DNA from: Chitinophagaceae bacterium | GTDB taxonomy: Bacteria > Bacteroidota > Bacteroidia > Chitinophagales > UBA10324 | Length of the DNA: 64,000 bases | NCBI GenBank assembly: GCA_947474435.1 | Contig: CANJII010000013.1 | Coordinates: 1-64,000, forward strand | Direction of reading: 5' to 3' | Shown: positions 1 through 64,000 of the stretch, one piece after another | Layout: the number at the start of each line of letters is the position of its first letter | Numbering within the stretch: the first letter of the stretch is position 1 | Translations under genes and position numbers: made by a program | The notes under the pieces: generated by a model | Database searches by the model: none | Told to the model about the DNA's origin: nothing | Seen by the model: only the letters and a program-made list of their open reading frames with translations

Positions 1-88
1 CGCCATACATTTCTGCCAAATGAAAATCAAACATTACACGCTGCCCACGAACCACAAATATTTTCTTTTGAATAATTGCTAACTCCAT
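1..88 (-). CDS. ORF6N-domain protein, N-terminal fragment (runs off window)
   Basis: The reverse strand from 88 to the window edge reads without a stop as a protein beginning MELAIIQKKIFVVRGQ and continuing to 'FDFHLAEMYG'. This matches the start of the ORF6N family, whose N-terminus typically reads IRGqkVMlDfDLAelYg. ORF6N proteins are small putative DNA-binding proteins found in phages and scattered through Bacteroidota genomes; their cellular role is not established. Only about 29 residues are present, so it is too short for the ORF track. The ATG at 88-86 is the only good start. Identification rests on recognising the motif, and the fragment cannot show whether the gene is intact. Confidence 0.8.
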   Translation of the reverse strand, partial: MELAIIQKKIFVVRGQRVMFDFHLAEMYG

Positions 89-129
89 TCAGAAAAATTT
101 ATGGAACAAAGAAAATATTTTTTCATTGA

Positions 130-297
130 GAAAATCAAATCAGCCTATTGAACCTCCTCGGTCAGCAAGTAAAAGGTATAAGTGCAAGCCATGCACAAAC
201 CACCAACATCTCTGTTTCTGATTTACCCGCCGGCATTTAAGTGGTTCCCATATTTGATGGAGAAAAAATGGTTTGTAAAAAGTTGGTGAAGGAATAG
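130..297 (+). pseudogene. Fossil of a T9SS type A sorting domain
   Basis: One frame reads 'LLNLLGQQVKG', then 'NISVSDLPAGI', a TAA stop at 238-240, and then, still in frame, 'FDGEKMVCKKLVKE' and a TAG stop. This is the layout of a por-secretion tail (central 'N.lGq.v', then 'dLpaGiYvv.i..g', then 'KkLvk'). The TAA sits exactly where the family has the Tyr of 'GIY', so one base (TAT to TAA) would explain it. No YPNP box, start codon or upstream cargo domain remains; an in-frame TGA lies just upstream. I read it as the eroded 3' end of a lost secreted-protein gene. Confidence 0.6.
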
Positions 298-552
298 AAC
301 TGTCAATCAGTAATTATTGATTTCTCTCAGGTATTATATCGGATGAGAAAAAATAACTTTATAAAATTATATCTCGACATTGATGGTGTTTTGAGACAAC
401 AAAAAATACAAAAACAAAAAAATATGGGATATATAATTGTCGTAATTAAAAATGACAGTTTGATTTTAGTAAAATAAAAACTAAAGGAAATATTGAACTC
501 TAAAAAATATTTTAACTCTTAAAAATTCAACCATTTTAAAGGATATCAAAAA
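298..552. other. AT-rich spacer, nothing recognised
   Basis: Very AT-rich sequence between the sorting-domain fossil and the convergent propeller gene. No open frame with protein-like content, no tRNA and no clear hairpin-plus-T-run terminator was seen on either strand. Confidence 0.5.
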
Positions 553-1488
553 TCAATCTTTTAAAAACTGAAATAGTTTCCCTTTTTCACTGCCAACTAT
601 TCCGCCGTTATCAGTTAAGACTATTGAAGTGAAGTTTGCATCCGGAGTACCCCTAATTTTTATCCAATTATTTCCCCCATCTGTTGTAAAAAGTAAAAGT
701 CCATTATCCCCGATAATATATCCATTGCTAAAATCACGAAAAATAATTTTTCTGAAAACCCACGATTGATTGGTTAATGAATTTCCGTTACGGATTTTTT
801 TCCAGTTCTCACCTGCATCATCAGTCAATAAAATTGTTCCGACCAATCCAATTGCAATTCCATGTTCAGGTGACGAAAATGAAATGGAAACAAAAAAATC
901 GCCGGTTGCTTTTGGCTGAGTCCATGTTGCGCCTGCATCAATACTCTTGATTATTTTTCCATAACCGCTACAAAAAATGGTGTGGTCGTCAGTAGCACAA
1001 AGGCCACGCATTTCAGAAGTGAGAGTGTCGTTTTTCCAATTCAATCCTTTGTCAGTGCTTCTTGAAATAATTCCGCCCGTGAATCCTGAACCGCCGCACG
1101 AAACAATCACACTGTCGTTCAACCACAATACATTTCGCATTAACCGCCATAAAAAATTCTGAGAAATGTTCCAGTCAATTCCTTCATTGGTTGACAATAC
1201 TATTTTTCCATCATAACCACTTGCAATCAAAGTATCTTTATTTAAAAATGAAATTCCATACAATTGTTTTTCAATAATTTCTTTTTCGTTCCATGTTTTT
1301 CCATTATCCAAACTCGAATAAAATTCTCCGTGCGCATATCTTTCACCTCCTACGCCAATAATAGTTGAATCATTCACCCGCTTTAAATCTGATATTTCGT
1401 ATTGCGAAAGTTGTTTCACTTCACTCCAGTTCCATTCCTTTTTTTTCTGACAAGAGAAAAAAAGCAACAATGAAAAAAGGAGAATCAT
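553..1488 (-). CDS. YCF48/Asp-box beta-propeller lipoprotein
   Basis: Predicted surface or periplasmic lipoprotein. I start it at Met42 of the track ORF, because that gives a short hydrophobic signal with a lipobox (MILLFSLLLFFSC, lipidated Cys at 13); the extra upstream residues are translation of a repeat palindrome. The mature part is built from about six Asp-box-like repeats, for example 'SLDNGKTWNE', 'STDKGLNWKN', 'SIDAGATWTQ', 'TDDAGENWKK' and 'TTDGGNNWIK', as in YCF48-like and BNR propellers. Such propellers are usually binding or scaffold domains, and no catalytic residues are evident. It lies downstream of the aminotransferase on the same strand, with about 120 bp between them that hold the palindrome. 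Function unknown. Confidence 0.75.
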   Translation of the reverse strand: MILLFSLLLFFSCQKKKEWNWSEVKQLSQYEISDLKRVNDSTIIGVGGERYAHGEFYSSLDNGKTWNEKEIIEKQLYGISFLNKDTLIASGYDGKIVLSTNEGIDWNISQNFLWRLMRNVLWLNDSVIVSCGGSGFTGGIISRSTDKGLNWKNDTLTSEMRGLCATDDHTIFCSGYGKIIKSIDAGATWTQPKATGDFFVSISFSSPEHGIAIGLVGTILLTDDAGENWKKIRNGNSLTNQSWVFRKIIFRDFSNGYIIGDNGLLLFTTDGGNNWIKIRGTPDANFTSIVLTDNGGIVGSEKGKLFQFLKD

Positions 1489-1496
1489 AAAACCGC

Positions 1497-1560
1497 TGTA
1501 ATGCTGAGGAACGAAGTATCTGATAAAAGAACGAGAGATTCGTCGTTCCTCGGAATGACA
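1497..1560. repeat. REP-like imperfect palindrome (64 bp)
   Basis: The left arm TGTAATGCTGAGGAACGAA is nearly the reverse complement of the right arm, which read on the minus strand is TGTCATTCCGAGGAACGAC. About 26 bp of loop lie between them. On the minus strand it translates as 'CHSEERRISRSF', a string often seen as spurious N-terminal sequence in Bacteroidota annotations. It fills the gap between the aminotransferase stop and the likely start of the propeller lipoprotein, so it could act on the mRNA between them as a stabilising or terminating hairpin. No second copy was found in this window. Confidence 0.75.
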
Positions 1561-1607
1561 ATTTTCAATAGTCTTTTCGCCTCCTTGCATTTGGGGTAAA
1601 TTATTTC

Positions 1608-2813
1608 TCAAAGCGATTTTATTTCTGATGCGGCAATTTCAACTGCCTGTAAAATAATACGGCACGCCACTTCAATTTCTTCTTCAGTAATTATTAATGG
1701 CGGTGCAATGCGCAAACAATTCGGCGCGAACAAAAACCAATCGGTAATCAATTCATACTTCCAGCATTCTTCAATCACTCGTTTATTAAATGCATCGCTT
1801 TCAAATTCAATCGCCATCAGCAACCCGCAACTGCGTACCATTTTCACTCTTGGATGCTGCAATAATTTGTGAAATAATTTTTCCTTTTCTTCCACTTGTT
1901 TCATCCACCTTTCTTCAAATAAAGTTTGCAATGCGGCCAATCCCGCAGCACAACTCAAGGGATTTCCACCAAAAGTAGTGAGGTGGCCAAGCACAGGTTC
2001 GTGAGTGAGCGAACTCATAATTTCATTTGAAGATATAAATGCGCCGAGTGGTAATCCGCCTCCTAATGCCTTTGCAGTTAAAAGAATATCAGGAGTTACA
2101 CCCAATTTTTGAAACGCAAACAACTCTCCTGTTCTACCCATTCCGGTTTGTGCTTCGTCGAAAATTAAAAGTGCTTTATGCTTTTCACATTGCTTTTGTG
2201 CTTGTTTCAGAAAAGAAATATCCGGTACAATTACTCCAGACTCCGCCTGAACAGGCTCAAGAATTACACACGCTGTTTTATCTGTTATCACATTCAGCGA
2301 TAGAATATCATTGTAATCAACATGAGTAATTCCGGGGAGCAACGGTCGAAAACTGTTTCTGAAATATTCATCACCCATTAAACTAAGCGCTCCTTGAGTG
2401 CTTCCATGATAGCTGTTTTTGAAACAAACAATTTCAAATTTTCCGGTGTATCGCTTGGCTAATTTCATTGCACCTTCTGTTGCTTCGGCACCGCTGTTGG
2501 TGAAATAAACTGTATTGAGATGCGGAGGCAAATGATGTGTAAGCAACTGCGCTAACTGAACCTGCGGCGATTGTACATACTCGCCATAAACCATCAGGTG
2601 CAAGTATTTATCGGCTTGTTTTTTTATGGCTTCAACCACTCCCGGATGCCGATGCCCCAGATTTCCAACACTGATTCCTGCAATTAAATCCAGGTACCGA
2701 TTTCCGTTTTTGTCAAAAACATAAATTCCTTCAGCCCTCTCCGGCTCCAGCATCATTGGAGCAGTTGAAGTTTGCGCAACCAGGTTTAAAAACAATTGTC
2801 GTTCGGTTAACAT
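1608..2813 (-). CDS. Class III PLP aminotransferase (acetylornithine/ornithine-type)
   Basis: Fold-type I, PLP-dependent class III aminotransferase of about 401 aa, the usual length. Visible signatures are the phosphate-binding 'NSGAEATEGAMKLA', 'KNSYHGSTQGALS', the cofactor-Asp segment 'IFDEAQTGMGRTG' and the Schiff-base Lys in 'LTAKALGGGLPLGAF'. The 'QTGMGRTG' form is typical of the ArgD/RocD/GabT branch, but the substrate cannot be fixed because no arginine or ornithine genes are nearby. The track start is a TTG; I prefer the ATG three codons in (2813), giving MLTERQLF. The stop lies 119 bp upstream of the preferred start of the next minus-strand gene, the propeller lipoprotein. The neighbour upstream is divergent. 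Confidence 0.9.
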   Translation of the reverse strand: MLTERQLFLNLVAQTSTAPMMLEPERAEGIYVFDKNGNRYLDLIAGISVGNLGHRHPGVVEAIKKQADKYLHLMVYGEYVQSPQVQLAQLLTHHLPPHLNTVYFTNSGAEATEGAMKLAKRYTGKFEIVCFKNSYHGSTQGALSLMGDEYFRNSFRPLLPGITHVDYNDILSLNVITDKTACVILEPVQAESGVIVPDISFLKQAQKQCEKHKALLIFDEAQTGMGRTGELFAFQKLGVTPDILLTAKALGGGLPLGAFISSNEIMSSLTHEPVLGHLTTFGGNPLSCAAGLAALQTLFEERWMKQVEEKEKLFHKLLQHPRVKMVRSCGLLMAIEFESDAFNKRVIEECWKYELITDWFLFAPNCLRIAPPLIITEEEIEVACRIILQAVEIAASEIKSL

Positions 2814-2886
2814 GTCCGCCAAATATAATCGTGGAGCAAAATCATTTCTTCAATAATAAAAAAGTTTGTGCTGTTACATTTGTTTC

Positions 2887-3381
2887 ATGGATAAATTGCA
2901 TTTCGTTGATTGTTCGTTATTCCTCAGTGAAGACCACTCACTTTTGATTCTGCACAACCGCCGGCGGAAAGTTTTTAATACATGGTTTACTGTCGGATGC
3001 TTTGCATTTATCGCCTCCATGTTTTTCAAAGCCATGCATGCCGAAAAAATTGCGGCGCTGCCTTTATTGATTTCAACTATCATTTTAATGATTGGAGTTT
3101 GGAAGTTGAGTGGCACCGGTAAAATTTATTTTGAAAAAAATGAAGGCAAACTTTTTCGTTTTTACAAACATCTCGGTTACATACAAAAATTATATTCTAC
3201 ACCGCTGCGTTCAATAGAAAATGTAGAAATTCATTCAGCCGGAATTCTAACCCTTGCTTTGCGAATGGATACAAACCAACTCCTCATTCTGAGTACTGAA
3301 AAAGGAATTTCAATGGAAGAACTAAATTTTTTAGGTGAACGCATTTCCACATTTATAAAAGTGCCGTTAATTATAAAGTGA
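2887..3381 (+). CDS. Small membrane protein of unknown function
   Basis: About 164 aa, not recognised. The ATG at 2887 (MDKLHFVD) is preferred over the track start. Two hydrophobic helices close together (about residues 32-47 and 57-73, separated by 'KAMHAEK') are followed by a roughly 85-residue soluble tail with alternating strands and a closing helix ('SMEELNFLGERISTFI'). That arrangement resembles bacterial PH-like membrane proteins, but the similarity is only structural impression. It is divergent from the aminotransferase and 28 bp upstream of the oxidoreductase, so the two plus-strand genes may be co-transcribed. Confidence 0.6.
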   Translation: MDKLHFVDCSLFLSEDHSLLILHNRRRKVFNTWFTVGCFAFIASMFFKAMHAEKIAALPLLISTIILMIGVWKLSGTGKIYFEKNEGKLFRFYKHLGYIQKLYSTPLRSIENVEIHSAGILTLALRMDTNQLLILSTEKGISMEELNFLGERISTFIKVPLIIK

Positions 3382-3409
3382 TATAATAAAATATATTCAC
3401 CACCGATTG

Positions 3410-4813
3410 ATGACTCAAAAAAAAGTAATCGTTATTGGAGCAGGCCCTGCCGGATTAACTGCCGCATCAAAACTTGCGGAGGGCGGATTTGATGTAACAG
3501 TTTATGAAGCAGGTAAAACCGTTGGCGGCCTCGCCCGCAGTTTTGAATTGTGGAACCAGATAGTTGATTGCGGTCCGCATCGTTTTTTCTCGAATGATAG
3601 AATTGTAAATGATTTTTTTAAAGAAGTAGTTGGTGATGATTTTATTTTAATCAACCGCCTCACCCGTATTTACTACCGTAAAAAATTTTATTTCTATCCG
3701 CTTAAAGCAATGAATGTGCTGATTAACATCGGGCCCCTCGGTGTCATTTCAAGTATGTGGAGCTATATGCGGCAGCGAATGAATCCAATTCGAAATCCTA
3801 AAACTTTTGAAGATTGGGTGGTGAGTCGCTTCGGGAGAAAACTGTACAATACTTTTTTTAAAAACTATTCTGAAAAACTGTGGGGCATTCCCTGTTCGCA
3901 AATAGATGCGGATTGGGCGGCTCAACGGATAAAAAATTTCTCTTTGCTTGAAGCAATTAAGGCTGCGATTATTCCTGACACAAGTGGAAAACACAAAACA
4001 TTGGTTGACCGTTTTGCCTATCCGAAACACGGCACCGGAATGATTTATCAGAAAATAAAAACCAACATTGAAACTGCAGGAGGAAAAGTTTTATTAAATA
4101 CTCCTGTAGAAAAAGTGCTGGTTGAAAATGGAATAGCGAAAGGAATTGTTTTAAAAAGCGGCGAAACTATTTTAAGCGATGAAGTCATCTGCACCATGCC
4201 ATTGACAATAATGGTGAAAGGTTTGAATGCTGTTCCAGAAAATGTAAAGCAAGCATGCGACAAACTTTTTTTTCGTAATACCATTCTTGTTTATTTAGAA
4301 GTGGATGCAACTGATTTGTTTCCCGACCAATGGATTTATGTACACAATCCCGATGTTATCCATGGGCGCATCACCAACTTCCGCAACTGGTCGCCGGAGT
4401 TATATGGCGATAAAAAAACTTCAATCCTCTGTTTAGAGTACTGGTGTTTTGATGAAGATGAAATCTGGCTGAAGGATGAAAATTATTTTCATGAACTGGG
4501 AGAAAATGAATTGCGCAAAACAGGTTTGATAAAACCGGAACACAAAGTTTTAAATTGTCACATTGAAAAGTTGCGCCGTTGTTATCCGGTATATGAAACC
4601 GGTTATGCTGCAAATGTTGAAGTGATAAAAAATCATCTCGATACGATAAAAAATCTCAGAGTGATTGGAAGATACGGCGCATTCAAGTACAACAATCAGG
4701 ATCATTCCATGCTGATGGGTTTACTTGCCGCAAAAGAAATTTTACAGGGCACCAATGAAAAATTGTGGGATATAAATACTGATTCGGATTATCAGGAAAT
4801 GGTAAAAGATTAA
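3410..4813 (+). CDS. FAD-dependent amine oxidoreductase / UDP-galactopyranose mutase-like protein
   Basis: About 467 aa with an N-terminal Rossmann dinucleotide-binding motif (VIGAGPAGLTAASKL), an 'E' at the end of strand two ('VYEAGKTVGGLARS') and the 'DCGPHRFF' segment found in protoporphyrinogen-oxidase-like and UDP-galactopyranose-mutase-like flavoproteins. The C-terminal FAD-contact region reads 'RVIGRYGAFKYNNQDHSM', again as in the glycan-modifying relatives. Members of this family are common in polysaccharide or glycolipid clusters, but no other such gene adjoins this one, so the substrate is open. The ATG at 3410 is preferred over the TTG one codon earlier. Confidence 0.8.
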   Translation: MTQKKVIVIGAGPAGLTAASKLAEGGFDVTVYEAGKTVGGLARSFELWNQIVDCGPHRFFSNDRIVNDFFKEVVGDDFILINRLTRIYYRKKFYFYPLKAMNVLINIGPLGVISSMWSYMRQRMNPIRNPKTFEDWVVSRFGRKLYNTFFKNYSEKLWGIPCSQIDADWAAQRIKNFSLLEAIKAAIIPDTSGKHKTLVDRFAYPKHGTGMIYQKIKTNIETAGGKVLLNTPVEKVLVENGIAKGIVLKSGETILSDEVICTMPLTIMVKGLNAVPENVKQACDKLFFRNTILVYLEVDATDLFPDQWIYVHNPDVIHGRITNFRNWSPELYGDKKTSILCLEYWCFDEDEIWLKDENYFHELGENELRKTGLIKPEHKVLNCHIEKLRRCYPVYETGYAANVEVIKNHLDTIKNLRVIGRYGAFKYNNQDHSMLMGLLAAKEILQGTNEKLWDINTDSDYQEMVKD

Positions 4814-4873
4814 AATATTTTAAAGCGAGCGCAATATTAGATTTCTTTGATTTCCATTATTGAGTAATGCAAC

Positions 4874-4881
4874 TATATTTG
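4874..4881 (+). promoter_or_regulatory. Putative Bacteroidota -7 promoter box for tRNA-Phe
   Basis: TATATTTG matches the Bacteroidota -7 consensus TAnnTTTG and sits 17 bp before the tRNA, which puts the start site about 10 bp upstream of the mature 5' end. A TTTG lies 24 bp further upstream (4846-4849), longer than the usual -33/-7 spacing of about 19, so the -33 element is uncertain. Confidence 0.5.
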
Positions 4882-4898
4882 CCGCCCTCTTAACCAAT

Positions 4899-4971
4899 GG
4901 TGGGATAGCTCAGTTGGTAGAGCGAAGGACTGAAAATCCTTGCGTCCCCAGTTCAAATCTGGGTCTCACCA
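4899..4971 (+). tRNA. tRNA-Phe (anticodon GAA)
   Basis: A full cloverleaf can be drawn. The acceptor stem GGTGGGA pairs with TCTCACC, with one G-T pair. The D arm contains TAGCTCAGTTGGTAGAGC, the anticodon stem-loop is AAGGACTGAAAATCCTT with GAA at 4932-4934, and the T arm contains the normal GTTCAAATC. The discriminator is A and the 3' CCA is not encoded (ACTTT follows), so it must be added after transcription. Length is 73 nt. It stands alone, with no other tRNA next to it. Confidence 0.96.
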
Positions 4972-5166
4972 CTTTATTTTATCAGCAGGCATAGTTGCCT
5001 CATAATACTGGATTTTCGCCTCTAATTTTTTTAACAAGTACACTTTTGGGTTACTCTTATTGACTCGAAAAAAGCTCTTTCCCGATAACAAAGAATTCAT
5101 CATGGTAAAAAGGTAATGCGCTAACCTTGTGCCCCTTATAAAAAAATCAAATTCCATAAATAAAAA
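4972..5166. other. Spacer after tRNA-Phe, no supported gene
   Basis: About 195 bp between the tRNA and the next signal-peptide start. The only open frame is a 75-aa minus-strand ORF that would end inside the tRNA and overlap the next gene; it has no recognisable family features. No integrase, att-type duplication of the tRNA 3' end or clear terminator was seen here. Confidence 0.5.
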
Positions 5167-7083
5167 ATGAAAAAATTTATTTCTCTTTTCCAATCAAATA
5201 TAATTGCTGTGGTTTTATTATTTACGATTAATGATGTTTCAGCTCAGGTTATAAATAATGAAGATTTTGAAGGGGCAACTTATCCGTCCGTTGGATGGAC
5301 GATGAACAACGCAATTGGTGGACAAGGACAATTTGCAACTACTATTTGGGTTCATAGAAATGTTGGATCATTTCCAAATTCAGCATCAGCACATTCTGGC
5401 ACATGGATGTCGCGTTATAGTTCACATTTTACGGCTGATCCTTCTACCCAGGCATTAATTACCCCTGTAATTGATTATTCTGGAATTACGATTAATGATA
5501 CTGCTTATTTTTCATTTTGGGTATACCGAGATAATACTTCCAATCTTGGCGATAGTGTTACTGCTTATGTAAATACTATAGCCGATGTAACAGGTGCAAC
5601 ACGCTTAGGAGCAGTTGCACAATCAATAGCAATAAATCTTCCTGATACTCAATCAACAATTGGTTGGTATCAATACATCTTTAAGGTTCCGAATTCTTTT
5701 AATACAAGCACGAATTATCTGATGCTGACTGGAACAGGACATACAGGAAATAATATTTTCACTGATGATTTCGAGTGGACTTCCTATCCGCCTCAGTGCA
5801 CTTCAACACCAACTATTGGAACCTTAACTGCAACTCCGCTATTGATTTGTGGTGGAAGCGGAACCGCAGCTTTTAATTTATCCGGACAAACTTCAGGGGC
5901 ATCAGGGTTAACAACAGTTTGGCAATCAGCTTCAAATGCTACAGGACCGTGGACTGATGTTTCAATTAATGCATCAACTTATACATCCGACACATTGATA
6001 ATAACAACCTATTTCCGTTGCTTTATCAGTTGTTCAAATTCAGCAAGTGCAGATACTTCTGCAATAATTACCATTGATGTAAGCATCTCTCCTTTGCCTG
6101 TTTTAACTGTTGCACCAAATGGCGGAGCTGCTTATTGCAATGGTGGAGATCCTGTAATTCTTTCAGTAACCGGAGCCACAAATTATACTTGGAGTCCATC
6201 AGCAGGATTAGATAATTCTACTGGTGATCTTGTATTTGCATCGCCTGCAACTAATACTGTTTATACAGTAACCGGAAGTGATTCTTCAGGCTGCGCTGCT
6301 TCTGCAACATTAAATATTACAGTGGCAAACGGACCAAATATTAACCCGACATCTTCAGCAGATACTGTTTGCACTGGTAGTACGGTTAATCTTAATTCGG
6401 GCACTGGCGGCGGCGGCGGTGGAAATAATACTTATCTCTGGAATCCAGGCGGAATGTCGACTGGAAATACACAGGCTAATCCAACGACAACAACCACATA
6501 TACATTGACGGTCACTAGCAACTTTACCGGATGCAGTACAACTGATTCATCATTGGTAATAGTAGTTACTCAGGATGTAACAGCAAATTTTGGATATACC
6601 ATGACCGGTAACACTGTTTTGTTTCATGATAGTTCATTTAATGCATCAAGTTGGTCGTGGAATTTTGGAGATGGAAACGGAAGCAGCACTCAAAACCCGA
6701 TTTACACTTTTAGCGGAACCGGTGTTTATAATGTGACTTTAATTGTAACAAGTGCAGGTTGTCCAGGCGGTGATACCATTCAAATACAATTATCAGTTTT
6801 TCCAAGTGGTATTAATATTATTTCAAATAGCAATCAACTTTTTGTTTATCCGAATCCGGTTACTGATAATTTATTGCATTTGAATTTTGTAATGAAAAAT
6901 GAAAATGCTGAATTGAATATTGTGAATTCGTTGGGACAAATTGTAATGACAAAGAATTTTTCTTCAACAATTAACAAGCAAATGAATGAAACAATAAACC
7001 TTAAAGAATTTGTTTCCGGCATTTATGAAGTCAACTTAAATTCAGGTAATAGTCATGATAGTGTAAGATTTGTGAAACACTAA
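5167..7083 (+). CDS. T9SS type A secreted protein with jellyroll-like and PKD domains
   Basis: 638 aa, exported and probably surface-attached or released through T9SS. The signal peptide is MKKFISLFQ... ending near 'NDVSAQ'. Residues about 30-210 resemble the adhesion-type beta-sandwich ('EDFEGATYPSVGWTM...', 'TDDFEWTSYP') used as 'choice-of-anchor J'. Ig-like segments with paired Cys follow, then a PKD domain ('SWSWNFGDGNGSSTQNP', about 495-545), then the sorting tail 'LFVYPNPVTDNLLHLNF' ... 'SGIYEVNLNSG'. No enzyme motif is seen. Unusual stretches of Gly ('GTGGGGGGNN') lie near residue 415. It precedes the 1773-aa giant by 50 bp on the same strand. Confidence 0.85.
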   Translation: MKKFISLFQSNIIAVVLLFTINDVSAQVINNEDFEGATYPSVGWTMNNAIGGQGQFATTIWVHRNVGSFPNSASAHSGTWMSRYSSHFTADPSTQALITPVIDYSGITINDTAYFSFWVYRDNTSNLGDSVTAYVNTIADVTGATRLGAVAQSIAINLPDTQSTIGWYQYIFKVPNSFNTSTNYLMLTGTGHTGNNIFTDDFEWTSYPPQCTSTPTIGTLTATPLLICGGSGTAAFNLSGQTSGASGLTTVWQSASNATGPWTDVSINASTYTSDTLIITTYFRCFISCSNSASADTSAIITIDVSISPLPVLTVAPNGGAAYCNGGDPVILSVTGATNYTWSPSAGLDNSTGDLVFASPATNTVYTVTGSDSSGCAASATLNITVANGPNINPTSSADTVCTGSTVNLNSGTGGGGGGNNTYLWNPGGMSTGNTQANPTTTTTYTLTVTSNFTGCSTTDSSLVIVVTQDVTANFGYTMTGNTVLFHDSSFNASSWSWNFGDGNGSSTQNPIYTFSGTGVYNVTLIVTSAGCPGGDTIQIQLSVFPSGINIISNSNQLFVYPNPVTDNLLHLNFVMKNENAELNIVNSLGQIVMTKNFSSTINKQMNETINLKEFVSGIYEVNLNSGNSHDSVRFVKH

Positions 7084-7133
7084 TCGGTTTGAATGCCAAT
7101 ACATGAGATAATAGAAGTATTATTGAAACAGAA

Positions 7134-10100
7134 ATGAAGAAAACGCTCCTGCTTTTTTTTGCGTTGGCATATTGGTTATATCCAACTGCTTCACAAGCAA
7201 CGCACATTGTAGGAGGAGAGTTAACTTATAAATATCTTGGCAGTAATATTTACCAGATTAAATTAGAGTTATACAGAGATTGCAACGCCTCTACAAATTT
7301 TGATCAGGACATCACTTTTTTTATTTTCAGCACCACTTCCAATCAATTGGTTGATCAGGTTGATAATGTAACTTATCCGGGAGCTATACCAATTCCAAAT
7401 AATTCAGGAAATATTTGTTTAACCACTCCACCGAACATTTGCGTTGAGGCAGCTGTATATACCACCAACAAACAACTTTTACCAATAGCCGGTGGATATA
7501 CAATAGTTTATCAAAGATGCTGCAGAAATAATTCTATTCTAAACATAAACAATCCGGGTACTTACGGTGCAACTTTTATGGCTACAATTCCAGATGCATC
7601 TGTTGCCGCCGGAAACAGTAGTCCGGAGTTCACAAATTTTCCTCCAACTTGCATTTGTGTAAATGAACCGCTTGTGTTTGACCATGTGGCAACCGATTTT
7701 AACGGGGATCAATTGGTATATAGTTTTTATAATCCGTTTAACGGTGGTGGAACCGGAAACCCAATTCCTAATCCTGCCTCTCCTCCTCCATATTCACTCA
7801 TTCCATTTACAGGAGGATATACTTTTAATAATCCGGTTGGGGGCACTCCTCAAGTAGCAATTAATTCAGCAACCGGAATGATAACAGGAATTCCGAATAC
7901 TCTTGGGCAATTTGTGGTTGGCGTATGTGTAAAGGAATACCGAAATGGGAATTTAGTAAGCAGCCATTACAGAGATTTTCAATTTAATGTGGTTCAGTGC
8001 ATTCAAAATGTTAATGCCATTATTCCACCAACATTTACTGTTTGTAAAGGAGCTCCATTAACTTTCACCAATACAAGTACAAATTCAACTTATTATTATT
8101 GGGATTTTGGAGCAGCTGGAAATGGAGATACTTCACATTTGTTTTCTCCAACGTATACCTACAACACTGCCGGAACTTATACTGTGAAGTTAATAGTAAA
8201 TAAAGGATATCCATGTGCTGATACTGCTACATCAATTGTAACTGTAAACCCAATTCCAACAGCAACTCCTTCTAATAACAGCCCTGTATGTGTTGGCTCA
8301 CCTATAAATTTATATGCGGTGGCAATTCTTGGTAGCTATGCATGGACTGGTCCTAATGGATTTTCTTCTTCAGCTCAAAATCCGGTAATCAATAGTTCGG
8401 TTCTCGCAAATTCAGGGGTGTATCACTTAGCTGTAACAGCTCTTGGATGTACTAGTGTAAATGCAGGCAATACAAATGTTGTGGTTAATCCAATTCCTGT
8501 AGCACCTACTATTTCAAGCAATGCTCCTATTTGTGTGGGAGTTCCATTACAACTTACTGCAGTTCCTGTTGCAGGTGCAACTTATTCATGGACAGGCCCG
8601 AATGGATTTTCTTCTGTTCTTCCAAATCCACTTATCAATAATACGGTTGCTGCCAATGCCGGAAATTATTCGTGTAGTGTTACTGTGAACGGTTGCACAA
8701 GCTCAGCATCAATTACTAATGTTATTTTATTTCCAAGCCCCACTGCACCAACACCTTCAAACAATGCACCTTTCTGTCCGGGTAATACTTTACAACTTTC
8801 TGCGGATACTGTTACAGGTGCAACTTATTCCTGGACTGGTCCGAATGGTTTTTCTTCCAATCAACAAAATCCTTCAATTCCAAATACAACTTCTGCCAAT
8901 GCAGGAAATTATTCTTTAAGCATTAATGTTAATGGCTGCAATAGCCTGCCATTAATAACCAATGTTGTTATCTATCCAATACCTGTTGCTACTCCAACAT
9001 CTAACAGTCCTGTTTGTCCGGGCACATCAATAAATTTATTTGCTGCAACAGTTGTTGGTGGTTCTTATTCATGGATTGGTCCGAATGGATTTTCTTCTTC
9101 TGCACAATTTCCGGTAATACCAAATGCAACAAATGCCGATGGCGGAATATATACTTTAAATGTAACTGCAAATGGATGTACAAATACAAATGCAGGGACA
9201 ACTACTGTAATAATTAACCCCGTTCCTGCCGCGCCTGTTCTTTCAAACACCAGTCCTATTTGTGTTGGTACCACTTTGCAATTAAATGCTGTAACTGTAT
9301 TCAATGCAACCTATCAATGGACAGGACCAAACGGATTTACATCTTCTTTGCAAAATCCAATTATCAATTCAACTGTTCCAGCTAATGCAGGAGTATATTC
9401 CTGCATTGTTATTAAGCTTGGATGTTTAAGTGCTCCCTCAACAACCACTGTTATTTTAAATCCGATTCCAATTGCACCGACTCCAACGACCAATGCTCCA
9501 ATCTGTCAAGGGGTTACTCTTAATCTGATTGCTGCGCCAATTGCAAATGCTTCTTATTCATGGACAGGGCCGAATGGATTTTCTTCTGTTTTACAAAATC
9601 CCTTTATAAATAATACCATTGTTGCAAATGCCGGAAATTATTCGTTAACAATAAATGTGAATGGTTGCAATAGTTTACCTCTAACAACCAATGTAATTAT
9701 TTATCCAACGCCCAATGCAATTGCCAGCAGTAACAGCCCGACTTGCAATGGTCAATCAGTACAATTATTTGCTTCAACATTTGCAGGCGGTTCTTATTCA
9801 TGGACAGGTCCAGCAGGATTTACATCAACACAACAAAATCCAATAATCCCAATTTCATCTGCAATTAATGCCGGAACATTTACGCTAACTGCCACAGCAA
9901 ATGGATGCTTAGGAAATCCATCGAGCACCAATGTTATTGTCAATCCAATTCCTACAGCACCGGTTATCAGTACTAACGCACCGTTGTGTTCGGGACAAAT
10001 ATTAAATCTTACAGCGCAAAATGTTGGGGGCGGAACTTTTCATTGGACAGGTCCAAATAATTTTAATTCTTTTTTACAAAATCCAGTTATCGCAAATGTT

Positions 10101-12455
10101 CCCTTTGCCAATTCAGGAATTTATAATGCAACAGTAACTGTGCTTGGATGCACAAGTTTGCCAGCTACTACAAATGCTGTAATAAATTTATCTCCACCTG
10201 CAACTCCGGTAAATAACGGACCATTGTGCGATGGACAAACTCTGAATTTAACAACACAACCGATTGCAGGTTCAACTTATTCATGGACCGGACCGAATGG
10301 ATATACTTCCAATCAACAAAATCCCGTAATAAATAATGTAACAGTTGCAAATAATATGGGAAGCTATTCGCTCACAATGTCTTTAGCTGGTTGCATTGGA
10401 AATACTGTTTCAACCAATGTGGTTATCCATCCTATTCCGGCTGTTCCTGTTTTATCATCGAACAGTCCGATTTGTGCAGGACAAACTTTACAGTTGAATG
10501 CAGCAAATATTCCAACCGGAATTTTTGCTTGGACAGGACCGAATAGTTTTTCTTCTGCTATACAGAATCCAACAATACCGGCAGCAACTCTTGCAGCAAG
10601 TGGTACATACAACGCAACAGTAAAATTATTTAACTGCACAAGTCTGCCGTCAAGCATTGTTGTTTTAGTAAAACCTGTTCCATTAGCTCCTGGTGCAACA
10701 AGCAATTCACCAGTGTGTGCAGGGCAAACTATTACACTGAACGCAGGAAATATTGCAAGTGGAATATATTCATGGACAGGGCCCGTTTCATTTACATCCG
10801 CTTTACAAAATCCAACCAGAACAAATTCAATAGTTTCACATTCCGGAAATTATACTGTTACAGTTTCAGTGAATGGATGCGCTTCGCCTGCGTCAACAGT
10901 AAATGTGATTGTGAATCCAATACCTTCATCAGCATTTAATTTTACTCCACCATCACTTTGTGCAGGCGATAATTCAACCGCAACTTATGCAGGTTCATCT
11001 CTTGCAACTGCAACTTACAATTGGAATTTTGGCAGTGCCGTTTCAACTGGCGGGCCCGGACAAGGCCCATATAATTTAAACTGGACGAATGCAGGTAACT
11101 ACAATGTATCATTAACTGTTACTGAAAATGGTTGCACTTCTCCTGCCACTTCACATTCCATAATTGTTTATCCGGTTCCAACATCAACATTTAATTTACC
11201 TGCTGCAATTTGCCAATCGGACAGTGCATTAATTTCTTATTCAGGAAGTGCATCTGCAACCGGAACTTACACTTGGGATTTTGGTGGAGGAATAATTTTG
11301 AGCGGAAGCGGACAAGGTCCATATCAAATAAAATATAATTCACCGGGCACTTACAATATCACACTTACAGTTTCTGAAAATAGTTGTCCATCGGTAATTA
11401 CAACTCACAGCATTATTGTAAATCAGGTTCCAACTGCTGATTTCAATGTTACACCTTCAGTTATTTGTCCTGATCAGGATGCTATGATTACTTACAATGG
11501 AACTGCAACAACTGCCGCAACTTTCAATTGGAATTTTGACAGCGGAACTATTAATACCGGAACCGGAATTGGTCCCTACTCAGTTCACTTTTTAAATTCC
11601 GGTATTGATACCATCACACTTACAGTTACAGAAAACAATTGCACATCATCACAGATTTCTCAAATAATATTAATTGATTTGTTGCCACAGGTTTTATTTA
11701 ATGTTACAGATAGTTTTGGTTGCGATCCGCTAACTACTTCGTTTATAAATCAAAGTTTACTTGGAAATACTTTCTTGTGGCATTTCGGTGATGATGGTAC
11801 CAGCTCTGATGAAAATCCAACTCATACTTATGATCCTGGAAATTTTACAGTCCAGTTAATTGTCACTACATTATCAGGGTGCATTGATTCATTGACCAAA
11901 CCGAATTTTATTGAAGTGTTAAACAATCCGGTTGCAAATTTTTCAGCCACACCTGAAACAGAAAATGTGACTGAAATAAAGGATGCCACATTCAGTTTTA
12001 TAAATCATTCAACTTATTCCGATTCATACAAATGGTTTTTTGGAGATGGTGACAGCAGCACATTATTTTCAACATCGCATACTTATTCTGATTCAGGAAA
12101 TTATGATGTGATGCTGATTGCTTATAACAACATTGGGTGTACCGATACTTTTATCCTGGGGAAATTTATTGTGGTTCCGAATATCAATTATTTTATTCCA
12201 ACCGCTTTCACTCCAAACAACGATGGAGTGAATGATATTTTTTATGTGTATGGAAGAAGCTTGCAGAATGTTCACTTGTTGATTTATGACCGAACCGGCG
12301 AAAAAGTTTTTGAATCAAACGGAATTTATCAGGGCTGGGATGGCACCTTTAGAAATTCGCCGGTGAATACAGGCGTGTTTGTTTATTATGCTGAAGTTGA
12401 AACCATGAAGGGTGACATTATTATTCTGAAAGGTGATGTGACACTGATGCGGTAA
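7134..12455 (+). CDS. Giant gliding-type (T9SS type B) adhesin with 11 Ig-like repeats
   Basis: 1773 aa. The signal peptide ends near 'TASQA', followed by the N-terminal module common in this class ('THIVGGELTYKYLG'). A PKD domain comes next ('YYYWDFGAAGNGD', about 320-375), then eleven Ig-like repeats of about 80 aa, each with 'SNSPVCxGxxLxL', 'YSWTGPNGFSSxxQNP' and a closing 'GC'. Three PKD-like units with 'ATYNWNFGS/TYTWDFGGG' and two classical PKD domains ('FLWHFGDDGTSSDENP', 'YKWFFGDGDSST') follow. The end is the gliding-motility C-terminal domain ('FIPTAFTPNNDGVNDIF', 'YQGWDGTFRN'), the type B T9SS signal. Family knowledge supports a cell-surface adhesin or matrix role; the ligand is unknown. 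A histidine kinase/LytTR pair follows 87 bp downstream. Confidence 0.9.
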   Translation: MKKTLLLFFALAYWLYPTASQATHIVGGELTYKYLGSNIYQIKLELYRDCNASTNFDQDITFFIFSTTSNQLVDQVDNVTYPGAIPIPNNSGNICLTTPPNICVEAAVYTTNKQLLPIAGGYTIVYQRCCRNNSILNINNPGTYGATFMATIPDASVAAGNSSPEFTNFPPTCICVNEPLVFDHVATDFNGDQLVYSFYNPFNGGGTGNPIPNPASPPPYSLIPFTGGYTFNNPVGGTPQVAINSATGMITGIPNTLGQFVVGVCVKEYRNGNLVSSHYRDFQFNVVQCIQNVNAIIPPTFTVCKGAPLTFTNTSTNSTYYYWDFGAAGNGDTSHLFSPTYTYNTAGTYTVKLIVNKGYPCADTATSIVTVNPIPTATPSNNSPVCVGSPINLYAVAILGSYAWTGPNGFSSSAQNPVINSSVLANSGVYHLAVTALGCTSVNAGNTNVVVNPIPVAPTISSNAPICVGVPLQLTAVPVAGATYSWTGPNGFSSVLPNPLINNTVAANAGNYSCSVTVNGCTSSASITNVILFPSPTAPTPSNNAPFCPGNTLQLSADTVTGATYSWTGPNGFSSNQQNPSIPNTTSANAGNYSLSINVNGCNSLPLITNVVIYPIPVATPTSNSPVCPGTSINLFAATVVGGSYSWIGPNGFSSSAQFPVIPNATNADGGIYTLNVTANGCTNTNAGTTTVIINPVPAAPVLSNTSPICVGTTLQLNAVTVFNATYQWTGPNGFTSSLQNPIINSTVPANAGVYSCIVIKLGCLSAPSTTTVILNPIPIAPTPTTNAPICQGVTLNLIAAPIANASYSWTGPNGFSSVLQNPFINNTIVANAGNYSLTINVNGCNSLPLTTNVIIYPTPNAIASSNSPTCNGQSVQLFASTFAGGSYSWTGPAGFTSTQQNPIIPISSAINAGTFTLTATANGCLGNPSSTNVIVNPIPTAPVISTNAPLCSGQILNLTAQNVGGGTFHWTGPNNFNSFLQNPVIANVPFANSGIYNATVTVLGCTSLPATTNAVINLSPPATPVNNGPLCDGQTLNLTTQPIAGSTYSWTGPNGYTSNQQNPVINNVTVANNMGSYSLTMSLAGCIGNTVSTNVVIHPIPAVPVLSSNSPICAGQTLQLNAANIPTGIFAWTGPNSFSSAIQNPTIPAATLAASGTYNATVKLFNCTSLPSSIVVLVKPVPLAPGATSNSPVCAGQTITLNAGNIASGIYSWTGPVSFTSALQNPTRTNSIVSHSGNYTVTVSVNGCASPASTVNVIVNPIPSSAFNFTPPSLCAGDNSTATYAGSSLATATYNWNFGSAVSTGGPGQGPYNLNWTNAGNYNVSLTVTENGCTSPATSHSIIVYPVPTSTFNLPAAICQSDSALISYSGSASATGTYTWDFGGGIILSGSGQGPYQIKYNSPGTYNITLTVSENSCPSVITTHSIIVNQVPTADFNVTPSVICPDQDAMITYNGTATTAATFNWNFDSGTINTGTGIGPYSVHFLNSGIDTITLTVTENNCTSSQISQIILIDLLPQVLFNVTDSFGCDPLTTSFINQSLLGNTFLWHFGDDGTSSDENPTHTYDPGNFTVQLIVTTLSGCIDSLTKPNFIEVLNNPVANFSATPETENVTEIKDATFSFINHSTYSDSYKWFFGDGDSSTLFSTSHTYSDSGNYDVMLIAYNNIGCTDTFILGKFIVVPNINYFIPTAFTPNNDGVNDIFYVYGRSLQNVHLLIYDRTGEKVFESNGIYQGWDGTFRNSPVNTGVFVYYAEVETMKGDIIILKGDVTLMR
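8247..10920 (+). repeat. In-gene tandem array of 11 Ig-like coding repeats
   Basis: Within the giant adhesin, units of roughly 240 bp recur eleven times. Each carries close variants of a 'TATTCATGGACAGGTCCGAA' segment coding YSWTGPN, followed about 30 bp later by AA(A/T)CC for 'QNP'. The period is about 80 codons and the units are diverged at DNA level, so the array is older than a recent expansion but could still recombine. Confidence 0.85.
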
Positions 12456-12542
12456 TTTTTTTATTAGAATTTTATTCCGACAGATTTATTTTAATCACCT
12501 CTTTAATTATTTCCCGTTATCCTGATTTCTATTTTTGATTGA

Positions 12543-13586
12543 ATGATTAAAGAACAAATGAAAAAAAGAATTCTGCATATTATTATTCACTGTATCGGAT
12601 GCTTTGTGCTTTTATCGTTACCGATACTATTTAACCCTGAACGGCACCTGACAATTGAATCTGTTTTTAATCCGTTTGCGCAGCGCGATTTTTTATGTTT
12701 CATTTTAATGATTGGGTTTTTCTATCTGAATTTTTTTGTGCTCATTCCAAAATTTTATTTCAACGGGAAACATTTTTTATTTTTTCTGATGATGGTGATT
12801 GCACTTGCTGTTGTTGTTTTCATCCCGGAATTAATATTTCATTTCAAATTCGAAAATGATTTTCATGAACTCGTTCATGAGCCATCACATTTTCCACCAC
12901 CTCCGTTTTTCTTTTTGATAAGCAGAAATTTATTTCTTTTCATTATCGTTTTATTTCTTTCTCTCTTTATTAAAATTACCAGTCAGTTAAAGAAAACAGA
13001 AAAAGAAAAATTAAAAGCGGAATTATCTTTTTTGCGAGCTCAGATTAATCCACATTTTTTATTCAACACACTGAACAGTATTTATTCACTCGCCATTCAA
13101 AAATCAGATCAGACTCCTAAGGCGGTTGTAAGCCTTTCAAACCTGATGAGGTATGTGACAACGGAGGCACACAAAGAGTTCGTGCCATTGGATGATGAAA
13201 TAGTTTACATCAACAATTACATTAACTTACAGGTAATACGGTTGGGCGATACAGTGAAAATTAATTTTAATTTGGCAGGGAAAATGGACGATCACCTGAT
13301 TGCACCAATCATATTAATTCCGTTTGTTGAGAATGCTTTTAAGTACGGAGTGAACCCTGAAAAAAATTCGTTGATACAAATAAATATTAAACTGGAGAAT
13401 TCAATTTTGAATATGGTGGTTTATAATCTGAAAGTTTATGAACCAAAAGAAAATGAAAAAGTAAGTGGCCATGGAATTTCAATTACCAAAAACCGATTGA
13501 ATGTTTTATACCCAAACAAACACACTCTCATAATTAAAGACAGTCCGAATGACTACACAATTGATTTGAAAATAAATCTGAAATGA
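12543..13586 (+). CDS. LytS-family sensor histidine kinase
   Basis: 347 aa integral-membrane sensor kinase. About four hydrophobic helices occupy residues 10-150, followed by a short charged linker ('SQLKKTEKEKLKAEL'). The His_kinase (PF06580-type) phospho-acceptor box 'RAQINPHFLFNTLNSIYSL' comes next, and the ATP-binding half has an N-box 'PFVENAFKYGV' and a glycine segment 'GHGISITKNRL'. There is no periplasmic sensor domain of note, so the signal is probably sensed in the membrane. Its stop overlaps the start of the LytTR regulator by 4 bp (ATGA), showing translational coupling as one two-component pair. An alternative start is the ATG at 12558. Confidence 0.9.
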   Translation: MIKEQMKKRILHIIIHCIGCFVLLSLPILFNPERHLTIESVFNPFAQRDFLCFILMIGFFYLNFFVLIPKFYFNGKHFLFFLMMVIALAVVVFIPELIFHFKFENDFHELVHEPSHFPPPPFFFLISRNLFLFIIVLFLSLFIKITSQLKKTEKEKLKAELSFLRAQINPHFLFNTLNSIYSLAIQKSDQTPKAVVSLSNLMRYVTTEAHKEFVPLDDEIVYINNYINLQVIRLGDTVKINFNLAGKMDDHLIAPIILIPFVENAFKYGVNPEKNSLIQINIKLENSILNMVVYNLKVYEPKENEKVSGHGISITKNRLNVLYPNKHTLIIKDSPNDYTIDLKINLK

Positions 13587-14278
13587 TAAAAGCAATTGCC
13601 ATAGACGATGAACCTCTTGCATTAAATGTGATTGAAGCATTTTGTAAGGAGCTGGATTTTGTTGATCTGCAAAAAACTTTTACCAAACCGCACGACGGAT
13701 TAAAATACCTGAAAAAATTTTCGGTTGATTTATTATTTCTCGATATTAATATGCCACCCATCAGCGGAATAGAATTGTATAAATCCATTCAGCAGGAAAC
13801 GATGGTGATTTTTACTACTGCCTACAGCGAATATGCTGTTGAAAGTTATGAGTTGAATGCAATTGATTTTTTATTGAAGCCATTTGAAAAGGAACGATTC
13901 AATAAAGCAGTAAACCGTGCAAAAGAATTTTACAATTTCAGAACTCAGAAAGAAGAAATTAAAAATCAGTTTCTGTTTGTGAGAGCAGATTACAGTTTAA
14001 TTAAAATTGCCATTGCCGATATTCTTTTCATTGAGGGATTGGATGATTACATAAAAATTATTTTGCCTGATCAGAAACCAATTGTTACACGCATGACCAT
14101 GAAAACTATTTTAGAAAAATTGCCGACTAAAGAATTTATTCGTGTTCATCGTTCATTCATTGTTCCGTTCAGTAAAATTCAAACTGTGAGAAACAAAATC
14201 ATTTCAATTGCAGGAAATGAAATTCCGATTGGTTCAAGTTATGAAGAAGAATTCTTAAAATTTTTCAAACAACATTAA
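13583..14278 (+). CDS. LytTR-family response regulator
   Basis: 231 aa cytoplasmic transcription factor. The receiver domain (about 1-120) has the acidic pair 'IAIDDEP', the phospho-acceptor Asp in 'LLFLDINMPPISG', the Thr/Ser position in 'VIFTTAYSEYAV' and the Lys in 'DFLLKPFEKERF'. The C-terminal LytTR DNA-binding domain (about 135-229) contains 'ILFIEGLDDYIKI' and 'FIRVHRSFIV'. It pairs with the overlapping LytS-type kinase. Targets cannot be read from the sequence; the flanking surface-protein genes are candidates only by position. Confidence 0.93.
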   Translation: MIKAIAIDDEPLALNVIEAFCKELDFVDLQKTFTKPHDGLKYLKKFSVDLLFLDINMPPISGIELYKSIQQETMVIFTTAYSEYAVESYELNAIDFLLKPFEKERFNKAVNRAKEFYNFRTQKEEIKNQFLFVRADYSLIKIAIADILFIEGLDDYIKIILPDQKPIVTRMTMKTILEKLPTKEFIRVHRSFIVPFSKIQTVRNKIISIAGNEIPIGSSYEEEFLKFFKQH

Positions 14279-14462
14279 ACCCTGTTTTGATTATTTGAAT
14301 TTTATCAAAAAATTTTAATTCAAATTTCATTCGTTACATTATTCCATTACTGTTTTTATTCATTCAATATTCTCATTGAGCTTTTTATTAAAGTAGTTCA
14401 CCAACAAATATTTTTAATTTCTTGCTCTGTACTTTTTCATTGCAATCTAAAACTACGAGAAA

Positions 14463-16073
14463 ATGAAAAAAAATCTGATTCTGCTTTTTTCCGCTGTCAC
14501 TGTAATTTCATGCGGAATATTGTTTTCATCAAAAACAATAATGGGTGACACTTCCGGACCGTCGGCAGGCAAGTGCGGAGCGCCAAGCGACAATTTTTCA
14601 AATTGCACTTCGTGTCATAACGGAACCGCTGCGACCGCAACAGGATGGATAACTTCAACAATACCCGCAAGTGGTTATATACCCGGGAATACTTACACCA
14701 TAACAGCAACTGCAACATATGCTGCTCTGGTAAGATATGGATTTCAGATTTCACCTCAAAATTCAACCGGAGTTAAATTGGGGACATTAGTAATTACAAA
14801 TTCAACCGCCACTAAACTTGTTGGTACCGGAAAATATGTTGAACACACTTCAGCCGGAACTACAGGAAGCACCGGTTCACACACCTGGACCTTCAATTGG
14901 ATAGCTCCAGCGGCCGGAAGCGGACCTGTTAATTTTTACGGTGCTTTTAATTGTGCAAATAATAACGGAAGTGAAAGTGGTGATCATATTTACCTGAGTA
15001 CTTTGTCGGTCAATCAATGTAATGTAACTGCTGGAATAATAAATTCGAATCCTGCGTTATGTGCAACAGATTCAAACACTTTAGTTGCATCAGGTGGAAG
15101 CAACTTTTTATGGAACAACGGAGCAACCACTTCAACCATAAAAGTTTTATCAGGAAATTATTCAGTTACTGTTTCAAGTGGCACTTCATGTTCCGCAACT
15201 TCATCTATAAATATACTTGCGCCTGTTTGTGCAATACCTACAAATGATACTGCAACATCAATTCAAAGTACGAAAGCAACAATTAGTTGGATCGGAAATA
15301 GCTGTGCTGCCGGATACAGCGTTCAGGTTAGGTCGCTTGGAACGACTGTCTGGAGTACACTGAGTGTAACGGCACCGACAACAACTAAAATAGTAAGCGG
15401 ACTTCAAGCGCTAACAACTTATGAATATCGTGTAAAAACAAACTGCAATGCTGCAGGCACCATTTCATCAGCATATTCTGTCATAAAAACATTTTCAACT
15501 CCTTGTAGCTGCGGAAAACCAACAGCTATTTCTGTATCAGGAATAACTTCTACCTCTTCAATAATTTCATGGACAGGCAATTCCTGCGCTGTAAAATACC
15601 GTGTACAATACCGCGCATCCGGTACAACAGCCTGGGTTACAAAATCAACAGTTCCACCTGTAACAACTTATACACTTACAGGTCTTCTTGCCAATACATC
15701 CTATCAATACCGTATGAGAACCGATTGTAATTCTACCGGCAGTATTAATTCCGGATATACAGCAATCGGAACATTTACTACCGCAGCAAGAATGGAAGAA
15801 GAACTTCAAACGGTTGAAGTAAATAAACTCATCATTTTTCCAAACCCAACGGATGGAAAATTTTTAGCAACCATTTTTTCAGTTAAAGAAGAAACCTCCA
15901 TCATTTGTGTAAGAGATTTGTTAGGGAGAGAAATAATTAATGAAAACCTTCCGCTACTTGCAGGAGAAAACAATTTTGATTTTACTTTGGAAAATTATCC
16001 TTCAGGAATTTATTCCATTGAATTAAAAACAGCTGAAGGGATTTGCACGAATAAAATGATTGTTAAAAATTAA
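14463..16073 (+). CDS. T9SS type A protein with anchor-V domain, CxxCH and two FN3 domains
   Basis: 536 aa secreted protein. After a signal peptide, residues about 30-190 form a 'choice-of-anchor V'/reeler-like domain containing 'NCTSCHNGT', a canonical CxxCH site that could bind c-type heme. It also has 'GYIPGNTYTITATATY' and 'HTWTFNWIAPAAGSG'. A small Ig-like unit follows ('LVASGGSNFLWNNGATT'), then two fibronectin type III domains (about 258-345 and 350-440; 'ATISWIGNSCAAGYSVQVR', 'SIISWTGNSCAVKYRVQYR') and the sorting tail 'LIIFPNPTDGKFLATIF'. A shorter paralogue of its first domain is encoded at 52887-53720. A strong terminator follows the stop. Confidence 0.85.
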   Translation: MKKNLILLFSAVTVISCGILFSSKTIMGDTSGPSAGKCGAPSDNFSNCTSCHNGTAATATGWITSTIPASGYIPGNTYTITATATYAALVRYGFQISPQNSTGVKLGTLVITNSTATKLVGTGKYVEHTSAGTTGSTGSHTWTFNWIAPAAGSGPVNFYGAFNCANNNGSESGDHIYLSTLSVNQCNVTAGIINSNPALCATDSNTLVASGGSNFLWNNGATTSTIKVLSGNYSVTVSSGTSCSATSSINILAPVCAIPTNDTATSIQSTKATISWIGNSCAAGYSVQVRSLGTTVWSTLSVTAPTTTKIVSGLQALTTYEYRVKTNCNAAGTISSAYSVIKTFSTPCSCGKPTAISVSGITSTSSIISWTGNSCAVKYRVQYRASGTTAWVTKSTVPPVTTYTLTGLLANTSYQYRMRTDCNSTGSINSGYTAIGTFTTAARMEEELQTVEVNKLIIFPNPTDGKFLATIFSVKEETSIICVRDLLGREIINENLPLLAGENNFDFTLENYPSGIYSIELKTAEGICTNKMIVKN

Positions 16074-16096
16074 AATAGTCTTTTCATTTTTTTTTG

Positions 16097-16136
16097 AAAT
16101 CCTGCCTTGCATTTTGTGAGGCAGGATTTTTAATTG
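16097..16136 (+). terminator. Rho-independent terminator after the anchor-V/FN3 gene
   Basis: A perfect 11-bp stem AAATCCTGCCT / AGGCAGGATTT (16097-16107 with 16119-16129) has an 11-nt loop and a downstream T-rich tail. It lies 24 bp after the stop of the plus-strand gene. A T-run also precedes it. Confidence 0.85.
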
Positions 16137-16316
16137 TTATCCGTTTATTCCCTCTGAAATCAATTTGTTTTCCTCAAAATATATTAAAGCCTTTTTTATC
16201 GCGATAGTTTTTAATATCGAAATAATTTTGAACTAAGTTATTTAATTTTTTCGCTGCTTTCATTTCTGAATTTACTTTCGCCCCGCAATCAATTATTTTG
16301 TTGAGTGCATTTGATT

Positions 16317-17402
16317 ATGACAACTTTATCTTCCCGAAGGCAAATCGGATTCTGGTTATTGATTGGAGTAGTAATGATATTTTTTCAGGTTTTAATCGGA
16401 GGAATCACTCGGTTGACTGAAAGTGGCCTTTCTATTACAGAATGGAATGTAGTGATGGGTTCACTGCCTCCAATGAATTCAACAGAATGGAATCGGGTGT
16501 ATGCTGAGTACATGCAATCGCCTCAAGGGAAAATTGTAAACAGTGATTTGAGTTTATCGGGCTTCAAAAATATTTTCTGGTGGGAATGGATTCATCGTTT
16601 ATGGGCGAGGTTGTTTGCGCCGGTTTTTCTTCTGCCATTTATTTATTTTCTGTTCCGGAAAATGATTGAACCAAAACTGCGATGGAAATTATTATTTGTG
16701 TTTGTGCTTGGGGGGTTACAAGGAGCATTAGGTTGGTTTATGGTATCGACCGGACTGACTGATGTGCCATGGGTGAGCCCGTATAGTTTATGCGCGCATT
16801 TATTACTGGCAATAATTTTATTCGGGTATTTACTATGGTTAATGCTCGAACAATTTTATCCGAAAATCAATTGTCATCCTGAGCTTGTCGAAGGGTCAAT
16901 TGCAATAAAAAAATCAAAAACATTTTTTGCAAAAACTATTCTCTCAATAGTTTTTATTCAACTCGGATTAGGAGCTTTCATGGCCGGCGGACTAGCACCT
17001 GCAGCCATCTGGTATCCGACCTGGCCGAAAATCGGAACAGCTTGGTTGCCTGAAAATGTTTTTACAATCACCAATCTGCAGTGGCATACATTATTAGAGA
17101 GCCCTGCATTTGTTCAGCTCATTCACCGAAGCACTGCCTATTTGTTATTGATTTTGATTGGTTGGTTGTGGATGAAAAGAAAAAATATTTCTGAAAATAA
17201 AAACGCTTTGTTGTTTTGCAATGCTTTGTTGGCAATGATATTTATACAAGCAGCACTTGGAATCATCACATTGATTTTATCAATAGGAAGTGTTCCGGTT
17301 ATATGGGGAGTGCTGCACCAGGCAGGCGGCTTAATCACTTTTACTTTTGCAGTGATGCTGGTTTATTTTATTGCTGGAAGTAATAAAATCACAAATAATT
17401 AA
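16317..17402 (+). CDS. ctaA: Heme A synthase (COX15/CtaA family)
   Basis: About 361 aa, eight-helix membrane enzyme that oxidises the C8 methyl of heme O to the formyl of heme A for cytochrome oxidase. Family motifs are 'IGGITRLTESGLSITEWN', 'WWEWIHRLWARLF', 'LCAHLLLAIILF', 'QWHTLLES...LIHRSTAYL' and 'GVLHQAGGLITF', which carry the paired heme-ligand histidines of the two four-helix halves. The ATG at 16317 is preferred over the GTG four codons upstream. Between helices four and five the reading frame contains 'CHPELVEGS', the translation of an interspersed repeat, tolerated because it lies in a loop. No ctaB or cox genes adjoin it in this window. Confidence 0.9.
   Translation: MTTLSSRRQIGFWLLIGVVMIFFQVLIGGITRLTESGLSITEWNVVMGSLPPMNSTEWNRVYAEYMQSPQGKIVNSDLSLSGFKNIFWWEWIHRLWARLFAPVFLLPFIYFLFRKMIEPKLRWKLLFVFVLGGLQGALGWFMVSTGLTDVPWVSPYSLCAHLLLAIILFGYLLWLMLEQFYPKINCHPELVEGSIAIKKSKTFFAKTILSIVFIQLGLGAFMAGGLAPAAIWYPTWPKIGTAWLPENVFTITNLQWHTLLESPAFVQLIHRSTAYLLLILIGWLWMKRKNISENKNALLFCNALLAMIFIQAALGIITLILSIGSVPVIWGVLHQAGGLITFTFAVMLVYFIAGSNKITNN
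16867..16902 (+). repeat. REP-like repeat inside ctaA
   Basis: The core TCATCCTGAGCTTGTCGAAG is flanked on both sides by TCAATTG (16867-16873 and 16896-16902). It translates in frame as 'CHPELVEGS' inside heme A synthase. The same GAGCTTGTCGAAG core occurs twice on the minus strand near 62.1 kb. Removing one unit between the heptamers would delete 29 bp, which is not a multiple of three. Confidence 0.75.
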
Positions 17403-17417
17403 ACAGAGAATAATACT

Positions 17418-20400
17418 TTATTTCAACAGAGTAATATCACCAGATTTTTCAAGAATTACCCCATCAATAAATTCTATTCTATAGTAATATATATATACTC
17501 CTACATTCAAATTTACAGAACGGTAAGTTCCATCCCATCCCTGAGTTGGGTCATTTGCTGAAAAAACCATTTCGCCCCAACGAGTAAAAATTTTCATTGT
17601 ATATTTTACAATAATACCATTGACCTTTAAATAAAAAACATCATTTATTTTATCATTATTGGGAGTGAATGCGGTTGGTGCCCATACAAATTCGGGAGGA
17701 ATTACATTAATGATTATTGTTTTTGCTGAGGAACATCCTTCAGCATCAATCATAATCACTTGATAAATAGTTGTGTCAATTGGTGAAGCAATTGGATTGG
17801 AAACAGAATCATTGTCAAGAGAATTAATTGGAATATTTTGATACCACATATAGCTATTACCACCTGAAGCATCTAACTGTATAGATTGCCCGGCATAAAT
17901 AGTTGCACTTTCAATGTTTGTTATTACCGGTGTTCCCGAACTTACTTGTATGAAACCATTGTAAATTACCGTATCTGCACCTGTTGAATCAAAAGCGATA
18001 AGCGTAACTGAATAATTGCCAGCATTCGGAAAGCATACATAAGGGTTGATTGCTGATGTTGTATCTGGTTGGGCTCCCGGTATTATCCATTTGCATCCGT
18101 TTGGAAATCCTTGACCAATGCTTTGATTAAACAATGTAATACAATCTCCTTCGCAAATTAAAGAATCAGATGCTGAAAATTGTGCCGATAAACTGCAAAT
18201 ATTAATTGTAATGAAACTTTGTTGAGTTAGTGTATCAACTCCAAAAGCATTTGCAACAATTAATTGCACATCGTAATTACCTGGTAAAGCATAACAAATT
18301 GAAGGAGGAGATTGTCCTGAAAATGTGGAAGGGTTTCCTCCGGCAAAATTCCATGACCATGAAGAGACTCCTATACTTTGATCAGTAAAAGTCATACAAT
18401 TATTTTCACACCCTGAGGTTGCATCAACAGTAAATAAAGCAGTAGGAGGAACACAATTAGTTATAGTAATGTAACCAACCTGAATTAATGTATCGGTTTG
18501 TCCATTACCACTTGTAACATATTGCGCTACATCATAAACTCCAGCGACAGAGTAACATATTTGAGGAGGGTTTTGCCCGACAAAAAAAGCAGGTGTTCCG
18601 CCTGGAAATCCCCATCCCCAAGTTGTTGCATTTTGACTTTGGTCTGAAAAATTGAAACAATCACTCACACATCCAGTGGTAATCGGTGTTGTGAAACCAG
18701 CAACAGGAGGAGGACAGTTTGTTATTGTTATATACCCAACTTGAATTAAAGTATCTGTATTTCCATTGGCATCAGAAACATATTGAGCAACATCATATGT
18801 TCCGGCTAACGAATAACAAACAGCGGGTGGACTTTGACCAATATAAAAATTAGGTGTACCTCCCGGAAAGCCCCATCCCCATGTAGTTGCATTTTGACTT
18901 TGATCATTAAATGCAAAACAATCATTTACGCACCCAGCTGTAATATTTGATGAGAAGCCAGCAATAGGGAAAATACAATTTGTTACAATGATGTATCCAA
19001 TTTGAGTCAAAGTATCAGTATTTCCGGCAGCATCTGTTACATATTGTGAAACATTATAATTACCAGGGGCAGAGTAACAAATTGATGGAGGATTTTGACC
19101 AATAAATGAATTGGGGGTGCCTCCAGGGAAACTCCATTGCCAGGTAGTTGAATTTTGACTTTGATTATTAAAAGTGAAACAGTCGTTTACACATCCACTG
19201 CTTGGATTTGCATTAAATCCGGCAATAGGTCCACTACATGCTGTAACATTTATATAAGAACCAATTAGTGTAATATCATTTTGGATACCATCACTGACGC
19301 TTAGTATGACAGAATATGTTCCGACAGAATTATAACAAATATTTGTTGGGTTTTGGCCATTAAACGAACCAGGGGTTCCACCCGGAAATGTCCATATCCA
19401 CGATGTTATAATAGGGGCAGGGGTACTTAGATCTGTAAAACCTATACAGGTGCCAACACAAATATTTGTATTTGCAGTAGTGAAATTTGCATTTATTGGT
19501 CCCGAACAGTTTGAAACCGTAATTTGATGTGTTTGAACATCAATATTTCCACAATTATCTGTAATTGTAAGTGTGACAATGTATCCTCCGGCTGTATTCC
19601 AACAAATTGAAGGAGGAGTTTGAAGGTTTGAAGTAGTCGGTACTCCTCCAGAAAAAGTCCAATTCCAATTAACAATATTGCCTGTGCTTATATCACTAAA
19701 ATTAACACAATCACCTTCACATAAATTTGCATTGGGGCTTGTTGAAAAATCAGCGTTTGGGGTTGTTGCCTGACTTGTAACTCTTAAACTATCAACTGCA
19801 ACTGATGGGTCAGTTCCATTTGCATTGTCGTCATTTACCCAACGGAGCCCGATTTGAACATTTGGATTACCTGCCGCGGAAACCGGTAAGTTGAAAGAAT
19901 ATAATGTCCATCTTCCCTGACCGGAGCAATTATTAATTGTCTTGGCAGGATCATCTAACTGAGACCATGTTATTCCATCAAAAAAATCCAAAGTAAAATT
20001 GTCAATAACTCCTTCTCCGTTTTCAATATATCTGAAAGAAATAGTAACAGGATTAGTTGCACAAGTCAAATCAATAATTGGAGATTCTGCTCTTTTATCT
20101 GTAACCACTTCTCCGGTAAATAATCCAGCATCATACGCAGCTCCGCAATCGCCAAGTGGACAAAAAATTGAAAGTGGTGAACCCTGAACATTTCCTATAT
20201 GCAATGTTTCATCTGGAATTCCAATAATAGGACAACCTGCCCCACAAGTACCAGTTGGGTTTCCATTTTCGGCGCAAGTTACAAACCACTCATTAGCATA
20301 TAAACCATTTGCTCCGGGTGTGGTTACTGTCCAGCCATTGTAACCATTTGCCTGATACCCCTGCTGAACTCCGCTATTAAAATCTTCGCTGAAATGTGTT

Positions 20401-20471
20401 GTTTGGGCTTGCAAGTAGTTGAAAAAAAATATGCAAGAAACAAACAAAAAAAACCTGACAATCAATTTCAT
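17418..20471 (-). CDS. Gliding-type (T9SS type B) surface protein with seven Cys-rich PKD repeats
   Basis: 1017 aa. The signal peptide (MKLIVRFFLFVSCIFFF, ending near 'LQAQ') leads to a beta-sandwich N-terminal domain (about 25-230; 'EDFNSGVQQGYQANGYNGW'). Seven PKD-like repeats of about 87 aa follow, typified by 'GCVNDCF.FNDQSQNATTWGWGFPGGTP' and 'GQSPPAVCYS.AGTYDV'. The gliding-motility C-terminal domain ends the protein ('WAPTAFTPNNDKINDVFYL', 'TQGWDGTYRS'). The PKD 'W.W.FpGG' core is kept, but each repeat also has regularly placed cysteines. Family knowledge suggests an exported adhesin; no catalytic motif is seen. It is convergent with ctaA, only 15 bp apart, and divergent from the M20 gene. 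Confidence 0.88.
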   Translation of the reverse strand: MKLIVRFFLFVSCIFFFNYLQAQTTHFSEDFNSGVQQGYQANGYNGWTVTTPGANGLYANEWFVTCAENGNPTGTCGAGCPIIGIPDETLHIGNVQGSPLSIFCPLGDCGAAYDAGLFTGEVVTDKRAESPIIDLTCATNPVTISFRYIENGEGVIDNFTLDFFDGITWSQLDDPAKTINNCSGQGRWTLYSFNLPVSAAGNPNVQIGLRWVNDDNANGTDPSVAVDSLRVTSQATTPNADFSTSPNANLCEGDCVNFSDISTGNIVNWNWTFSGGVPTTSNLQTPPSICWNTAGGYIVTLTITDNCGNIDVQTHQITVSNCSGPINANFTTANTNICVGTCIGFTDLSTPAPIITSWIWTFPGGTPGSFNGQNPTNICYNSVGTYSVILSVSDGIQNDITLIGSYINVTACSGPIAGFNANPSSGCVNDCFTFNNQSQNSTTWQWSFPGGTPNSFIGQNPPSICYSAPGNYNVSQYVTDAAGNTDTLTQIGYIIVTNCIFPIAGFSSNITAGCVNDCFAFNDQSQNATTWGWGFPGGTPNFYIGQSPPAVCYSLAGTYDVAQYVSDANGNTDTLIQVGYITITNCPPPVAGFTTPITTGCVSDCFNFSDQSQNATTWGWGFPGGTPAFFVGQNPPQICYSVAGVYDVAQYVTSGNGQTDTLIQVGYITITNCVPPTALFTVDATSGCENNCMTFTDQSIGVSSWSWNFAGGNPSTFSGQSPPSICYALPGNYDVQLIVANAFGVDTLTQQSFITINICSLSAQFSASDSLICEGDCITLFNQSIGQGFPNGCKWIIPGAQPDTTSAINPYVCFPNAGNYSVTLIAFDSTGADTVIYNGFIQVSSGTPVITNIESATIYAGQSIQLDASGGNSYMWYQNIPINSLDNDSVSNPIASPIDTTIYQVIMIDAEGCSSAKTIIINVIPPEFVWAPTAFTPNNDKINDVFYLKVNGIIVKYTMKIFTRWGEMVFSANDPTQGWDGTYRSVNLNVGVYIYYYRIEFIDGVILEKSGDITLLK
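17935..19770 (-). repeat. In-gene array of seven PKD-type repeats, central ones recently duplicated
   Basis: The array has a period of about 261 bp. The two units around 18.6 and 18.87 kb are the closest: both carry CCCCATCCCCA(A/T)GT(T/A)GTTGC followed by ATTTTGACTTTG at the same offset, and the neighbouring unit near 19.13 kb shares part of this. The outer units have diverged further, as expected if the middle was amplified most recently. Confidence 0.8.
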
Positions 20472-20596
20472 TAGTTCAAATAGAAATTATTTCCGCGATA
20501 AATATACGCTCAACATGTGAATTGTTATCAAATCAAATCACTCTGAATTGCTTAACATTGTGTAATGTTTGCATTCAATATTACATCTTCAATTAA

Positions 20597-21793
20597 ATGG
20601 ATAGTTTAAAAACAGAAATTAAATTTCTTTCTGGAAATATTCAAAGCGAAATTATTGCCATTCGCAGGCACATTCATTCTAATCCCGAATTGTCAAATGA
20701 AGAAACAAAAACAGCTGAATTTATCTCTCAAAAATTAATCGAATGGGAAATTCAACACTCCACAAATATTGCCGGCAACGGAATTTGTGTATTGTTAAAA
20801 GGAGAATTAGAAGGTGAAAAAGTTATTGCGATTCGGGGAGAATTAGATGCATTACCAATTTTTGAAAAAAATGATGTGAGTTATAAATCGTGCAACGATG
20901 GTGTTATGCATGCCTGCGGTCACGATGTTCATTCGGCTGCTTTACTTGGTACTTTGCGTATTCTTCAGCAATTAAAATCAAAATGGGGCGGAACAATTAA
21001 AGCAATATTTCAACCGGCTGAAGAAAAATTACCCGGCGGTGCAAGTGTGATGATTGCCAATGGAATTTTAGAAAATCCAAAACCGGATTGCATACTTGCG
21101 CTGCATGTTTTTCCAACATTGGAATATGGGAAAGTAGGTTTTCGCGAAGGTCAGTACATGGCAAGTGCCGATGAAATTTATATAACTATTAAAGGTAAAG
21201 GTGGTCACGCTGCAATGCCGGGCGAATACAACAATCCGCTTTTTATTTCTGCCAGATTATTAAATGCCTATGAAAATTTAATTGAAGAATTAAAAACGCA
21301 AACCATTCCAACCGTAATTGCTTTTGGAAAAATTACAGGAGCCGGCGCAACCAATGTTATTCCTGATGAAGTAAATATTGAAGGTACATTCAGAACCATG
21401 GATGAAGAGTGGCGAAAAACAATTCATGAAAAATTAAAAACGATTGCGCAAAAAATTGCGGTTGAAACTTCATCAATCATTGATGTAAAAATTGCAATCG
21501 GATATCCATGCCTTTATAATAATCCTGCACTTACAAGTCAATCTAAAAATGCAGCCATAGATTTTTTAGCAAAAGAAAATGTGGTTGATATTCCGTTGCG
21601 AATGACTTCTGATGATTTTGCTTTTTATTCTCATGAAATTCCCGGATGTTATTTCAGACTCGGAACACGAAATGAAACTCGTGGAATTATTTCACCTGTT
21701 CACACTGCCACTTTTGATATTGAAGAAAAAGCATTGGAAACAGCAACCGGAACAATGGCATGGATTGCATTGCGGCTTTTAAATTCGAAATGA
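20597..21793 (+). CDS. M20-family metallo-amidohydrolase (IAA-amino acid/hippurate hydrolase-like)
   Basis: 398 aa, normal for the M20D carboxypeptidase/amidohydrolase group that hydrolyses N-acyl amino acids. Metal-site motifs are 'MHACGHDVHSAALLG' (about 104-118), 'FQPAEEKLPGGASVMI' with the Glu-Glu pair, 'ALHVFP' and a C-terminal 'MTSDDFAFYSHEIPG' plus 'PVHTATFD'. The lid domain ('GKGGHAAMPGEYNNP') is typical. No signal peptide, so it is cytoplasmic. It stands alone, divergent from the type B surface-protein gene and 54 bp before cysC. The acyl group it prefers cannot be deduced. Confidence 0.88.
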   Translation: MDSLKTEIKFLSGNIQSEIIAIRRHIHSNPELSNEETKTAEFISQKLIEWEIQHSTNIAGNGICVLLKGELEGEKVIAIRGELDALPIFEKNDVSYKSCNDGVMHACGHDVHSAALLGTLRILQQLKSKWGGTIKAIFQPAEEKLPGGASVMIANGILENPKPDCILALHVFPTLEYGKVGFREGQYMASADEIYITIKGKGGHAAMPGEYNNPLFISARLLNAYENLIEELKTQTIPTVIAFGKITGAGATNVIPDEVNIEGTFRTMDEEWRKTIHEKLKTIAQKIAVETSSIIDVKIAIGYPCLYNNPALTSQSKNAAIDFLAKENVVDIPLRMTSDDFAFYSHEIPGCYFRLGTRNETRGIISPVHTATFDIEEKALETATGTMAWIALRLLNSK

Positions 21794-21826
21794 TTATTCT
21801 CATTAGGATGCGCACATTCTGACAAT

Positions 21827-21834
21827 TAAATTTG
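21827..21834 (+). promoter_or_regulatory. Putative -7 promoter box for the cysC-cysD-cysN genes
   Basis: TAAATTTG fits the Bacteroidota TAnnTTTG consensus and lies 14 bp upstream of the cysC ATG, implying a very short leader. No good TTTG was found at the -33 position, and no riboswitch-like fold fits in so little space. Confidence 0.4.
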
Positions 21835-21847
21835 CGGCTCTTTAAAA

Positions 21848-22453
21848 ATGAGTTCAGCAACCAATATTCACCCCATATTCCATCGCATTCTTCAACGCAG
21901 TGATAAACAACATTTGCTTAAACAAACAGCGCGTGTTATTTGGTTAACAGGTTTGAGTGGTTCAGGCAAAAGCACCATTGCTGAAGGGTTGGAAAAAAAA
22001 TTACATGAAAACAATTTCCTGACTCAGATTCTGGATGGCGATAACATTCGAGCAGGAATCAACAGCAATCTTGGTTTCAGCGAAGTTGACCGTTTGGAAA
22101 ATATCCGTCGCATTGCTGAAGTATCAAAACTATTTTTGAATTGCAGTGTCATTACCATCAATTCTTTTGTAAGTCCTACCAATGATGTTCGGAAATTGGC
22201 GAAAGAAATAATCGGTGAAAATGATTTCATTGAAATCTTTATAAACTGCCCTTTAGAAATTTGCGAGCAACGGGATGTGAAAGGTCTTTATGCAAAAGCC
22301 AGAAAAGGAGAGATAAAAGATTTCACGGGAATCACGGCGCCATTTGAAGCACCTGTTGCGCCTTCATTGGAAATAAAAAGCAACGAACTAACTATTGAAG
22401 AATCGGTTGAGAAAATTTTCTCTTTCATTCTTCCACTCATCACTAAAAATTAA
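21848..22453 (+). CDS. cysC: Adenylylsulfate (APS) kinase
   Basis: 201 aa cytoplasmic kinase converting APS and ATP to PAPS, the activated sulfate donor. The P-loop 'WLTGLSGSGKSTIAEGL' is followed by 'LDGDNIRAGINSNLGFS', 'RLENIRRIAEVSKLF', 'SFVSPTNDVRKLAK' and 'GLYAKARKGEIKDFTGI', all in the family order. In the usual APS kinase the P-loop is succeeded by DGDNVR and a mobile lid, and both are present. The stop lies 3 bp before cysD, so the two are co-transcribed. Together with cysDN the cell can make PAPS; no PAPS/APS reductase is encoded in this window. Confidence 0.95.
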   Translation: MSSATNIHPIFHRILQRSDKQHLLKQTARVIWLTGLSGSGKSTIAEGLEKKLHENNFLTQILDGDNIRAGINSNLGFSEVDRLENIRRIAEVSKLFLNCSVITINSFVSPTNDVRKLAKEIIGENDFIEIFINCPLEICEQRDVKGLYAKARKGEIKDFTGITAPFEAPVAPSLEIKSNELTIEESVEKIFSFILPLITKN

Positions 22454-22456
22454 TTC

Positions 22457-23362
22457 ATGAGAGCATATAATTTAACACACCTGAGAGAACTCGAATCAGA
22501 AAGTATGTTTGTGTTGCGCGAGGTAGCTGCGCAATTTGAACGGCCTGTACTTCTGTTCAGTGGAGGAAAAGATTCCATTGTTGTATCGCACCTTGCACGC
22601 AAAGCATTCTGGCCCGCACCCATTCCATTCAAGTTAATGCATGTTGATACCGGACACAATTTTTCTGAAGCAATTGAATACCGCGATTGGTGGGCGAAAG
22701 AAATTAATGCAACACTCGTTGTGGCATCGGTTCAGGATTCTATTGACAAAGGAAGAGTAGTTGAAGAAAAAGGATACAATGCAAGCCGCAATGTTTTGCA
22801 AACAACAACCCTGCTCGATGCCATTGAAGAAAATAAATTTGATTGTGCAATTGGCGGTGCAAGAAGAGACGAAGAAAAAGCAAGAGCAAAGGAGCGATTT
22901 TTTTCTCACCGTGATGAGTTCGGACAGTGGGACCCGAAAAATCAGCGGCCTGAATTGTGGAATATTTTTAATGGACGGAAACACATAGGCGAACACTTCC
23001 GTGTTTTTCCAATCAGCAACTGGACAGAGATGGATGTGTGGCAATACATACTGATTGAAAAAATTCCATTACCAAGTTTATACTTTACACACAAACGAAA
23101 AGTATTCAGTCGCGACGGAGTCATTTATTCGATGAGTGATTTTATGAAACTGAAACCTGAAGAAAAAGAAGAAGAAATGATAGTGCGCTTTCGTACTGTT
23201 GGCGATATGACCTGCACCGGTGCTGTACTTTCTGAAGCATCAACAGTGGAAGATATTATTGCTGAAGTAGCAGCAGCTCGCACAACCGAAAGAGGTTCGC
23301 GACAAGATGATAAGCGCAGTGAAGCAGCAATGGAAGACAGAAAAAAACAAGGATATTTCTGA
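22457..23362 (+). CDS. cysD: Sulfate adenylyltransferase subunit 2 (ATP sulfurylase small subunit)
   Basis: 301 aa, the standard length. It forms APS from sulfate and ATP together with the GTPase CysN. The PP-loop 'LLFSGGKDSIVVSHLA' (about 33-48) binds ATP. Further family segments are 'KLMHVDTGHNFSEAIEYRD', 'AIGGARRDEEKARAKER', 'FPISNWTEMDVWQYI' and the C-terminal 'RTTERGSRQDDKRSEAAMEDRK'. It sits between cysC (3-bp gap) and cysN (74-bp gap) in one transcription unit. Confidence 0.97.
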   Translation: MRAYNLTHLRELESESMFVLREVAAQFERPVLLFSGGKDSIVVSHLARKAFWPAPIPFKLMHVDTGHNFSEAIEYRDWWAKEINATLVVASVQDSIDKGRVVEEKGYNASRNVLQTTTLLDAIEENKFDCAIGGARRDEEKARAKERFFSHRDEFGQWDPKNQRPELWNIFNGRKHIGEHFRVFPISNWTEMDVWQYILIEKIPLPSLYFTHKRKVFSRDGVIYSMSDFMKLKPEEKEEEMIVRFRTVGDMTCTGAVLSEASTVEDIIAEVAAARTTERGSRQDDKRSEAAMEDRKKQGYF

Positions 23363-23436
23363 TTTGATATTTTGATGATGAGTTTCAATCGCTGGGTTTT
23401 TAATTTCTAAATTTTAATTTTTTAATTTTTATATAA

Positions 23437-24702
23437 ATGACAACAAAAAGTTACCTCGATATGGAATTGCTTCGCTTCACAACTGCGGGCAGTGTGGATG
23501 ATGGAAAAAGTACACTGATCGGAAGATTGCTGTATGATTCAAAATCAATATTTCAGGATCAACTGGAAGCAATTGAGCACACAAGCAAGCAGCGTGGAGA
23601 AGAGGGGGTTAACCTTGCATTACTCACTGATGGATTGCGTGCCGAGCGCGAGCAGGGAATTACAATTGATGTTGCATACAGATATTTCGCTACTCCAAAA
23701 CGGAAATTCATTATTGCAGATACTCCAGGGCACATACAATACACTCGCAACATGGTTACCGGTGCGAGCACTGCTAACCTTGCAATCATTTTAGTAGATG
23801 CACGCAACGGAGTGGTTGAACAAACACGCCGCCACTCATTCATTGCTTCGTTGTTAGAGATTCCGCACATAATAGTTTGCATAAACAAAATGGATTTAGT
23901 GAGTTGGAGCGAAGATGTGTTTGAGCAAATAAAATCAGATTACACATCGTTCGCTGCAAAGCTGGATGTGCGCGATATTCATTTCATTCCAATCAGCGCA
24001 TTGAAAGGAGATAATGTGGTGGACCCATCGCAAAATATGTTGTGGTATAACGGGAGTACACTTTTGTACTTGCTTGAAAACATTCACATCGCATCTGATG
24101 TCAATCACATTGATGCACGCTTTCCTGTGCAATATGTTATTCGCCCTTACAGCGATAAATTTCATGACTATCGTGGATATGCCGGAAGAGTAGCCGGTGG
24201 AATTTTTCGTCCCGGAGATGAAGTGGAAATTTTGCCAAGTGGTTTCAGTTCAAAAATAAAAAGCATCGATACTTTCGAAGGACCACTCACAGAAGCATTT
24301 GCGCCAATGAGTGTTTGCATTACGCTGGAAGATGATATTGATATCAGTCGCGGTGATATGATTGTGCGAAAAAATAATAAACCTGAAATAAGTCAGGATG
24401 TTGATTTGATGATTTGCTGGATGAACGAAAAATCATTGCAGTTGAATGGTAAGTATGCTTTTAAACACACCACCCGGGAAGGCCGGTGTGTTGTAAAAGA
24501 TGTAAAATATAAAATGGACATCAGCACCATGTCACGCCTTTCCGACGATAAAAATTTAAGCAAAAACGATATTGGAAGAATTACCATTCGAACTACTGTA
24601 CCTATTATGTTTGATAGCTATCGCAAAAACAGAATAACAGGATCCATCATTTTAATTGATGAAGCAACCAACGAAACAGTTGGTGCCGGAATGATTGTTT
24701 GA
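23437..24702 (+). CDS. cysN: Sulfate adenylyltransferase subunit 1 (GTPase)
   Basis: 421 aa EF-Tu-like GTPase that drives APS synthesis by CysD. G motifs are G1 'GSVDDGKSTLIGRLLYD', the effector 'REQGITIDVAYRYF', G3 'ADTPGHIQYTRNM' and G4 'CINKMDLVSW'; beta-barrel domains follow. It ends at 'VGAGMIV' without the C-terminal APS-kinase domain found in CysNC fusions, which fits the separate cysC upstream. It is followed 41 bp later by a membrane glycosyltransferase-like gene. Confidence 0.97.
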   Translation: MTTKSYLDMELLRFTTAGSVDDGKSTLIGRLLYDSKSIFQDQLEAIEHTSKQRGEEGVNLALLTDGLRAEREQGITIDVAYRYFATPKRKFIIADTPGHIQYTRNMVTGASTANLAIILVDARNGVVEQTRRHSFIASLLEIPHIIVCINKMDLVSWSEDVFEQIKSDYTSFAAKLDVRDIHFIPISALKGDNVVDPSQNMLWYNGSTLLYLLENIHIASDVNHIDARFPVQYVIRPYSDKFHDYRGYAGRVAGGIFRPGDEVEILPSGFSSKIKSIDTFEGPLTEAFAPMSVCITLEDDIDISRGDMIVRKNNKPEISQDVDLMICWMNEKSLQLNGKYAFKHTTREGRCVVKDVKYKMDISTMSRLSDDKNLSKNDIGRITIRTTVPIMFDSYRKNRITGSIILIDEATNETVGAGMIV

Positions 24703-24743
24703 TTGCAGGGAATTTTTAATTTTTGATTTGTTTATTATTGAGG

Positions 24744-26270
24744 ATGATAAAATATTTAAATTCAAACATCAAGTTAATCAGTCTGATTCTGGTTGTTGCA
24801 TTATTAATTTTTCATCTCTGGTCTCTTTCTATTTATCCGATACCCTGGTTCGATGAAACTTTTTATGCAAGTATCGCACAGGATTTTCAATTGAGAGGTC
24901 ATTTTTATCCCTGGGTTGCGCCATTTTGCTATGAATTTCATGAATGCGTTACTTACGGTCCGGTTTATTTTTTTATACAGGCATTTGTTTATTCATTGAT
25001 TGGTATAAATTGTTTTGCATCAAAATTTTCAGGATTTTTCTTTGGGGTGCTGATGGTATTTACTTATGTAAAGTTGTATCGGACAGGTGCACCAAATGGC
25101 CTCCGCTGGATTGAATATTTATTATTGCTGAGTTTATTTTTTGATTATACAGTATTTGAAAGTTTTCATTTAGGAAGAATGGAACCGGTTACCATTTTCT
25201 TTCTTAATGTTTCTGTTTTATTGCAATTAAAAAGTTTGCAATTAAAAAATCCAAAACAACAATATCGATTGGCAATCATATATAGTTTGTTTGCCGTTTT
25301 AGCGGTTTTAACAACTCCACGAACACTCATATTGCTTATTCCTTCAGGTCTATTGATAATTTATACCTGGATAAAAGAGAAACGCTCCTCTCGTTTTTTT
25401 GAATTAGTTATTCTGGGTAGTGTTTTTATCACTTTTATTTCTATTTGGATATTTTATGCACACGGTAATATTGAGAATATGATTAACTATTATAAAATAG
25501 TAAATGATTCTTCACATTACTGGTTTTCATTTTCGTTACGCGATTCAATATATATTTATCAATATCCAACAGTAGTTGTATCAATTTTAATTTCAATTAT
25601 TACTGCGGTTATTCTCAAGAAAAAATTCTGGAATCTTCTTACCTTCTATTGTATCGCAAGTATTTTACTTTTTTACGGTTTGGTTTACATGCTGCGTCCT
25701 TATTGTATTTATACCATTCCTTTATTTTACTTGTTAGCGGCTCATTCATTGAACATGCTTTATCAAAGTGAAATTGCATCTAAATTTTATAAAACAGTTT
25801 CAACTGCAGCTTTCATCGGAATTTTTGTTTTAATGTTCGGTGGAGTTTGCGCAAAAGGATACTATATTTTTGTTTCCTCTTCATTCAGAAATCCTGAAGC
25901 AATTGATAAATTTATTCAAAAAAATGTTCCCCCGCATTCAAAAGTAATAGGCGATGAAATTTATTATTACACAGTTTTAAAATCGGGAAGTGATTTTCAA
26001 TACATGCATTTAGGAGAAACAAACGAAAACAGAGAAAAATATCAGCGCGAAGTTTTTGATTATGATTACATACTGATTTCTGACGAGCTATTAGCCTTCA
26101 ATCCAAAAGTTTTTAAAGTATATGATGCCAATGCAGATTTGCAACTGGTTGCTGATTTTCAACCGCCACTCGATCCTATTACTACACTAATAAATAAAAA
26201 AAGAAGAGGCCTGGTATCGTTCTATAGCTACAATGGTCATTTGTATAAAAGAATAAAACAAAAAAAATAA
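24744..26270 (+). CDS. GT-C-type membrane glycosyltransferase-like protein (ArnT/PMT-like)
   Basis: About 508 aa integral-membrane protein with roughly ten helices. After the first helix it has 'PIPWFDETFYASIAQDF', where the Asp-Glu pair in the first external loop matches the catalytic acidic motif of GT-C enzymes (GT39/GT83) that use polyprenyl-phosphate sugars. A soluble C-terminal domain (about 385-508) follows the last helix. The ATG at 24744 (MIKYLNSN) is preferred to the upstream TTG. Position after cysN suggests possible involvement in making a sulfated glycan or glycolipid, but this is inference. Confidence 0.65.
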   Translation: MIKYLNSNIKLISLILVVALLIFHLWSLSIYPIPWFDETFYASIAQDFQLRGHFYPWVAPFCYEFHECVTYGPVYFFIQAFVYSLIGINCFASKFSGFFFGVLMVFTYVKLYRTGAPNGLRWIEYLLLLSLFFDYTVFESFHLGRMEPVTIFFLNVSVLLQLKSLQLKNPKQQYRLAIIYSLFAVLAVLTTPRTLILLIPSGLLIIYTWIKEKRSSRFFELVILGSVFITFISIWIFYAHGNIENMINYYKIVNDSSHYWFSFSLRDSIYIYQYPTVVVSILISIITAVILKKKFWNLLTFYCIASILLFYGLVYMLRPYCIYTIPLFYLLAAHSLNMLYQSEIASKFYKTVSTAAFIGIFVLMFGGVCAKGYYIFVSSSFRNPEAIDKFIQKNVPPHSKVIGDEIYYYTVLKSGSDFQYMHLGETNENREKYQREVFDYDYILISDELLAFNPKVFKVYDANADLQLVADFQPPLDPITTLINKKRRGLVSFYSYNGHLYKRIKQKK

Positions 26271-26273
26271 TTT

Positions 26274-27224
26274 CTACTTTAATCCAATTATAAAATCAAA
26301 AATAGTTTTTACTAAATCAGTTGCAATTGGTAATTCAGGTTGGAGGTACGAAGCTTTGTTTTCCGCATCATTTTTAAATCCTGTTCTTAAAGGGTGATTC
26401 ATGCCGGCAATAATTTTATAATTCGAAGCAGGATTTGCTTTTTTCAAACTATCAGCATCGGCAACAGAAACCTGTAAATCGCTATCACCTGCAATGATGA
26501 GCGAAGGAATTTTTAAATCAGCAATTTCTTTTGTCGGATCGTACTTCATCCACGAAATCATATACGGTTGCACACTTTCGCGGAACAGGGAAGCAAGCAT
26601 TGGTGCTACACTTTTTACTTCAACCCCTTTTTGCAGGCTGTCAATAATTCTGTAGCATTCATTTTTTATGGCTTCAGGTTGTTTGGCCAGCTGTTCTTTC
26701 AACACAAGCGCAATCGGTCGTCCGGCACCGCAAAGAGATATGTATGCATCGGTTTTCGTTTGCTTACTTGCAAGCAAACCAATCAAAGCACCTTCACTGT
26801 GACCCGTTATAATAATTTTCGAAAATTTTTTATTACTACTGAAATAATTTACGCATGCTACGGCATCAGTTACAAAATCATCGAAACGCATATTGGCTTC
26901 ACTCATCTTAAAATCATTACTGGCTCCAACTCCCCGTTTGTCATATCTGTAACTTGGTATTCCTCTTTTAGCCAGAGAATCAGCCAATAATTTGTAAGCG
27001 TCGCATTTCAATTCTGATGAATTACAATTCCGATCTGTTGGTCCTGAACCGGCAATGATTATCACCAGCGGCATTGGTTTACTGGTATCGGCTGGCAATA
27101 ATAAACTTCCATGAATATGACCACCGGTGCTTTCGATAGCAACTTCACTTTCAGTAGGAATAGATGGAGTTACAACTGATTTACAACTGGTGAATATGAT
27201 TAGTAAAAACAAAAAGTATTTCAT
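26274..27224 (-). CDS. Alpha/beta-hydrolase lipoprotein (serine aminopeptidase S33-like)
   Basis: About 316 aa, starting at the internal ATG 27224 (MKYFLFLLIIFTSC), which gives a lipoprotein signal with Cys at 14. The alpha/beta-hydrolase core shows an oxyanion segment 'LVIIIAGSGPTDRN', the nucleophile elbow 'ITGHSEGALIGL' (GxSxG), an Asp strand 'SLIIAGDSDLQVS' and the catalytic His in 'IIAGMNHPLR'. All three triad residues are present, so it should be active, in the periplasm or at the outer membrane. The substrate is unknown. It converges with the glycosyltransferase gene, 3 bp apart, and is divergent from the monooxygenase pair. Confidence 0.85.
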   Translation of the reverse strand: MKYFLFLLIIFTSCKSVVTPSIPTESEVAIESTGGHIHGSLLLPADTSKPMPLVIIIAGSGPTDRNCNSSELKCDAYKLLADSLAKRGIPSYRYDKRGVGASNDFKMSEANMRFDDFVTDAVACVNYFSSNKKFSKIIITGHSEGALIGLLASKQTKTDAYISLCGAGRPIALVLKEQLAKQPEAIKNECYRIIDSLQKGVEVKSVAPMLASLFRESVQPYMISWMKYDPTKEIADLKIPSLIIAGDSDLQVSVADADSLKKANPASNYKIIAGMNHPLRTGFKNDAENKASYLQPELPIATDLVKTIFDFIIGLK

Positions 27225-27340
27225 TTTAGTGTATGATGATTTATAAAGGTTCAATTGCAATGTTAGAAATATTTACTTTGTTTTTATGCCATTAAATTTA
27301 ATATAGATATAATTGAGAAAGAGGTTTACTTTGCATCACA

Positions 27341-28882
27341 ATGAAAAAAGGAATTTACTTGTTTGCTTTTCTTTTTCAATGCAATTTTCTTTTTGCACAA
27401 ATTCCAACATTCAGTCAGGATATTGCTCCCATTATTTTTAATCATTGCACTAATTGCCATCGACCGGGAAATATTGCTCCGTTTGCTTTAACAAATTATG
27501 ATGAAGTTTCAAGTGCAGCTTCTTCTATTTCATATGTAGTAAATAATAAATTAATGCCCCCGTGGCCTCCTGATCCTCAATTCCGCCATTTTATTAATGA
27601 ACGGGTTCTTTCAATTACGGAAATTCAGGCTATTAATGATTGGATTTCTTTTGGTATGCCTGAAGGTGACACTTCTTTATTACCACCACTGCCAAACTTT
27701 ATTGATGGCAGTGAAATTGGAATTCCAGATGTACAATTTGAGCTGCCACATTATGTGTTAAATTCTTCAACAGATGAATATAGATGTTTCGTTCTACATT
27801 CTCAGTTTGCTCAGGATGTATTTATTAAATCAATTGAATTTATTCCGGGCAATGAATTAATTGATCATCATGCTGTAATTTTTTGGGATACAACTGGAGT
27901 TTGTCAACAGTTAGATGACCAAACTATTGAACCCGGATATAATTCATTCAGTTCTTTTGCCGGAACCGATAGTGCAAAAAAAATTGCAATATGGGTTCCG
28001 GGTTCACCTCCATTGATCTTGCCACAAAATTTTGGGTTTCTGATTCCTGCAAATGCTGATATCGTTGTTCAAATGCATTACCCTTCCGGAAGCGCCGGGC
28101 TAATAGATAGTTCAAAACTCAATATTTTTTTTCAGCAAGGTATCCAAATTAGAACTGTTCAATTAAAATCAATTATAAATATTACTAATTTGGTTGATGG
28201 TCCGTTAATCATTCCTGCCGATAGTATTTTAACTTTTCATGCACAATCAACTTTTCCGATTAACACATCGCTGATAGCCGTTTTCCCTCACATGCATTTA
28301 ATCGGCAGCAACACATTAACATATGCTGTTCAGCCAAATGGTGATACAATGAATCTTATATCAGTGCCTAACTGGAATTTTCACTGGCAGGGATTTTATA
28401 CTTATGAAAAACCGGTGGTCGTAAATCAAAATGCTGCCATCTATTCTGAATTTACTTATAACAATACTTCTTCCAATTCGGCAAATCCGAATTTCCCACC
28501 ACAAGATGTTAGTTATGGCAACGGAAGTGAAAATGAAATGATGGTAACTGCCTTTTTAATTGTTCCATATAAACCCGGCGATGAAAATATTTCTCTTAAT
28601 TCAAAGGATATTTCTTCCGATAAATTTAAAAATGAAATTTCTATATACCCAAACCCTGGGAATGGACTGTTTATTTTAAATTTTAATCTTAAAGAAAATG
28701 TTTCAATTTCAGTTTTTAATGTTGAAGGAATAGTAGTGAAAAAAATATTTGATAATTTGTATTTTGGTAATGAAAATCATTTTCAAATTTGTGATGCACA
28801 TGATTTGCCTTCAGGAATTTATTTTTTGAAAATCCATAGCAATGAAATCAATATTGTTAAACGATTGGTCATCATTCATTAA
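27341..28882 (+). CDS. Secreted cytochrome c-copper monooxygenase (PHM-like) fusion, T9SS type A
   Basis: 513 aa. The signal peptide (to 'LFAQ', about residue 20) is followed by a c-type heme segment with 'HCTNCHRPGNIAPF' (CxxCH at 36-40) and a possible distal Met in 'LMPPWPPDP'. Residues about 130-430 match copper type II ascorbate-dependent monooxygenases. The PHM copper ligands can be placed: His-His in 'IDHHAVIFWD', His in 'VVQMHYPSG', His-x-His in 'FPHMHLIGS' and Met in 'ENEMMVTAF'. The tail is 'ISIYPNPGNGLFILNF', a T9SS sorting domain. Family chemistry is copper-dependent hydroxylation with an external electron donor; the fused heme could deliver electrons (inference). A close paralogue follows 95 bp downstream. 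Confidence 0.8.
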   Translation: MKKGIYLFAFLFQCNFLFAQIPTFSQDIAPIIFNHCTNCHRPGNIAPFALTNYDEVSSAASSISYVVNNKLMPPWPPDPQFRHFINERVLSITEIQAINDWISFGMPEGDTSLLPPLPNFIDGSEIGIPDVQFELPHYVLNSSTDEYRCFVLHSQFAQDVFIKSIEFIPGNELIDHHAVIFWDTTGVCQQLDDQTIEPGYNSFSSFAGTDSAKKIAIWVPGSPPLILPQNFGFLIPANADIVVQMHYPSGSAGLIDSSKLNIFFQQGIQIRTVQLKSIINITNLVDGPLIIPADSILTFHAQSTFPINTSLIAVFPHMHLIGSNTLTYAVQPNGDTMNLISVPNWNFHWQGFYTYEKPVVVNQNAAIYSEFTYNNTSSNSANPNFPPQDVSYGNGSENEMMVTAFLIVPYKPGDENISLNSKDISSDKFKNEISIYPNPGNGLFILNFNLKENVSISVFNVEGIVVKKIFDNLYFGNENHFQICDAHDLPSGIYFLKIHSNEINIVKRLVIIH

Positions 28883-28935
28883 ACTTATTGCAATTATTTT
28901 TTCTACAACAAATTTATTTACCAATAATCCTTTTC

Positions 28936-28943
28936 TATATTTG
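28936..28943 (+). promoter_or_regulatory. Putative -7 promoter box before the second monooxygenase gene
   Basis: TATATTTG matches the Bacteroidota -7 consensus and lies 34 bp upstream of the ATG at 28978. It suggests the second paralogue has its own promoter. The -33 region is AT-rich without an exact TTTG. Confidence 0.45.
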
Positions 28944-28977
28944 AAAATCAAATCCTCATTTTCCAATTAAATTTTTC

Positions 28978-30567
28978 ATGAAAAAAATTCTTTTTGTTTT
29001 TACACTATTGCTTTGCACAAATTTTTTGTTTGCACAAACCCCGACTTTTTGTGATGACTTGGCAACTATCTTTTATCAGAATTGCACAGGTTGTCACCGC
29101 ACAGGAAACATTGCTTCGTTTCCATTGGTCACTTATGCCGATGCAACAGCCTCCGGTTATGCCATTCAGGATGCAGTGAATAATCATCGCATGCCACCCT
29201 GGCCACCCGATCCGAATTTCAGTCGTTTGGCTCACGAAAGATTGTTGAGTCCACAGGATATTCAAAAAATTAATGATTGGGTAAATGGTGGAATGCCTGA
29301 AGGCAATACCGCAAATTTACCATCTCTTCCAATCTATCCGGTCGGAAGTCAGATTGGAACTCCCGATGATGTCTTACTGTCACCGAATTATACTGTAACA
29401 GTTGCAACAGATGATTTCCGTTGCTTCGTTGTGCCATCAGGTTATGCTGCGGATCAGATGATGAAAGCCATTGAATTTATTCCCGGCAACACAGCTATTG
29501 TTCATCATGTTTTAATTTACTGGGATACTACAGGAACTTGTCAGCAATTAGACACTCAGGATCCGAATCCGGGGTATGCTGGTTTTGGCGGAGTTGGAAA
29601 TGATGCCGCTGAATTAATTGGTGCATGGGTTCCCGGTGCCACCCCTTTTATATTGCCTGACGGAATGGGAATTAATATTCCTGCCAATGCTGATATTGTT
29701 TTGCAGTATCACTATGCGCCCGGCAGCAATGGACAATCAGACAGTTCAAAAATTAATTTCTTTTACCAAACCAGTGCTGGATTTATTCGCCCGGTTTATT
29801 TTAATGCACCACTCAATCATGTTGACCCGACTGTGTTAACTGAGTGGCCACTGATTATTCCGGCAAACACTGTAAAAACTTTTCATGAGCAATATCAATT
29901 GCCTGCATTTGATATTTCAATGCTTGGAGTTGCACCACATCAGCACCTGATTGGAAAAACAATAAATGCATTCGGTGTTACACCAACCAACGATACTATT
30001 CCTTTTATCGCCATCAACAACTGGGATTTTCACTGGCAGGGATTGTATCAGTTCCGCAAGGTTATAAAAATTCCGGCAAACACGATGTTGTATTCTGTTG
30101 CTACATATGATAACACTACTAATAATTACAATAACCCAAGTAATCCACCGCAGTTAGTTACCGCTGGTGAAAGCACACTCGATGAAATGATGCTTACCTT
30201 TTTTGAATTCACTATTTACTTCCCCGGTGACGAAAACATTGTAATTGATAATTCGCCGCTGGTTGATATAAGTTCAGGAATAAATGAACGCCAAGTTGAA
30301 ACCGAAAACTTGTTTCTTTATCCGAATCCGGCAACTGATAAATTGATAACTGAATTTACCATTCCTGAAATTGGAAATTATTCATTTGAAATAAAAGATG
30401 TACTGGGAAGAACAGTAAAACTATTGTTTCCTGAACGGAAAATGGAAACAGGTAATTACCGTTTTCAATATTCAATAGGCGAATTACCCTCTGGTAATTA
30501 TTTAGTAGTGTTGAATAATGGGAAAAACAGCAGTTCCAGCAAATTGATTATTAGTACTAAAAAATAA
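28978..30567 (+). CDS. Secreted cytochrome c-copper monooxygenase (PHM-like) fusion, paralogue 2
   Basis: 529 aa tandem paralogue of the preceding gene with the same order: signal peptide, 'NCTGCHRTGNIASF' (CxxCH at 36-40), 'RMPPWPPDP', PHM-type region and T9SS type A tail ('LFLYPNPATDKLITEF'). Copper ligands are kept: 'IVHHVLIYWD', 'VLQYHYAPG', 'APHQHLIGK' and 'LDEMMLTFF'. It differs mainly in the linker sequences, and has 'FCDD' where paralogue 1 has 'FSQD' at residues 24-27. Keeping every ligand in both copies argues that both are functional, perhaps with different substrates. It is followed by a strong hairpin terminator. Confidence 0.82.
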   Translation: MKKILFVFTLLLCTNFLFAQTPTFCDDLATIFYQNCTGCHRTGNIASFPLVTYADATASGYAIQDAVNNHRMPPWPPDPNFSRLAHERLLSPQDIQKINDWVNGGMPEGNTANLPSLPIYPVGSQIGTPDDVLLSPNYTVTVATDDFRCFVVPSGYAADQMMKAIEFIPGNTAIVHHVLIYWDTTGTCQQLDTQDPNPGYAGFGGVGNDAAELIGAWVPGATPFILPDGMGINIPANADIVLQYHYAPGSNGQSDSSKINFFYQTSAGFIRPVYFNAPLNHVDPTVLTEWPLIIPANTVKTFHEQYQLPAFDISMLGVAPHQHLIGKTINAFGVTPTNDTIPFIAINNWDFHWQGLYQFRKVIKIPANTMLYSVATYDNTTNNYNNPSNPPQLVTAGESTLDEMMLTFFEFTIYFPGDENIVIDNSPLVDISSGINERQVETENLFLYPNPATDKLITEFTIPEIGNYSFEIKDVLGRTVKLLFPERKMETGNYRFQYSIGELPSGNYLVVLNNGKNSSSSKLIISTKK

Positions 30568-30580
30568 TTTCAAGCATAAT

Positions 30581-30623
30581 ATTTCCCGCAGAGAATTTAG
30601 GTTTCTTTGCGGGAAATTTTTTT
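30581..30623 (+). terminator. Strong terminator ending at the DUF4199 start codon
   Basis: A 10-bp stem ATTTCCCGCA / TGCGGGAAAT (30581-30590 with 30608-30617) has a 17-nt loop and is followed directly by a T7 run ending at 30623. The DUF4199 ATG begins at 30624, so the T-run is also the space just before that start codon. Confidence 0.8.
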
Positions 30624-31115
30624 ATGGAATTAAAATACGGAGTGCTTACCGGAATTGCCTGTGTGATTTTTCGTGCATTTGAATTTTACATGGGATGGCC
30701 CGACAGTGAACTTGGTCAATACAGTGCTTACATCGGAATATTAATTATGGCAGCAGGTGCATACTTATGTGTTGTTGAAACCAGAAAATTGAATAATGAA
30801 AAAATGACTTTTGGAAAATCTTTTTTCACGGCCATTACAGTATGTTTTGTAATAGCACTGATGATGGGGGTACATGCTTATGTCTATAATAGCACAGTTG
30901 ACCCGAAACGAAAAGATAGAATGGCTATACAATTTCACAATGAAATGGTTAAAGAAAAAAGAACTGAAGCTGAAATAAAACAGGTGGAAGAAAATGCGCG
31001 CTCCTATTTCTCTCCAATGGGGCAGGTAACTGCCGAGTCAGGTGGAACCATGATAGCCGGTTTATTTGTATCACTTGTGATTGCTGGATTTACGCGAGCG
31101 AAAAAGATTGATTGA
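30624..31115 (+). CDS. DUF4199 membrane protein
   Basis: 163 aa. Four hydrophobic helices (about 5-20, 35-50, 68-85 and 140-157) with the third followed by a charged, helical loop rich in Lys and Glu ('MVKEKRTEAEIKQVEEN') and 'GTMIAGLFVSLVIAGF'. This layout and length match DUF4199, a Bacteroidota family of unknown function, usually found singly. The start at 30624 is needed to keep the first helix. A perfect terminator lies immediately before it, so its promoter must be inside or overlapping that hairpin, or it depends on read-through from the upstream gene. Confidence 0.8.
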   Translation: MELKYGVLTGIACVIFRAFEFYMGWPDSELGQYSAYIGILIMAAGAYLCVVETRKLNNEKMTFGKSFFTAITVCFVIALMMGVHAYVYNSTVDPKRKDRMAIQFHNEMVKEKRTEAEIKQVEENARSYFSPMGQVTAESGGTMIAGLFVSLVIAGFTRAKKID

Positions 31116-31127
31116 CTAGTATCCTGA

Positions 31128-31172
31128 AATACAAATGCCCTTCATATCTGAAAGGCATTTGTATTAAACTTT
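31128..31172. terminator. Bidirectional terminator between DUF4199 and icd
   Basis: A perfect 12-bp stem AATACAAATGCC / GGCATTTGTATT (31128-31139 with 31154-31165) is followed on the plus strand by AAACTTTTTTC. It lies between convergent genes and can serve both. Confidence 0.85.
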
Positions 31173-31194
31173 TTTCAAAATTATTTTAATCAGA

Positions 31195-32499
31195 TCAAAT
31201 CATATTCTTAATAATCTCATCACCAAACTCAGAGCATTTTAAAAGTGTAGCACCTGTCATTTGTCGTTCAAAATCATAAGTCACTCTTTTCAAAGCAATA
31301 CTTTTTTCCAACCCTTTATAAATAAGTGCTGATGCTTCAATCCATCCAAGATGTTCGAACATCATGGCTCCGCTTAAAATTACCGAACCCGGATTTACTT
31401 TATCAAGATTCGCATACTTAGGAGCTGTGCCGTGAGTTGCTTCAAAAATTGCATGTCCTGTTACACCATTGATATTTGCTCCCGGTGCAATACCTATTCC
31501 ACCAACCTGCGCGGCCAATGCATCGCTTAAATAATCTCCGTTCAGATTCAAAGTAGCTATCACATCAAAATCTTCGGGGCGAGTGAGTATCTGCTGAAGG
31601 GTGATATCGGCAATGGCATCTTTAATGATCAGTCCGGCACCAGGTTTTCCTTCCGGAATTTTGCACCACGGTCCGCCATCAATTTCCACCGCACCAAAAA
31701 AATCTTTCGCCACTTTATAACTCCAGTCGCGGAAACCACCTTCAGTAAACTTCATGATGTTTCCCTTGTGCACAATCGTAACACTTTTTTTATTGTGCTT
31801 AATGGCATAGCTGATGGCCGAATGCATTAATCGTTCGGTGCCTAAGTAACTCACGGGTTTAATTCCGATTCCGACTTCAATATCTACTTCACGCTTTGGT
31901 GAACCAACTGCTTCTAATTGGTTTTGCCACTCAACAGATTTTTCTTTTGTACCAAAACGAATTTTATCAAACATCTTCGGAAATTCCTGTTGAATAAAAT
32001 CCAAAACTTTTTTTGCTTCAGGGGTTCCGGCAGCAAATTCAATTCCTGCATAAATATCTTCAGTGTTCTCTCGAAAAATAACCATATCAACCGCGCCCGG
32101 ATTTTTTACAGGAGATGGAACTCCTTCAAACCAACGCACAGGACGAAGGCACACATATAAATCAAGAATTTGACGAAGTGCTACATTCAATGAACGAATA
32201 CCACCACCAACCGGAGTTGTCAGTGGGCCTTTAATTCCAACAAGGTATTCTTTAAAAGCTGCAAGAGTTTCATCGGGTAACCAGTTTCCTGTTTTGTTAA
32301 ATGCTTTTTCGCCGGCAAGTACTTCCATCCAACTTATTTTTTTTGTTCCGCCATATGCTTTTTCAACAGCGGCATCAAGCACTCGCACTGATGATTTCCA
32401 GATATCAGCACCTGTACCGTCGCCTTCAATAAATGGTATAATTGGATTATTTGGCACCGTTAATCGGCCCTCATGCATAGTAATTTTTTCACCCGTCAT
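31195..32499 (-). CDS. icd: Isocitrate dehydrogenase (NADP-type)
   Basis: About 434 aa starting at the ATG 32499 ([11 protein letters not shown]); the track start adds 17 residues that have no family match. It catalyses oxidative decarboxylation of isocitrate to 2-oxoglutarate in the TCA cycle. Family segments are '[14 protein letters not shown]', '[22 protein letters not shown]', '[17 protein letters not shown]', '[15 protein letters not shown]' and '[20 protein letters not shown]', then '[12 protein letters not shown]'. The Arg-rich substrate site (SLNVALRQ) is intact. Cofactor preference for NADP is inferred from overall similarity to the E. coli-type enzyme. It has its own promoter-like box and stands alone. 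Confidence 0.95.
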
Positions 32500-32526
32500 T
32501 TTAGTATTGTTTTGTTTAAGAGGGCG

Positions 32527-32534
32527 CAAATATA
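32527..32534 (-). promoter_or_regulatory. Putative -7 promoter box for icd
   Basis: On the minus strand the sequence reads TATATTTG, an exact fit to TAnnTTTG, 28 nt before the preferred icd ATG. This supports the shorter start, because the track start at 32550 lies upstream of this box. Confidence 0.5.
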
Positions 32535-32650
32535 AAAGTCTGCCCTTCACTTTGATGTGATGAATATTTTTTTTGGAGAAATGAAAATGAATCTTTTAAT
32601 TCTTTCAATGAAGAATAATAGTTCAATTAGAAAAAATCGAAAAGAATTTT

Positions 32651-32890
32651 CTATTCAACTGTTTCGCCTGACATCGCTGCTAATTCAACTTCCAACTCAG
32701 CTGTAAGCACTGAAATTTTTTCTTCCAGTTTCATCATTTTTTCTGAATCCATAACCCGTAACATTGGAAAATGCTCCAATGCTAATTCGGTTAATGAATC
32801 AACTGCTTCATGAATGAATAATGGTTCTTTTACTTCTGTGTTATTTCCTGTAAGCGAATTCAACGCTTCGAGGTCTTGCTTGGTAATCAT
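32651..32890 (-). CDS. Small acidic protein of unknown function
   Basis: 79 aa, not recognised. Highly acidic and largely helical: 'MITKQDLEALNSL', a middle 'VDSLTELALEHFPMLRVMD' and a C-terminal heptad-like stretch 'MMKLEEKISVLTAELEVEL' that could form a coiled coil. No signal peptide or Cys. The ATG is followed by protein-like sequence, and upstream lies a 146-bp divergent region shared with the MBL gene. Plausible real gene; function unknown. Confidence 0.55.
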   Translation of the reverse strand: MITKQDLEALNSLTGNNTEVKEPLFIHEAVDSLTELALEHFPMLRVMDSEKMMKLEEKISVLTAELEVELAAMSGETVE

Positions 32891-33036
32891 TGAGTTTTGA
32901 TTTGGTGAACGAAAATTACGATATAGTTTTTTTATTACAACTATGATTTTTAACAGATGTTCATTTCGTTATTTCTGAAAATTATATTGCCGACTCATTA
33001 ATAATAAATTTACGATTCAATTATTAAACAAAATAA

Positions 33037-34440
33037 ATGAAAATTCAATTCTGTGGTGCTGCAAGAACCGTTACCGGAAGTTCGCATTTAATTATACTGG
33101 AAGATGGATATAAAATTTTGCTGGACTGTGGTTTATTTCAAGGGCAAGATGCATACAACGATGAAAACAATCTGAAATTTTTATTTCGCCCCGAAGAAAT
33201 TGATTGTCTGGTTCTTTCTCATGCACACATTGATCACTCAGGAAGAATTCCGAAATTGGTTAAAGAAGGATTTACCGGAAGGATTATTTGTACATCAGCC
33301 ACAAAAGATTTATCAGAAATTATGCTGGCAGATAGTGCACACATTCAGGAGAAAGATACTCAATATGAAAATAAAAAAAGAAAGAAGAGAGGACTTGGAT
33401 TGGTAAATCCGTTATACTCGATTGAAGATGCACAACACTCATTAAAATTATTTCTTGCAATAAAATATGAAGAGTGGTATCCGATACGCGAGGGTGTTGA
33501 AGTTATGATTCGCGACAATGGTCACATTCTCGGGAGCGGAAGTGTAACATTAAAAATAATAGAAGGCGACCGTTTAATAAGAGTTGGATTTTCAGGCGAC
33601 ATCGGAAGACCAAGCAGACCGATATTGAAAGACCCAAAACAAATGGATGATTTGGATTTTCTGTTATGCGAATCAACTTACGGAGGAAGAATTCACGAAG
33701 CATTTCCTGATGATCTCAATCATTTTTACGATGTAATAAAAAGCACCTGTATTGACAGGAAAGGAAAAATCATTATTCCTGCATTCAGTTTAGGAAGAAC
33801 ACAAGAAATAGTTTACATGCTTGATAAATTACATCATGAAAAAAATTTAGATCGCATTCCCGTTTATGTTGACAGTCCGCTTTCAACTAACGCCACAGCA
33901 ATTTATAGAAATCATCCTGAGTGTTTTGATGAAGAAATTTGTACCCATTTAAAAACTGATTCTAACCCTTTTGGCTTTAATAATCTGCAATACATTACTG
34001 AAGTTGAAGAATCAAAACAATTAAATTTTGAAGAAGGCCCTGCAATAATAATTTCGGCTTCAGGAATGGCTGAAGCCGGAAGAATTGTTCATCATATTTC
34101 AAACAATATTGAAAATGAAAAAAATACAATACTAATGGTTGGTTATTGTGCAAAAGGAACTCTCGGCGCTCGAATCAGAGACGGAGAAAAAGAAATAAAA
34201 CTATTTGGTGAAGTAAAACAAGTGAAAGCCCATGTTGAATTGATGGATTCATTCAGTGCTCACGGCGATCAAAGGGAGATGCTTGATTTTTTAGATAACT
34301 TAAACCGAACCGAATTGAAAAAATTATTCCTTGTTCATGGCGATTATGAAGAAGGGCAATTGCCCTTTAAAAAATGCTTGGAAGAAAGGCATTTTCAAAA
34401 TGTTATAATTCCTGAAAAGAGTTCTATCGTAACAATTTGA
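33037..34440 (+). CDS. MBL-fold beta-CASP ribonuclease-like protein
   Basis: 467 aa cytoplasmic metallo-beta-lactamase-fold protein with a beta-CASP RNA-processing domain. Zinc motifs are 'LSHAHIDHSGRIPKL' (HxHxDH), 'DNGHILGSGSV', 'VGFSGDIGRP' and, after the beta-CASP insert, 'IIISASGMAEAGRIVHHI', 'DSFSAHGDQREML' and 'FLVHGDYE'. This layout is the bacterial relative of CPSF/YSH1 rather than RNase J itself, since the N-terminus begins directly with the MBL domain and there is no long C-terminal extension. Likely an RNA endo- or exonuclease; substrate unknown. Confidence 0.85.
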   Translation: MKIQFCGAARTVTGSSHLIILEDGYKILLDCGLFQGQDAYNDENNLKFLFRPEEIDCLVLSHAHIDHSGRIPKLVKEGFTGRIICTSATKDLSEIMLADSAHIQEKDTQYENKKRKKRGLGLVNPLYSIEDAQHSLKLFLAIKYEEWYPIREGVEVMIRDNGHILGSGSVTLKIIEGDRLIRVGFSGDIGRPSRPILKDPKQMDDLDFLLCESTYGGRIHEAFPDDLNHFYDVIKSTCIDRKGKIIIPAFSLGRTQEIVYMLDKLHHEKNLDRIPVYVDSPLSTNATAIYRNHPECFDEEICTHLKTDSNPFGFNNLQYITEVEESKQLNFEEGPAIIISASGMAEAGRIVHHISNNIENEKNTILMVGYCAKGTLGARIRDGEKEIKLFGEVKQVKAHVELMDSFSAHGDQREMLDFLDNLNRTELKKLFLVHGDYEEGQLPFKKCLEERHFQNVIIPEKSSIVTI

Positions 34441-34514
34441 TCAGTCTATTAAAAATCATGGACGATTAAATTTATCTACTTATCGACAAAAAACAACCAG
34501 CTAACATTTTTTAA

Positions 34515-34544
34515 ATTGAATCTTTGTTGCCGCACATACTTTTG
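34515..34544 (+). promoter_or_regulatory. Putative Bacteroidota promoter for the 34.6 kb T9SS gene
   Basis: ATTG at 34515-34518 and TACTTTTG at 34537-34544 are separated by 18 bp, close to the Bacteroidota pattern TTTG-N19-TAnnTTTG. A start site near 34551 would leave a leader of under 20 nt before the ATG at 34569. Confidence 0.5.
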
Positions 34545-34568
34545 GTCTCACCTAAAAACAAATAACCC

Positions 34569-36221
34569 ATGAAAAAAATCTTTACGCTCCTTCGACTAAG
34601 TTTTCTCTTAGTAATTTTTACTTCGGTTTTTGCGCTGAATTCAAAAGCATCATTTGTATATAAGAATACAAGAATTGCTTCTCTTGCAGCTGACTCAACA
34701 GGTCTATTTGTAAGAATAGCGGTTCCAACATCTTCCCGATTTACCTGCGGAGCACCAATTGTAATTTATTTAAATGGTGGTTGGGGTGCTGCAGGAATTT
34801 TAACTCCTATGTATAATATGGCCAATTACGGTTTTATTGTAGTTCAATTTCATTACCCGGGCGGAGGATCAGGTGCTGCTAAGAGTGGAGGTATTTATGA
34901 TAACAGAGGCCTGAACAGTATGTTGGCTGCTCGCGATGTGGTTCGATTTGCACTTGGTCAAACAACCGATATTTACAATAGAAGTTTATATGACATTACA
35001 AATTCTAGTGATCTTGCTAATTCAATTAACCCGCTTTATTACAATTTAGGTATTATTGGAGGATCTAATGGCGGATGTAATTTATTATCTATATTAGGGC
35101 TCTATTCGCAAGATTTGAATCAAGTTGCCTGGACTTCCTTTTTTGAATCTCCAATTGGTGATGGGATGTTGAATGCTGATGTTGGAAAACCTTATGGAAA
35201 AGCGGTTTATATTAATAAAAACAATGGGTATAATGATTCAACCGGTATCTTTTATTGGAATAGACTAAAATATGCGGCTGATACAGTTGCTTATAAAAAT
35301 GGAAAAGTAACCATCAAAGGCTTGTTATATTTTGATGTAAATGAAAACGAAATCTTTAACAGGGGTGTTGATTTTGATATCGTTGGAAAATATGAGTCAT
35401 CAAGTTTAGGATCACCAAAAAAATACTACCTATCTTATCAAGTATTACAACATGCTTATGAGCAAGGGATTTTTCCAAACACAAGCCAATCAATATATGT
35501 ACCCACCCTGGCAGAATCAAACGAATATTGGTATTTAAGAAACACCGACCATTTTATTGATTCTTTTATGGTTAATATTCCAAATTTAAAAGTCTTATTT
35601 ATGGTGCGTGAAGATGATCATATTACCTCTGCTTCAGATCATCCCGAAACTATATATGCCTGGAATAAATTTAACAATAATGGATGTAACTGGTTCAGAG
35701 TGAACTGCGATAGATCATATATAGAATTTATTAAAGGTAATTCATTGGTAAACGCGCCTGATAATAATGCCAATATACCAATAGATCACATGAACATTAG
35801 AAATATGATAATGCCTGCCGGATTATTTTCTAACCGATATTTTAATCATTATGCTTCTACTTTAGAAATGGGTGATCGCGTAATGAATAATGATTGGAGT
35901 TATAATTTAGATAGTCTTTTAAATAAAATATGTCCTGATGCAAAATTAGAATCTGAAACAGAAAAAACAGATTATAATTTATTATATCCAAATCCAGCTC
36001 AAAACGAAGCCTATATTCAGGTTAATGCATCTGAATTTGGATCAGCAACTTTAACAGTTTATAATGCAATTGGTCAGCAAATGACACAAAATCAAGTTGA
36101 TGAGGTTGAAAAAGGGTTCAATTTATTGATTCTTGATGTAAACAATCTTAGTTCTGGAAATTATTTCGTACGCATCAATGCTCCAGGCATGAATCGTACT
36201 TTACAATTTACGAGGGAGTAA
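34569..36221 (+). CDS. T9SS type A secreted alpha/beta-hydrolase-like protein
   Basis: 550 aa. The signal peptide (to about 'NSKASF') is followed by a domain (about 50-380) with alpha/beta-hydrolase features: 'APIVIYLNGGWGAAG' as the oxyanion strand, 'YGFIVVQFHYPGGGSGAAKSGG', 'AARDVVRFALGQ' and a nucleophile elbow 'IGGSNGGCNLLSILG' (GxSxG). A likely acid strand is 'LKVLFMVREDDHITSASDHPE' and a candidate His lies in 'PIDHMNIRNM'. The T9SS tail reads 'NLLYPNPAQNEAYIQV' ... 'LSSGNYFVRINAPG'. Probably an exported esterase or peptidase; the substrate is unknown. It has its own promoter and terminator, so it is monocistronic. Confidence 0.75.
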   Translation: MKKIFTLLRLSFLLVIFTSVFALNSKASFVYKNTRIASLAADSTGLFVRIAVPTSSRFTCGAPIVIYLNGGWGAAGILTPMYNMANYGFIVVQFHYPGGGSGAAKSGGIYDNRGLNSMLAARDVVRFALGQTTDIYNRSLYDITNSSDLANSINPLYYNLGIIGGSNGGCNLLSILGLYSQDLNQVAWTSFFESPIGDGMLNADVGKPYGKAVYINKNNGYNDSTGIFYWNRLKYAADTVAYKNGKVTIKGLLYFDVNENEIFNRGVDFDIVGKYESSSLGSPKKYYLSYQVLQHAYEQGIFPNTSQSIYVPTLAESNEYWYLRNTDHFIDSFMVNIPNLKVLFMVREDDHITSASDHPETIYAWNKFNNNGCNWFRVNCDRSYIEFIKGNSLVNAPDNNANIPIDHMNIRNMIMPAGLFSNRYFNHYASTLEMGDRVMNNDWSYNLDSLLNKICPDAKLESETEKTDYNLLYPNPAQNEAYIQVNASEFGSATLTVYNAIGQQMTQNQVDEVEKGFNLLILDVNNLSSGNYFVRINAPGMNRTLQFTRE

Positions 36222-36242
36222 TTCCTTGTTTTTAGGTGGAAG

Positions 36243-36275
36243 AAGGGCGCCGGTTAACCAGACCGCGCCCTTTTT
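36243..36275 (+). terminator. Rho-independent terminator after the secreted hydrolase gene
   Basis: AAGGGCGC and GCGCCCTT pair, extended by GGT/ACC with one bulged C, around a TAACCAG loop, followed by a T-run (TTTTTC). The stem is noticeably GC-rich for this AT-rich DNA. Confidence 0.85.
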
Positions 36276-36336
36276 CATTTTAGGTAAGTTATACTCTGCC
36301 GTGAATAATTATTTTTGACGGAAATATTTTTTTCAG

Positions 36337-38007
36337 ATGTCAATCACTACTTCTCAAAAAAGAAATTTAAAAGCCGCTACCGGAAACACTCTTTCGTGTA
36401 AAGGTTGGGTACAAGAAGCGGTTCTGCGAATGTTGCACAACAATCTTGACCCAGAAGTTGCCGAACGACCTGAAGATTTAATTGTATATGGTGGAACCGG
36501 AAAAGCAGCGAGAAACTGGGAAGCCTTTGATTTGATAGTTAAGGCTCTGAAAGATTTGAATGAAGATGAAACACTTATTGTACAGAGCGGAAAACCAGTC
36601 GGAATATTACCAACACATAAAGATGCCCCACGAGTAATTATTGCAAACTCAAATCTGGTTGGTCATTGGGCAAACTGGAATTATTTCCGTGAGCTGGAAG
36701 CAAAAGGATTAATCATGTACGGGCAAATGACAGCCGGTTCATGGATTTACATTGGCTCCCAGGGAATTGTTCAGGGCACATATGAAACCTATTTATCATT
36801 GGCAGCAAAACATTTTAATGGGACATTGAAAGGAACTCTGAATGTTACTGCCGGCCTTGGTGGAATGGGTGGTGCTCAGCCTTTAGCTATAACAATGAAT
36901 GAAGGAGTTTGCCTTGCTGCTGAAGTGGAAGAATGGCGTGCACAAAAAAGAATTGAAACAAAGTACCTTGATAAACTCACACATAATATTGATGAAGCAA
37001 TTGACTGGTCACTTCAAGCGAAACAAAAAGGTGAAAAGGTTTCCATTGCGGTAATATGCAATGCAGTAGAATTATTAAAGCGATTGATTGAACGGAATAT
37101 TTCGATCGATACTTTGACAGATCAAACATCAGCTCATGATGCATTGGTTGGATATTTTCCTGTTGGAATTTCAGTGGAGCAGGCAAAAATTCTTCGCGAA
37201 AAAAATCCGGATGAATACATTGAACGCTCTTTGGATACCATGGCAGAACATGTGCGATTGATGTTAGAATTGCAAAAGCGTGGGGCCATTACTTTTGATT
37301 ATGGAAATAATATTCGTGGACAAGCATTAAGTCGCGATGTAAAAAATGCCTTCGATTTTCCTGGTTTTGTGCCAGAATACATTCGCCCGCTTTTTTGCGA
37401 AGGCAAAGGACCATTCCGTTGGGTAGCACTCAGTGGCGATCCCCAAGATATTTATACAACTGATGAAGCATTGAAAAATCTTTTCCCTGAAAACAAAGGA
37501 CTGATTCGCTGGTTGAACCTGGCAAAAGATAAAATTGCTTTTCAAGGATTACCTGCAAGAATATGTTGGTTAGGAATGGGCGAACGGGAAAAAGCAGGAC
37601 TGTTATTTAATGAATTGGTGAGAACCGGAAAAGTAAAAGCACCCATCGTAATTGGTCGCGATCATTTAGATACAGGTTCAGTAGCATCACCAAACAGAGA
37701 AACCGAAGCGATGTTGGATGGTTCGGATGCTATTGCCGATTGGCCGATTTTAAATTCATTAATTAATACAGCAGGTGGAGCGAGTTGGGTTTCATTGCAT
37801 CATGGTGGTGGAGTTGGAATCGGATATTCAATTCATGCAGGTATGGTTATAGTTGCTGATGGAACTGATGACGCAGCACGCAGGTTGAAACGGGTTTTAA
37901 ATAATGATCCTGCAATGGGTGTTATTCGTCATGCCGATGCAGGTTATGATATTGCAAAAGATACAGCACGAAAATTCAGATTAGATTTAGAATCCAGACT
38001 CGGATAA
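36337..38007 (+). CDS. hutU: Urocanate hydratase
   Basis: 556 aa, full length for urocanase, which uses tightly bound NAD+ to hydrate urocanate to imidazolonepropionate in histidine breakdown. Signatures are '[17 protein letters not shown]', '[17 protein letters not shown]', '[14 protein letters not shown]' and the active-site region '[14 protein letters not shown]' with the expected Cys, then '[18 protein letters not shown]' and '[15 protein letters not shown]'. No hutH, hutI or hutG lies in this window, so the rest of the pathway must be elsewhere. A membrane-protein gene follows 18 bp later. Confidence 0.97.
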
Positions 38008-38025
38008 ATATTTTCTGTTTCAGAA

Positions 38026-39699
38026 ATGCAAAACCCAATTCCATTTAAATTTTATAATCAAATTTTATTCGTAATAGCCGTTGTTTTTTTATTGTTGATT
38101 TTTTTAAATGTTTTCATTGTTAATTTTTTCTTTGCGATTAATCTTGTTCCGTCGTCCGTTATCTTTTATTCTTCCGTATTCTTAAGTATCGTTGGCTGCA
38201 GTATTATTTCTTCAAAATATTTTTTGGTTAACTCAAAATTTATTCTTTTCGGAGTATTATCTTCTTGTGCAATTTTTATTCTTGCAAAAAACAACAGTCA
38301 AAATTTTTATGATGTTTCATGGGATGGTCAAGCCTACCAACTCGAAGCTATTATTAAAATGATAGAAGGATGGAATCCAATTAAGACTCAACTTGATAAT
38401 TCAATTAAAGTTGAAAATATTTTTATCAATCATTATCCCCGAGGCACTTGGCTTAACTCATTCTCATTTTATCAGGTAACAGAAAATATTGAAAGCGGAA
38501 AATTATTTAATTACTTATGGTTCGTAATTGCCTGGTGTTTAAGCGTAGTTGTATTCAACCATTTTTTCAAAATTAATTTTTTCATCTCCTTCTTTTTGGG
38601 TCTTGCAGCGGCAGCAAATCCGGTGACAATTTATCAGAGTTCAAGTAATTATGTGGATGGACAAATTGCTGCCGGAATACTAACTTTTATTTTATTATCG
38701 ATATTCATTTTTTATTCTAATAACACAGGTTCAATTATTTTATTATCAATCATTATTTCCTTATTAATTAATTACAAGTTTTCATTACCTTTCTATTTAG
38801 TCATTTTATCAGTTGGAATAATTCTGATTTTTTTGCTGTATAAAAATACTGAAGCAGTTAAAAAATTTATTTATTCAAGCATAATGGGTTTTGTTTTTGG
38901 AGTCGGAATTCTTGGATTTTCACCCTATATAACGAATATCCTTCAATTTCAAAATCCAATTTATCCATTGGCTGATAAATCCAAGACAGAAATATCAATC
39001 GGAATAGAGGAAGCAATTCAGCCGGCTTCATTTGAAAATAAAAATCGGTTTGAAAGGTTGTTTCAATCCACCTTTTCAAAATCAATATGGAGCCAAACTC
39101 CATTAAATAATGTACTTAAAATCCCAGGAACATTCAGCTACGATGAAAAAATTAATTATGCCTTGGCCGATGGTTCAATGGCTGGTTTGGGCCCCTACTT
39201 TTCGTTGGCCCTTTTAATTTGTCTTATCATGCTTCCGATTTTATATATCCATAACAAAAAAATATTTTTTTCAATTCTTATTTCAATCTCCTTTGTTTTA
39301 GGGTCTGTATTTATTTCAAGGATTGGTTGGCTTGCACGATACGCTCCACAATTTTATTTAATATGCATTTTGGTGGTGACAGCATTATTCCTTATAAGAA
39401 AATGGTGGACCTTTATTCTTGGCTGCTTTTGTTTATTGCTTTTAATTATAAATGATTACACTATTGCAGAAATCTATTTTCCATATCAAAAAATGTTCAC
39501 ACTGGAATTAAACAATCAGTTAAATATTCTGCAAAAAAGAACTGATACCACATTGGTTTGCTTCGGTCCTTTTAATTCAAATCGTTTAAGGTTTAAAAGT
39601 AAGAATATAAAATTCAGAGAGGTTAATTCAATTTCAGAATTAAATATTGATAGTCCTAAATACCTTCCCTGGCTGTTTAATAAAGTTGCTACTAATTAA
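38026..39699 (+). CDS. Polytopic membrane protein, GT-C-like
   Basis: 557 aa with about eleven or twelve hydrophobic helices and a short soluble C-terminus. The first large external loop holds 'FYDVSWDGQAYQLEAIIKM' and 'FINHYPRGTWLNSFSF', where an Asp near the end of an early helix resembles the acidic motif of GT-C glycosyltransferases, but this is weak and no family is firmly recognised. The codon use is AT-rich like the neighbours. It starts 18 bp after hutU, so it may be co-transcribed although no functional link is apparent. Confidence 0.6.
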   Translation: MQNPIPFKFYNQILFVIAVVFLLLIFLNVFIVNFFFAINLVPSSVIFYSSVFLSIVGCSIISSKYFLVNSKFILFGVLSSCAIFILAKNNSQNFYDVSWDGQAYQLEAIIKMIEGWNPIKTQLDNSIKVENIFINHYPRGTWLNSFSFYQVTENIESGKLFNYLWFVIAWCLSVVVFNHFFKINFFISFFLGLAAAANPVTIYQSSSNYVDGQIAAGILTFILLSIFIFYSNNTGSIILLSIIISLLINYKFSLPFYLVILSVGIILIFLLYKNTEAVKKFIYSSIMGFVFGVGILGFSPYITNILQFQNPIYPLADKSKTEISIGIEEAIQPASFENKNRFERLFQSTFSKSIWSQTPLNNVLKIPGTFSYDEKINYALADGSMAGLGPYFSLALLICLIMLPILYIHNKKIFFSILISISFVLGSVFISRIGWLARYAPQFYLICILVVTALFLIRKWWTFILGCFCLLLLIINDYTIAEIYFPYQKMFTLELNNQLNILQKRTDTTLVCFGPFNSNRLRFKSKNIKFREVNSISELNIDSPKYLPWLFNKVATN

Positions 39700-39726
39700 A
39701 AAATAATTTGTGCCTGGTATAAGAAT

Positions 39727-40263
39727 TCAAAATTTTCCTTTGAAATTTTTCGCTTGCTTCACATGTTCCAGATGATGATTACAATGCCAGGCATAAAGTG
39801 ATGCCACACTTTCTAATTTTAATTCACGATTGTGTTCCGGATGAATAAAACTTTTTTTCCAATTTGCACTATCCATATTCTGCATCAGCATTACCCATCG
39901 TTTATGGGTGCCATCTAAAATTTCCAATGACCATTCAATTGGGGCATTTATTACATCGGGCAATTGGGCCCATAGGTTTTCAAGATATGGTTTTATGGAT
40001 GGCATATCTTCAGTGAGCGCCAGTTTAAATCTTGTAAAAGCATTTGAATGACTATCAGCACAATGATGAACAACTTGCCTGATGTTCCATCCCTCTGGTC
40101 TGTAAATAAATAAAAGTTCCTCTTCACTTAATTTTTCAACTTCTGATTTTAACAATGCAGGAAATTTTTCAATGACACTTATATATTCAGAAATAGAAAT
40201 AACTGAAACTTCCTTGGGCCATTTAAATTTTCCGATTGGATATTTTAACTCTTCTAATTCCAT
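39727..40263 (-). CDS. DinB/YfiT-family metal-binding protein
   Basis: 178 aa four-helix-bundle protein. Metal-ligand histidines are placed as in YfiT/BstA: 'GWNIRQVVHHCADSHSNA' in the second helix and 'YAWHCNHHLEHVKQA' near the C-terminus. The opening 'LKYPIGKFKWP' is also typical of YfiT relatives. Family members include thiol transferases and putative metal-dependent hydrolases; the substrate here is unknown. It lies 27 bp downstream of the LTA-synthase-like gene on the same strand. Confidence 0.88.
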   Translation of the reverse strand: MELEELKYPIGKFKWPKEVSVISISEYISVIEKFPALLKSEVEKLSEEELLFIYRPEGWNIRQVVHHCADSHSNAFTRFKLALTEDMPSIKPYLENLWAQLPDVINAPIEWSLEILDGTHKRWVMLMQNMDSANWKKSFIHPEHNRELKLESVASLYAWHCNHHLEHVKQAKNFKGKF

Positions 40264-40290
40264 TTTGTTGAATGATTTTGTTTTATGTGT

Positions 40291-42219
40291 TTATTCATGA
40301 GCACTTTTGTATTGATACAAACCATCGCGGTAAATTACTGACAACCCTTCAAGATATTGCTTTAAAAATTTCTGAGTATTGTTTCGTTCCGAAACTGATG
40401 GTTCAAATTTTATTGCCGGATATGAAAGACTGTCTAAGTAATAATAACTGTCGCCGCCATATTGCAAATCAGTAAAGAAAACTTTGTTTTCATAATGATA
40501 AGCCAATGCAGTTTCAGTATTTCGGCTAATGGCAAATGGCTTGAAGTCTGTACTGAATAAATTTTGGCCGATAAAATGATATGAGCCATTGTAACCACAT
40601 TCACCAATAAGTGTCGAAGCAAAATCCATTTGCGAACAAATGGCATTGAAAGTACCTACTGGTTTCGAAGAATTCAGCAACAAAGCCGGAATATGATACA
40701 CTTTATAATTTTGATCTTTCAATTCATATACCTCTCCATGATCGGCAATAATTAAAAAAATGGTGTTACTGAATTGTGAAGTGGTTGAACACCTGTCTAT
40801 AAATTTTCCGAGGGCATAATCTTCGTAATAAAAAGTTGATTCCTTGTTACTCATGTTTTTTACTTCAGGATTTGTTTTTAAAAAATAGGGTGGTACTTGA
40901 TGCGGAGCATGATTGCTCACATTCAAAATAACTGAAAGTTGCGGTTGGGTTTCTTTATTAAAAATTTCGACAAATGCTTTGTCATATAAATCTTCATCAC
41001 AAACTCCCATAGCATTTTTATACCTGTAACTTTTAAAATCATATAAATCAAAATGTTCAGCAAAACCACCTTGTTGCATAAACATTTTCATGTCATCAAA
41101 ATCTGCATCACCACTATAAAAAAATTTTGTTGCATAGCCATCATCCTGTAAAATATTTCCAAGTGAGTTAAATTCATTCAATCCCTTTCGACGAATCAAA
41201 CTGCTACCGATGATAGATGGAAAACCAGCAACTACCGATGTTAAACCGAAATGTGTTCGTGGGCCATTGCTATAACAATGTGTAAATAAAATCCCCCTGC
41301 TACTCCATTGATCAAACTGTGGTGATAGTTTTCTGCCTCCTAAAACGCCAATTTGCGAAGCAGAAAAACTTTCACATATAATTATGACAATATTTTTTTT
41401 CTGCTGAAGTTCCGGAGTTAATAATTTTCGCCGGGTTGGAAATTTTTCTGAAATAGAAATTTCATCTTCATGCAAAGAAATATTTTTTACAAAATTTATT
41501 GCTGTGCTATCCGGTATTTCAGAAAATATTGTTAGTGTTTTTTGATAATTATAATCCTGTGCTATTGATTTAATAAAAGTATAAGCACCATTGGAACTCA
41601 TTTGATTCAACAATGAGGAGGAACTGAAACTAGTCAGTTTCCAGAATGGACCGTCATAATAAAGAAATGATAAAGTGAAAAAAGTAAATATTGAAATTGC
41701 AAACCATTTTACAGATTTAATCTCTCCTTCAAATACAACTTTTCTAAAATATTTTCGGCATAAAACAAAAAACAGAAAAAGAAGAATAAATAATGATATC
41801 AAAATTAAAATCGTATGATATTCATGATATATCATTGGCAATATAGTTTTCGGACTTTGAAATTCCTGTAAAGCATATTGATTTAATCTGACACCAAATT
41901 GACCGAAATAAAAAATATCAATGATGTTGATTAAAAATATAATGCTGATAATTATAAACGAAAGCCGAAAGAATACTAAATAGAAGTTTTTTGATATATA
42001 CCCAATAATAAATGAAAGAAGTAAACAGCATAAAATACTGACCGAAACAACTGATGAATCAATAATAAATCCAATAGAATAACACACAAACAAATTTTCG
42101 AAAGTATATTGAGAAACACTAAATGAATATGAAAATTGAAAAAGCACCCGCAAAAAAAACAATACTGCAATACCGGATATATAAAATTTGAACAGGAATT
42201 TATAAAATGAAAAACTCAT
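40291..42219 (-). CDS. LTA synthase-like membrane phosphoglycerol/phosphoethanolamine transferase
   Basis: 642 aa. Five hydrophobic helices fill residues about 1-195, followed by an extracytoplasmic sulfatase-fold domain (about 270-600). Family segments are 'NIVIIICESFSASQIGVLGG' with the metal-binding Glu, 'CYSNGPRTHFGLTSVVAGFP' with a candidate catalytic Thr, 'FFYSGDADFDDMKMFM' and 'IFLIIADHGEVYEL' with the Asp-His pair. Such enzymes transfer phosphoglycerol or phosphoethanolamine to envelope glycans or lipids. In a Gram-negative Bacteroidota the acceptor is unlikely to be true lipoteichoic acid; it cannot be named. Confidence 0.85.
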   Translation of the reverse strand: MSFSFYKFLFKFYISGIAVLFFLRVLFQFSYSFSVSQYTFENLFVCYSIGFIIDSSVVSVSILCCLLLSFIIGYISKNFYLVFFRLSFIIISIIFLINIIDIFYFGQFGVRLNQYALQEFQSPKTILPMIYHEYHTILILISLFILLFLFFVLCRKYFRKVVFEGEIKSVKWFAISIFTFFTLSFLYYDGPFWKLTSFSSSSLLNQMSSNGAYTFIKSIAQDYNYQKTLTIFSEIPDSTAINFVKNISLHEDEISISEKFPTRRKLLTPELQQKKNIVIIICESFSASQIGVLGGRKLSPQFDQWSSRGILFTHCYSNGPRTHFGLTSVVAGFPSIIGSSLIRRKGLNEFNSLGNILQDDGYATKFFYSGDADFDDMKMFMQQGGFAEHFDLYDFKSYRYKNAMGVCDEDLYDKAFVEIFNKETQPQLSVILNVSNHAPHQVPPYFLKTNPEVKNMSNKESTFYYEDYALGKFIDRCSTTSQFSNTIFLIIADHGEVYELKDQNYKVYHIPALLLNSSKPVGTFNAICSQMDFASTLIGECGYNGSYHFIGQNLFSTDFKPFAISRNTETALAYHYENKVFFTDLQYGGDSYYYLDSLSYPAIKFEPSVSERNNTQKFLKQYLEGLSVIYRDGLYQYKSAHE

Positions 42220-42407
42220 TCTTTAGTGGAGTACAAAATTTTGATTCCTTAATTATAAGAAAATTAAAACAGTGGGCTAAAAATAATGAAAAGATACCCT
42301 CACGAATTTCATCAAAAAAAATAATTTTGACAATTCAATAGCTGAATTAATCAAATAAATTATATCGATAAAAAATCTTTTGATTGAAATAATTAAAGCA
42401 AATTATA

Positions 42408-42644
42408 CTAAAACAGACTCTTGGACCTGGAAGATCGGCGACTGTAATTCAGAATAATATTTATGCTGCTGTCGCTCGGGTTCAGTTTTCCTCCGTCTAA
42501 TTCTTCTTTTGAAGTCAGCATTCCTTGGTAAGTTTTTGCAAGCTCCATGTCGTCCATTATTGCTTTCTTAATTAAGGAAGATTCTTCCTGTGATGTTTCG
42601 TTGTATACGAAACGAACTAAATCATCTTGTGTAAAAGTTTTCAT
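42408..42644 (-). CDS. Small helical protein downstream of the ECF sigma gene
   Basis: 78 aa starting at the internal ATG 42644 (MKTFTQDDLVRFVYNET). The first 70 residues of the track ORF are translation of a hairpin-rich element and are not credible protein. The mature sequence reads as a helix-rich, membrane-free protein ('QEESSLIKKAIMDDMELAKTY', 'LNPSDSSINIILNYSR') with the acidic N-terminal helix seen in small proteins paired with Bacteroidota ECF sigma factors. A zinc or anti-sigma motif (HxxxCxxC) is absent, so an anti-sigma role is only a guess from position. Confidence 0.6.
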   Translation of the reverse strand: MKTFTQDDLVRFVYNETSQEESSLIKKAIMDDMELAKTYQGMLTSKEELDGGKLNPSDSSINIILNYSRRSSRSKSLF

Positions 42645-42716
42645 GTATTTGTTATTGATTTTAATTTTTAACGAAGTGGTTATTGAATTATTGTGTTGCC
42701 TAACGCAAGTTCCAGA

Positions 42717-42816
42717 AGGGTTACTCGAAGAGAACCCTGCGCATTCAAACGCAGGGTCTCCGACTTGAGGTCTGGAGTGTACCATTTGATGATAGTAACC
42801 CTGCTGAGACAGGGCT
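42717..42816. repeat. Nested inverted-repeat element between the sigma gene and its small partner
   Basis: Outer arms AGGGTTACT (42717-42725) and AGTAACCCT (42794-42802) are perfect reverse complements. Inside is a perfect 8-bp hairpin ACCCTGCG/CGCAGGGT (42734-42741, 42750-42757), extended by GAG/CTC around one bulged base. A second hairpin CCCTG-ctgaga-CAGGG (42799-42814) overlaps the outer right arm, so alternative folds are possible. The motif CAGGGTT/ACCCTG recurs four times in about 100 bp. On the minus strand it lies in the leader between the sigma stop and the small ORF. Confidence 0.75.
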
Positions 42817-42923
42817 GAAGCATCATTAAAAAAAATTTTAAGAGTAGTTTCCATTTAATTATTATGCTTAACGGCAAACACATTTCGTTTATTGTGTATG
42901 CTTCAAACAAATCTTACTAAAGG

Positions 42924-43511
42924 TCACAATGCAATTTTCTTCTCTTCCATCAATCTGCGGATATTGATGAGTCCGTAGCGCATTCTTCCCAAGGCAGTAT
43001 TGATGCTGACTCCGGTAAGTTCTGCAATTTCCTTAAAACTTAAATCTGCATAATGACGAAGTACTATCACTTCTTTTTGTTCTTCAGGAAGCATATCCAC
43101 TAATTTACGAACACGCACATAAGCCTCTTTGCGAACGATTGCGTCCTGCGCGTTGTCACCTTCAAATTTTATATACTTGAAAATATCTGTTCCGTCAGCA
43201 GTAGTGACTTTAACTTTCGGAGTTCGTTTTACTTTCCGGTAATAATCAATACACAGATTATTCGCAATGCGCAACACCCACGGAAGAAATTTTCCTTCCT
43301 CGTGATACTGTCCTTGTCGCAGTTTGTCCACTACTTTAATAAAAGTCTCCTGAAATAAATCTTCAGCGATATACCTGTCGCGCACAAACATGTAAATGGC
43401 GGAAAACACCCGCTGCTTGTGCATTTGAACGAGCGTTGTCAAAGCCTGTTCATTGCCACGCTGGTAAGCTTTTACCAGTTCCTGGTCATTAATGGTTTGG
43501 TTGGTTTGCAT
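42924..43511 (-). CDS. ECF-type RNA polymerase sigma factor
   Basis: 195 aa sigma-70 family protein with regions 2 and 4 only, as in ECF sigma factors. Region 2 includes 'MFVRDRYIAEDLFQETFIKV' and the -10 recognition segment 'LPWVLRIANNLCIDYYRKVKR'. Region 4 has 'LPEEQKEVIVLRHYADLSFKEIAELTGVSINTALGRMRYGLINIRRLM' style helix-turn-helix, here seen in pieces. A small helical protein follows on the same strand after about 280 bp containing a hairpin element. uvrA is transcribed divergently. The stimulus is unknown. Confidence 0.93.
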   Translation of the reverse strand: MQTNQTINDQELVKAYQRGNEQALTTLVQMHKQRVFSAIYMFVRDRYIAEDLFQETFIKVVDKLRQGQYHEEGKFLPWVLRIANNLCIDYYRKVKRTPKVKVTTADGTDIFKYIKFEGDNAQDAIVRKEAYVRVRKLVDMLPEEQKEVIVLRHYADLSFKEIAELTGVSINTALGRMRYGLINIRRLMEEKKIAL

Positions 43512-43702
43512 AATTCTACAGATTTAATTAAACGATTGGTTAAATGAATTGTAGAATTCAAGCCATAAATTGGAAGCAGGGGTTTAATGATAACAACGAT
43601 TAGTAATGTAGAACTTAACTTATAAAACTTCTTGAATTTGAGTGTAGAAGTGTTTCGTTGCTGTGTGAGTTTATCTTTTATTTGCTCCTTATTACGAGAG
43701 CG

Positions 43703-46576
43703 ATGGAAAAAATGTTGAGCCAAATATCAAATAAAAAATCGAATGACCAAATTAAATTTAAAAAGGATGAGAAAAACATACTCATCAAAGGTGCCCGCGT
43801 TCACAATTTAAAGAATGTAGATTTAGAAATAGGTCGCAATAAATTAGTGGTTATTACAGGGGTGAGCGGCTCCGGAAAATCATCGCTCGCCATTGACACT
43901 TTGTTTGCCGAGGGGCAGCGCCGTTATGTTGAAAGTTTATCTGCTTATGCGAGGCAATTTTTAGTGCGTATGAATAAACCTGATGTTGATTACATCAAAG
44001 GTTTATGTCCTGCCATTGCAATAGAGCAGAAAGTTTCTACACGCAGTTCGCGTTCCACTGTAGGGTCACTTACTGAAATTTATGATTATCTGCGCTTGCT
44101 GTATGCGCGCATCGGAAAAACAATTTCTCCGGTTTCAGGAAAGGAAGTGCAGAAACATGAAGTGAGTGATGTGGTTGATTATATAAAAACACTGAAAGAA
44201 GAAACCACAATATTTATACTTTCTCCATTGGTGATGCTCAAGAAAACAGCAGAAGAAAAAAAATTAAAGACTGTAGCAAAAAGAGGATTGAAAGATGAAT
44301 TGAATGTGTTGATGCAGAAAGGTTTTGCACGGATTATTTCAGAAAAAAAAGTTTACAAGATTGAAGAATTATTAGCTGATGAAGAACAATTAAAAAACCT
44401 GAAGTCGAATGTTTTTCAATTGGTGGTTGACAGAATTGTATGGAAGAAAGACGATGAAGATTTATTGTCGCGCGTATCTGATTCAATAAGTGTTGCTTTT
44501 TTTGAAGGGCATGGTGAGTGTTTTATTCTTCACAATGAAATAGGAAAACAATTCAGCAACAAGTTTGAGCTGGATGGAATTTTATTTGAAGAACCCACTC
44601 CTCATTTATTCAGCTTCAATAATCCGTATGGTGCGTGTCGCAAGTGCGAAGGATTCGGAAGCGTGATTGGAGTGGATGAAAATTTAGTGATACCCGATAA
44701 AAACCGTTCGGTGTATGAAGGAGCAATAGCTCCCTGGAAAGGCGAGAAAATGGGTGAATGGTTAACACTGTTAATTAAGAGCGCACACAAATTTGATTTC
44801 CCCGTTCATCGTTCATTTCGCGAACTGACAGCTGCTGAAAAAAAATTATTGTGGACCGGCAATAAATATTTTCATGGACTTACTGAGTTTTTTAAAGAGT
44901 TGGAAAAACAGAGTTATAAAATTCAGTATCGCGTTATGCTTTCGCGCTATCGTGGAAAAACTACTTGTCCTGAATGTCATGGCGGTAGAGTTCGCATTGA
45001 ATCGTCATATGTAAAAGTGGGTGGAATGTCCATTGGAGAAATGGTGCTGATGCCGGTGAAAGAATTGCAGAAATTTTTTCTCGCGTTAAAACTTTCCGCA
45101 TATGAAATTGAAGTTTCAAAAAGATTGCTGATTGAAATAAATAATCGGTTGCAATTTATGATGGAAGTTGGGTTGGGCTATTTAACACTTAACCGGATTT
45201 CATCCACACTTTCAGGAGGAGAAACGCAGCGCATTAATCTCACGCGAACACTTGGTAGCAATCTCACCAGCTCACTTTATATATTGGATGAACCGAGTAT
45301 TGGATTGCATCCGAAAGACACAGGGCAATTAATAAAAGTGTTGCACAAGCTCCGCGATTTAGGAAATACAGTTTTGGTGGTTGAACACGAAGAAGAAATT
45401 ATGAATCACGCCGACCAGATTATTGATATGGGTCCGCTTGCCGGCGCACAAGGTGGTGAAGTAGTTTTCAGCGGAACATTCAAAGAAATTCTGAAAGACA
45501 AAAATTCACTCACCGGAAAATATTTAACCGGATTTGAAAAAATTTCTGTTCCAACAACAAGAAGAAATTGGACCAATAAAATTGAGTTCAATGGTTGCGC
45601 CCAAAACAATCTGCAAAACATAAACATCACGCTTCCATTGAATGTTATGACTGTTGTAACCGGTGTGAGCGGTTCAGGAAAAACAACTTTAGTAAAACAA
45701 ATTATGTTTCCAGCACTCTCGCGTTTGTGTGGAAATTTCGGCGACAAGCCCGGCGAGTTTTATGAAATGAAGGGAGATATGAATTTGCTCACGCAGGTTG
45801 AAATGGTGGACCAGAATCCGATTGGTAAATCATCGCGCAGCAATCCTGTAACTTACATTAAAGCGTATGATTTGATTCGTGAATTGTATGCGAAGCAGCG
45901 AGGTTCCCAGTTAAAAGGATTTCAACCAAAACATTTTTCTTTTAATGTGGATGGAGGAAGATGTGATAATTGTAAGGGCGAAGGAGAAATTGTGGTGGAG
46001 ATGCAGTTCCTCAGCGATGTGCACTTGTTGTGTGAAGTTTGTAAAGGAAAACGATTTAAAGACGAAGTGCTGGAAGTAAATTATAAAGACAAAAACATTT
46101 CTGATATTCTTGACCTCACCGTTGACGAAGCAATCGATTTTTTTATTGATGAAAAAAATCTTCACGAAGCTATTCTTCCGCTTGCACAGGTTGGCTTGGG
46201 TTATGTGAAACTCGGTCAATCATCCAGCACATTATCGGGTGGTGAAGCGCAGCGCGTGAAGCTTGCATCGTTTCTCGGAAAAGGAAGTTCGCAAAATCCG
46301 GTGCTGTTTATTTTTGATGAACCAACAACCGGTTTGCACTTTCACGATATCAGCAAACTGTTGCTTTCGTTCAATGCACTCATCGAACAAGGACACTCTG
46401 TACTCATCATCGAGCACAATATGGAAGTGATAAAATGTGCCGACTACATCATTGACCTCGGTCCCGATGGTGGTGATGAAGGAGGACAACTTTTATTTCA
46501 GGGAACACCGGAAGAAATGATTGCGACCTGCAATTCGCATACTGCGAATTATTTGAAGGGGAAATTGAATAATTGA
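43703..46576 (+). CDS. uvrA: Excinuclease ABC subunit A
   Basis: About 957 aa starting at the ATG 43703 (MEKMLSQISNKKS), since the preceding residues of the track ORF are not family-like. It is the DNA-damage sensing ATPase of nucleotide excision repair. Two ABC modules are complete: Walker A 'ITGVSGSGKSSLAIDTLF' and 'VTGVSGSGKTTLVKQIM', signatures 'STLSGGETQRINL' and 'STLSGGEAQRVKL', and Walker B 'LYILDEPSIGLHP' and 'LFIFDEPTTGLHF'. Zinc-binding Cys pairs appear at 'CRKCEGFG', 'CPECHGG', 'CDNCKGEGE' and 'CEVCKGKRF'. No uvrB or uvrC is adjacent. Divergent from the sigma gene. Confidence 0.97.
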   Translation: MEKMLSQISNKKSNDQIKFKKDEKNILIKGARVHNLKNVDLEIGRNKLVVITGVSGSGKSSLAIDTLFAEGQRRYVESLSAYARQFLVRMNKPDVDYIKGLCPAIAIEQKVSTRSSRSTVGSLTEIYDYLRLLYARIGKTISPVSGKEVQKHEVSDVVDYIKTLKEETTIFILSPLVMLKKTAEEKKLKTVAKRGLKDELNVLMQKGFARIISEKKVYKIEELLADEEQLKNLKSNVFQLVVDRIVWKKDDEDLLSRVSDSISVAFFEGHGECFILHNEIGKQFSNKFELDGILFEEPTPHLFSFNNPYGACRKCEGFGSVIGVDENLVIPDKNRSVYEGAIAPWKGEKMGEWLTLLIKSAHKFDFPVHRSFRELTAAEKKLLWTGNKYFHGLTEFFKELEKQSYKIQYRVMLSRYRGKTTCPECHGGRVRIESSYVKVGGMSIGEMVLMPVKELQKFFLALKLSAYEIEVSKRLLIEINNRLQFMMEVGLGYLTLNRISSTLSGGETQRINLTRTLGSNLTSSLYILDEPSIGLHPKDTGQLIKVLHKLRDLGNTVLVVEHEEEIMNHADQIIDMGPLAGAQGGEVVFSGTFKEILKDKNSLTGKYLTGFEKISVPTTRRNWTNKIEFNGCAQNNLQNINITLPLNVMTVVTGVSGSGKTTLVKQIMFPALSRLCGNFGDKPGEFYEMKGDMNLLTQVEMVDQNPIGKSSRSNPVTYIKAYDLIRELYAKQRGSQLKGFQPKHFSFNVDGGRCDNCKGEGEIVVEMQFLSDVHLLCEVCKGKRFKDEVLEVNYKDKNISDILDLTVDEAIDFFIDEKNLHEAILPLAQVGLGYVKLGQSSSTLSGGEAQRVKLASFLGKGSSQNPVLFIFDEPTTGLHFHDISKLLLSFNALIEQGHSVLIIEHNMEVIKCADYIIDLGPDGGDEGGQLLFQGTPEEMIATCNSHTANYLKGKLNN

Positions 46577-46583
46577 TTTGAAG

Positions 46584-47078
46584 ATGAAATACTTTTTTCT
46601 ACTTGTAATATTTTTCTCTTCAGTTTGTGACGCACAGAAAAATAATTCAAAGAATGATTTGAGTGATTCTTTTGAAGATGCAATGGCTCAGAGATATATA
46701 GTTATTGCCGGCGCTTCTGCAGATTTTCATGTCCTTGATAATCTTTCAAAAGAGATTAGTAAAAAAACAGAAATCGAATATTCAAACTATTTAGTTTACG
46801 ATTCAAAAAGAGGAATGATAGAATCCGATAGTTCTGATGATGAAATTTATGCAGGATATTATTTTCCAAGAAGAGACGATACAAGCAGAATAAGTGTTGA
46901 GATGATGTGGTATTATTCTTCTGGCAACATGCAGAATACTAACACAACTAAAATGATAATTGTTACAGGAGTTTTTGATACTAAAAAATCTGCTTTGCTT
47001 CAACTGAAATCAGTACAGAAAGTTGTTCAGGATGCATATATAAAAAAGATGAATATGTATATGGGATGTATGCATTAA
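46584..47078 (+). CDS. Small exported protein with SPOR-like halves, unknown
   Basis: About 164 aa. The ATG at 46584 (MKYFFLLVIFFSSVCDAQ) gives a clean signal peptide; the track start is a TTG. The mature protein has two related stretches, 'RYIVIAGASADFHVLDNLSKEI' and 'KMIIVTGVFDTKKSALLQLKSV', each a beta strand followed by a helix, somewhat like the repeat within a SPOR peptidoglycan-binding fold. The likeness is only by pattern. Cysteine occurs once after the signal region. It is 7 bp downstream of uvrA on the same strand, though a functional link is not implied. Confidence 0.6.
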   Translation: MKYFFLLVIFFSSVCDAQKNNSKNDLSDSFEDAMAQRYIVIAGASADFHVLDNLSKEISKKTEIEYSNYLVYDSKRGMIESDSSDDEIYAGYYFPRRDDTSRISVEMMWYYSSGNMQNTNTTKMIIVTGVFDTKKSALLQLKSVQKVVQDAYIKKMNMYMGCMH

Positions 47079-47225
47079 ATTTTTATTGCCTCACTCCCGT
47101 TCCAACACAAGTGAAATTATTGTGGCTGAATGCAATTCTGATTTTGAATTTTGAATTATTTAATAATCGCATTTGCAAAGAATTAATAAATTTTTGTTTT
47201 GCCGCCAATGAAAAGAAAATAAAAA

Positions 47226-47248
47226 AGCCCCTTCAAAATGAAGAGGCT
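47226..47248. terminator. Bidirectional terminator between the SPOR-like gene and the T9SS gene
   Basis: AGCC-C-CTTC pairs with GAAG-A-GGCT (47226-47234, 47240-47248) around AAAAT, with one internal mismatch. A run of six A precedes it (T-run for the minus strand) and T-rich sequence follows it, between convergent genes. Confidence 0.8.
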
Positions 47249-47271
47249 ATGAATTCTTTTATTAAATAAAA

Positions 47272-47934
47272 CTAATCTGCCAGAATTTTGAAAACAGCTT
47301 TCTTCCCATCGGACATTTGTATTTCTAATAAATAAATGCCGGTTGAAATATTATTTAACTGGAATTGTTTTTTATCACCGATGTATTTTTCAATCATTCT
47401 TCCACTTAAATCAAAAACAGCAGACTCTGAAATTGCAATTTTTGTGTGATTGATTATTTGAAAATGATTAGTTGAAATTTTTCCAATTAATAATTGCGTT
47501 TTCAACTCAGGATCAGATACACCGTCTGCAGCATTTATTTTAATCGGGTTTAAAATGGAATCGCCGGGTATTCCATTCACAACAGGCCAGATAACAACAA
47601 CATTATCTCCAACAGTAAAGAGTACTTGGTCAAGTGATAATTGATTGCCGGGAAAAGAAAAAGGTTCGCCGGGTAAAAAAGTCATCGGGGTTGACATTAA
47701 TTGATCGGGTAAATCATTTCCATAATTTATTTCTCGTGCTCTTACCTGAATTTGAGCAGTTATGGTATCCGTCAAACTAATATTTTGAATGGTAAACGGA
47801 AAAAGCACTGTTGAATTTAAATTTGCTGTATCAACCAATGAAACATTGGTGAGTATAATATCAGATGACTGAGCAAACATTTTTTCTGTGTTTGCAAACA
47901 TTAAAATCAGCGAGGCAAGTAAAATTTTTTTCAT
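47272..47934 (-). CDS. Small T9SS type A secreted protein, unknown
   Basis: 220 aa. The signal peptide is MKKILLASLILMFANTEKMFAQ. The mature part (about 23-140) is a single beta-rich unit, with 'ILTNVSLVDTANLNSTVLF' and 'ITAQIQVRAREINYGN', that resembles an Ig or CARDB-like fold used for adhesion. It ends in a degenerate sorting tail: no clear YPNP box, but 'SAVFDLSGRMIEKYIGDKK', 'ISTGIYLLEIQMSDGKKAVFKIL' fit the family. No enzyme motif seen. Convergent with the exported SPOR-like gene, sharing the terminator, and divergent from the next gene. Confidence 0.75.
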   Translation of the reverse strand: MKKILLASLILMFANTEKMFAQSSDIILTNVSLVDTANLNSTVLFPFTIQNISLTDTITAQIQVRAREINYGNDLPDQLMSTPMTFLPGEPFSFPGNQLSLDQVLFTVGDNVVVIWPVVNGIPGDSILNPIKINAADGVSDPELKTQLLIGKISTNHFQIINHTKIAISESAVFDLSGRMIEKYIGDKKQFQLNNISTGIYLLEIQMSDGKKAVFKILAD

Positions 47935-48026
47935 GGTGTTAATTTAATTGTTCAAAGTTAAATGTATTAAATGTTTTGCAATTTCAGAAAATATCTATTT
48001 CTTACCCCTTCATAAAATTTTAACAA

Positions 48027-49487
48027 ATGGATATTTTGAATCAGGTAATTGGCCGGATGAATAAAGAAGACATTCGACATTACAAATTGTATGCATCACG
48101 AATGGAATACAGCCATGACAGAAAAGACATTGCACTCTTTGATCACATTCGTGAAATCGGCGAAGGCTATACTGAAGCTGAAGCGATAAAAAAGTTTTAC
48201 CCCCCATATAACCGCAATGCATATTACCGACTCAAGCACCGACTGTTGCAGGTACTCAATAAATCCTTACTGCTTCAATATGTAGAAAGCCAGGACGAAA
48301 TATTTATTCATGCCTTGTTTGGTTTATACAAACATCAGTTCAATCAAAACAATTTCAGTGTTGCACGCTACTATTTAAAGAAAGCAGAGAGCAAAGCAAT
48401 AGGTATCGAATATTTTGAAATGCTTGATATTATTTATTCAGAATACATTCGGCTTTCCAATACTCTTGTAAATATTAACCCTGAAGATTACATTGAGAAA
48501 AGACAGAAGAATTATGAGAAACTCAGTAAACTTCGCGAAATAGATCAGGTGCTGGCAGCCATAAATTATCGAATAAAACTTTCTCAAAACTTTTCGTCTG
48601 ACACAATTCTTATCAAACTACTGGAAAAAACATTGAAAGAATTTTCATTGGATAAAGAATTATCTAAGAGCGCACAGTTTCAATTCAGAATGATTAATGC
48701 AGTAAGCAGAACACTGCTTCAAAAACACGAGTATAAAACACTGGAGAAATATTTATTGAATGCATATAAAAATTTTCAGAAGAAGAGAATGTTTAATAAG
48801 AGCACTCATGAAAACAAATTAGAGATGCTGACTTTTATAGTAAATACACTTTTCAAAAATAAAAAATACAAAGAGTCATTGGTGTGGAGCGAGAAATTGC
48901 GCACCGGCATGGAAGAACACAACCGACTGCTCTTCAATAAATATTTAGTGTTTTATTACAATGCACTAACTATAAATTATTCAGTAGTGAATCCCGACAA
49001 AGCAATTGAATTGCTGGAAGAATTAAAAGCCGGAACAGTATTAAAATCCATTCCGTTTTATGAAATTTTTGTTTATCTCAATCTGGCAATTTTTTACTTT
49101 GATAAAAAAAATTACGATAAAAGTATCCGACACATTATTAAAATGGGTTTGCTCGACTCTTATAAGAAAGCGGATAGCGGATTAAAACTTAAAATCGCTG
49201 TTTGCGAATTAATGATCCGGTATGAACTGAAAGAAATTGACACCATTAATTATCGGTTGGTTCAGATAAAAAATGATTTTAAAGATTTGTTGAAAGAAGA
49301 TAATTACCTGAGGGAGAAAAATATGCTAACCATGATTGAACTGCTTTCAAAATCTGCATCAAAAAACCAGGGTGAAAAACTAATTTCAATGATGAAGGAG
49401 TTTATACATAAAGACAAGGATGCTGATAACGATGTTATAAAATATGTTCCATGGCTGAAAAAAAATTTAGAAACGATAAAGGAATAA
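48027..49487 (+). CDS. Cytoplasmic all-helical protein of unknown function
   Basis: 486 aa, no signal peptide or membrane segment. The sequence is nearly all helical with a TPR-like rhythm ('FSVARYYLKKAESKAIG', 'YKESLVWSEKLRTG', 'DKAIELLEELKAG', 'YDKSIRHIIKMGL'). It opens with 'MDILNQVIGRMNKEDIRHYKL'. TPR-like scaffolds bind other proteins; no catalytic motif is visible. Not recognised as a named family. It begins about 90 bp after the divergent T9SS gene and is followed 50 bp later by a membrane-protein gene on the same strand. Confidence 0.65.
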   Translation: MDILNQVIGRMNKEDIRHYKLYASRMEYSHDRKDIALFDHIREIGEGYTEAEAIKKFYPPYNRNAYYRLKHRLLQVLNKSLLLQYVESQDEIFIHALFGLYKHQFNQNNFSVARYYLKKAESKAIGIEYFEMLDIIYSEYIRLSNTLVNINPEDYIEKRQKNYEKLSKLREIDQVLAAINYRIKLSQNFSSDTILIKLLEKTLKEFSLDKELSKSAQFQFRMINAVSRTLLQKHEYKTLEKYLLNAYKNFQKKRMFNKSTHENKLEMLTFIVNTLFKNKKYKESLVWSEKLRTGMEEHNRLLFNKYLVFYYNALTINYSVVNPDKAIELLEELKAGTVLKSIPFYEIFVYLNLAIFYFDKKNYDKSIRHIIKMGLLDSYKKADSGLKLKIAVCELMIRYELKEIDTINYRLVQIKNDFKDLLKEDNYLREKNMLTMIELLSKSASKNQGEKLISMMKEFIHKDKDADNDVIKYVPWLKKNLETIKE

Positions 49488-49537
49488 TTATTCAAAATGG
49501 AAATATTAACTAAATCACAATTTATATTTTAGCGCCA

Positions 49538-50620
49538 ATGAAATTTAAACTTTCTGTTGATCAAATAAATTACCTGAACATTGGATTAATGATTGTGGCT
49601 GCAGTCTTTGCATTCTACCGTCCATTCGAAACTTTTCTGTTTGCTTATGCTTTTTTCGGTCCCGCACATTACCTGACTGAAATAAGCTGGCTGCACGATC
49701 GGAATTATTTTACAAAAAGAAATTATGACTGGATTTTTTTACTTCTTGCCGGGATCATAATTACTCTGGCTAATTTTAACTTGATACCAAATTTACCAAA
49801 TGAAGCCAGCACCATACTGATTTTTGTTTCATTTATATCTGCGTTAATTTTTGTAACGATAAAAAATATTGTTTTACGAATTGTATTAATTGTTGCTTCA
49901 GCATTAAGCAGTAAATTATTTATCGGCTCAATAATTTTCAATTCTGTTTTCGGTGCATTTATGCCAACACTTATTCATGTGTTTGTTTTTACAGGTTTAT
50001 TTATTTTGGTGGGAGCTTTAAAAGGAAGAAGCCTTTCAGGAATTCTTTCATTGGGAGTTTTTATTATAGTCGCTATTAGTTTTTTCTATTTGCCGATCAG
50101 TAACGGAAATTATAAACCAACTGACTATGTGATGAACAGTTACGGGCATTTAAAAAACGATGGGTCATTCAGCGATGGATTCATAAGCTTAAATCATCAC
50201 ATTCTTTCTGTTTTTAACCTGCATGATTTTGGTAAACCAACTGTAAATTTTCAACAGTTTGTTGATGGGTTTAATAATTACCTGTTCCAAAACCCATTAT
50301 CGCTTTCGATCATGGCATTTATCGGTTTTGCTTATTTATATCATTATTTAAATTGGTTTTCAAAAACTTCGGTTATTCAATGGCATAATATTCCACGAAG
50401 CAGGTTTATTGGCATAATTGTTCTTTGGTTATTATCTATCGGGCTGTATTCAATTGATTATGCAATCGGCTTACAATGGTTATTTTTTCTCAGTTTCACT
50501 CATGTGTTATTAGAATTTCCATTGAACCAATTAACTTTTATAAATATCGGAAAGGAAATCAGCAGCATTTTCAAACAACAAAAATCAAATGCAACTAAGG
50601 TTCAGAATAAGTATGAATAA
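49538..50620 (+). CDS. Polytopic membrane protein of unknown function
   Basis: 360 aa with about nine or ten helices across the length. Conserved-looking polar positions lie near the start: 'YAFFGPAHYLTEISWLHDRNYF' and, in a later loop, 'SLNHHILSVFNLHDFG'. The His-rich ends of two helices could coordinate a metal, but no family is recognised. A near -7 box (TATATTTT) lies just upstream of the ATG. It precedes the M23 peptidase gene by 24 bp, so the two are probably co-transcribed. Confidence 0.65.
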   Translation: MKFKLSVDQINYLNIGLMIVAAVFAFYRPFETFLFAYAFFGPAHYLTEISWLHDRNYFTKRNYDWIFLLLAGIIITLANFNLIPNLPNEASTILIFVSFISALIFVTIKNIVLRIVLIVASALSSKLFIGSIIFNSVFGAFMPTLIHVFVFTGLFILVGALKGRSLSGILSLGVFIIVAISFFYLPISNGNYKPTDYVMNSYGHLKNDGSFSDGFISLNHHILSVFNLHDFGKPTVNFQQFVDGFNNYLFQNPLSLSIMAFIGFAYLYHYLNWFSKTSVIQWHNIPRSRFIGIIVLWLLSIGLYSIDYAIGLQWLFFLSFTHVLLEFPLNQLTFINIGKEISSIFKQQKSNATKVQNKYE

Positions 50621-50644
50621 AATTTATTTAACCATTATTTGCAG

Positions 50645-52375
50645 ATGATCTCCTCTTTTGCCATCAGAAGATTCTTTTTAATTATTCTTTTATCCTTTTT
50701 TTTTTCGTTCAATAAAACGCTTCCTCTGAATGATGAAAATATTTTTATCGCACCAATTGATATCAATCTTTATGTAGCCGGTGCGTTTGGAGAACCGCGC
50801 GGCGATCATTTTCACACAGGAATTGATTTCAGCACAAGAGGAAAAACCGGAATACCTGTTCACGCAATTGCTGATGGATATGTGAGTCGAATAAGGGTGC
50901 AGGCAGGTGGCTATGGTCATGCATTATACATCATGCATCCGAACGGATACATGAGTGTATATGGTCATCTGTCAAAATATGCTGATGCAATAGATAAGTA
51001 TGTGATTGAACAACAGTATGCGAAAAAATCGTTTGAGGTGGATTTGTATCCCGATAAAAATTTATTTACAGTGAAGCAAGGAAATGATATAGCATATTCC
51101 GGAAATACCGGAACATCAACTGCACCACATTTGCATTTCGAAATTCGTGATGCAAGTGGTGAATCATCTCCGCTCAATCCGCTCAAATGGATTCACATTG
51201 AAGATAATAAACCGCCTGTGATAAATGGGTTGATGATTTATCAGTTCAACTCAATTGAATGTTTAGCTGAAGAAAAATTATATACAGTTATAAAAAATGG
51301 AAATGAATATTCCATTGCATCAACCATCATTGTAAATAAATCGAAAACTGAAATCGGAGTTCGCTCAAAAGATTTTATGGATGCAAGCGATGCCGATGGC
51401 GACTTCGGCATTTATTCCATACACTCTTCAATGGATGGAAAAGAATTTTACAGTTTTAGTTTAGATAAACTCGATTTTTCAGAAGGTAGATATGCAAACG
51501 CACACATTGATTATGCTGAAAATAAAATGAAGGATATTCAGATTTACCGCAATTTTATTTTGCCAGGAAACAAAGCAGGTATCTATAACAATATTTTAAA
51601 CCGTGGAATTATAGAACTGACAGACACGCTGAAACACTCCATTGAAATCAGCGTGAAAGATTATGCCGGCAATATTTCATTGCTTAAATTCAAAATAAAA
51701 AAATCAGCTGTTGCAAATAAAATTAATGAAATTCCGTCCAAAGGATTTTTGAAATTGTTTAAGTGGAACGAAGAGAATTCATATTCAACCGACAGTTTAA
51801 AAATCACCTTGCCCACCGGAAATCTATATCAGGATTTATATTTTTCGTGCAAGAAAAAAACGCATGCGGCCGGAAAAATAAAATCGCCGACCTATTCAGT
51901 TGGTGATCCATACACTCCGATTCACAATGCATCTAACCTTTCTATTCTGCCCGCCAATATTCCGGAAAAACTAAAATCAAAAGCTGTCATCTGTTTCCAA
52001 AATCACAACGATAAGGTAACCGGTAAAACATCCACCTGGAATGGAAATTATCTTGAAACAAAAATTCGTGAGTTCGGAGATTTTTATGTTCTGCTTGATA
52101 CCATAAAGCCAGTTGTAACTCCACTTAATCTTCAAAACAATCAAACACTGACCACCGATAATATCCGAATGAAAATTTCAGATAACCTGAGTGGTATAAC
52201 AAAGTACAATGGATACATGGATGGTGAATGGATACTGATGGAGTATGATATTAAAAGCAGTGTGTTAAAGTGGAGCATGAATAAAAATCTGCCTGAAGGT
52301 GAACATATTTTTAAACTGGTTGTTGCCGATGAAGTCGGAAATACGAACACCACAATAATTAAATTCAAAATTTAA
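50645..52375 (+). CDS. M23 (LytM-type) metallopeptidase, exported
   Basis: About 576 aa starting at the ATG 50645, which gives a signal helix (FFLIILLSFFFSF). The peptidase domain (about 30-190) has the zinc ligands 'GDHFHTGIDFSTRGKTG' (HxxxD), 'HAIADGYVSRIRVQAGGYGHALYI' in the body, 'YGHLSKY' and 'TAPHLHFEIRDASG' (HxH). M23 enzymes cleave peptidoglycan peptides. The remaining 380 residues look like beta-sandwich domains ('DTIKPVVTPLNLQNN') and may position the enzyme or bind wall. Followed 5 bp later by bcp. Confidence 0.9.
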   Translation: MISSFAIRRFFLIILLSFFFSFNKTLPLNDENIFIAPIDINLYVAGAFGEPRGDHFHTGIDFSTRGKTGIPVHAIADGYVSRIRVQAGGYGHALYIMHPNGYMSVYGHLSKYADAIDKYVIEQQYAKKSFEVDLYPDKNLFTVKQGNDIAYSGNTGTSTAPHLHFEIRDASGESSPLNPLKWIHIEDNKPPVINGLMIYQFNSIECLAEEKLYTVIKNGNEYSIASTIIVNKSKTEIGVRSKDFMDASDADGDFGIYSIHSSMDGKEFYSFSLDKLDFSEGRYANAHIDYAENKMKDIQIYRNFILPGNKAGIYNNILNRGIIELTDTLKHSIEISVKDYAGNISLLKFKIKKSAVANKINEIPSKGFLKLFKWNEENSYSTDSLKITLPTGNLYQDLYFSCKKKTHAAGKIKSPTYSVGDPYTPIHNASNLSILPANIPEKLKSKAVICFQNHNDKVTGKTSTWNGNYLETKIREFGDFYVLLDTIKPVVTPLNLQNNQTLTTDNIRMKISDNLSGITKYNGYMDGEWILMEYDIKSSVLKWSMNKNLPEGEHIFKLVVADEVGNTNTTIIKFKI

Positions 52376-52380
52376 AATTC

Positions 52381-52842
52381 ATGTCATTAAGCATCGGTGA
52401 TAAAGCACCGGCCTTTTCAGGAATTGATCAGGACGGAAATAAAATTTCATTAAAAAATTTCAAAGGAAAAAAAGTGATCCTGTTTTTTTATCCGAAAGAT
52501 GATACCACCGGATGCACTGCAGAGGCTTGTAACCTGAATGATAACCGGAAAGCTTTAATGAAAAAAGGGTTTATAATTGCAGGCGTAAGTGCCGATGACA
52601 GTAAATCGCATAAAAAATTTGCCGATAAGTACGATCTTGATTTTTCGTTGATAGCTGATACAGAAAAAAAAATGATTGAGGATTACGGAGTGTGGGGCGA
52701 GAAAATGCTATACGGAAAAAAATACATGGGCATCATCAGAACCACTTTTGTAATTGACGAAAAAGGAAAAATTGAAAAAATATTTAATCAGGTTGATACT
52801 AAAAATCACACCGAACAAATTATGGAATCATACAAGCAATAA
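52381..52842 (+). CDS. bcp: Thioredoxin-dependent thiol peroxidase (Bcp/PrxQ)
   Basis: 153 aa cytoplasmic peroxiredoxin that reduces hydroperoxides with thioredoxin. The active region is 'LFFYPKDDTTGCTAEACNLND', with the peroxidatic Cys45 and a second Cys at 50, the spacing of PrxQ proteins that use an intra-subunit disulfide. Further family segments are 'IIAGVSADDSKSHKKFADKY' and 'RTTFVIDEKGKI'. It follows the M23 gene by 5 bp and is probably in the same transcript. Confidence 0.96.
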   Translation: MSLSIGDKAPAFSGIDQDGNKISLKNFKGKKVILFFYPKDDTTGCTAEACNLNDNRKALMKKGFIIAGVSADDSKSHKKFADKYDLDFSLIADTEKKMIEDYGVWGEKMLYGKKYMGIIRTTFVIDEKGKIEKIFNQVDTKNHTEQIMESYKQ

Positions 52843-52886
52843 TTAATAATTTTTTTATTCCCCATCCTAAAATCATTTTCCCCGAA

Positions 52887-53720
52887 ATGAAAAAAAGCTT
52901 TATCCTCTCCTTGTCCCTTGCATTGATTGTGTTCACTGCACTTACATTAATTTCAACTCAAAGTTCAACACATCCCAACGCCCCTGATTGGGGATATACC
53001 GCTGCACCAACAGAAAGCACTTGCGGAAAATCTACTTGCCACAATAACACACCAAACAGCGGAAGCGGCAGCGTGACTATAACATTCGACTCGCAATTCT
53101 ATATCCCTGGAAACACTTATGTGGTTACAGTTGCAACCGATGAAACCGGAATGAGTCGATTTGGATTTGAAACCTGTTGTTTGGATGCATCCAATATAAA
53201 AGCCGGTTCTCAATCACTAATTAATACCAACAATACCTCTGCAAATACTGTAGTAAATAATCGCTGGTATGTAGGTCATAAATCAGCAGGCGCTACAAAA
53301 TCATGGACCTTCAACTGGCATGCACCAGCAACCGATATTGGCAATGTAACTTTTTATGTGGCCTCTATTTGCGCCAACAACAATGGAAACTCAACCGGAG
53401 ATCATTGTTACACTACATCAGCTGTGTTTCAACCACAGTCGGCCTCTTCGGTTATTGAGTTAAACAGCGACAATAATTTTCAGTTGATTCAGAATCCTGT
53501 TTCTGATAAAATAATTGTGAGCTATAACAATTCTGAAAACGGCAATGCGCTTATCCGATTGCTTGACCTGAATGGTCGGGTAGTAAAAATTTTATTGAAC
53601 GAACAACAAAATTCAGGCACTCACACCTCCACCTTTTTAACACCTGAAATTTCAGGGCTGTACCTGCTTGAGTATTCAAATGGAAATATTCATTCTGTAA
53701 AAAAAGTGATTGTGATTTAG
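52887..53720 (+). CDS. T9SS type A protein with anchor-V domain and altered Cys-His motif
   Basis: 277 aa. After the signal peptide (MKKSFILSLSLALIVFTALTL), residues about 30-180 are an anchor-V/reeler-like domain related to the 14463-16073 protein: 'GNTYVVTVATDETGMSRFGFE', 'SWTFNWHAPATDIGNVTFY' and 'SICANNNGNSTGDHCY'. Where that protein has CTSCH, this one has 'STCGKSTCHNN', four residues between the cysteines, so a standard c-heme site is not formed. The tail 'NFQLIQNPVSDKIIVSY' ... 'ISGLYLLEYSNG' is a sorting domain with N-P in place of YPNP. Its strong terminator follows. Confidence 0.82.
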   Translation: MKKSFILSLSLALIVFTALTLISTQSSTHPNAPDWGYTAAPTESTCGKSTCHNNTPNSGSGSVTITFDSQFYIPGNTYVVTVATDETGMSRFGFETCCLDASNIKAGSQSLINTNNTSANTVVNNRWYVGHKSAGATKSWTFNWHAPATDIGNVTFYVASICANNNGNSTGDHCYTTSAVFQPQSASSVIELNSDNNFQLIQNPVSDKIIVSYNNSENGNALIRLLDLNGRVVKILLNEQQNSGTHTSTFLTPEISGLYLLEYSNGNIHSVKKVIVI

Positions 53721-53745
53721 AGGCTAAAAAGATATTGAGTCATGC

Positions 53746-53776
53746 AAGCCGCCTTTATTTTAGAGGTGGCTTTTTA
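53746..53776 (+). terminator. Rho-independent terminator after the short anchor-V gene
   Basis: AAGCCGCCT pairs with AGGTGGCTT (one G-T pair) around TTATTTTAG, followed by a T-run. It lies 25 bp after the stop. Confidence 0.85.
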
Positions 53777-53905
53777 TTGATAAAAATTCCGCTTACAAAT
53801 TTTGATATGGTCAAACTATCTCCTGAACAGTGAATTAAATATCTATGTATTGATTATGTTTTTTTGTGGGAATATCTCCCGTCCCCTGTACATTGTTATT
53901 TTTTT

Positions 53906-54544
53906 TCAAAATCCCTTCCCGCTCCAAACCTTCCACATCAACTCCAAACCGAAGTAGAGCATCACACATCCAGCAATGCGGTTGAACCAGGTCATGAGTC
54001 GTTCGTTGAGCAGCAGTTTTATTTTGTTGGCGATAAATGCTTTTCCGAGGTCGGAAGAAAAAATTGTGAAAAGAGTTCCGGCAAAAAATATTAACCGGTC
54101 GGTTTGCGAAGTAGGATATTCCACTGATACAATACTCATGGTGCTGAGCCAGAAAATAAATACAAACGGATTGAGTGTGTTGATTAAAAATCCTTTCACC
54201 GCATAAGTCACATAACCAAAACCATTGGGAGAAATGAGTTGCACTTTTTCAATTTTCGGTTTTTTGAAAAAGGTAAAACCACCAATGATGATTAAAACTA
54301 TGCCGCCGATAATTCCAATCCAGAATCTGATTTCGTTGCTTTCTAAAAAAGTGGTGACTCCAAAAAATGACAGCATGATGTACGATGCATCGGATAACAT
54401 GGTGCCAAGTGCAATGCTCGCTGCCGCCCAAAAGCCACGGTTGATACTGGTTTCAATCAAAGCAAAAAATATGGGTCCAAACGAAACCAGAAAAACCAAT
54501 CCGAGCAGCATGCCATGATAAAATGCCGATACTCCTGCAATCAT
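53906..54544 (-). CDS. LysE-family amino acid/metabolite exporter
   Basis: 212 aa inner-membrane protein with six hydrophobic helices, the size and layout of LysE/RhtB exporters. Signatures are 'GMLLGLVFLVSFGPIFFALIET' (the Gly-Pro bend), 'RGFWAAASIALGTMLSDASYI' and 'KGFLINTLNPFVFIFWLS'. Substrates in this family are amino acids and related metabolites, but they cannot be read from sequence. The start lies 2 bp after the GH3 stop, so both are translated from one mRNA. Its 3' end is separated from the terminator of the anchor-V gene by about 130 bp. Confidence 0.88.
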   Translation of the reverse strand: MIAGVSAFYHGMLLGLVFLVSFGPIFFALIETSINRGFWAAASIALGTMLSDASYIMLSFFGVTTFLESNEIRFWIGIIGGIVLIIIGGFTFFKKPKIEKVQLISPNGFGYVTYAVKGFLINTLNPFVFIFWLSTMSIVSVEYPTSQTDRLIFFAGTLFTIFSSDLGKAFIANKIKLLLNERLMTWFNRIAGCVMLYFGLELMWKVWSGKGF

Positions 54545-54546
54545 AA

Positions 54547-56085
54547 TCAGTTCACGATTTTCATTTCTGTTTCAACAAATGATTTCCAGTCGTCGTACTG
54601 ACTGCCCTTCATCACTCGTGGAAATTTATTTTGTCCGCCTGATTTGCCGTGTTGTTCCATCCACTTATAAAATAAATTGGTTGGAATAATATCTACTATC
54701 ACTTCATTGAGCGCAGCAATCCGCTCTACTGCATAATCATCATTTACTTTTTTCAGATTGTTATCGAGCGTCTCCCGAAACTCTTCAGCATTTACTTTTT
54801 CATCACAGCCAATATACCAGTGATGCGCAAACATTTTTGAGTGTGGAATTCCGGTTACACAAAATTCACGAACCGATACTTTAAATTTTTCAGCACACAT
54901 TTCAATTGCCTGATTCATATTCTCTACTGATAAATGTTCGCCGCACAAACTCAGGTAATGTTTTGTTCGGCCCACAATTACAATCTCTGTTTCTTTCAGT
55001 GAAGTAAATTTTACCACATCGCCAATCAGGTATCGCCACGCACCGGCGCAGGTTGACATCAACAATGCATATGGGATATTTTCTTTCACTTCGCCAATGT
55101 GCAATGCTTTTGCAGTGGAAAGTAATTCACCATTCGCGTCAAAATTATTTTCATCGAAGGGCACGAACTCAAAGAAAATTCCATTGTCAGTAAGCAACTT
55201 CATGGACTTTGTATTCGGATTGGTTTGAAACGCAATGAAACCTTCCGAAGCAAGGTAACTATCCACATAAGCAATTGGGCGCGCAAATAATTTTTCGAAC
55301 GAACGACGATACGGTTCAAACGAAACACCACCGTGCACATAGCAAATTAAATTGGGCCACACCTCGTGAATGTTTTTCAGTTTGTGCCGCGCAATGATTC
55401 GCTCAATCATAATCTGAATCCATGCAGGAACACCTACCACAAAGGCCACATCCCATTGCGGAGCGAGTTCAGCAATTTCATCCAGTTTTTTTTCCCAGTC
55501 TTTTTCTTCTGAAATTTTTTTGCCCGGTTTATAAAAATGTTGAAACCAGAATGGAAGTTTCGCGGCACTTATTCCGCTCAGGTCGCCTTCGTAATACCTG
55601 CCTTTTCTATCGAGCTTGGTACTTCCGCCCAACATTAAAATTCCTTTCTCAAAAGTATCGGCCTGCAAATCATAATTCGCCAACGATAAAATTTGCCGGA
55701 TGCTTCCACGCTGTATGGCGTGAATCATATCGTTGGTAACCGGTATGTGCTTACTTGCCGAATCGGAAGTGCCGCTGCTGAGTGCGAAGTACTTTGTTTT
55801 CCCCGGCCAGCAAATATTTTCTTCTTCGCGCATGTTACGATGCCACCACTCTTTATAAATTGAATTGTAGTTGTAAGCAGGAATGGTTGAACGAAAACTC
55901 TCAATGATATTTTCAGCAGAAAGTATTCGTGTAAAGTGAAAATGTTTTCCAAACTCAGTAAACTCCGCCTTGCGTAACAATTTCCTCAACACGCGGTTTT
56001 GTTTTGCCAATGCTGAACCGCGGCGCAGTTTCACCATTGAACGGGCTTTAATAAATCTTTTTATCAGCGAACCGAGTAATGGCAT
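54547..56085 (-). CDS. GH3-family acyl-acid amido synthetase
   Basis: 512 aa, a member of the ANL adenylating superfamily known from plants, where GH3 proteins join jasmonate, salicylate or indole-acetate to amino acids. ATP-binding motifs are 'KYFALSSGTSDSASKHIPVT' (P-loop-like), 'YVDSYLASEGFIAFQTNPN' and 'WRYLIGDVVKFTSL', followed by a C-terminal lid 'TGIPHSKMFAHHWYIG'. Bacterial GH3 homologues are known but their substrates are mostly undefined. Its neighbour is a LysE exporter, which suggests export of an amino acid conjugate (inference). Confidence 0.9.
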   Translation of the reverse strand: MPLLGSLIKRFIKARSMVKLRRGSALAKQNRVLRKLLRKAEFTEFGKHFHFTRILSAENIIESFRSTIPAYNYNSIYKEWWHRNMREEENICWPGKTKYFALSSGTSDSASKHIPVTNDMIHAIQRGSIRQILSLANYDLQADTFEKGILMLGGSTKLDRKGRYYEGDLSGISAAKLPFWFQHFYKPGKKISEEKDWEKKLDEIAELAPQWDVAFVVGVPAWIQIMIERIIARHKLKNIHEVWPNLICYVHGGVSFEPYRRSFEKLFARPIAYVDSYLASEGFIAFQTNPNTKSMKLLTDNGIFFEFVPFDENNFDANGELLSTAKALHIGEVKENIPYALLMSTCAGAWRYLIGDVVKFTSLKETEIVIVGRTKHYLSLCGEHLSVENMNQAIEMCAEKFKVSVREFCVTGIPHSKMFAHHWYIGCDEKVNAEEFRETLDNNLKKVNDDYAVERIAALNEVIVDIIPTNLFYKWMEQHGKSGGQNKFPRVMKGSQYDDWKSFVETEMKIVN

Positions 56086-56215
56086 TCAATTCATTTAGTG
56101 ACTAAAAATAATGGCTGCAACTTAACAAGTTATTGAGAAATATTCTGTAAGGAAAGAGAATAGATCAAATCAAAATATTTTTAAATAAATTATTAAGATT
56201 AAAAATCAAGAGCAA

Positions 56216-57892
56216 TTAAAAAATCTCTAATTTTTTCACCACAACATTTTCCTGAGAAATAAGACTCAGAAAATAAATTCCAGGAGAAAGTTTTAAACCG
56301 GAGATGCTTAAAAGAGAAGGTGCATTTTTTAGTTGTCTGCTATAACATTCTTTACCTGCCGCATCAGTAATTGTCAGCAATAAATCATTTTGATTTTTAA
56401 ATTCGCCCAATAAAATATTGATATCGCCTGAAGAAGGGTTTGGATAAATACTGAAATCGGATTTCCTTTTTGCAGTGTAACCAACTGAAACTGTGTTTGG
56501 TTTAAATCCTTTGTTGCAACCTGTTACTTCGTAAGTCACATCATTCTGAATGTATGCAAGCACTCGTGTGTTTTCAATAAGTGCATCTGATGGAATTTTC
56601 AATAATACAGAATCACTTAAATCGCTAGTGGTTTTAACTCTTGCAAATCGAGCCACATTATTCATGTGATGTGTTGTGCCCGGAATTTCTGCTCCTGTTA
56701 CATCAACAGTAATTCCGCTTTCGATCAAATAAAAATAAACGCGATCGTGAGGATCAAGCACACCACTTAGTGTATAATTCAACACTAAGTTCGCACTATC
56801 CATTGCAGCCAGTTGCAAATCAATAAATGCTGTTGCAGTTTTCTCTACCGGACTGCAATCGTTCCAAACATCGGGGGTGTATCTGATTCCGTTTTTTGAA
56901 ACTGCGGAGAGTCCTGCCAGTATTCCTTTGTTCCATGAATAATTATCGTACCGTTCATTATTTAATTGAAGTGTGTAAACATCCGACCAGTTTCCGTAAG
57001 TCTGATAAATATGCAATTGCACCATAGCGTCATTCAGATTATTCGAATCAGCATTAGCTGCATAATTAAACATGCTTGAAATTGCTGATGGCGAACCAAA
57101 GCATCCGGTATTGGTAAAAACTTCTACCACAGCAAATTTATTTCCGGGTGCAGTGATGTATCGGTTGACAGGAAATCCACGGGTACCTCCCAGAATTTCA
57201 AAGGTGTTATTGTCCTGTACGAAAGCAACAATATGCGCATTTGAAATAGTTGTACCCGACGGAATTTTAATTGTAACAGTATCGGAATAAACTGTTGCAG
57301 GTTTTATGCGAAAAGCTCTTGCAACATTATTCATCACAAAATTTTGTCCGGCATTTTCTCCGGCTGTTATATTCAGATTGATATTATTTTCCAATAAAAA
57401 AATTTGAATGGACTTGTTATCAGTTATTAAATATTTTTTCGCGAGAACAAATCGCACCACTAATGTGGAATCACTTCCATTATACGAATCAAACAACAGA
57501 CTCACCTTCTTTGCTCCCGCTGAATATATTTCAATTTCTTCAGGGTCGCAATTGTACCAGTTTGTTGAAGTTGAATGAACGCCATTCTTTGCCACTCCCG
57601 ATAGTGAGTCAACAATTCCGTTGGCTTCATACTGCGCCCATTTTTGACTATTGCTTTGCATCACATAATTATCATTCCATGCTCCAGATGCATAATCAAC
57701 ATGGTACTGAATGTAAATGTGATTCAAATCGCTGGTGTCATCAACAACAGATTTATCATGCAAATCCTGAATGGAAAAACGCGAATCATATTTTCCGGTG
57801 TTGCAGAATGATTCAACCACACTGACATATTTCTGTGCTTTAACAGTAAATACAAATGCAATCAATAAAAGAGAAAGAAGAATTTTTTTCAT
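56216..57892 (-). CDS. T9SS type A protein with two Omp28-like thioredoxin-fold repeats
   Basis: 558 aa. The signal peptide ends near 'FTVKAQ'. Two related halves of about 225 aa follow, starting 'KYVSVVESFCNTGKYDSRF' and 'KFAVVEVFTNTGCFGSPSA', each continuing with 'QYHVDYASGAWND'/'QLHIYQTYGNWSD' and ending near 'VARAFRIK'/'VARFARVK'. The opening matches the thioredoxin-like Omp28/DUF1223 pattern, where 'VEEFTGT.C..C' holds the redox Cys pair; here neither half keeps both cysteines. A sorting tail closes it ('FSIYPNPSSGDINILL'). Probably a binding rather than a redox domain. Confidence 0.75.
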   Translation of the reverse strand: MKKILLSLLLIAFVFTVKAQKYVSVVESFCNTGKYDSRFSIQDLHDKSVVDDTSDLNHIYIQYHVDYASGAWNDNYVMQSNSQKWAQYEANGIVDSLSGVAKNGVHSTSTNWYNCDPEEIEIYSAGAKKVSLLFDSYNGSDSTLVVRFVLAKKYLITDNKSIQIFLLENNINLNITAGENAGQNFVMNNVARAFRIKPATVYSDTVTIKIPSGTTISNAHIVAFVQDNNTFEILGGTRGFPVNRYITAPGNKFAVVEVFTNTGCFGSPSAISSMFNYAANADSNNLNDAMVQLHIYQTYGNWSDVYTLQLNNERYDNYSWNKGILAGLSAVSKNGIRYTPDVWNDCSPVEKTATAFIDLQLAAMDSANLVLNYTLSGVLDPHDRVYFYLIESGITVDVTGAEIPGTTHHMNNVARFARVKTTSDLSDSVLLKIPSDALIENTRVLAYIQNDVTYEVTGCNKGFKPNTVSVGYTAKRKSDFSIYPNPSSGDINILLGEFKNQNDLLLTITDAAGKECYSRQLKNAPSLLSISGLKLSPGIYFLSLISQENVVVKKLEIF

Positions 57893-57944
57893 TCGATAAA
57901 TTTAATCAATACAGAATCCTAATGAAAAAAGAAAGAGAAATTTT

Positions 57945-59609
57945 TTAATGCAGAATCAATTTCAATCGTGCATGTTCATCGCCGGCCTCGAGTGAAAGCA
58001 TATACATGCCGGGAGATGCACCGGAGTTGAATTGCAAAACATTCATTCCTTCATCCAAATAAATTTTCCATTCACTTATTTTAACTCCCTGCATCGAATA
58101 CATTTTTACTGCGCAAGGTCTTCTTCCCTTTTCAGAAAATATGTTTACATAAAAATCGTCTTCGGCAGGATTGGGATAAACATCGGCATTCAAATCTTTT
58201 TCTTTAACAGTGTATATTCCATCATTGATTTTGAAAGTTTCGTCATGAAAACGGAATAACAGAATATCACTTCCGCCAGCTGCAGTTTTTAAAAATGAAG
58301 CGAGCCAGATACTGTCGGTATAATATCCTGTAACAAAACAATTGCCCAGATTATCAATGGCAATTCCGTTTGCAATATTGAAATTAGTGCTGAGCGTGTG
58401 TTCCATCCAAAGCATTGTACCACTTGTATCATATTTCAGAAAAACCAAATCGCCAAACGGACATGCATTGGCAATTGATTCCATTCTTCCACCTGTATCT
58501 TCCAATCGTTGAATAATAAAATTTGATTGCCCTGCCAGATAAACATTATTGTACTTATCTAATGTAATGCTTCGGGCCTTATCGCCTGCGTTTATACTGA
58601 ACCCTTGCTTAATCCATCGCAATTGATTGTTTGCATCAAAACTTGCGAGAAACAAATCTTCAGCATTGCCTACTAATAATTCACCATCAAACCATGCAGA
58701 ATCCTGTACCCATCCGCTCATATAATAACTTCCATCGCGAAAAGCACGGATGCAAGAAACTGTTTCTGTATTGGTTCCGCCACCTCGTTTCACCCAACTG
58801 ATGTTTTCGTTCTCATCCATCTTCGCCCAAAATACATCGAGAAAACCAGCAGAAGCAATTGTGAAATTTCCGATTTGCATGGTATCAGAAAAAGCGCCGC
58901 AGAAATAAATGTTATTGGCAGCATCGCAACTGAAAGATGAAATGTTATCGACACTGGCGCCACCAAAAGAATTGGATTGCAATAAATTTCCGTTTGCATC
59001 ATATTTCAGAATAAAAAAATCAATGCTGCCATTACTGACTAATGTGTCGGTTTCGGCAATCATATAATACATGAATTTGCCTCCAACCCAAATATTGTTC
59101 AGACTATCTACACATAAAGCCGATGCCTCTTCATAACCATATTGACTTCCGGCAGTTTTAACCCACAGTACATCGCCATTCGAAGTATCTAATTTTGCCA
59201 CGAAAGCATCTTTATTTCCTCTTCCATACACAGGTATGTTCCCAAGTATGCAGCTGTCATTAATATATCCCGCAATAATCAAGTAACCATCAGGTGAAAG
59301 CGCCAAATAATTTACAATATCGTCATACATACCACCAAAACTTTGGGTCCAAATTATTTTTCCTGTTGAATCAATTTTTGAAATGATTCCATCCTGATGC
59401 CCTGCATAATTCAAATGAAAAGTATCCATCATCATCACATTTCCGAATGACGATGCGATATAAACATTTCCGAATGCATCACACACCACACTTTCGCCAT
59501 AATCTGCATCGGATGAACCATAAGTTTTCATCCAACTCACCTGCGCTGAAGAAAGTGAAAAATGAAAAACGAAAAACGAAAAGAGTATAACTGCGGAATA
59601 TTTTATCAC
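57945..59609 (-). CDS. T9SS type A beta-propeller protein (SBBP/NHL-like repeats)
   Basis: 554 aa. After the signal peptide ('SFFVFHFSLSSAQ') come at least six sheet repeats of about 50-60 aa marked by 'SVVCDAFGNVYIASSFGN', 'ALCVDSLNNIWVGGKF', 'SCDAANNIYFCGAFSD', 'TLDKYNNVYLAGQSN' and 'AIDNLGNCFVTGYYTD', as in beta-propeller-repeat (SBBP) proteins. The tail 'ADVYPNPAEDDFYVNIFS' with 'SPGMYMLSLEAG' is a type A sorting domain. Such propellers usually bind glycans or proteins; no catalytic residues are seen. It is 53 bp upstream of the Omp28-like gene on the same strand. Confidence 0.82.
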   Translation of the reverse strand: MIKYSAVILFSFFVFHFSLSSAQVSWMKTYGSSDADYGESVVCDAFGNVYIASSFGNVMMMDTFHLNYAGHQDGIISKIDSTGKIIWTQSFGGMYDDIVNYLALSPDGYLIIAGYINDSCILGNIPVYGRGNKDAFVAKLDTSNGDVLWVKTAGSQYGYEEASALCVDSLNNIWVGGKFMYYMIAETDTLVSNGSIDFFILKYDANGNLLQSNSFGGASVDNISSFSCDAANNIYFCGAFSDTMQIGNFTIASAGFLDVFWAKMDENENISWVKRGGGTNTETVSCIRAFRDGSYYMSGWVQDSAWFDGELLVGNAEDLFLASFDANNQLRWIKQGFSINAGDKARSITLDKYNNVYLAGQSNFIIQRLEDTGGRMESIANACPFGDLVFLKYDTSGTMLWMEHTLSTNFNIANGIAIDNLGNCFVTGYYTDSIWLASFLKTAAGGSDILLFRFHDETFKINDGIYTVKEKDLNADVYPNPAEDDFYVNIFSEKGRRPCAVKMYSMQGVKISEWKIYLDEGMNVLQFNSGASPGMYMLSLEAGDEHARLKLILH

Positions 59610-59749
59610 AGGATAAATTTAGTGCTATTGACCTTTGAGAAATAATAAGTTGTTAATAAGAAAATATTTACTGTTGTCTTATATATAAAGGAAAAAAAAT
59701 TGAATGTTTCCATAATCCAAACAAATGTTTTTTCAAACAACTAATATAC

Positions 59750-60733
59750 TTACAAATTTTTTCTCCCAAAAACCTTCATCACCGCTTCAACCACATTTGG
59801 TGTATCAATATTGTACTTCGTTAAAAGTTCTTCGGGTTTTCCGCTTTCGCCGAATGAATCCTGTACAGCAACCATTTCAATGGGTGCCGGAAAATTTCTG
59901 CTCAGTACCCCCGCAATGCTTTCGCCGAGTCCGCCATATTGCTGATGCTCTTCGGCTGTTACACAACATTTTGTTTTGCGCACCGAATTCAGAATCGCTT
60001 CTTCATCCAATGGTTTTATGGTATGAATGTTTATCACCTCGCACGAAATATTTTTTGCAGCAAGAATTTTTGCGGCTTCAATTGCTTTCCAAACTAAATG
60101 ACCGCAAGCGAAAATGCTGACATCATTTCCTTCACTCATCATTTGTGCTTTTCCAATAATGAATTGTTCGGCAGTAGTAATGTTCGGAGTTTTCGGTCTG
60201 CCGAATCGCAGATAAACCGGACCCACATAATCTGCAATGGCAATGGTTGCAGCTTTCGTCTGGTTGTAATCGCAAGGCACAATCACCGTCATGCCCGGCA
60301 ACATTTTCATCATACCAATGTCTTCGAGAATCTGGTGTGTGGCTCCGTCTTCGCCCAATGTTAAGCCCGCGTGTGATGCACATATTTTTACATTTTTCCC
60401 TGAATAAGCAATGCTCTGACGAATCTGGTCGTACACTCTTCCGGTAGAAAAATTAGCGAAGGTTCCGGTGTAAGGAATCATTCCGCCAATGGTTAATCCT
60501 GCCGCAACACCCATCATGTTTGCTTCGGCAATTCCCACCTGAATAAACCGCGAAGGAAATTCTTTAATGAATTCATCCATACGCAGTGAACCTGCAAGGT
60601 CGGCACTGAGTGCAACTACTTTTGAATTTTTTCTTGCAACCTCCGCGAGTCCGGCACCAAAGCCGCCGCGAGTTTCCTTCATGTCTTTATTGGTGTATTG
60701 TTCGAGCATCGTTAAAGTTTCTTGTTCAATCAT
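59750..60733 (-). CDS. Transketolase C-terminal subunit (split enzyme)
   Basis: 327 aa covering the pyrimidine-binding and C-terminal domains of a transketolase. Motifs are 'KVVALSADLAGSLRMDEFIK', 'QVGIAEANMMGVAAGLTIGG' with the ThDP-activating Glu, 'IRQSIAYSGKNVKICASHAGLTLGEDGATHQ' in parts, 'VPCDYNQTKAATIAI' and 'FGESGKPEELLTKYNI'. It works with the N-terminal subunit encoded by the gene at the window edge, in the non-oxidative pentose phosphate route. The start lies 3 bp after the VWA gene stop, so it is translationally linked to that gene. Confidence 0.93.
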   Translation of the reverse strand: MIEQETLTMLEQYTNKDMKETRGGFGAGLAEVARKNSKVVALSADLAGSLRMDEFIKEFPSRFIQVGIAEANMMGVAAGLTIGGMIPYTGTFANFSTGRVYDQIRQSIAYSGKNVKICASHAGLTLGEDGATHQILEDIGMMKMLPGMTVIVPCDYNQTKAATIAIADYVGPVYLRFGRPKTPNITTAEQFIIGKAQMMSEGNDVSIFACGHLVWKAIEAAKILAAKNISCEVINIHTIKPLDEEAILNSVRKTKCCVTAEEHQQYGGLGESIAGVLSRNFPAPIEMVAVQDSFGESGKPEELLTKYNIDTPNVVEAVMKVFGRKNL

Positions 60734-60736
60734 GAT

Positions 60737-62233
60737 TTAAAATTTTGCCGAGGCGGTTCCTCCGGCTGTAATGTTAATGAGTTGTTCTTTTGTATCGGTA
60801 GTTTTTTTCGACATTTTTGATCTGAAAACTATTTTGTAAGTGCCGGGCTGCAACGCTATTGTTTCCATTCCGCCGAATCCATTGAGTGAATAAATTTTTT
60901 GCCAGTTGGTACCGTTAAGCCAAAGAATTCCTCCATAACCCGGAACTGTTTTTTGTATGGATAATACTCCGGGAGTTGGAATTTCAATGGTTGTGGTTTT
61001 ACTCTGAGCGATGTCAATGTTGTTCAACCTTGTTCGGGGCAGCGTGAGAAATTCCAGATCATATTTTCCGCAAATTAATTTTTGAGTCGAATTTATTTCC
61101 TGCACACTTACTGTTCCATATTTATCACTTTGCTTTACTAGACATTTTATTTTGCTGTTGATGTTGTTGTTAATTGTTTTCCCTTGCAGTTTTATAAATA
61201 AAAATCCTTGCGGTGCTGGAACATTCACTTTATTAATACTCTTGGGTGCAAGTTCAATGTCTTTCAGTTCAACTGGTGGGGTTGTTTGCACCACTAAATT
61301 ATATGCACTTACAGGATCAAGATTTACAGTATCAGAAATTCCTTTGTAATTAAGTGTATGAGTATAGTTGTATCGGATAGCTCCGCTGCGGTTATCGTAA
61401 AAAGTCATGACAGCATCTGTCTCCGAAGCATTGCTATTTATATCAAGCAGATTAACCTGTATGAAAGTTGGATTGAGTGCTGCATTTAAAATTTGTTGCA
61501 TTGCATTTTTAAATCCTTGCGGGTCTTGCGCATTATAAAATGCACCCATGCATTGCAAATTAGCAACAATTGAATTATCAGCATTCAACCCAATGATGAA
61601 CGGTCGAAGGAACACTCCGTTTTTTTGTAACGCAAGCGAAACCGCACATGGATCAGTATCACAACTTTCAGCGCCATCAGTAATTAAGATTAAAATATTT
61701 CTTGTGTTAACATCTTTCGGAAAATCATTCGCTGCTTTTTCCATCGACATGCTGATTGGAGTAATTCCCATTGGCTCCAGATTTTTCAATGATTCTTTTA
61801 TGATACCTGCATTATTACCCCCAAATGGCACCAGCAATTTTGTATCGTAACAATCATTCAATGAAGCAATAGTTTGACTGCCGTACACACGCAATCCCAA
61901 TTCAATATTCGGTTTGCGTTTGAGTGTATCAATAATTTCTCCGAGAATTCTTTTCGCCACATCCATGCGCGGTTCATTTCCCCACGACACCATCATGCTT
62001 GATGAGGCATCAACTAAAAATAAAATTCTTGTGACTGGAGCGGCCGTTACAGTTTGAGCGGAGCTCTTCGACAAGCTCAGAGTGACAACTGCGAGTGAAA
62101 AAATAAAAGCGAAAAATGCGCTTCGCAGTTTCGGTTCGTGGGGAGACGGAACGAGGCAAAGACAAATGCTCTTCGACAAGCTCAAGGTGACAGCTGCAAT
62201 TGAATTAATAAAAATGAAAAAATTCGTTCTCAT
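60737..62233 (-). CDS. Exported von Willebrand A protein with repeat-derived signal region
   Basis: 498 aa. The N-terminal ~65 residues are unusual: two hydrophobic stretches ('FFIFINSIAAVTLSLSKS', 'FFAFIFSLAVVTLSLSKSS') each end in 'VTLSLSKS', the translation of a REP-like repeat, before 'AQTVTAAP'. Next is a VWA domain (about 67-260) with the MIDAS motif 'LFLVDASSSMM', 'PMGITPISMSMEKAANDFP' and 'ILITDGAESCD'. Residues about 270-498 are beta-sandwich units shared with the upstream gene ('IQVNLLDINSNASETDAVMTF', 'LNPDP'-type loops). It overlaps the upstream VWA gene by 4 bp (ATGA) and precedes the transketolase subunit gene by 3 bp. Confidence 0.85.
   Translation of the reverse strand: MRTNFFIFINSIAAVTLSLSKSICLCLVPSPHEPKLRSAFFAFIFSLAVVTLSLSKSSAQTVTAAPVTRILFLVDASSSMMVSWGNEPRMDVAKRILGEIIDTLKRKPNIELGLRVYGSQTIASLNDCYDTKLLVPFGGNNAGIIKESLKNLEPMGITPISMSMEKAANDFPKDVNTRNILILITDGAESCDTDPCAVSLALQKNGVFLRPFIIGLNADNSIVANLQCMGAFYNAQDPQGFKNAMQQILNAALNPTFIQVNLLDINSNASETDAVMTFYDNRSGAIRYNYTHTLNYKGISDTVNLDPVSAYNLVVQTTPPVELKDIELAPKSINKVNVPAPQGFLFIKLQGKTINNNINSKIKCLVKQSDKYGTVSVQEINSTQKLICGKYDLEFLTLPRTRLNNIDIAQSKTTTIEIPTPGVLSIQKTVPGYGGILWLNGTNWQKIYSLNGFGGMETIALQPGTYKIVFRSKMSKKTTDTKEQLINITAGGTASAKF
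62063..62116 (-). repeat. REP-like repeat copy B in VWA signal region
   Basis: On the minus strand it reads TTTTTCGCTTTTATT, then TCACTCGCAGTTGTCACTC, then TGAGCTTGTCGAAGAGC. It aligns over 54 nt with copy A (62168-62221), and the GAGCTTGTCGAAG core is the same as in ctaA at 16.88 kb. Placed just before the probable signal-peptide cleavage site. Confidence 0.8.
62168..62221 (-). repeat. REP-like repeat copy A in VWA signal region
   Basis: On the minus strand it reads TTTTTCATTTTTATTAATTC, then AATTGCAGCTGTCACCT, then TGAGCTTGTCGAAGAGC. The left part codes the hydrophobic run and the right part the 'LSLSKS' run. Between A and B lie about 51 nt ('ICLCLVPSPHEPKLRSA'), itself with a GCCTCGTTCCG / CACGAACC pattern. 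Confidence 0.8.
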
Positions 62234-63582
62234 AGTTTCACCTGAATAGTTTTGTTTGATGAAACAGTAAATACTTTTTGCTGGGTAAGGTTGGCGCGCT
62301 TTCCTTTATCAGGACGGAAAATCAAAATGTATTCGCCTGGCTGCACCTGCAAACTCACATTTGTTTTCAGTGCATTGAAATCATAAACTTTTGTGAGTGC
62401 ATTATTTTCTTTTACAAATAAAGCTGCAACAACCAACTGCATTGGCTGAAGTGTAACAGTGCCCGGAACTAAAATATGAACTTCGGTTTCGGGTGACTGC
62501 TGCATGCGCACCCCGTATTTATATATTCTTGGAACAGTGAGAATTTCAAAATCATAATCACCGGCTAAATATTTTCTGGTAGAATTAAAATCCTGTACAT
62601 ATAAAATTTCTTCCGTGCCGACTTTTCGAACAATGCATTGAACAGGAGTGTATGAATTTGTTTGTCCGTCAATCACCAAATTCAATTTTCCCTGCGGCAC
62701 ATCCAATGCGATCATGTTGTGTTTTCCCGGAAGCAATTCAATATTATCTTTTCTTACCGGTGGGAAAGTGTGTACAACCAAATCGTATCTTCCTTTCGGG
62801 TCGAGTCGAAGTGTATCGGGAATTCCCTGTGCATCCAATGTGTGCACGAAATTGAAAAGCGTTTTGTGCGAGTAGTGGTCGAGGAAACTCATTTCCACAT
62901 TTGTTTCGTTCGGCATTCCGTAAGCATCTAATAAATTCACCTGCACCGTTGTTCGGTTCAAAGCTTGTTTTATAACTGCATTCAATACACCACCAAATTC
63001 ATTTTCATCTGCCACATCGTAATAAGTTCCGAGGCAGTTGAAGAATTTTTTCAGCGAATCAGTAATTCCTAACCCAACGATAAATGGTTTGAGTGCAATT
63101 TTTTTTTGTTGAAATAATTCAGCAAGGTCGCATGGATTTCCGCCGCAGGTTTCTATTCCATCTGTAATTAAAATAATAGAATTGTATGCATTTGAATCTT
63201 TCGGAAAATCATTCAATGATTGTTCGAGCGCATAGGTGATTGGTGTTTGGCCCTGAGGATTTATTCGGTTGAGTGCGAGTTTAATATTTGCCGAATTTTT
63301 TTTCGCGAATGGAACTTCGAGTTTCGTGTCTTTACAATTATTTTGCACCTTCGGATATTGATGCCCGACAACACGCAATGCAAATTCAACTTTCGGATTG
63401 GTGCGCTCCATACTATCAATAAACGAAACGAGAATATTTCCGGCTAATTCAAACTTCACTTGTTGCTGAAATTTTTGTTTCATGCTTCCGCTTCCATCGA
63501 GAACAATTAATACGCGGGAAGTTTGTGCGAAATTTTTTTCAGCACATAAAAAAATAATAACAAAAAGTAAAATTCTTTTCAG
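62230..63582 (-). CDS. Exported von Willebrand A protein, probable CTG start
   Basis: The track starts at Met34, but the frame is open upstream and gives 'KRILLFVIIFLCAEKNFAQTSRVLIVLDGSGSM', a signal peptide joined to the VWA MIDAS motif DGSGS. The only sensible first codon there is CTG at 63582-63580 (ahead of AAA AGA), and no ATG, GTG or TTG lies between it and the upstream in-frame stop. The gene would then encode 450 aa. The VWA domain continues through 'PQGQTPITYALEQSLNDFP' and 'ILITDGIETCGGNPC'; beta-sandwich units like those of the next gene follow. Overlaps the next VWA gene by 4 bp (ATGA). Probably surface or periplasmic binding proteins. Confidence 0.75.
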   Translation of the reverse strand: MKRILLFVIIFLCAEKNFAQTSRVLIVLDGSGSMKQKFQQQVKFELAGNILVSFIDSMERTNPKVEFALRVVGHQYPKVQNNCKDTKLEVPFAKKNSANIKLALNRINPQGQTPITYALEQSLNDFPKDSNAYNSIILITDGIETCGGNPCDLAELFQQKKIALKPFIVGLGITDSLKKFFNCLGTYYDVADENEFGGVLNAVIKQALNRTTVQVNLLDAYGMPNETNVEMSFLDHYSHKTLFNFVHTLDAQGIPDTLRLDPKGRYDLVVHTFPPVRKDNIELLPGKHNMIALDVPQGKLNLVIDGQTNSYTPVQCIVRKVGTEEILYVQDFNSTRKYLAGDYDFEILTVPRIYKYGVRMQQSPETEVHILVPGTVTLQPMQLVVAALFVKENNALTKVYDFNALKTNVSLQVQPGEYILIFRPDKGKRANLTQQKVFTVSSNKTIQVKL

Positions 63583-63639
63583 GTTTCGAAGGAGTTTATT
63601 TGAGAACGAAAAAAACCGAATTCAATTGTGAAATTATTT

Positions 63640-63701
63640 ACCGCAGAGGCGCCAAGACCCAGAGATAAATTATTTCCTCTGCGACTCTGCGCCTCTGCGG
63701 T
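63640..63701. repeat. REP-like palindrome 'ACCGCAGAGGCGC'
   Basis: Perfect 13-bp arms ACCGCAGAGGCGC (63640-63652) and GCGCCTCTGCGGT (63689-63701) with 36 bp between them, in which further short complementary pieces (CAGAG/CTCTG) occur. It lies between the transketolase N-terminal subunit and the VWA gene. Sequences of the form 'GCAGAGGCGC..GCGCCTCTGC' are a familiar intergenic repeat of Bacteroidota and other bacteria. Confidence 0.85.
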
Positions 63702-63710
63702 TAGTTATTT

Positions 63711-64000
63711 TTAGTAATCTCCCAAAGTAACAGGCAATTGCTCCAGCGCTTTTGCCAGTTGCGCATCATTCGGTGCAATACCGTGCCATTCGTGACTGCC
63801 CATCATAAAGTCAACACCAAATCCCATAATTGTTTTCATCAATACAACGGTTGGTTTGCCTTTTCCGGTTATTGATTTTGCTTCTTGCATGGTGCTTAAA
63901 ATTTCTTCCATCACATTGCCGTTTATCTGCAACACCTGCCAGCCGAATGATTCGAACTTTGCTTTCAAATCTAAGTTCGCCATTACTTTTTCTGTAGGTC
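63711..64000 (-). CDS. Transketolase N-terminal subunit, C-terminal part only (runs off window)
   Basis: The visible 96 residues read 'PTEKVMANLDLKAKFESFGWQVLQ' (frame open to the window edge) and end 'ALEQLPVTLGDY'. 'MKTIMGFGVDFMMGSHEWHG' is the ThDP-domain end of transketolase N-subunits, with the conserved His-Glu-Trp-His-Gly. The ATG at 63983 is internal, so I extend it to 64000. It should pair with the C-terminal subunit at 59750-60733, with two VWA genes in between. Confidence 0.9.
   Translation of the reverse strand, partial: PTEKVMANLDLKAKFESFGWQVLQINGNVMEEILSTMQEAKSITGKGKPTVVLMKTIMGFGVDFMMGSHEWHGIAPNDAQLAKALEQLPVTLGDY

Follow-up and report, generated by a model that had tools for sequence, protein, structure and literature searches.

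Two hydrophobic units in the signal region of a VWA gene

The window, that is, the whole stretch of 64,000 nucleotides that was analysed (positions 1 to 64,000 of contig CANJII010000013.1, from a Chitinophagaceae bacterium), carries on its reverse strand a gene for a VWA-domain protein whose N-terminal signal region houses two copies of a short palindromic element. A third copy lies far away on the forward strand. The features are as follows.

60737..62233, (-) strand: gene for a VWA-domain protein of 498 aa, with both units in its signal region (ORF; Pfam VWA/VWA_2; orthologues in five congeners)
62168..62221, (-) strand: unit 1, FFIFINSIAA followed by VTLSLSKS (repeat search and N-terminus comparison)
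62169..62192, (-) strand: element copy 1, TGTCACCTTGAGCTTGTCGAAGAG, read as VTLSLSK (core match in the window)
62120..62167, (-) strand: linker ICLCLVPSPHEPKLRS between the units (sequence comparison)
about 62124-62156, (-) strand: decayed copy, within the linker, of a second dispersed palindrome, GGTTCGTGTCCTCACGAACCGAAACTGCG (same sequence outside the VWA gene)
62063..62116, (-) strand: unit 2, FFAFIFSLAV followed by VTLSLSKS (repeat search and N-terminus comparison)
62064..62087, (-) strand: element copy 2, TGTCACTCTGAGCTTGTCGAAGAG, read as VTLSLSK (core match in the window)
62054..62062, (-) strand: Ser-Ala-Gln, the predicted signal peptidase I site, A59/Q60 (sequence; Q-rule of Bacteroidetes, PMC5837995)
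16872..16893, (+) strand: third copy in the window, read as CHPELVEG in a COX15/CtaA-like protein, and not in a signal peptide (Pfam for the orthologue in congener G002)

The initial annotation had described two 54-nt units at 62063-62116 and 62168-62221, each including the core and the hydrophobic-coding part before it, and a repeat search of the window returned exactly these two. They are 83% identical, lie in frame at a spacing of 105 nt, and are composite, with about 24 nt of element joined to about 30 nt of signal-peptide DNA. The predicted pre-sequence reads MRTNFFIFINSIAA-VTLSLSKS-ICLCLVPSPHEPKLRS-AFFAFIFSLAV-VTLSLSKS-SA|Q, which makes 59 residues with the glutamine at position 60, in place of the 65-residue signal region first suggested. 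The two-unit protein is most likely exported and cleaved at the predicted site SSA|Q, past the second hydrophobic segment, where the small residue at -3 is encoded by the last codon of the element. A true start at the second hydrophobic segment, which would have left the preceding part untranslated, had also been envisaged; it does not fit the gene, because the annotated start codon shares an ATGA with the stop of an upstream paralogue, and the only other in-frame starts in the first 60 codons are three TTGs, all within the elements. Comparison of the window's genome (G000) with congener G005, between which there are no indels here, gave a pN/pS of about 1.0 for these 60 codons against 0.06 for the remainder of the gene, which shows that the residues of the signal region are under little constraint, as fits a loosely constrained region. 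The upstream VWA paralogue has, at 63528-63606 of the window, no in-frame ATG, GTG or TTG ahead of its signal peptide (NLKRILLFVIIFLCAEKNFAQ), while its orthologues in congener G003 and in the outgroup G010 begin with TTGCTGAAAAA; here the start may be a CTG, or may be damaged.

A dispersed, REP-like hairpin element

There are three copies of the core 13-mer of the element, GAGCTTGTCGAAG, in the window and 31 in the genome of 3.5 Mb, whereas the same letters reversed, as a control, do not occur in that genome at all, so that the core is a dispersed repeat and no chance match. From 159 copies in three species, each with at most two mismatches, the consensus of the 24-nt element is TGTCANNCTGAGCTTGTCGAAGN'N'. 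Its two variable stem positions are complementary to the two bases that follow AAG in 143/159 and 147/159 copies, with all four pair types well represented at the inner position. Such covariation in the predicted stem shows the element to be a genuine hairpin. The reading of the two units as REP-like copies lying in frame within the VWA signal peptide, with VTLSLSKS encoded twice, is thus borne out, the palindrome being dispersed and covarying and both units lying inside the ORF. A T precedes GTC(A) in 152 of the 158 copies tallied for this position. With up to two mismatches allowed there are 48 copies in the window's genome, 108 in G002, 42 in G004, 37 in G005, 13 in G003 and 7 in G001. The sense frame, GTC ACN CTG AGC TTG TCG AAG N'GN, encodes V-T-L-S-L-S-K-[S/C/G]. 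Inverted pairs of the element also occur, and at one locus of G002 (L339, G002:C351:100-4100) at least eight elements are clustered in 4 kb.

In being a short, dispersed, palindromic unit the element behaves as a REP, and it carries at one end the terminal CGTC (or TGTC) of the CGTC-tagged REPs, a class that occurs in Bacteroidetes and whose tag is often TGTC (PMC3733652). It resembles these, but lacks their 8-9 bp stem and 4-5 nt loop starting with A-T pairs: the stem is broken by a 5-nt bulge, TGAGC, and many stems begin with AC or AG rather than AT. Because of this interruption it is called REP-like here, and is not filed as a member of the class. The concentration of in-frame copies in secretion signals is likewise a property of the present element, the term 'signal peptide' being absent from the text that describes the CGTC-tagged REPs. 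The palindromic elements of Rickettsia (RPE) are also mobile palindromes, tolerated in frame in many protein genes; they are, however, 105-146 bp long and lie in various proteins (PMC2229807), whereas the element described here is only some 24 bp in length and favours signal peptides. No paper mentioning the core 13-mer was found.

History of the VWA signal peptide among congeners

The VWA N-termini of six species (the window's genome and five congeners) were compared, with G010 as outgroup, an alignment that the initial annotation had proposed. There is no element in the VWA gene of G010. G001 has a single clean, short copy (MRNCFFILIGSIAIVTLSLSKSVAQ), and G003 a single decayed, short copy at the same place (VTLGRSKSSAQ). 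The two-unit arrangement of the window recurs in G005 and, with a third palindrome inserted, in G002, while G004 keeps the linker and the second unit and has no first element. In G002 the first unit retains its own c-region and first mature residues (SIAQTTT), and is similar to the other units in the element and c-region only. The palindrome of the linker (GGTTCGTG..CACGAACC) is common to the VWA genes of G000, G005, G002 and G004, and its sequence is also found outside the VWA gene, at G000:C86:2792 and G003:C5:1735. The third palindrome, GTTGTTGGTCNNNNGACCAACAAC, accounts for the extra VWA insert of G002 and G004 (TAVVGRLTNN), and is not present in the VWA gene of the window's genome. It has 14 copies in G002 (for example at G002:C148:10829; one is also found at G005:C56:749), and adjoins RAYT-like genes at the loci L104 and L109.

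VWA distances are 0.096 between G001 and G003, 0.18-0.19 from either of these to the other four species, and 0.09-0.12 among the four; the history given here is based on these distances, the tree of the VWA gene having left forks open. The comparison shows the one-copy signal peptide as the simpler state and, in four species, a longer form that includes an extra palindrome. The simplest history is one in which the element would have been inserted into the VWA signal peptide in the ancestor of the genus, and signal peptide and element together would then have been duplicated in the ancestor of G000, G005, G002 and G004, with the GGTTCGTG..CACGAACC palindrome in the linker, the outcome being a tandem hydrophobic pre-sequence. 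To judge from the N-termini, the element is already in place before the duplication. The duplication step itself is probable, and rests on the identity of 24/36 bases between the hydrophobic parts of the two units.

That the element inserted twice independently, each time at the end of one of two unrelated hydrophobic segments whose likeness reflects convergence on T-rich codons, is the leading alternative and an unlikely one. A similarity of 0.67 between the units does fall inside the range for unrelated signal peptides, at its upper edge, but when codons of matching composition are shuffled, only 0.01-0.03% of trials attain it (P = 0.00025 for the window's genome and 0.0001 for G005), and the single copies of G001 and G003 are similar to both units (0.56-0.72).

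Recurrence in signal peptides, dispersal and proposed selection

A search for the element followed by NNNGCNCA gave 24 matches in five of six congeners, and none for the control. Twenty of these matches, representing ten genes, are the N-termini of long ORFs, all of them with VTLSLSK or a near variant; they include orthologous copies, so that the counts are not independent. The ten genes encode the VWA protein, an amidohydrolase, a subtilase, a DUF4271 protein, two sortilin-like or related proteins, a GH2 enzyme, a glucosaminidase-LysM protein, a type IX cargo and a protein without a Pfam match. With two further genes (L357; L224, in UBA10324), at least 12 different signal peptides of the genus carry the element directly ahead of an 'xAQ' site, and read VTLSLSK[S/C/G/N] or a near variant. 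Signal peptides were identified visually, from their n-, h- and c-regions and AQ; on inspection, the filled N-termini have the positive n-region, the hydrophobic h-region, the small residues at -3 and -1 and the glutamine at +1 of Sec/SPI signal peptides under the Q-rule. The usual cleavage site in Bacteroidetes is A|Q (PMC5837995), and the element ends two residues ahead of it, in keeping with ordinary Sec/SPI substrates, the difference being that here a repeat supplies the hydrophobic end. For four genes, filled and empty alleles are found among sister species, the empty ones having ordinary signal peptides: thus MKKIIFLFLLSLI-VTLSLSKC-IAQSE in G002 is matched by the empty MKKIIILFLSVLFSINLFAQSD in G003. 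Filled signal peptides exceed empty ones by 0-6 residues, not 8, so that the old h-region has been partly lost, or replaced.

In a scan of 84,980 genomes for the element with xAQ, 108 stretches matched and 80 were examined; among these 80, clear Sec signal peptides containing the element were confined to relatives of the genus (L190, L213, L218, L223, L224, L239). The others were for the most part accidental frames or REPs in different contexts, in Novosphingobium, Rhizobium, Chloroflexi and further groups. In-frame palindromic repeats are known, as is one repeat-built signal peptide, that of Yersinia RU-2/YPAL in YPO1552 (PMC2759123). There, however, a single main locus is involved, whereas here there are at least 12 genes, filled and empty alleles and a filter on variants. 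In a literature search, with most subscription papers outside it, no report was found of a repeat recurring in signal peptides or of a filter on stem variants, and both look new.

The position of copies was surveyed in stretches fetched from three genomes, containing 159 copies, 112 of which as listed have no ORF of 110 aa or more across them. There are 17 distinct genes with a believable in-frame copy: in nine it lies in the signal peptide, in four in a C-terminal type IX sorting domain and in four elsewhere. Even granting every gene a signal peptide of 30 codons, nine of 17 corresponds to a binomial P of 2e-6. Matches at L013, L020 and L306 were chance matches to the element pattern inside ordinary genes, and were set aside. 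The copies in signal peptides are of one frame, one orientation and one stem-variant class. There are 17 such copies; all of them end in S, C, G or N, compared with a small-residue ending in 79 of the 142 other copies (Fisher P = 1e-4), and all 17 have T as second residue, compared with 52/142 elsewhere. The copies outside signal peptides have I at this position in 43/142 cases and end in D in 26 and in H in 16; no D- or H-ending variant, whose last residue would fall at -3 relative to the cleavage site, is present among the 17. Such a variant filter is expected if selection maintains a working signal peptide: V-T-L-S-L-S would extend the h-region, K would fall at -4 and the last codon would give the small residue at -3, while the host sequence would supply xA|Q.

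Dispersal of the element, its residence in frame, its filled and empty alleles and the variant filter are direct observations. The reading that we favour, with a probability of roughly 80%, is that the element disperses as a mobile REP-like repeat and that selection retains the copies in export signals, the duplication in the VWA gene having followed. Insertions would arise widely, probably through a REP-associated tyrosine transposase (RAYT), and selection would remove other frames, positions and variants; the safe harbours would then be signal peptides and, less markedly, type IX C-terminal domains. As in known REP/RAYT systems (TnpA-REP, NCBIfam NF047646), the genus encodes RAYT proteins, and inverted pairs of the element occur as well: RAYT genes over the NCBIfam cut-off are present in G002, G003 and G004, the window's genome has RAYT homologues below the cut-off only (62.8 bits against 80), and some RAYT-like genes (L097, L103, L105, L109) have elements no more than about 1.2 kb away. 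The likeness stops short of the gene arrangement, since none of the RAYT-like genes inspected is tightly flanked by the element on both sides.

That the pattern reflects instead a preference of the element for target sites at T-rich, early transcribed signal-peptide starts, with selection playing a minor part, is rather improbable. In its favour, the DNA 5' of the signal-peptide copies is rich in T, and the core is followed, at the third base, by C in 11/16 of them compared with T in 33/56 elsewhere. Against it stand the single frame, orientation and stem-variant class, and the location of most copies outside genes. The initial annotation had gone further for the VWA gene, in proposing that a repeat unit took up the signal-peptide sequence beside it and moved with it by transposition to a second position, so making the tandem h-region. 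Its duplication of signal peptide and element is the part most likely to stand; the part in which the repeat captures and spreads signal-peptide DNA is very improbable. The VWA units do align over 54 nt, and their h-region parts are more alike than shuffled codons, but the h-region DNA of the VWA gene is not carried by any other copy in the genome: among the copies listed with their 30 nt upstream, a set largely complete for three genomes, there is no common h-region sequence. Moreover, different signal peptides that bear the element are no more alike in their flanks (median identity) than the background, the linker between the units holds a different palindrome family, and the first unit of G002 includes the c-region and SIAQTTT, as would be left by plain duplication of a whole signal peptide. 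Spread of the element by recombination as a signal-peptide cassette, not as a REP, can be rejected as barely credible despite its presence in at least 12 signal peptides, since likeness ends at the element edges, the flanks are not common, and most copies (112/159 listed without an ORF of at least 110 aa) lie outside signal peptides.

Signal peptides change quickly, and where they came from can seldom be traced. In the present case the source of half of such a peptide is legible base by base, and sister species offer filled and empty alleles for comparison. This allele set makes testable how export responds once the end of an h-region has been replaced by a selfish repeat. It also suggests a reason for the survival of intragenic REPs, namely that a protein segment has to accommodate the peptide encoded by one particular stem variant. 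A 'VTLSLSK' near the N-terminus of a database entry can accordingly be true signal-peptide sequence, and is not always the mark of a mis-annotated start. Whether palindromic repeats find a general safe harbour in export signals (Sec signal peptides as well as type IX sorting domains), one that an element mimicking a signal-peptide end has used repeatedly in this genus, so that it would now supply functional halves of many signal peptides and could, as in the VWA gene, multiply them, we put at about even odds.

The type IX C-terminal sorting domains bearing the element are at L016 and L024 (G000) and at L335 and L346 (G002); PF18962 was confirmed by Pfam for L016, L024 and L346, and L335 was assigned by eye. 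In these domains the element is read as LRQAQ or FDKL, in a loop ahead of a strand ending D-x-L/F-G-R (or similar). The four in-frame genes outside export signals encode two glycosyltransferases, an AIRS protein and COX15/CtaA, and in the G002 copy of the last (L329) the element is followed by a second, partial copy (HPELVEGHPELVERS). In one glycosyltransferase, L014:866-2074 in G000 and L340:929-2125 in G002, the element lies near the same codon in opposite orientations (AGILRQAQDE vs IVTLSLSKNE), which suggests either two insertions or inversion at one site. Another glycosyltransferase (L299 in G004, L340 in G002) contains an in-frame inverted pair of elements (NAVTLSLSKSVIPVDANILRQAQDDK).
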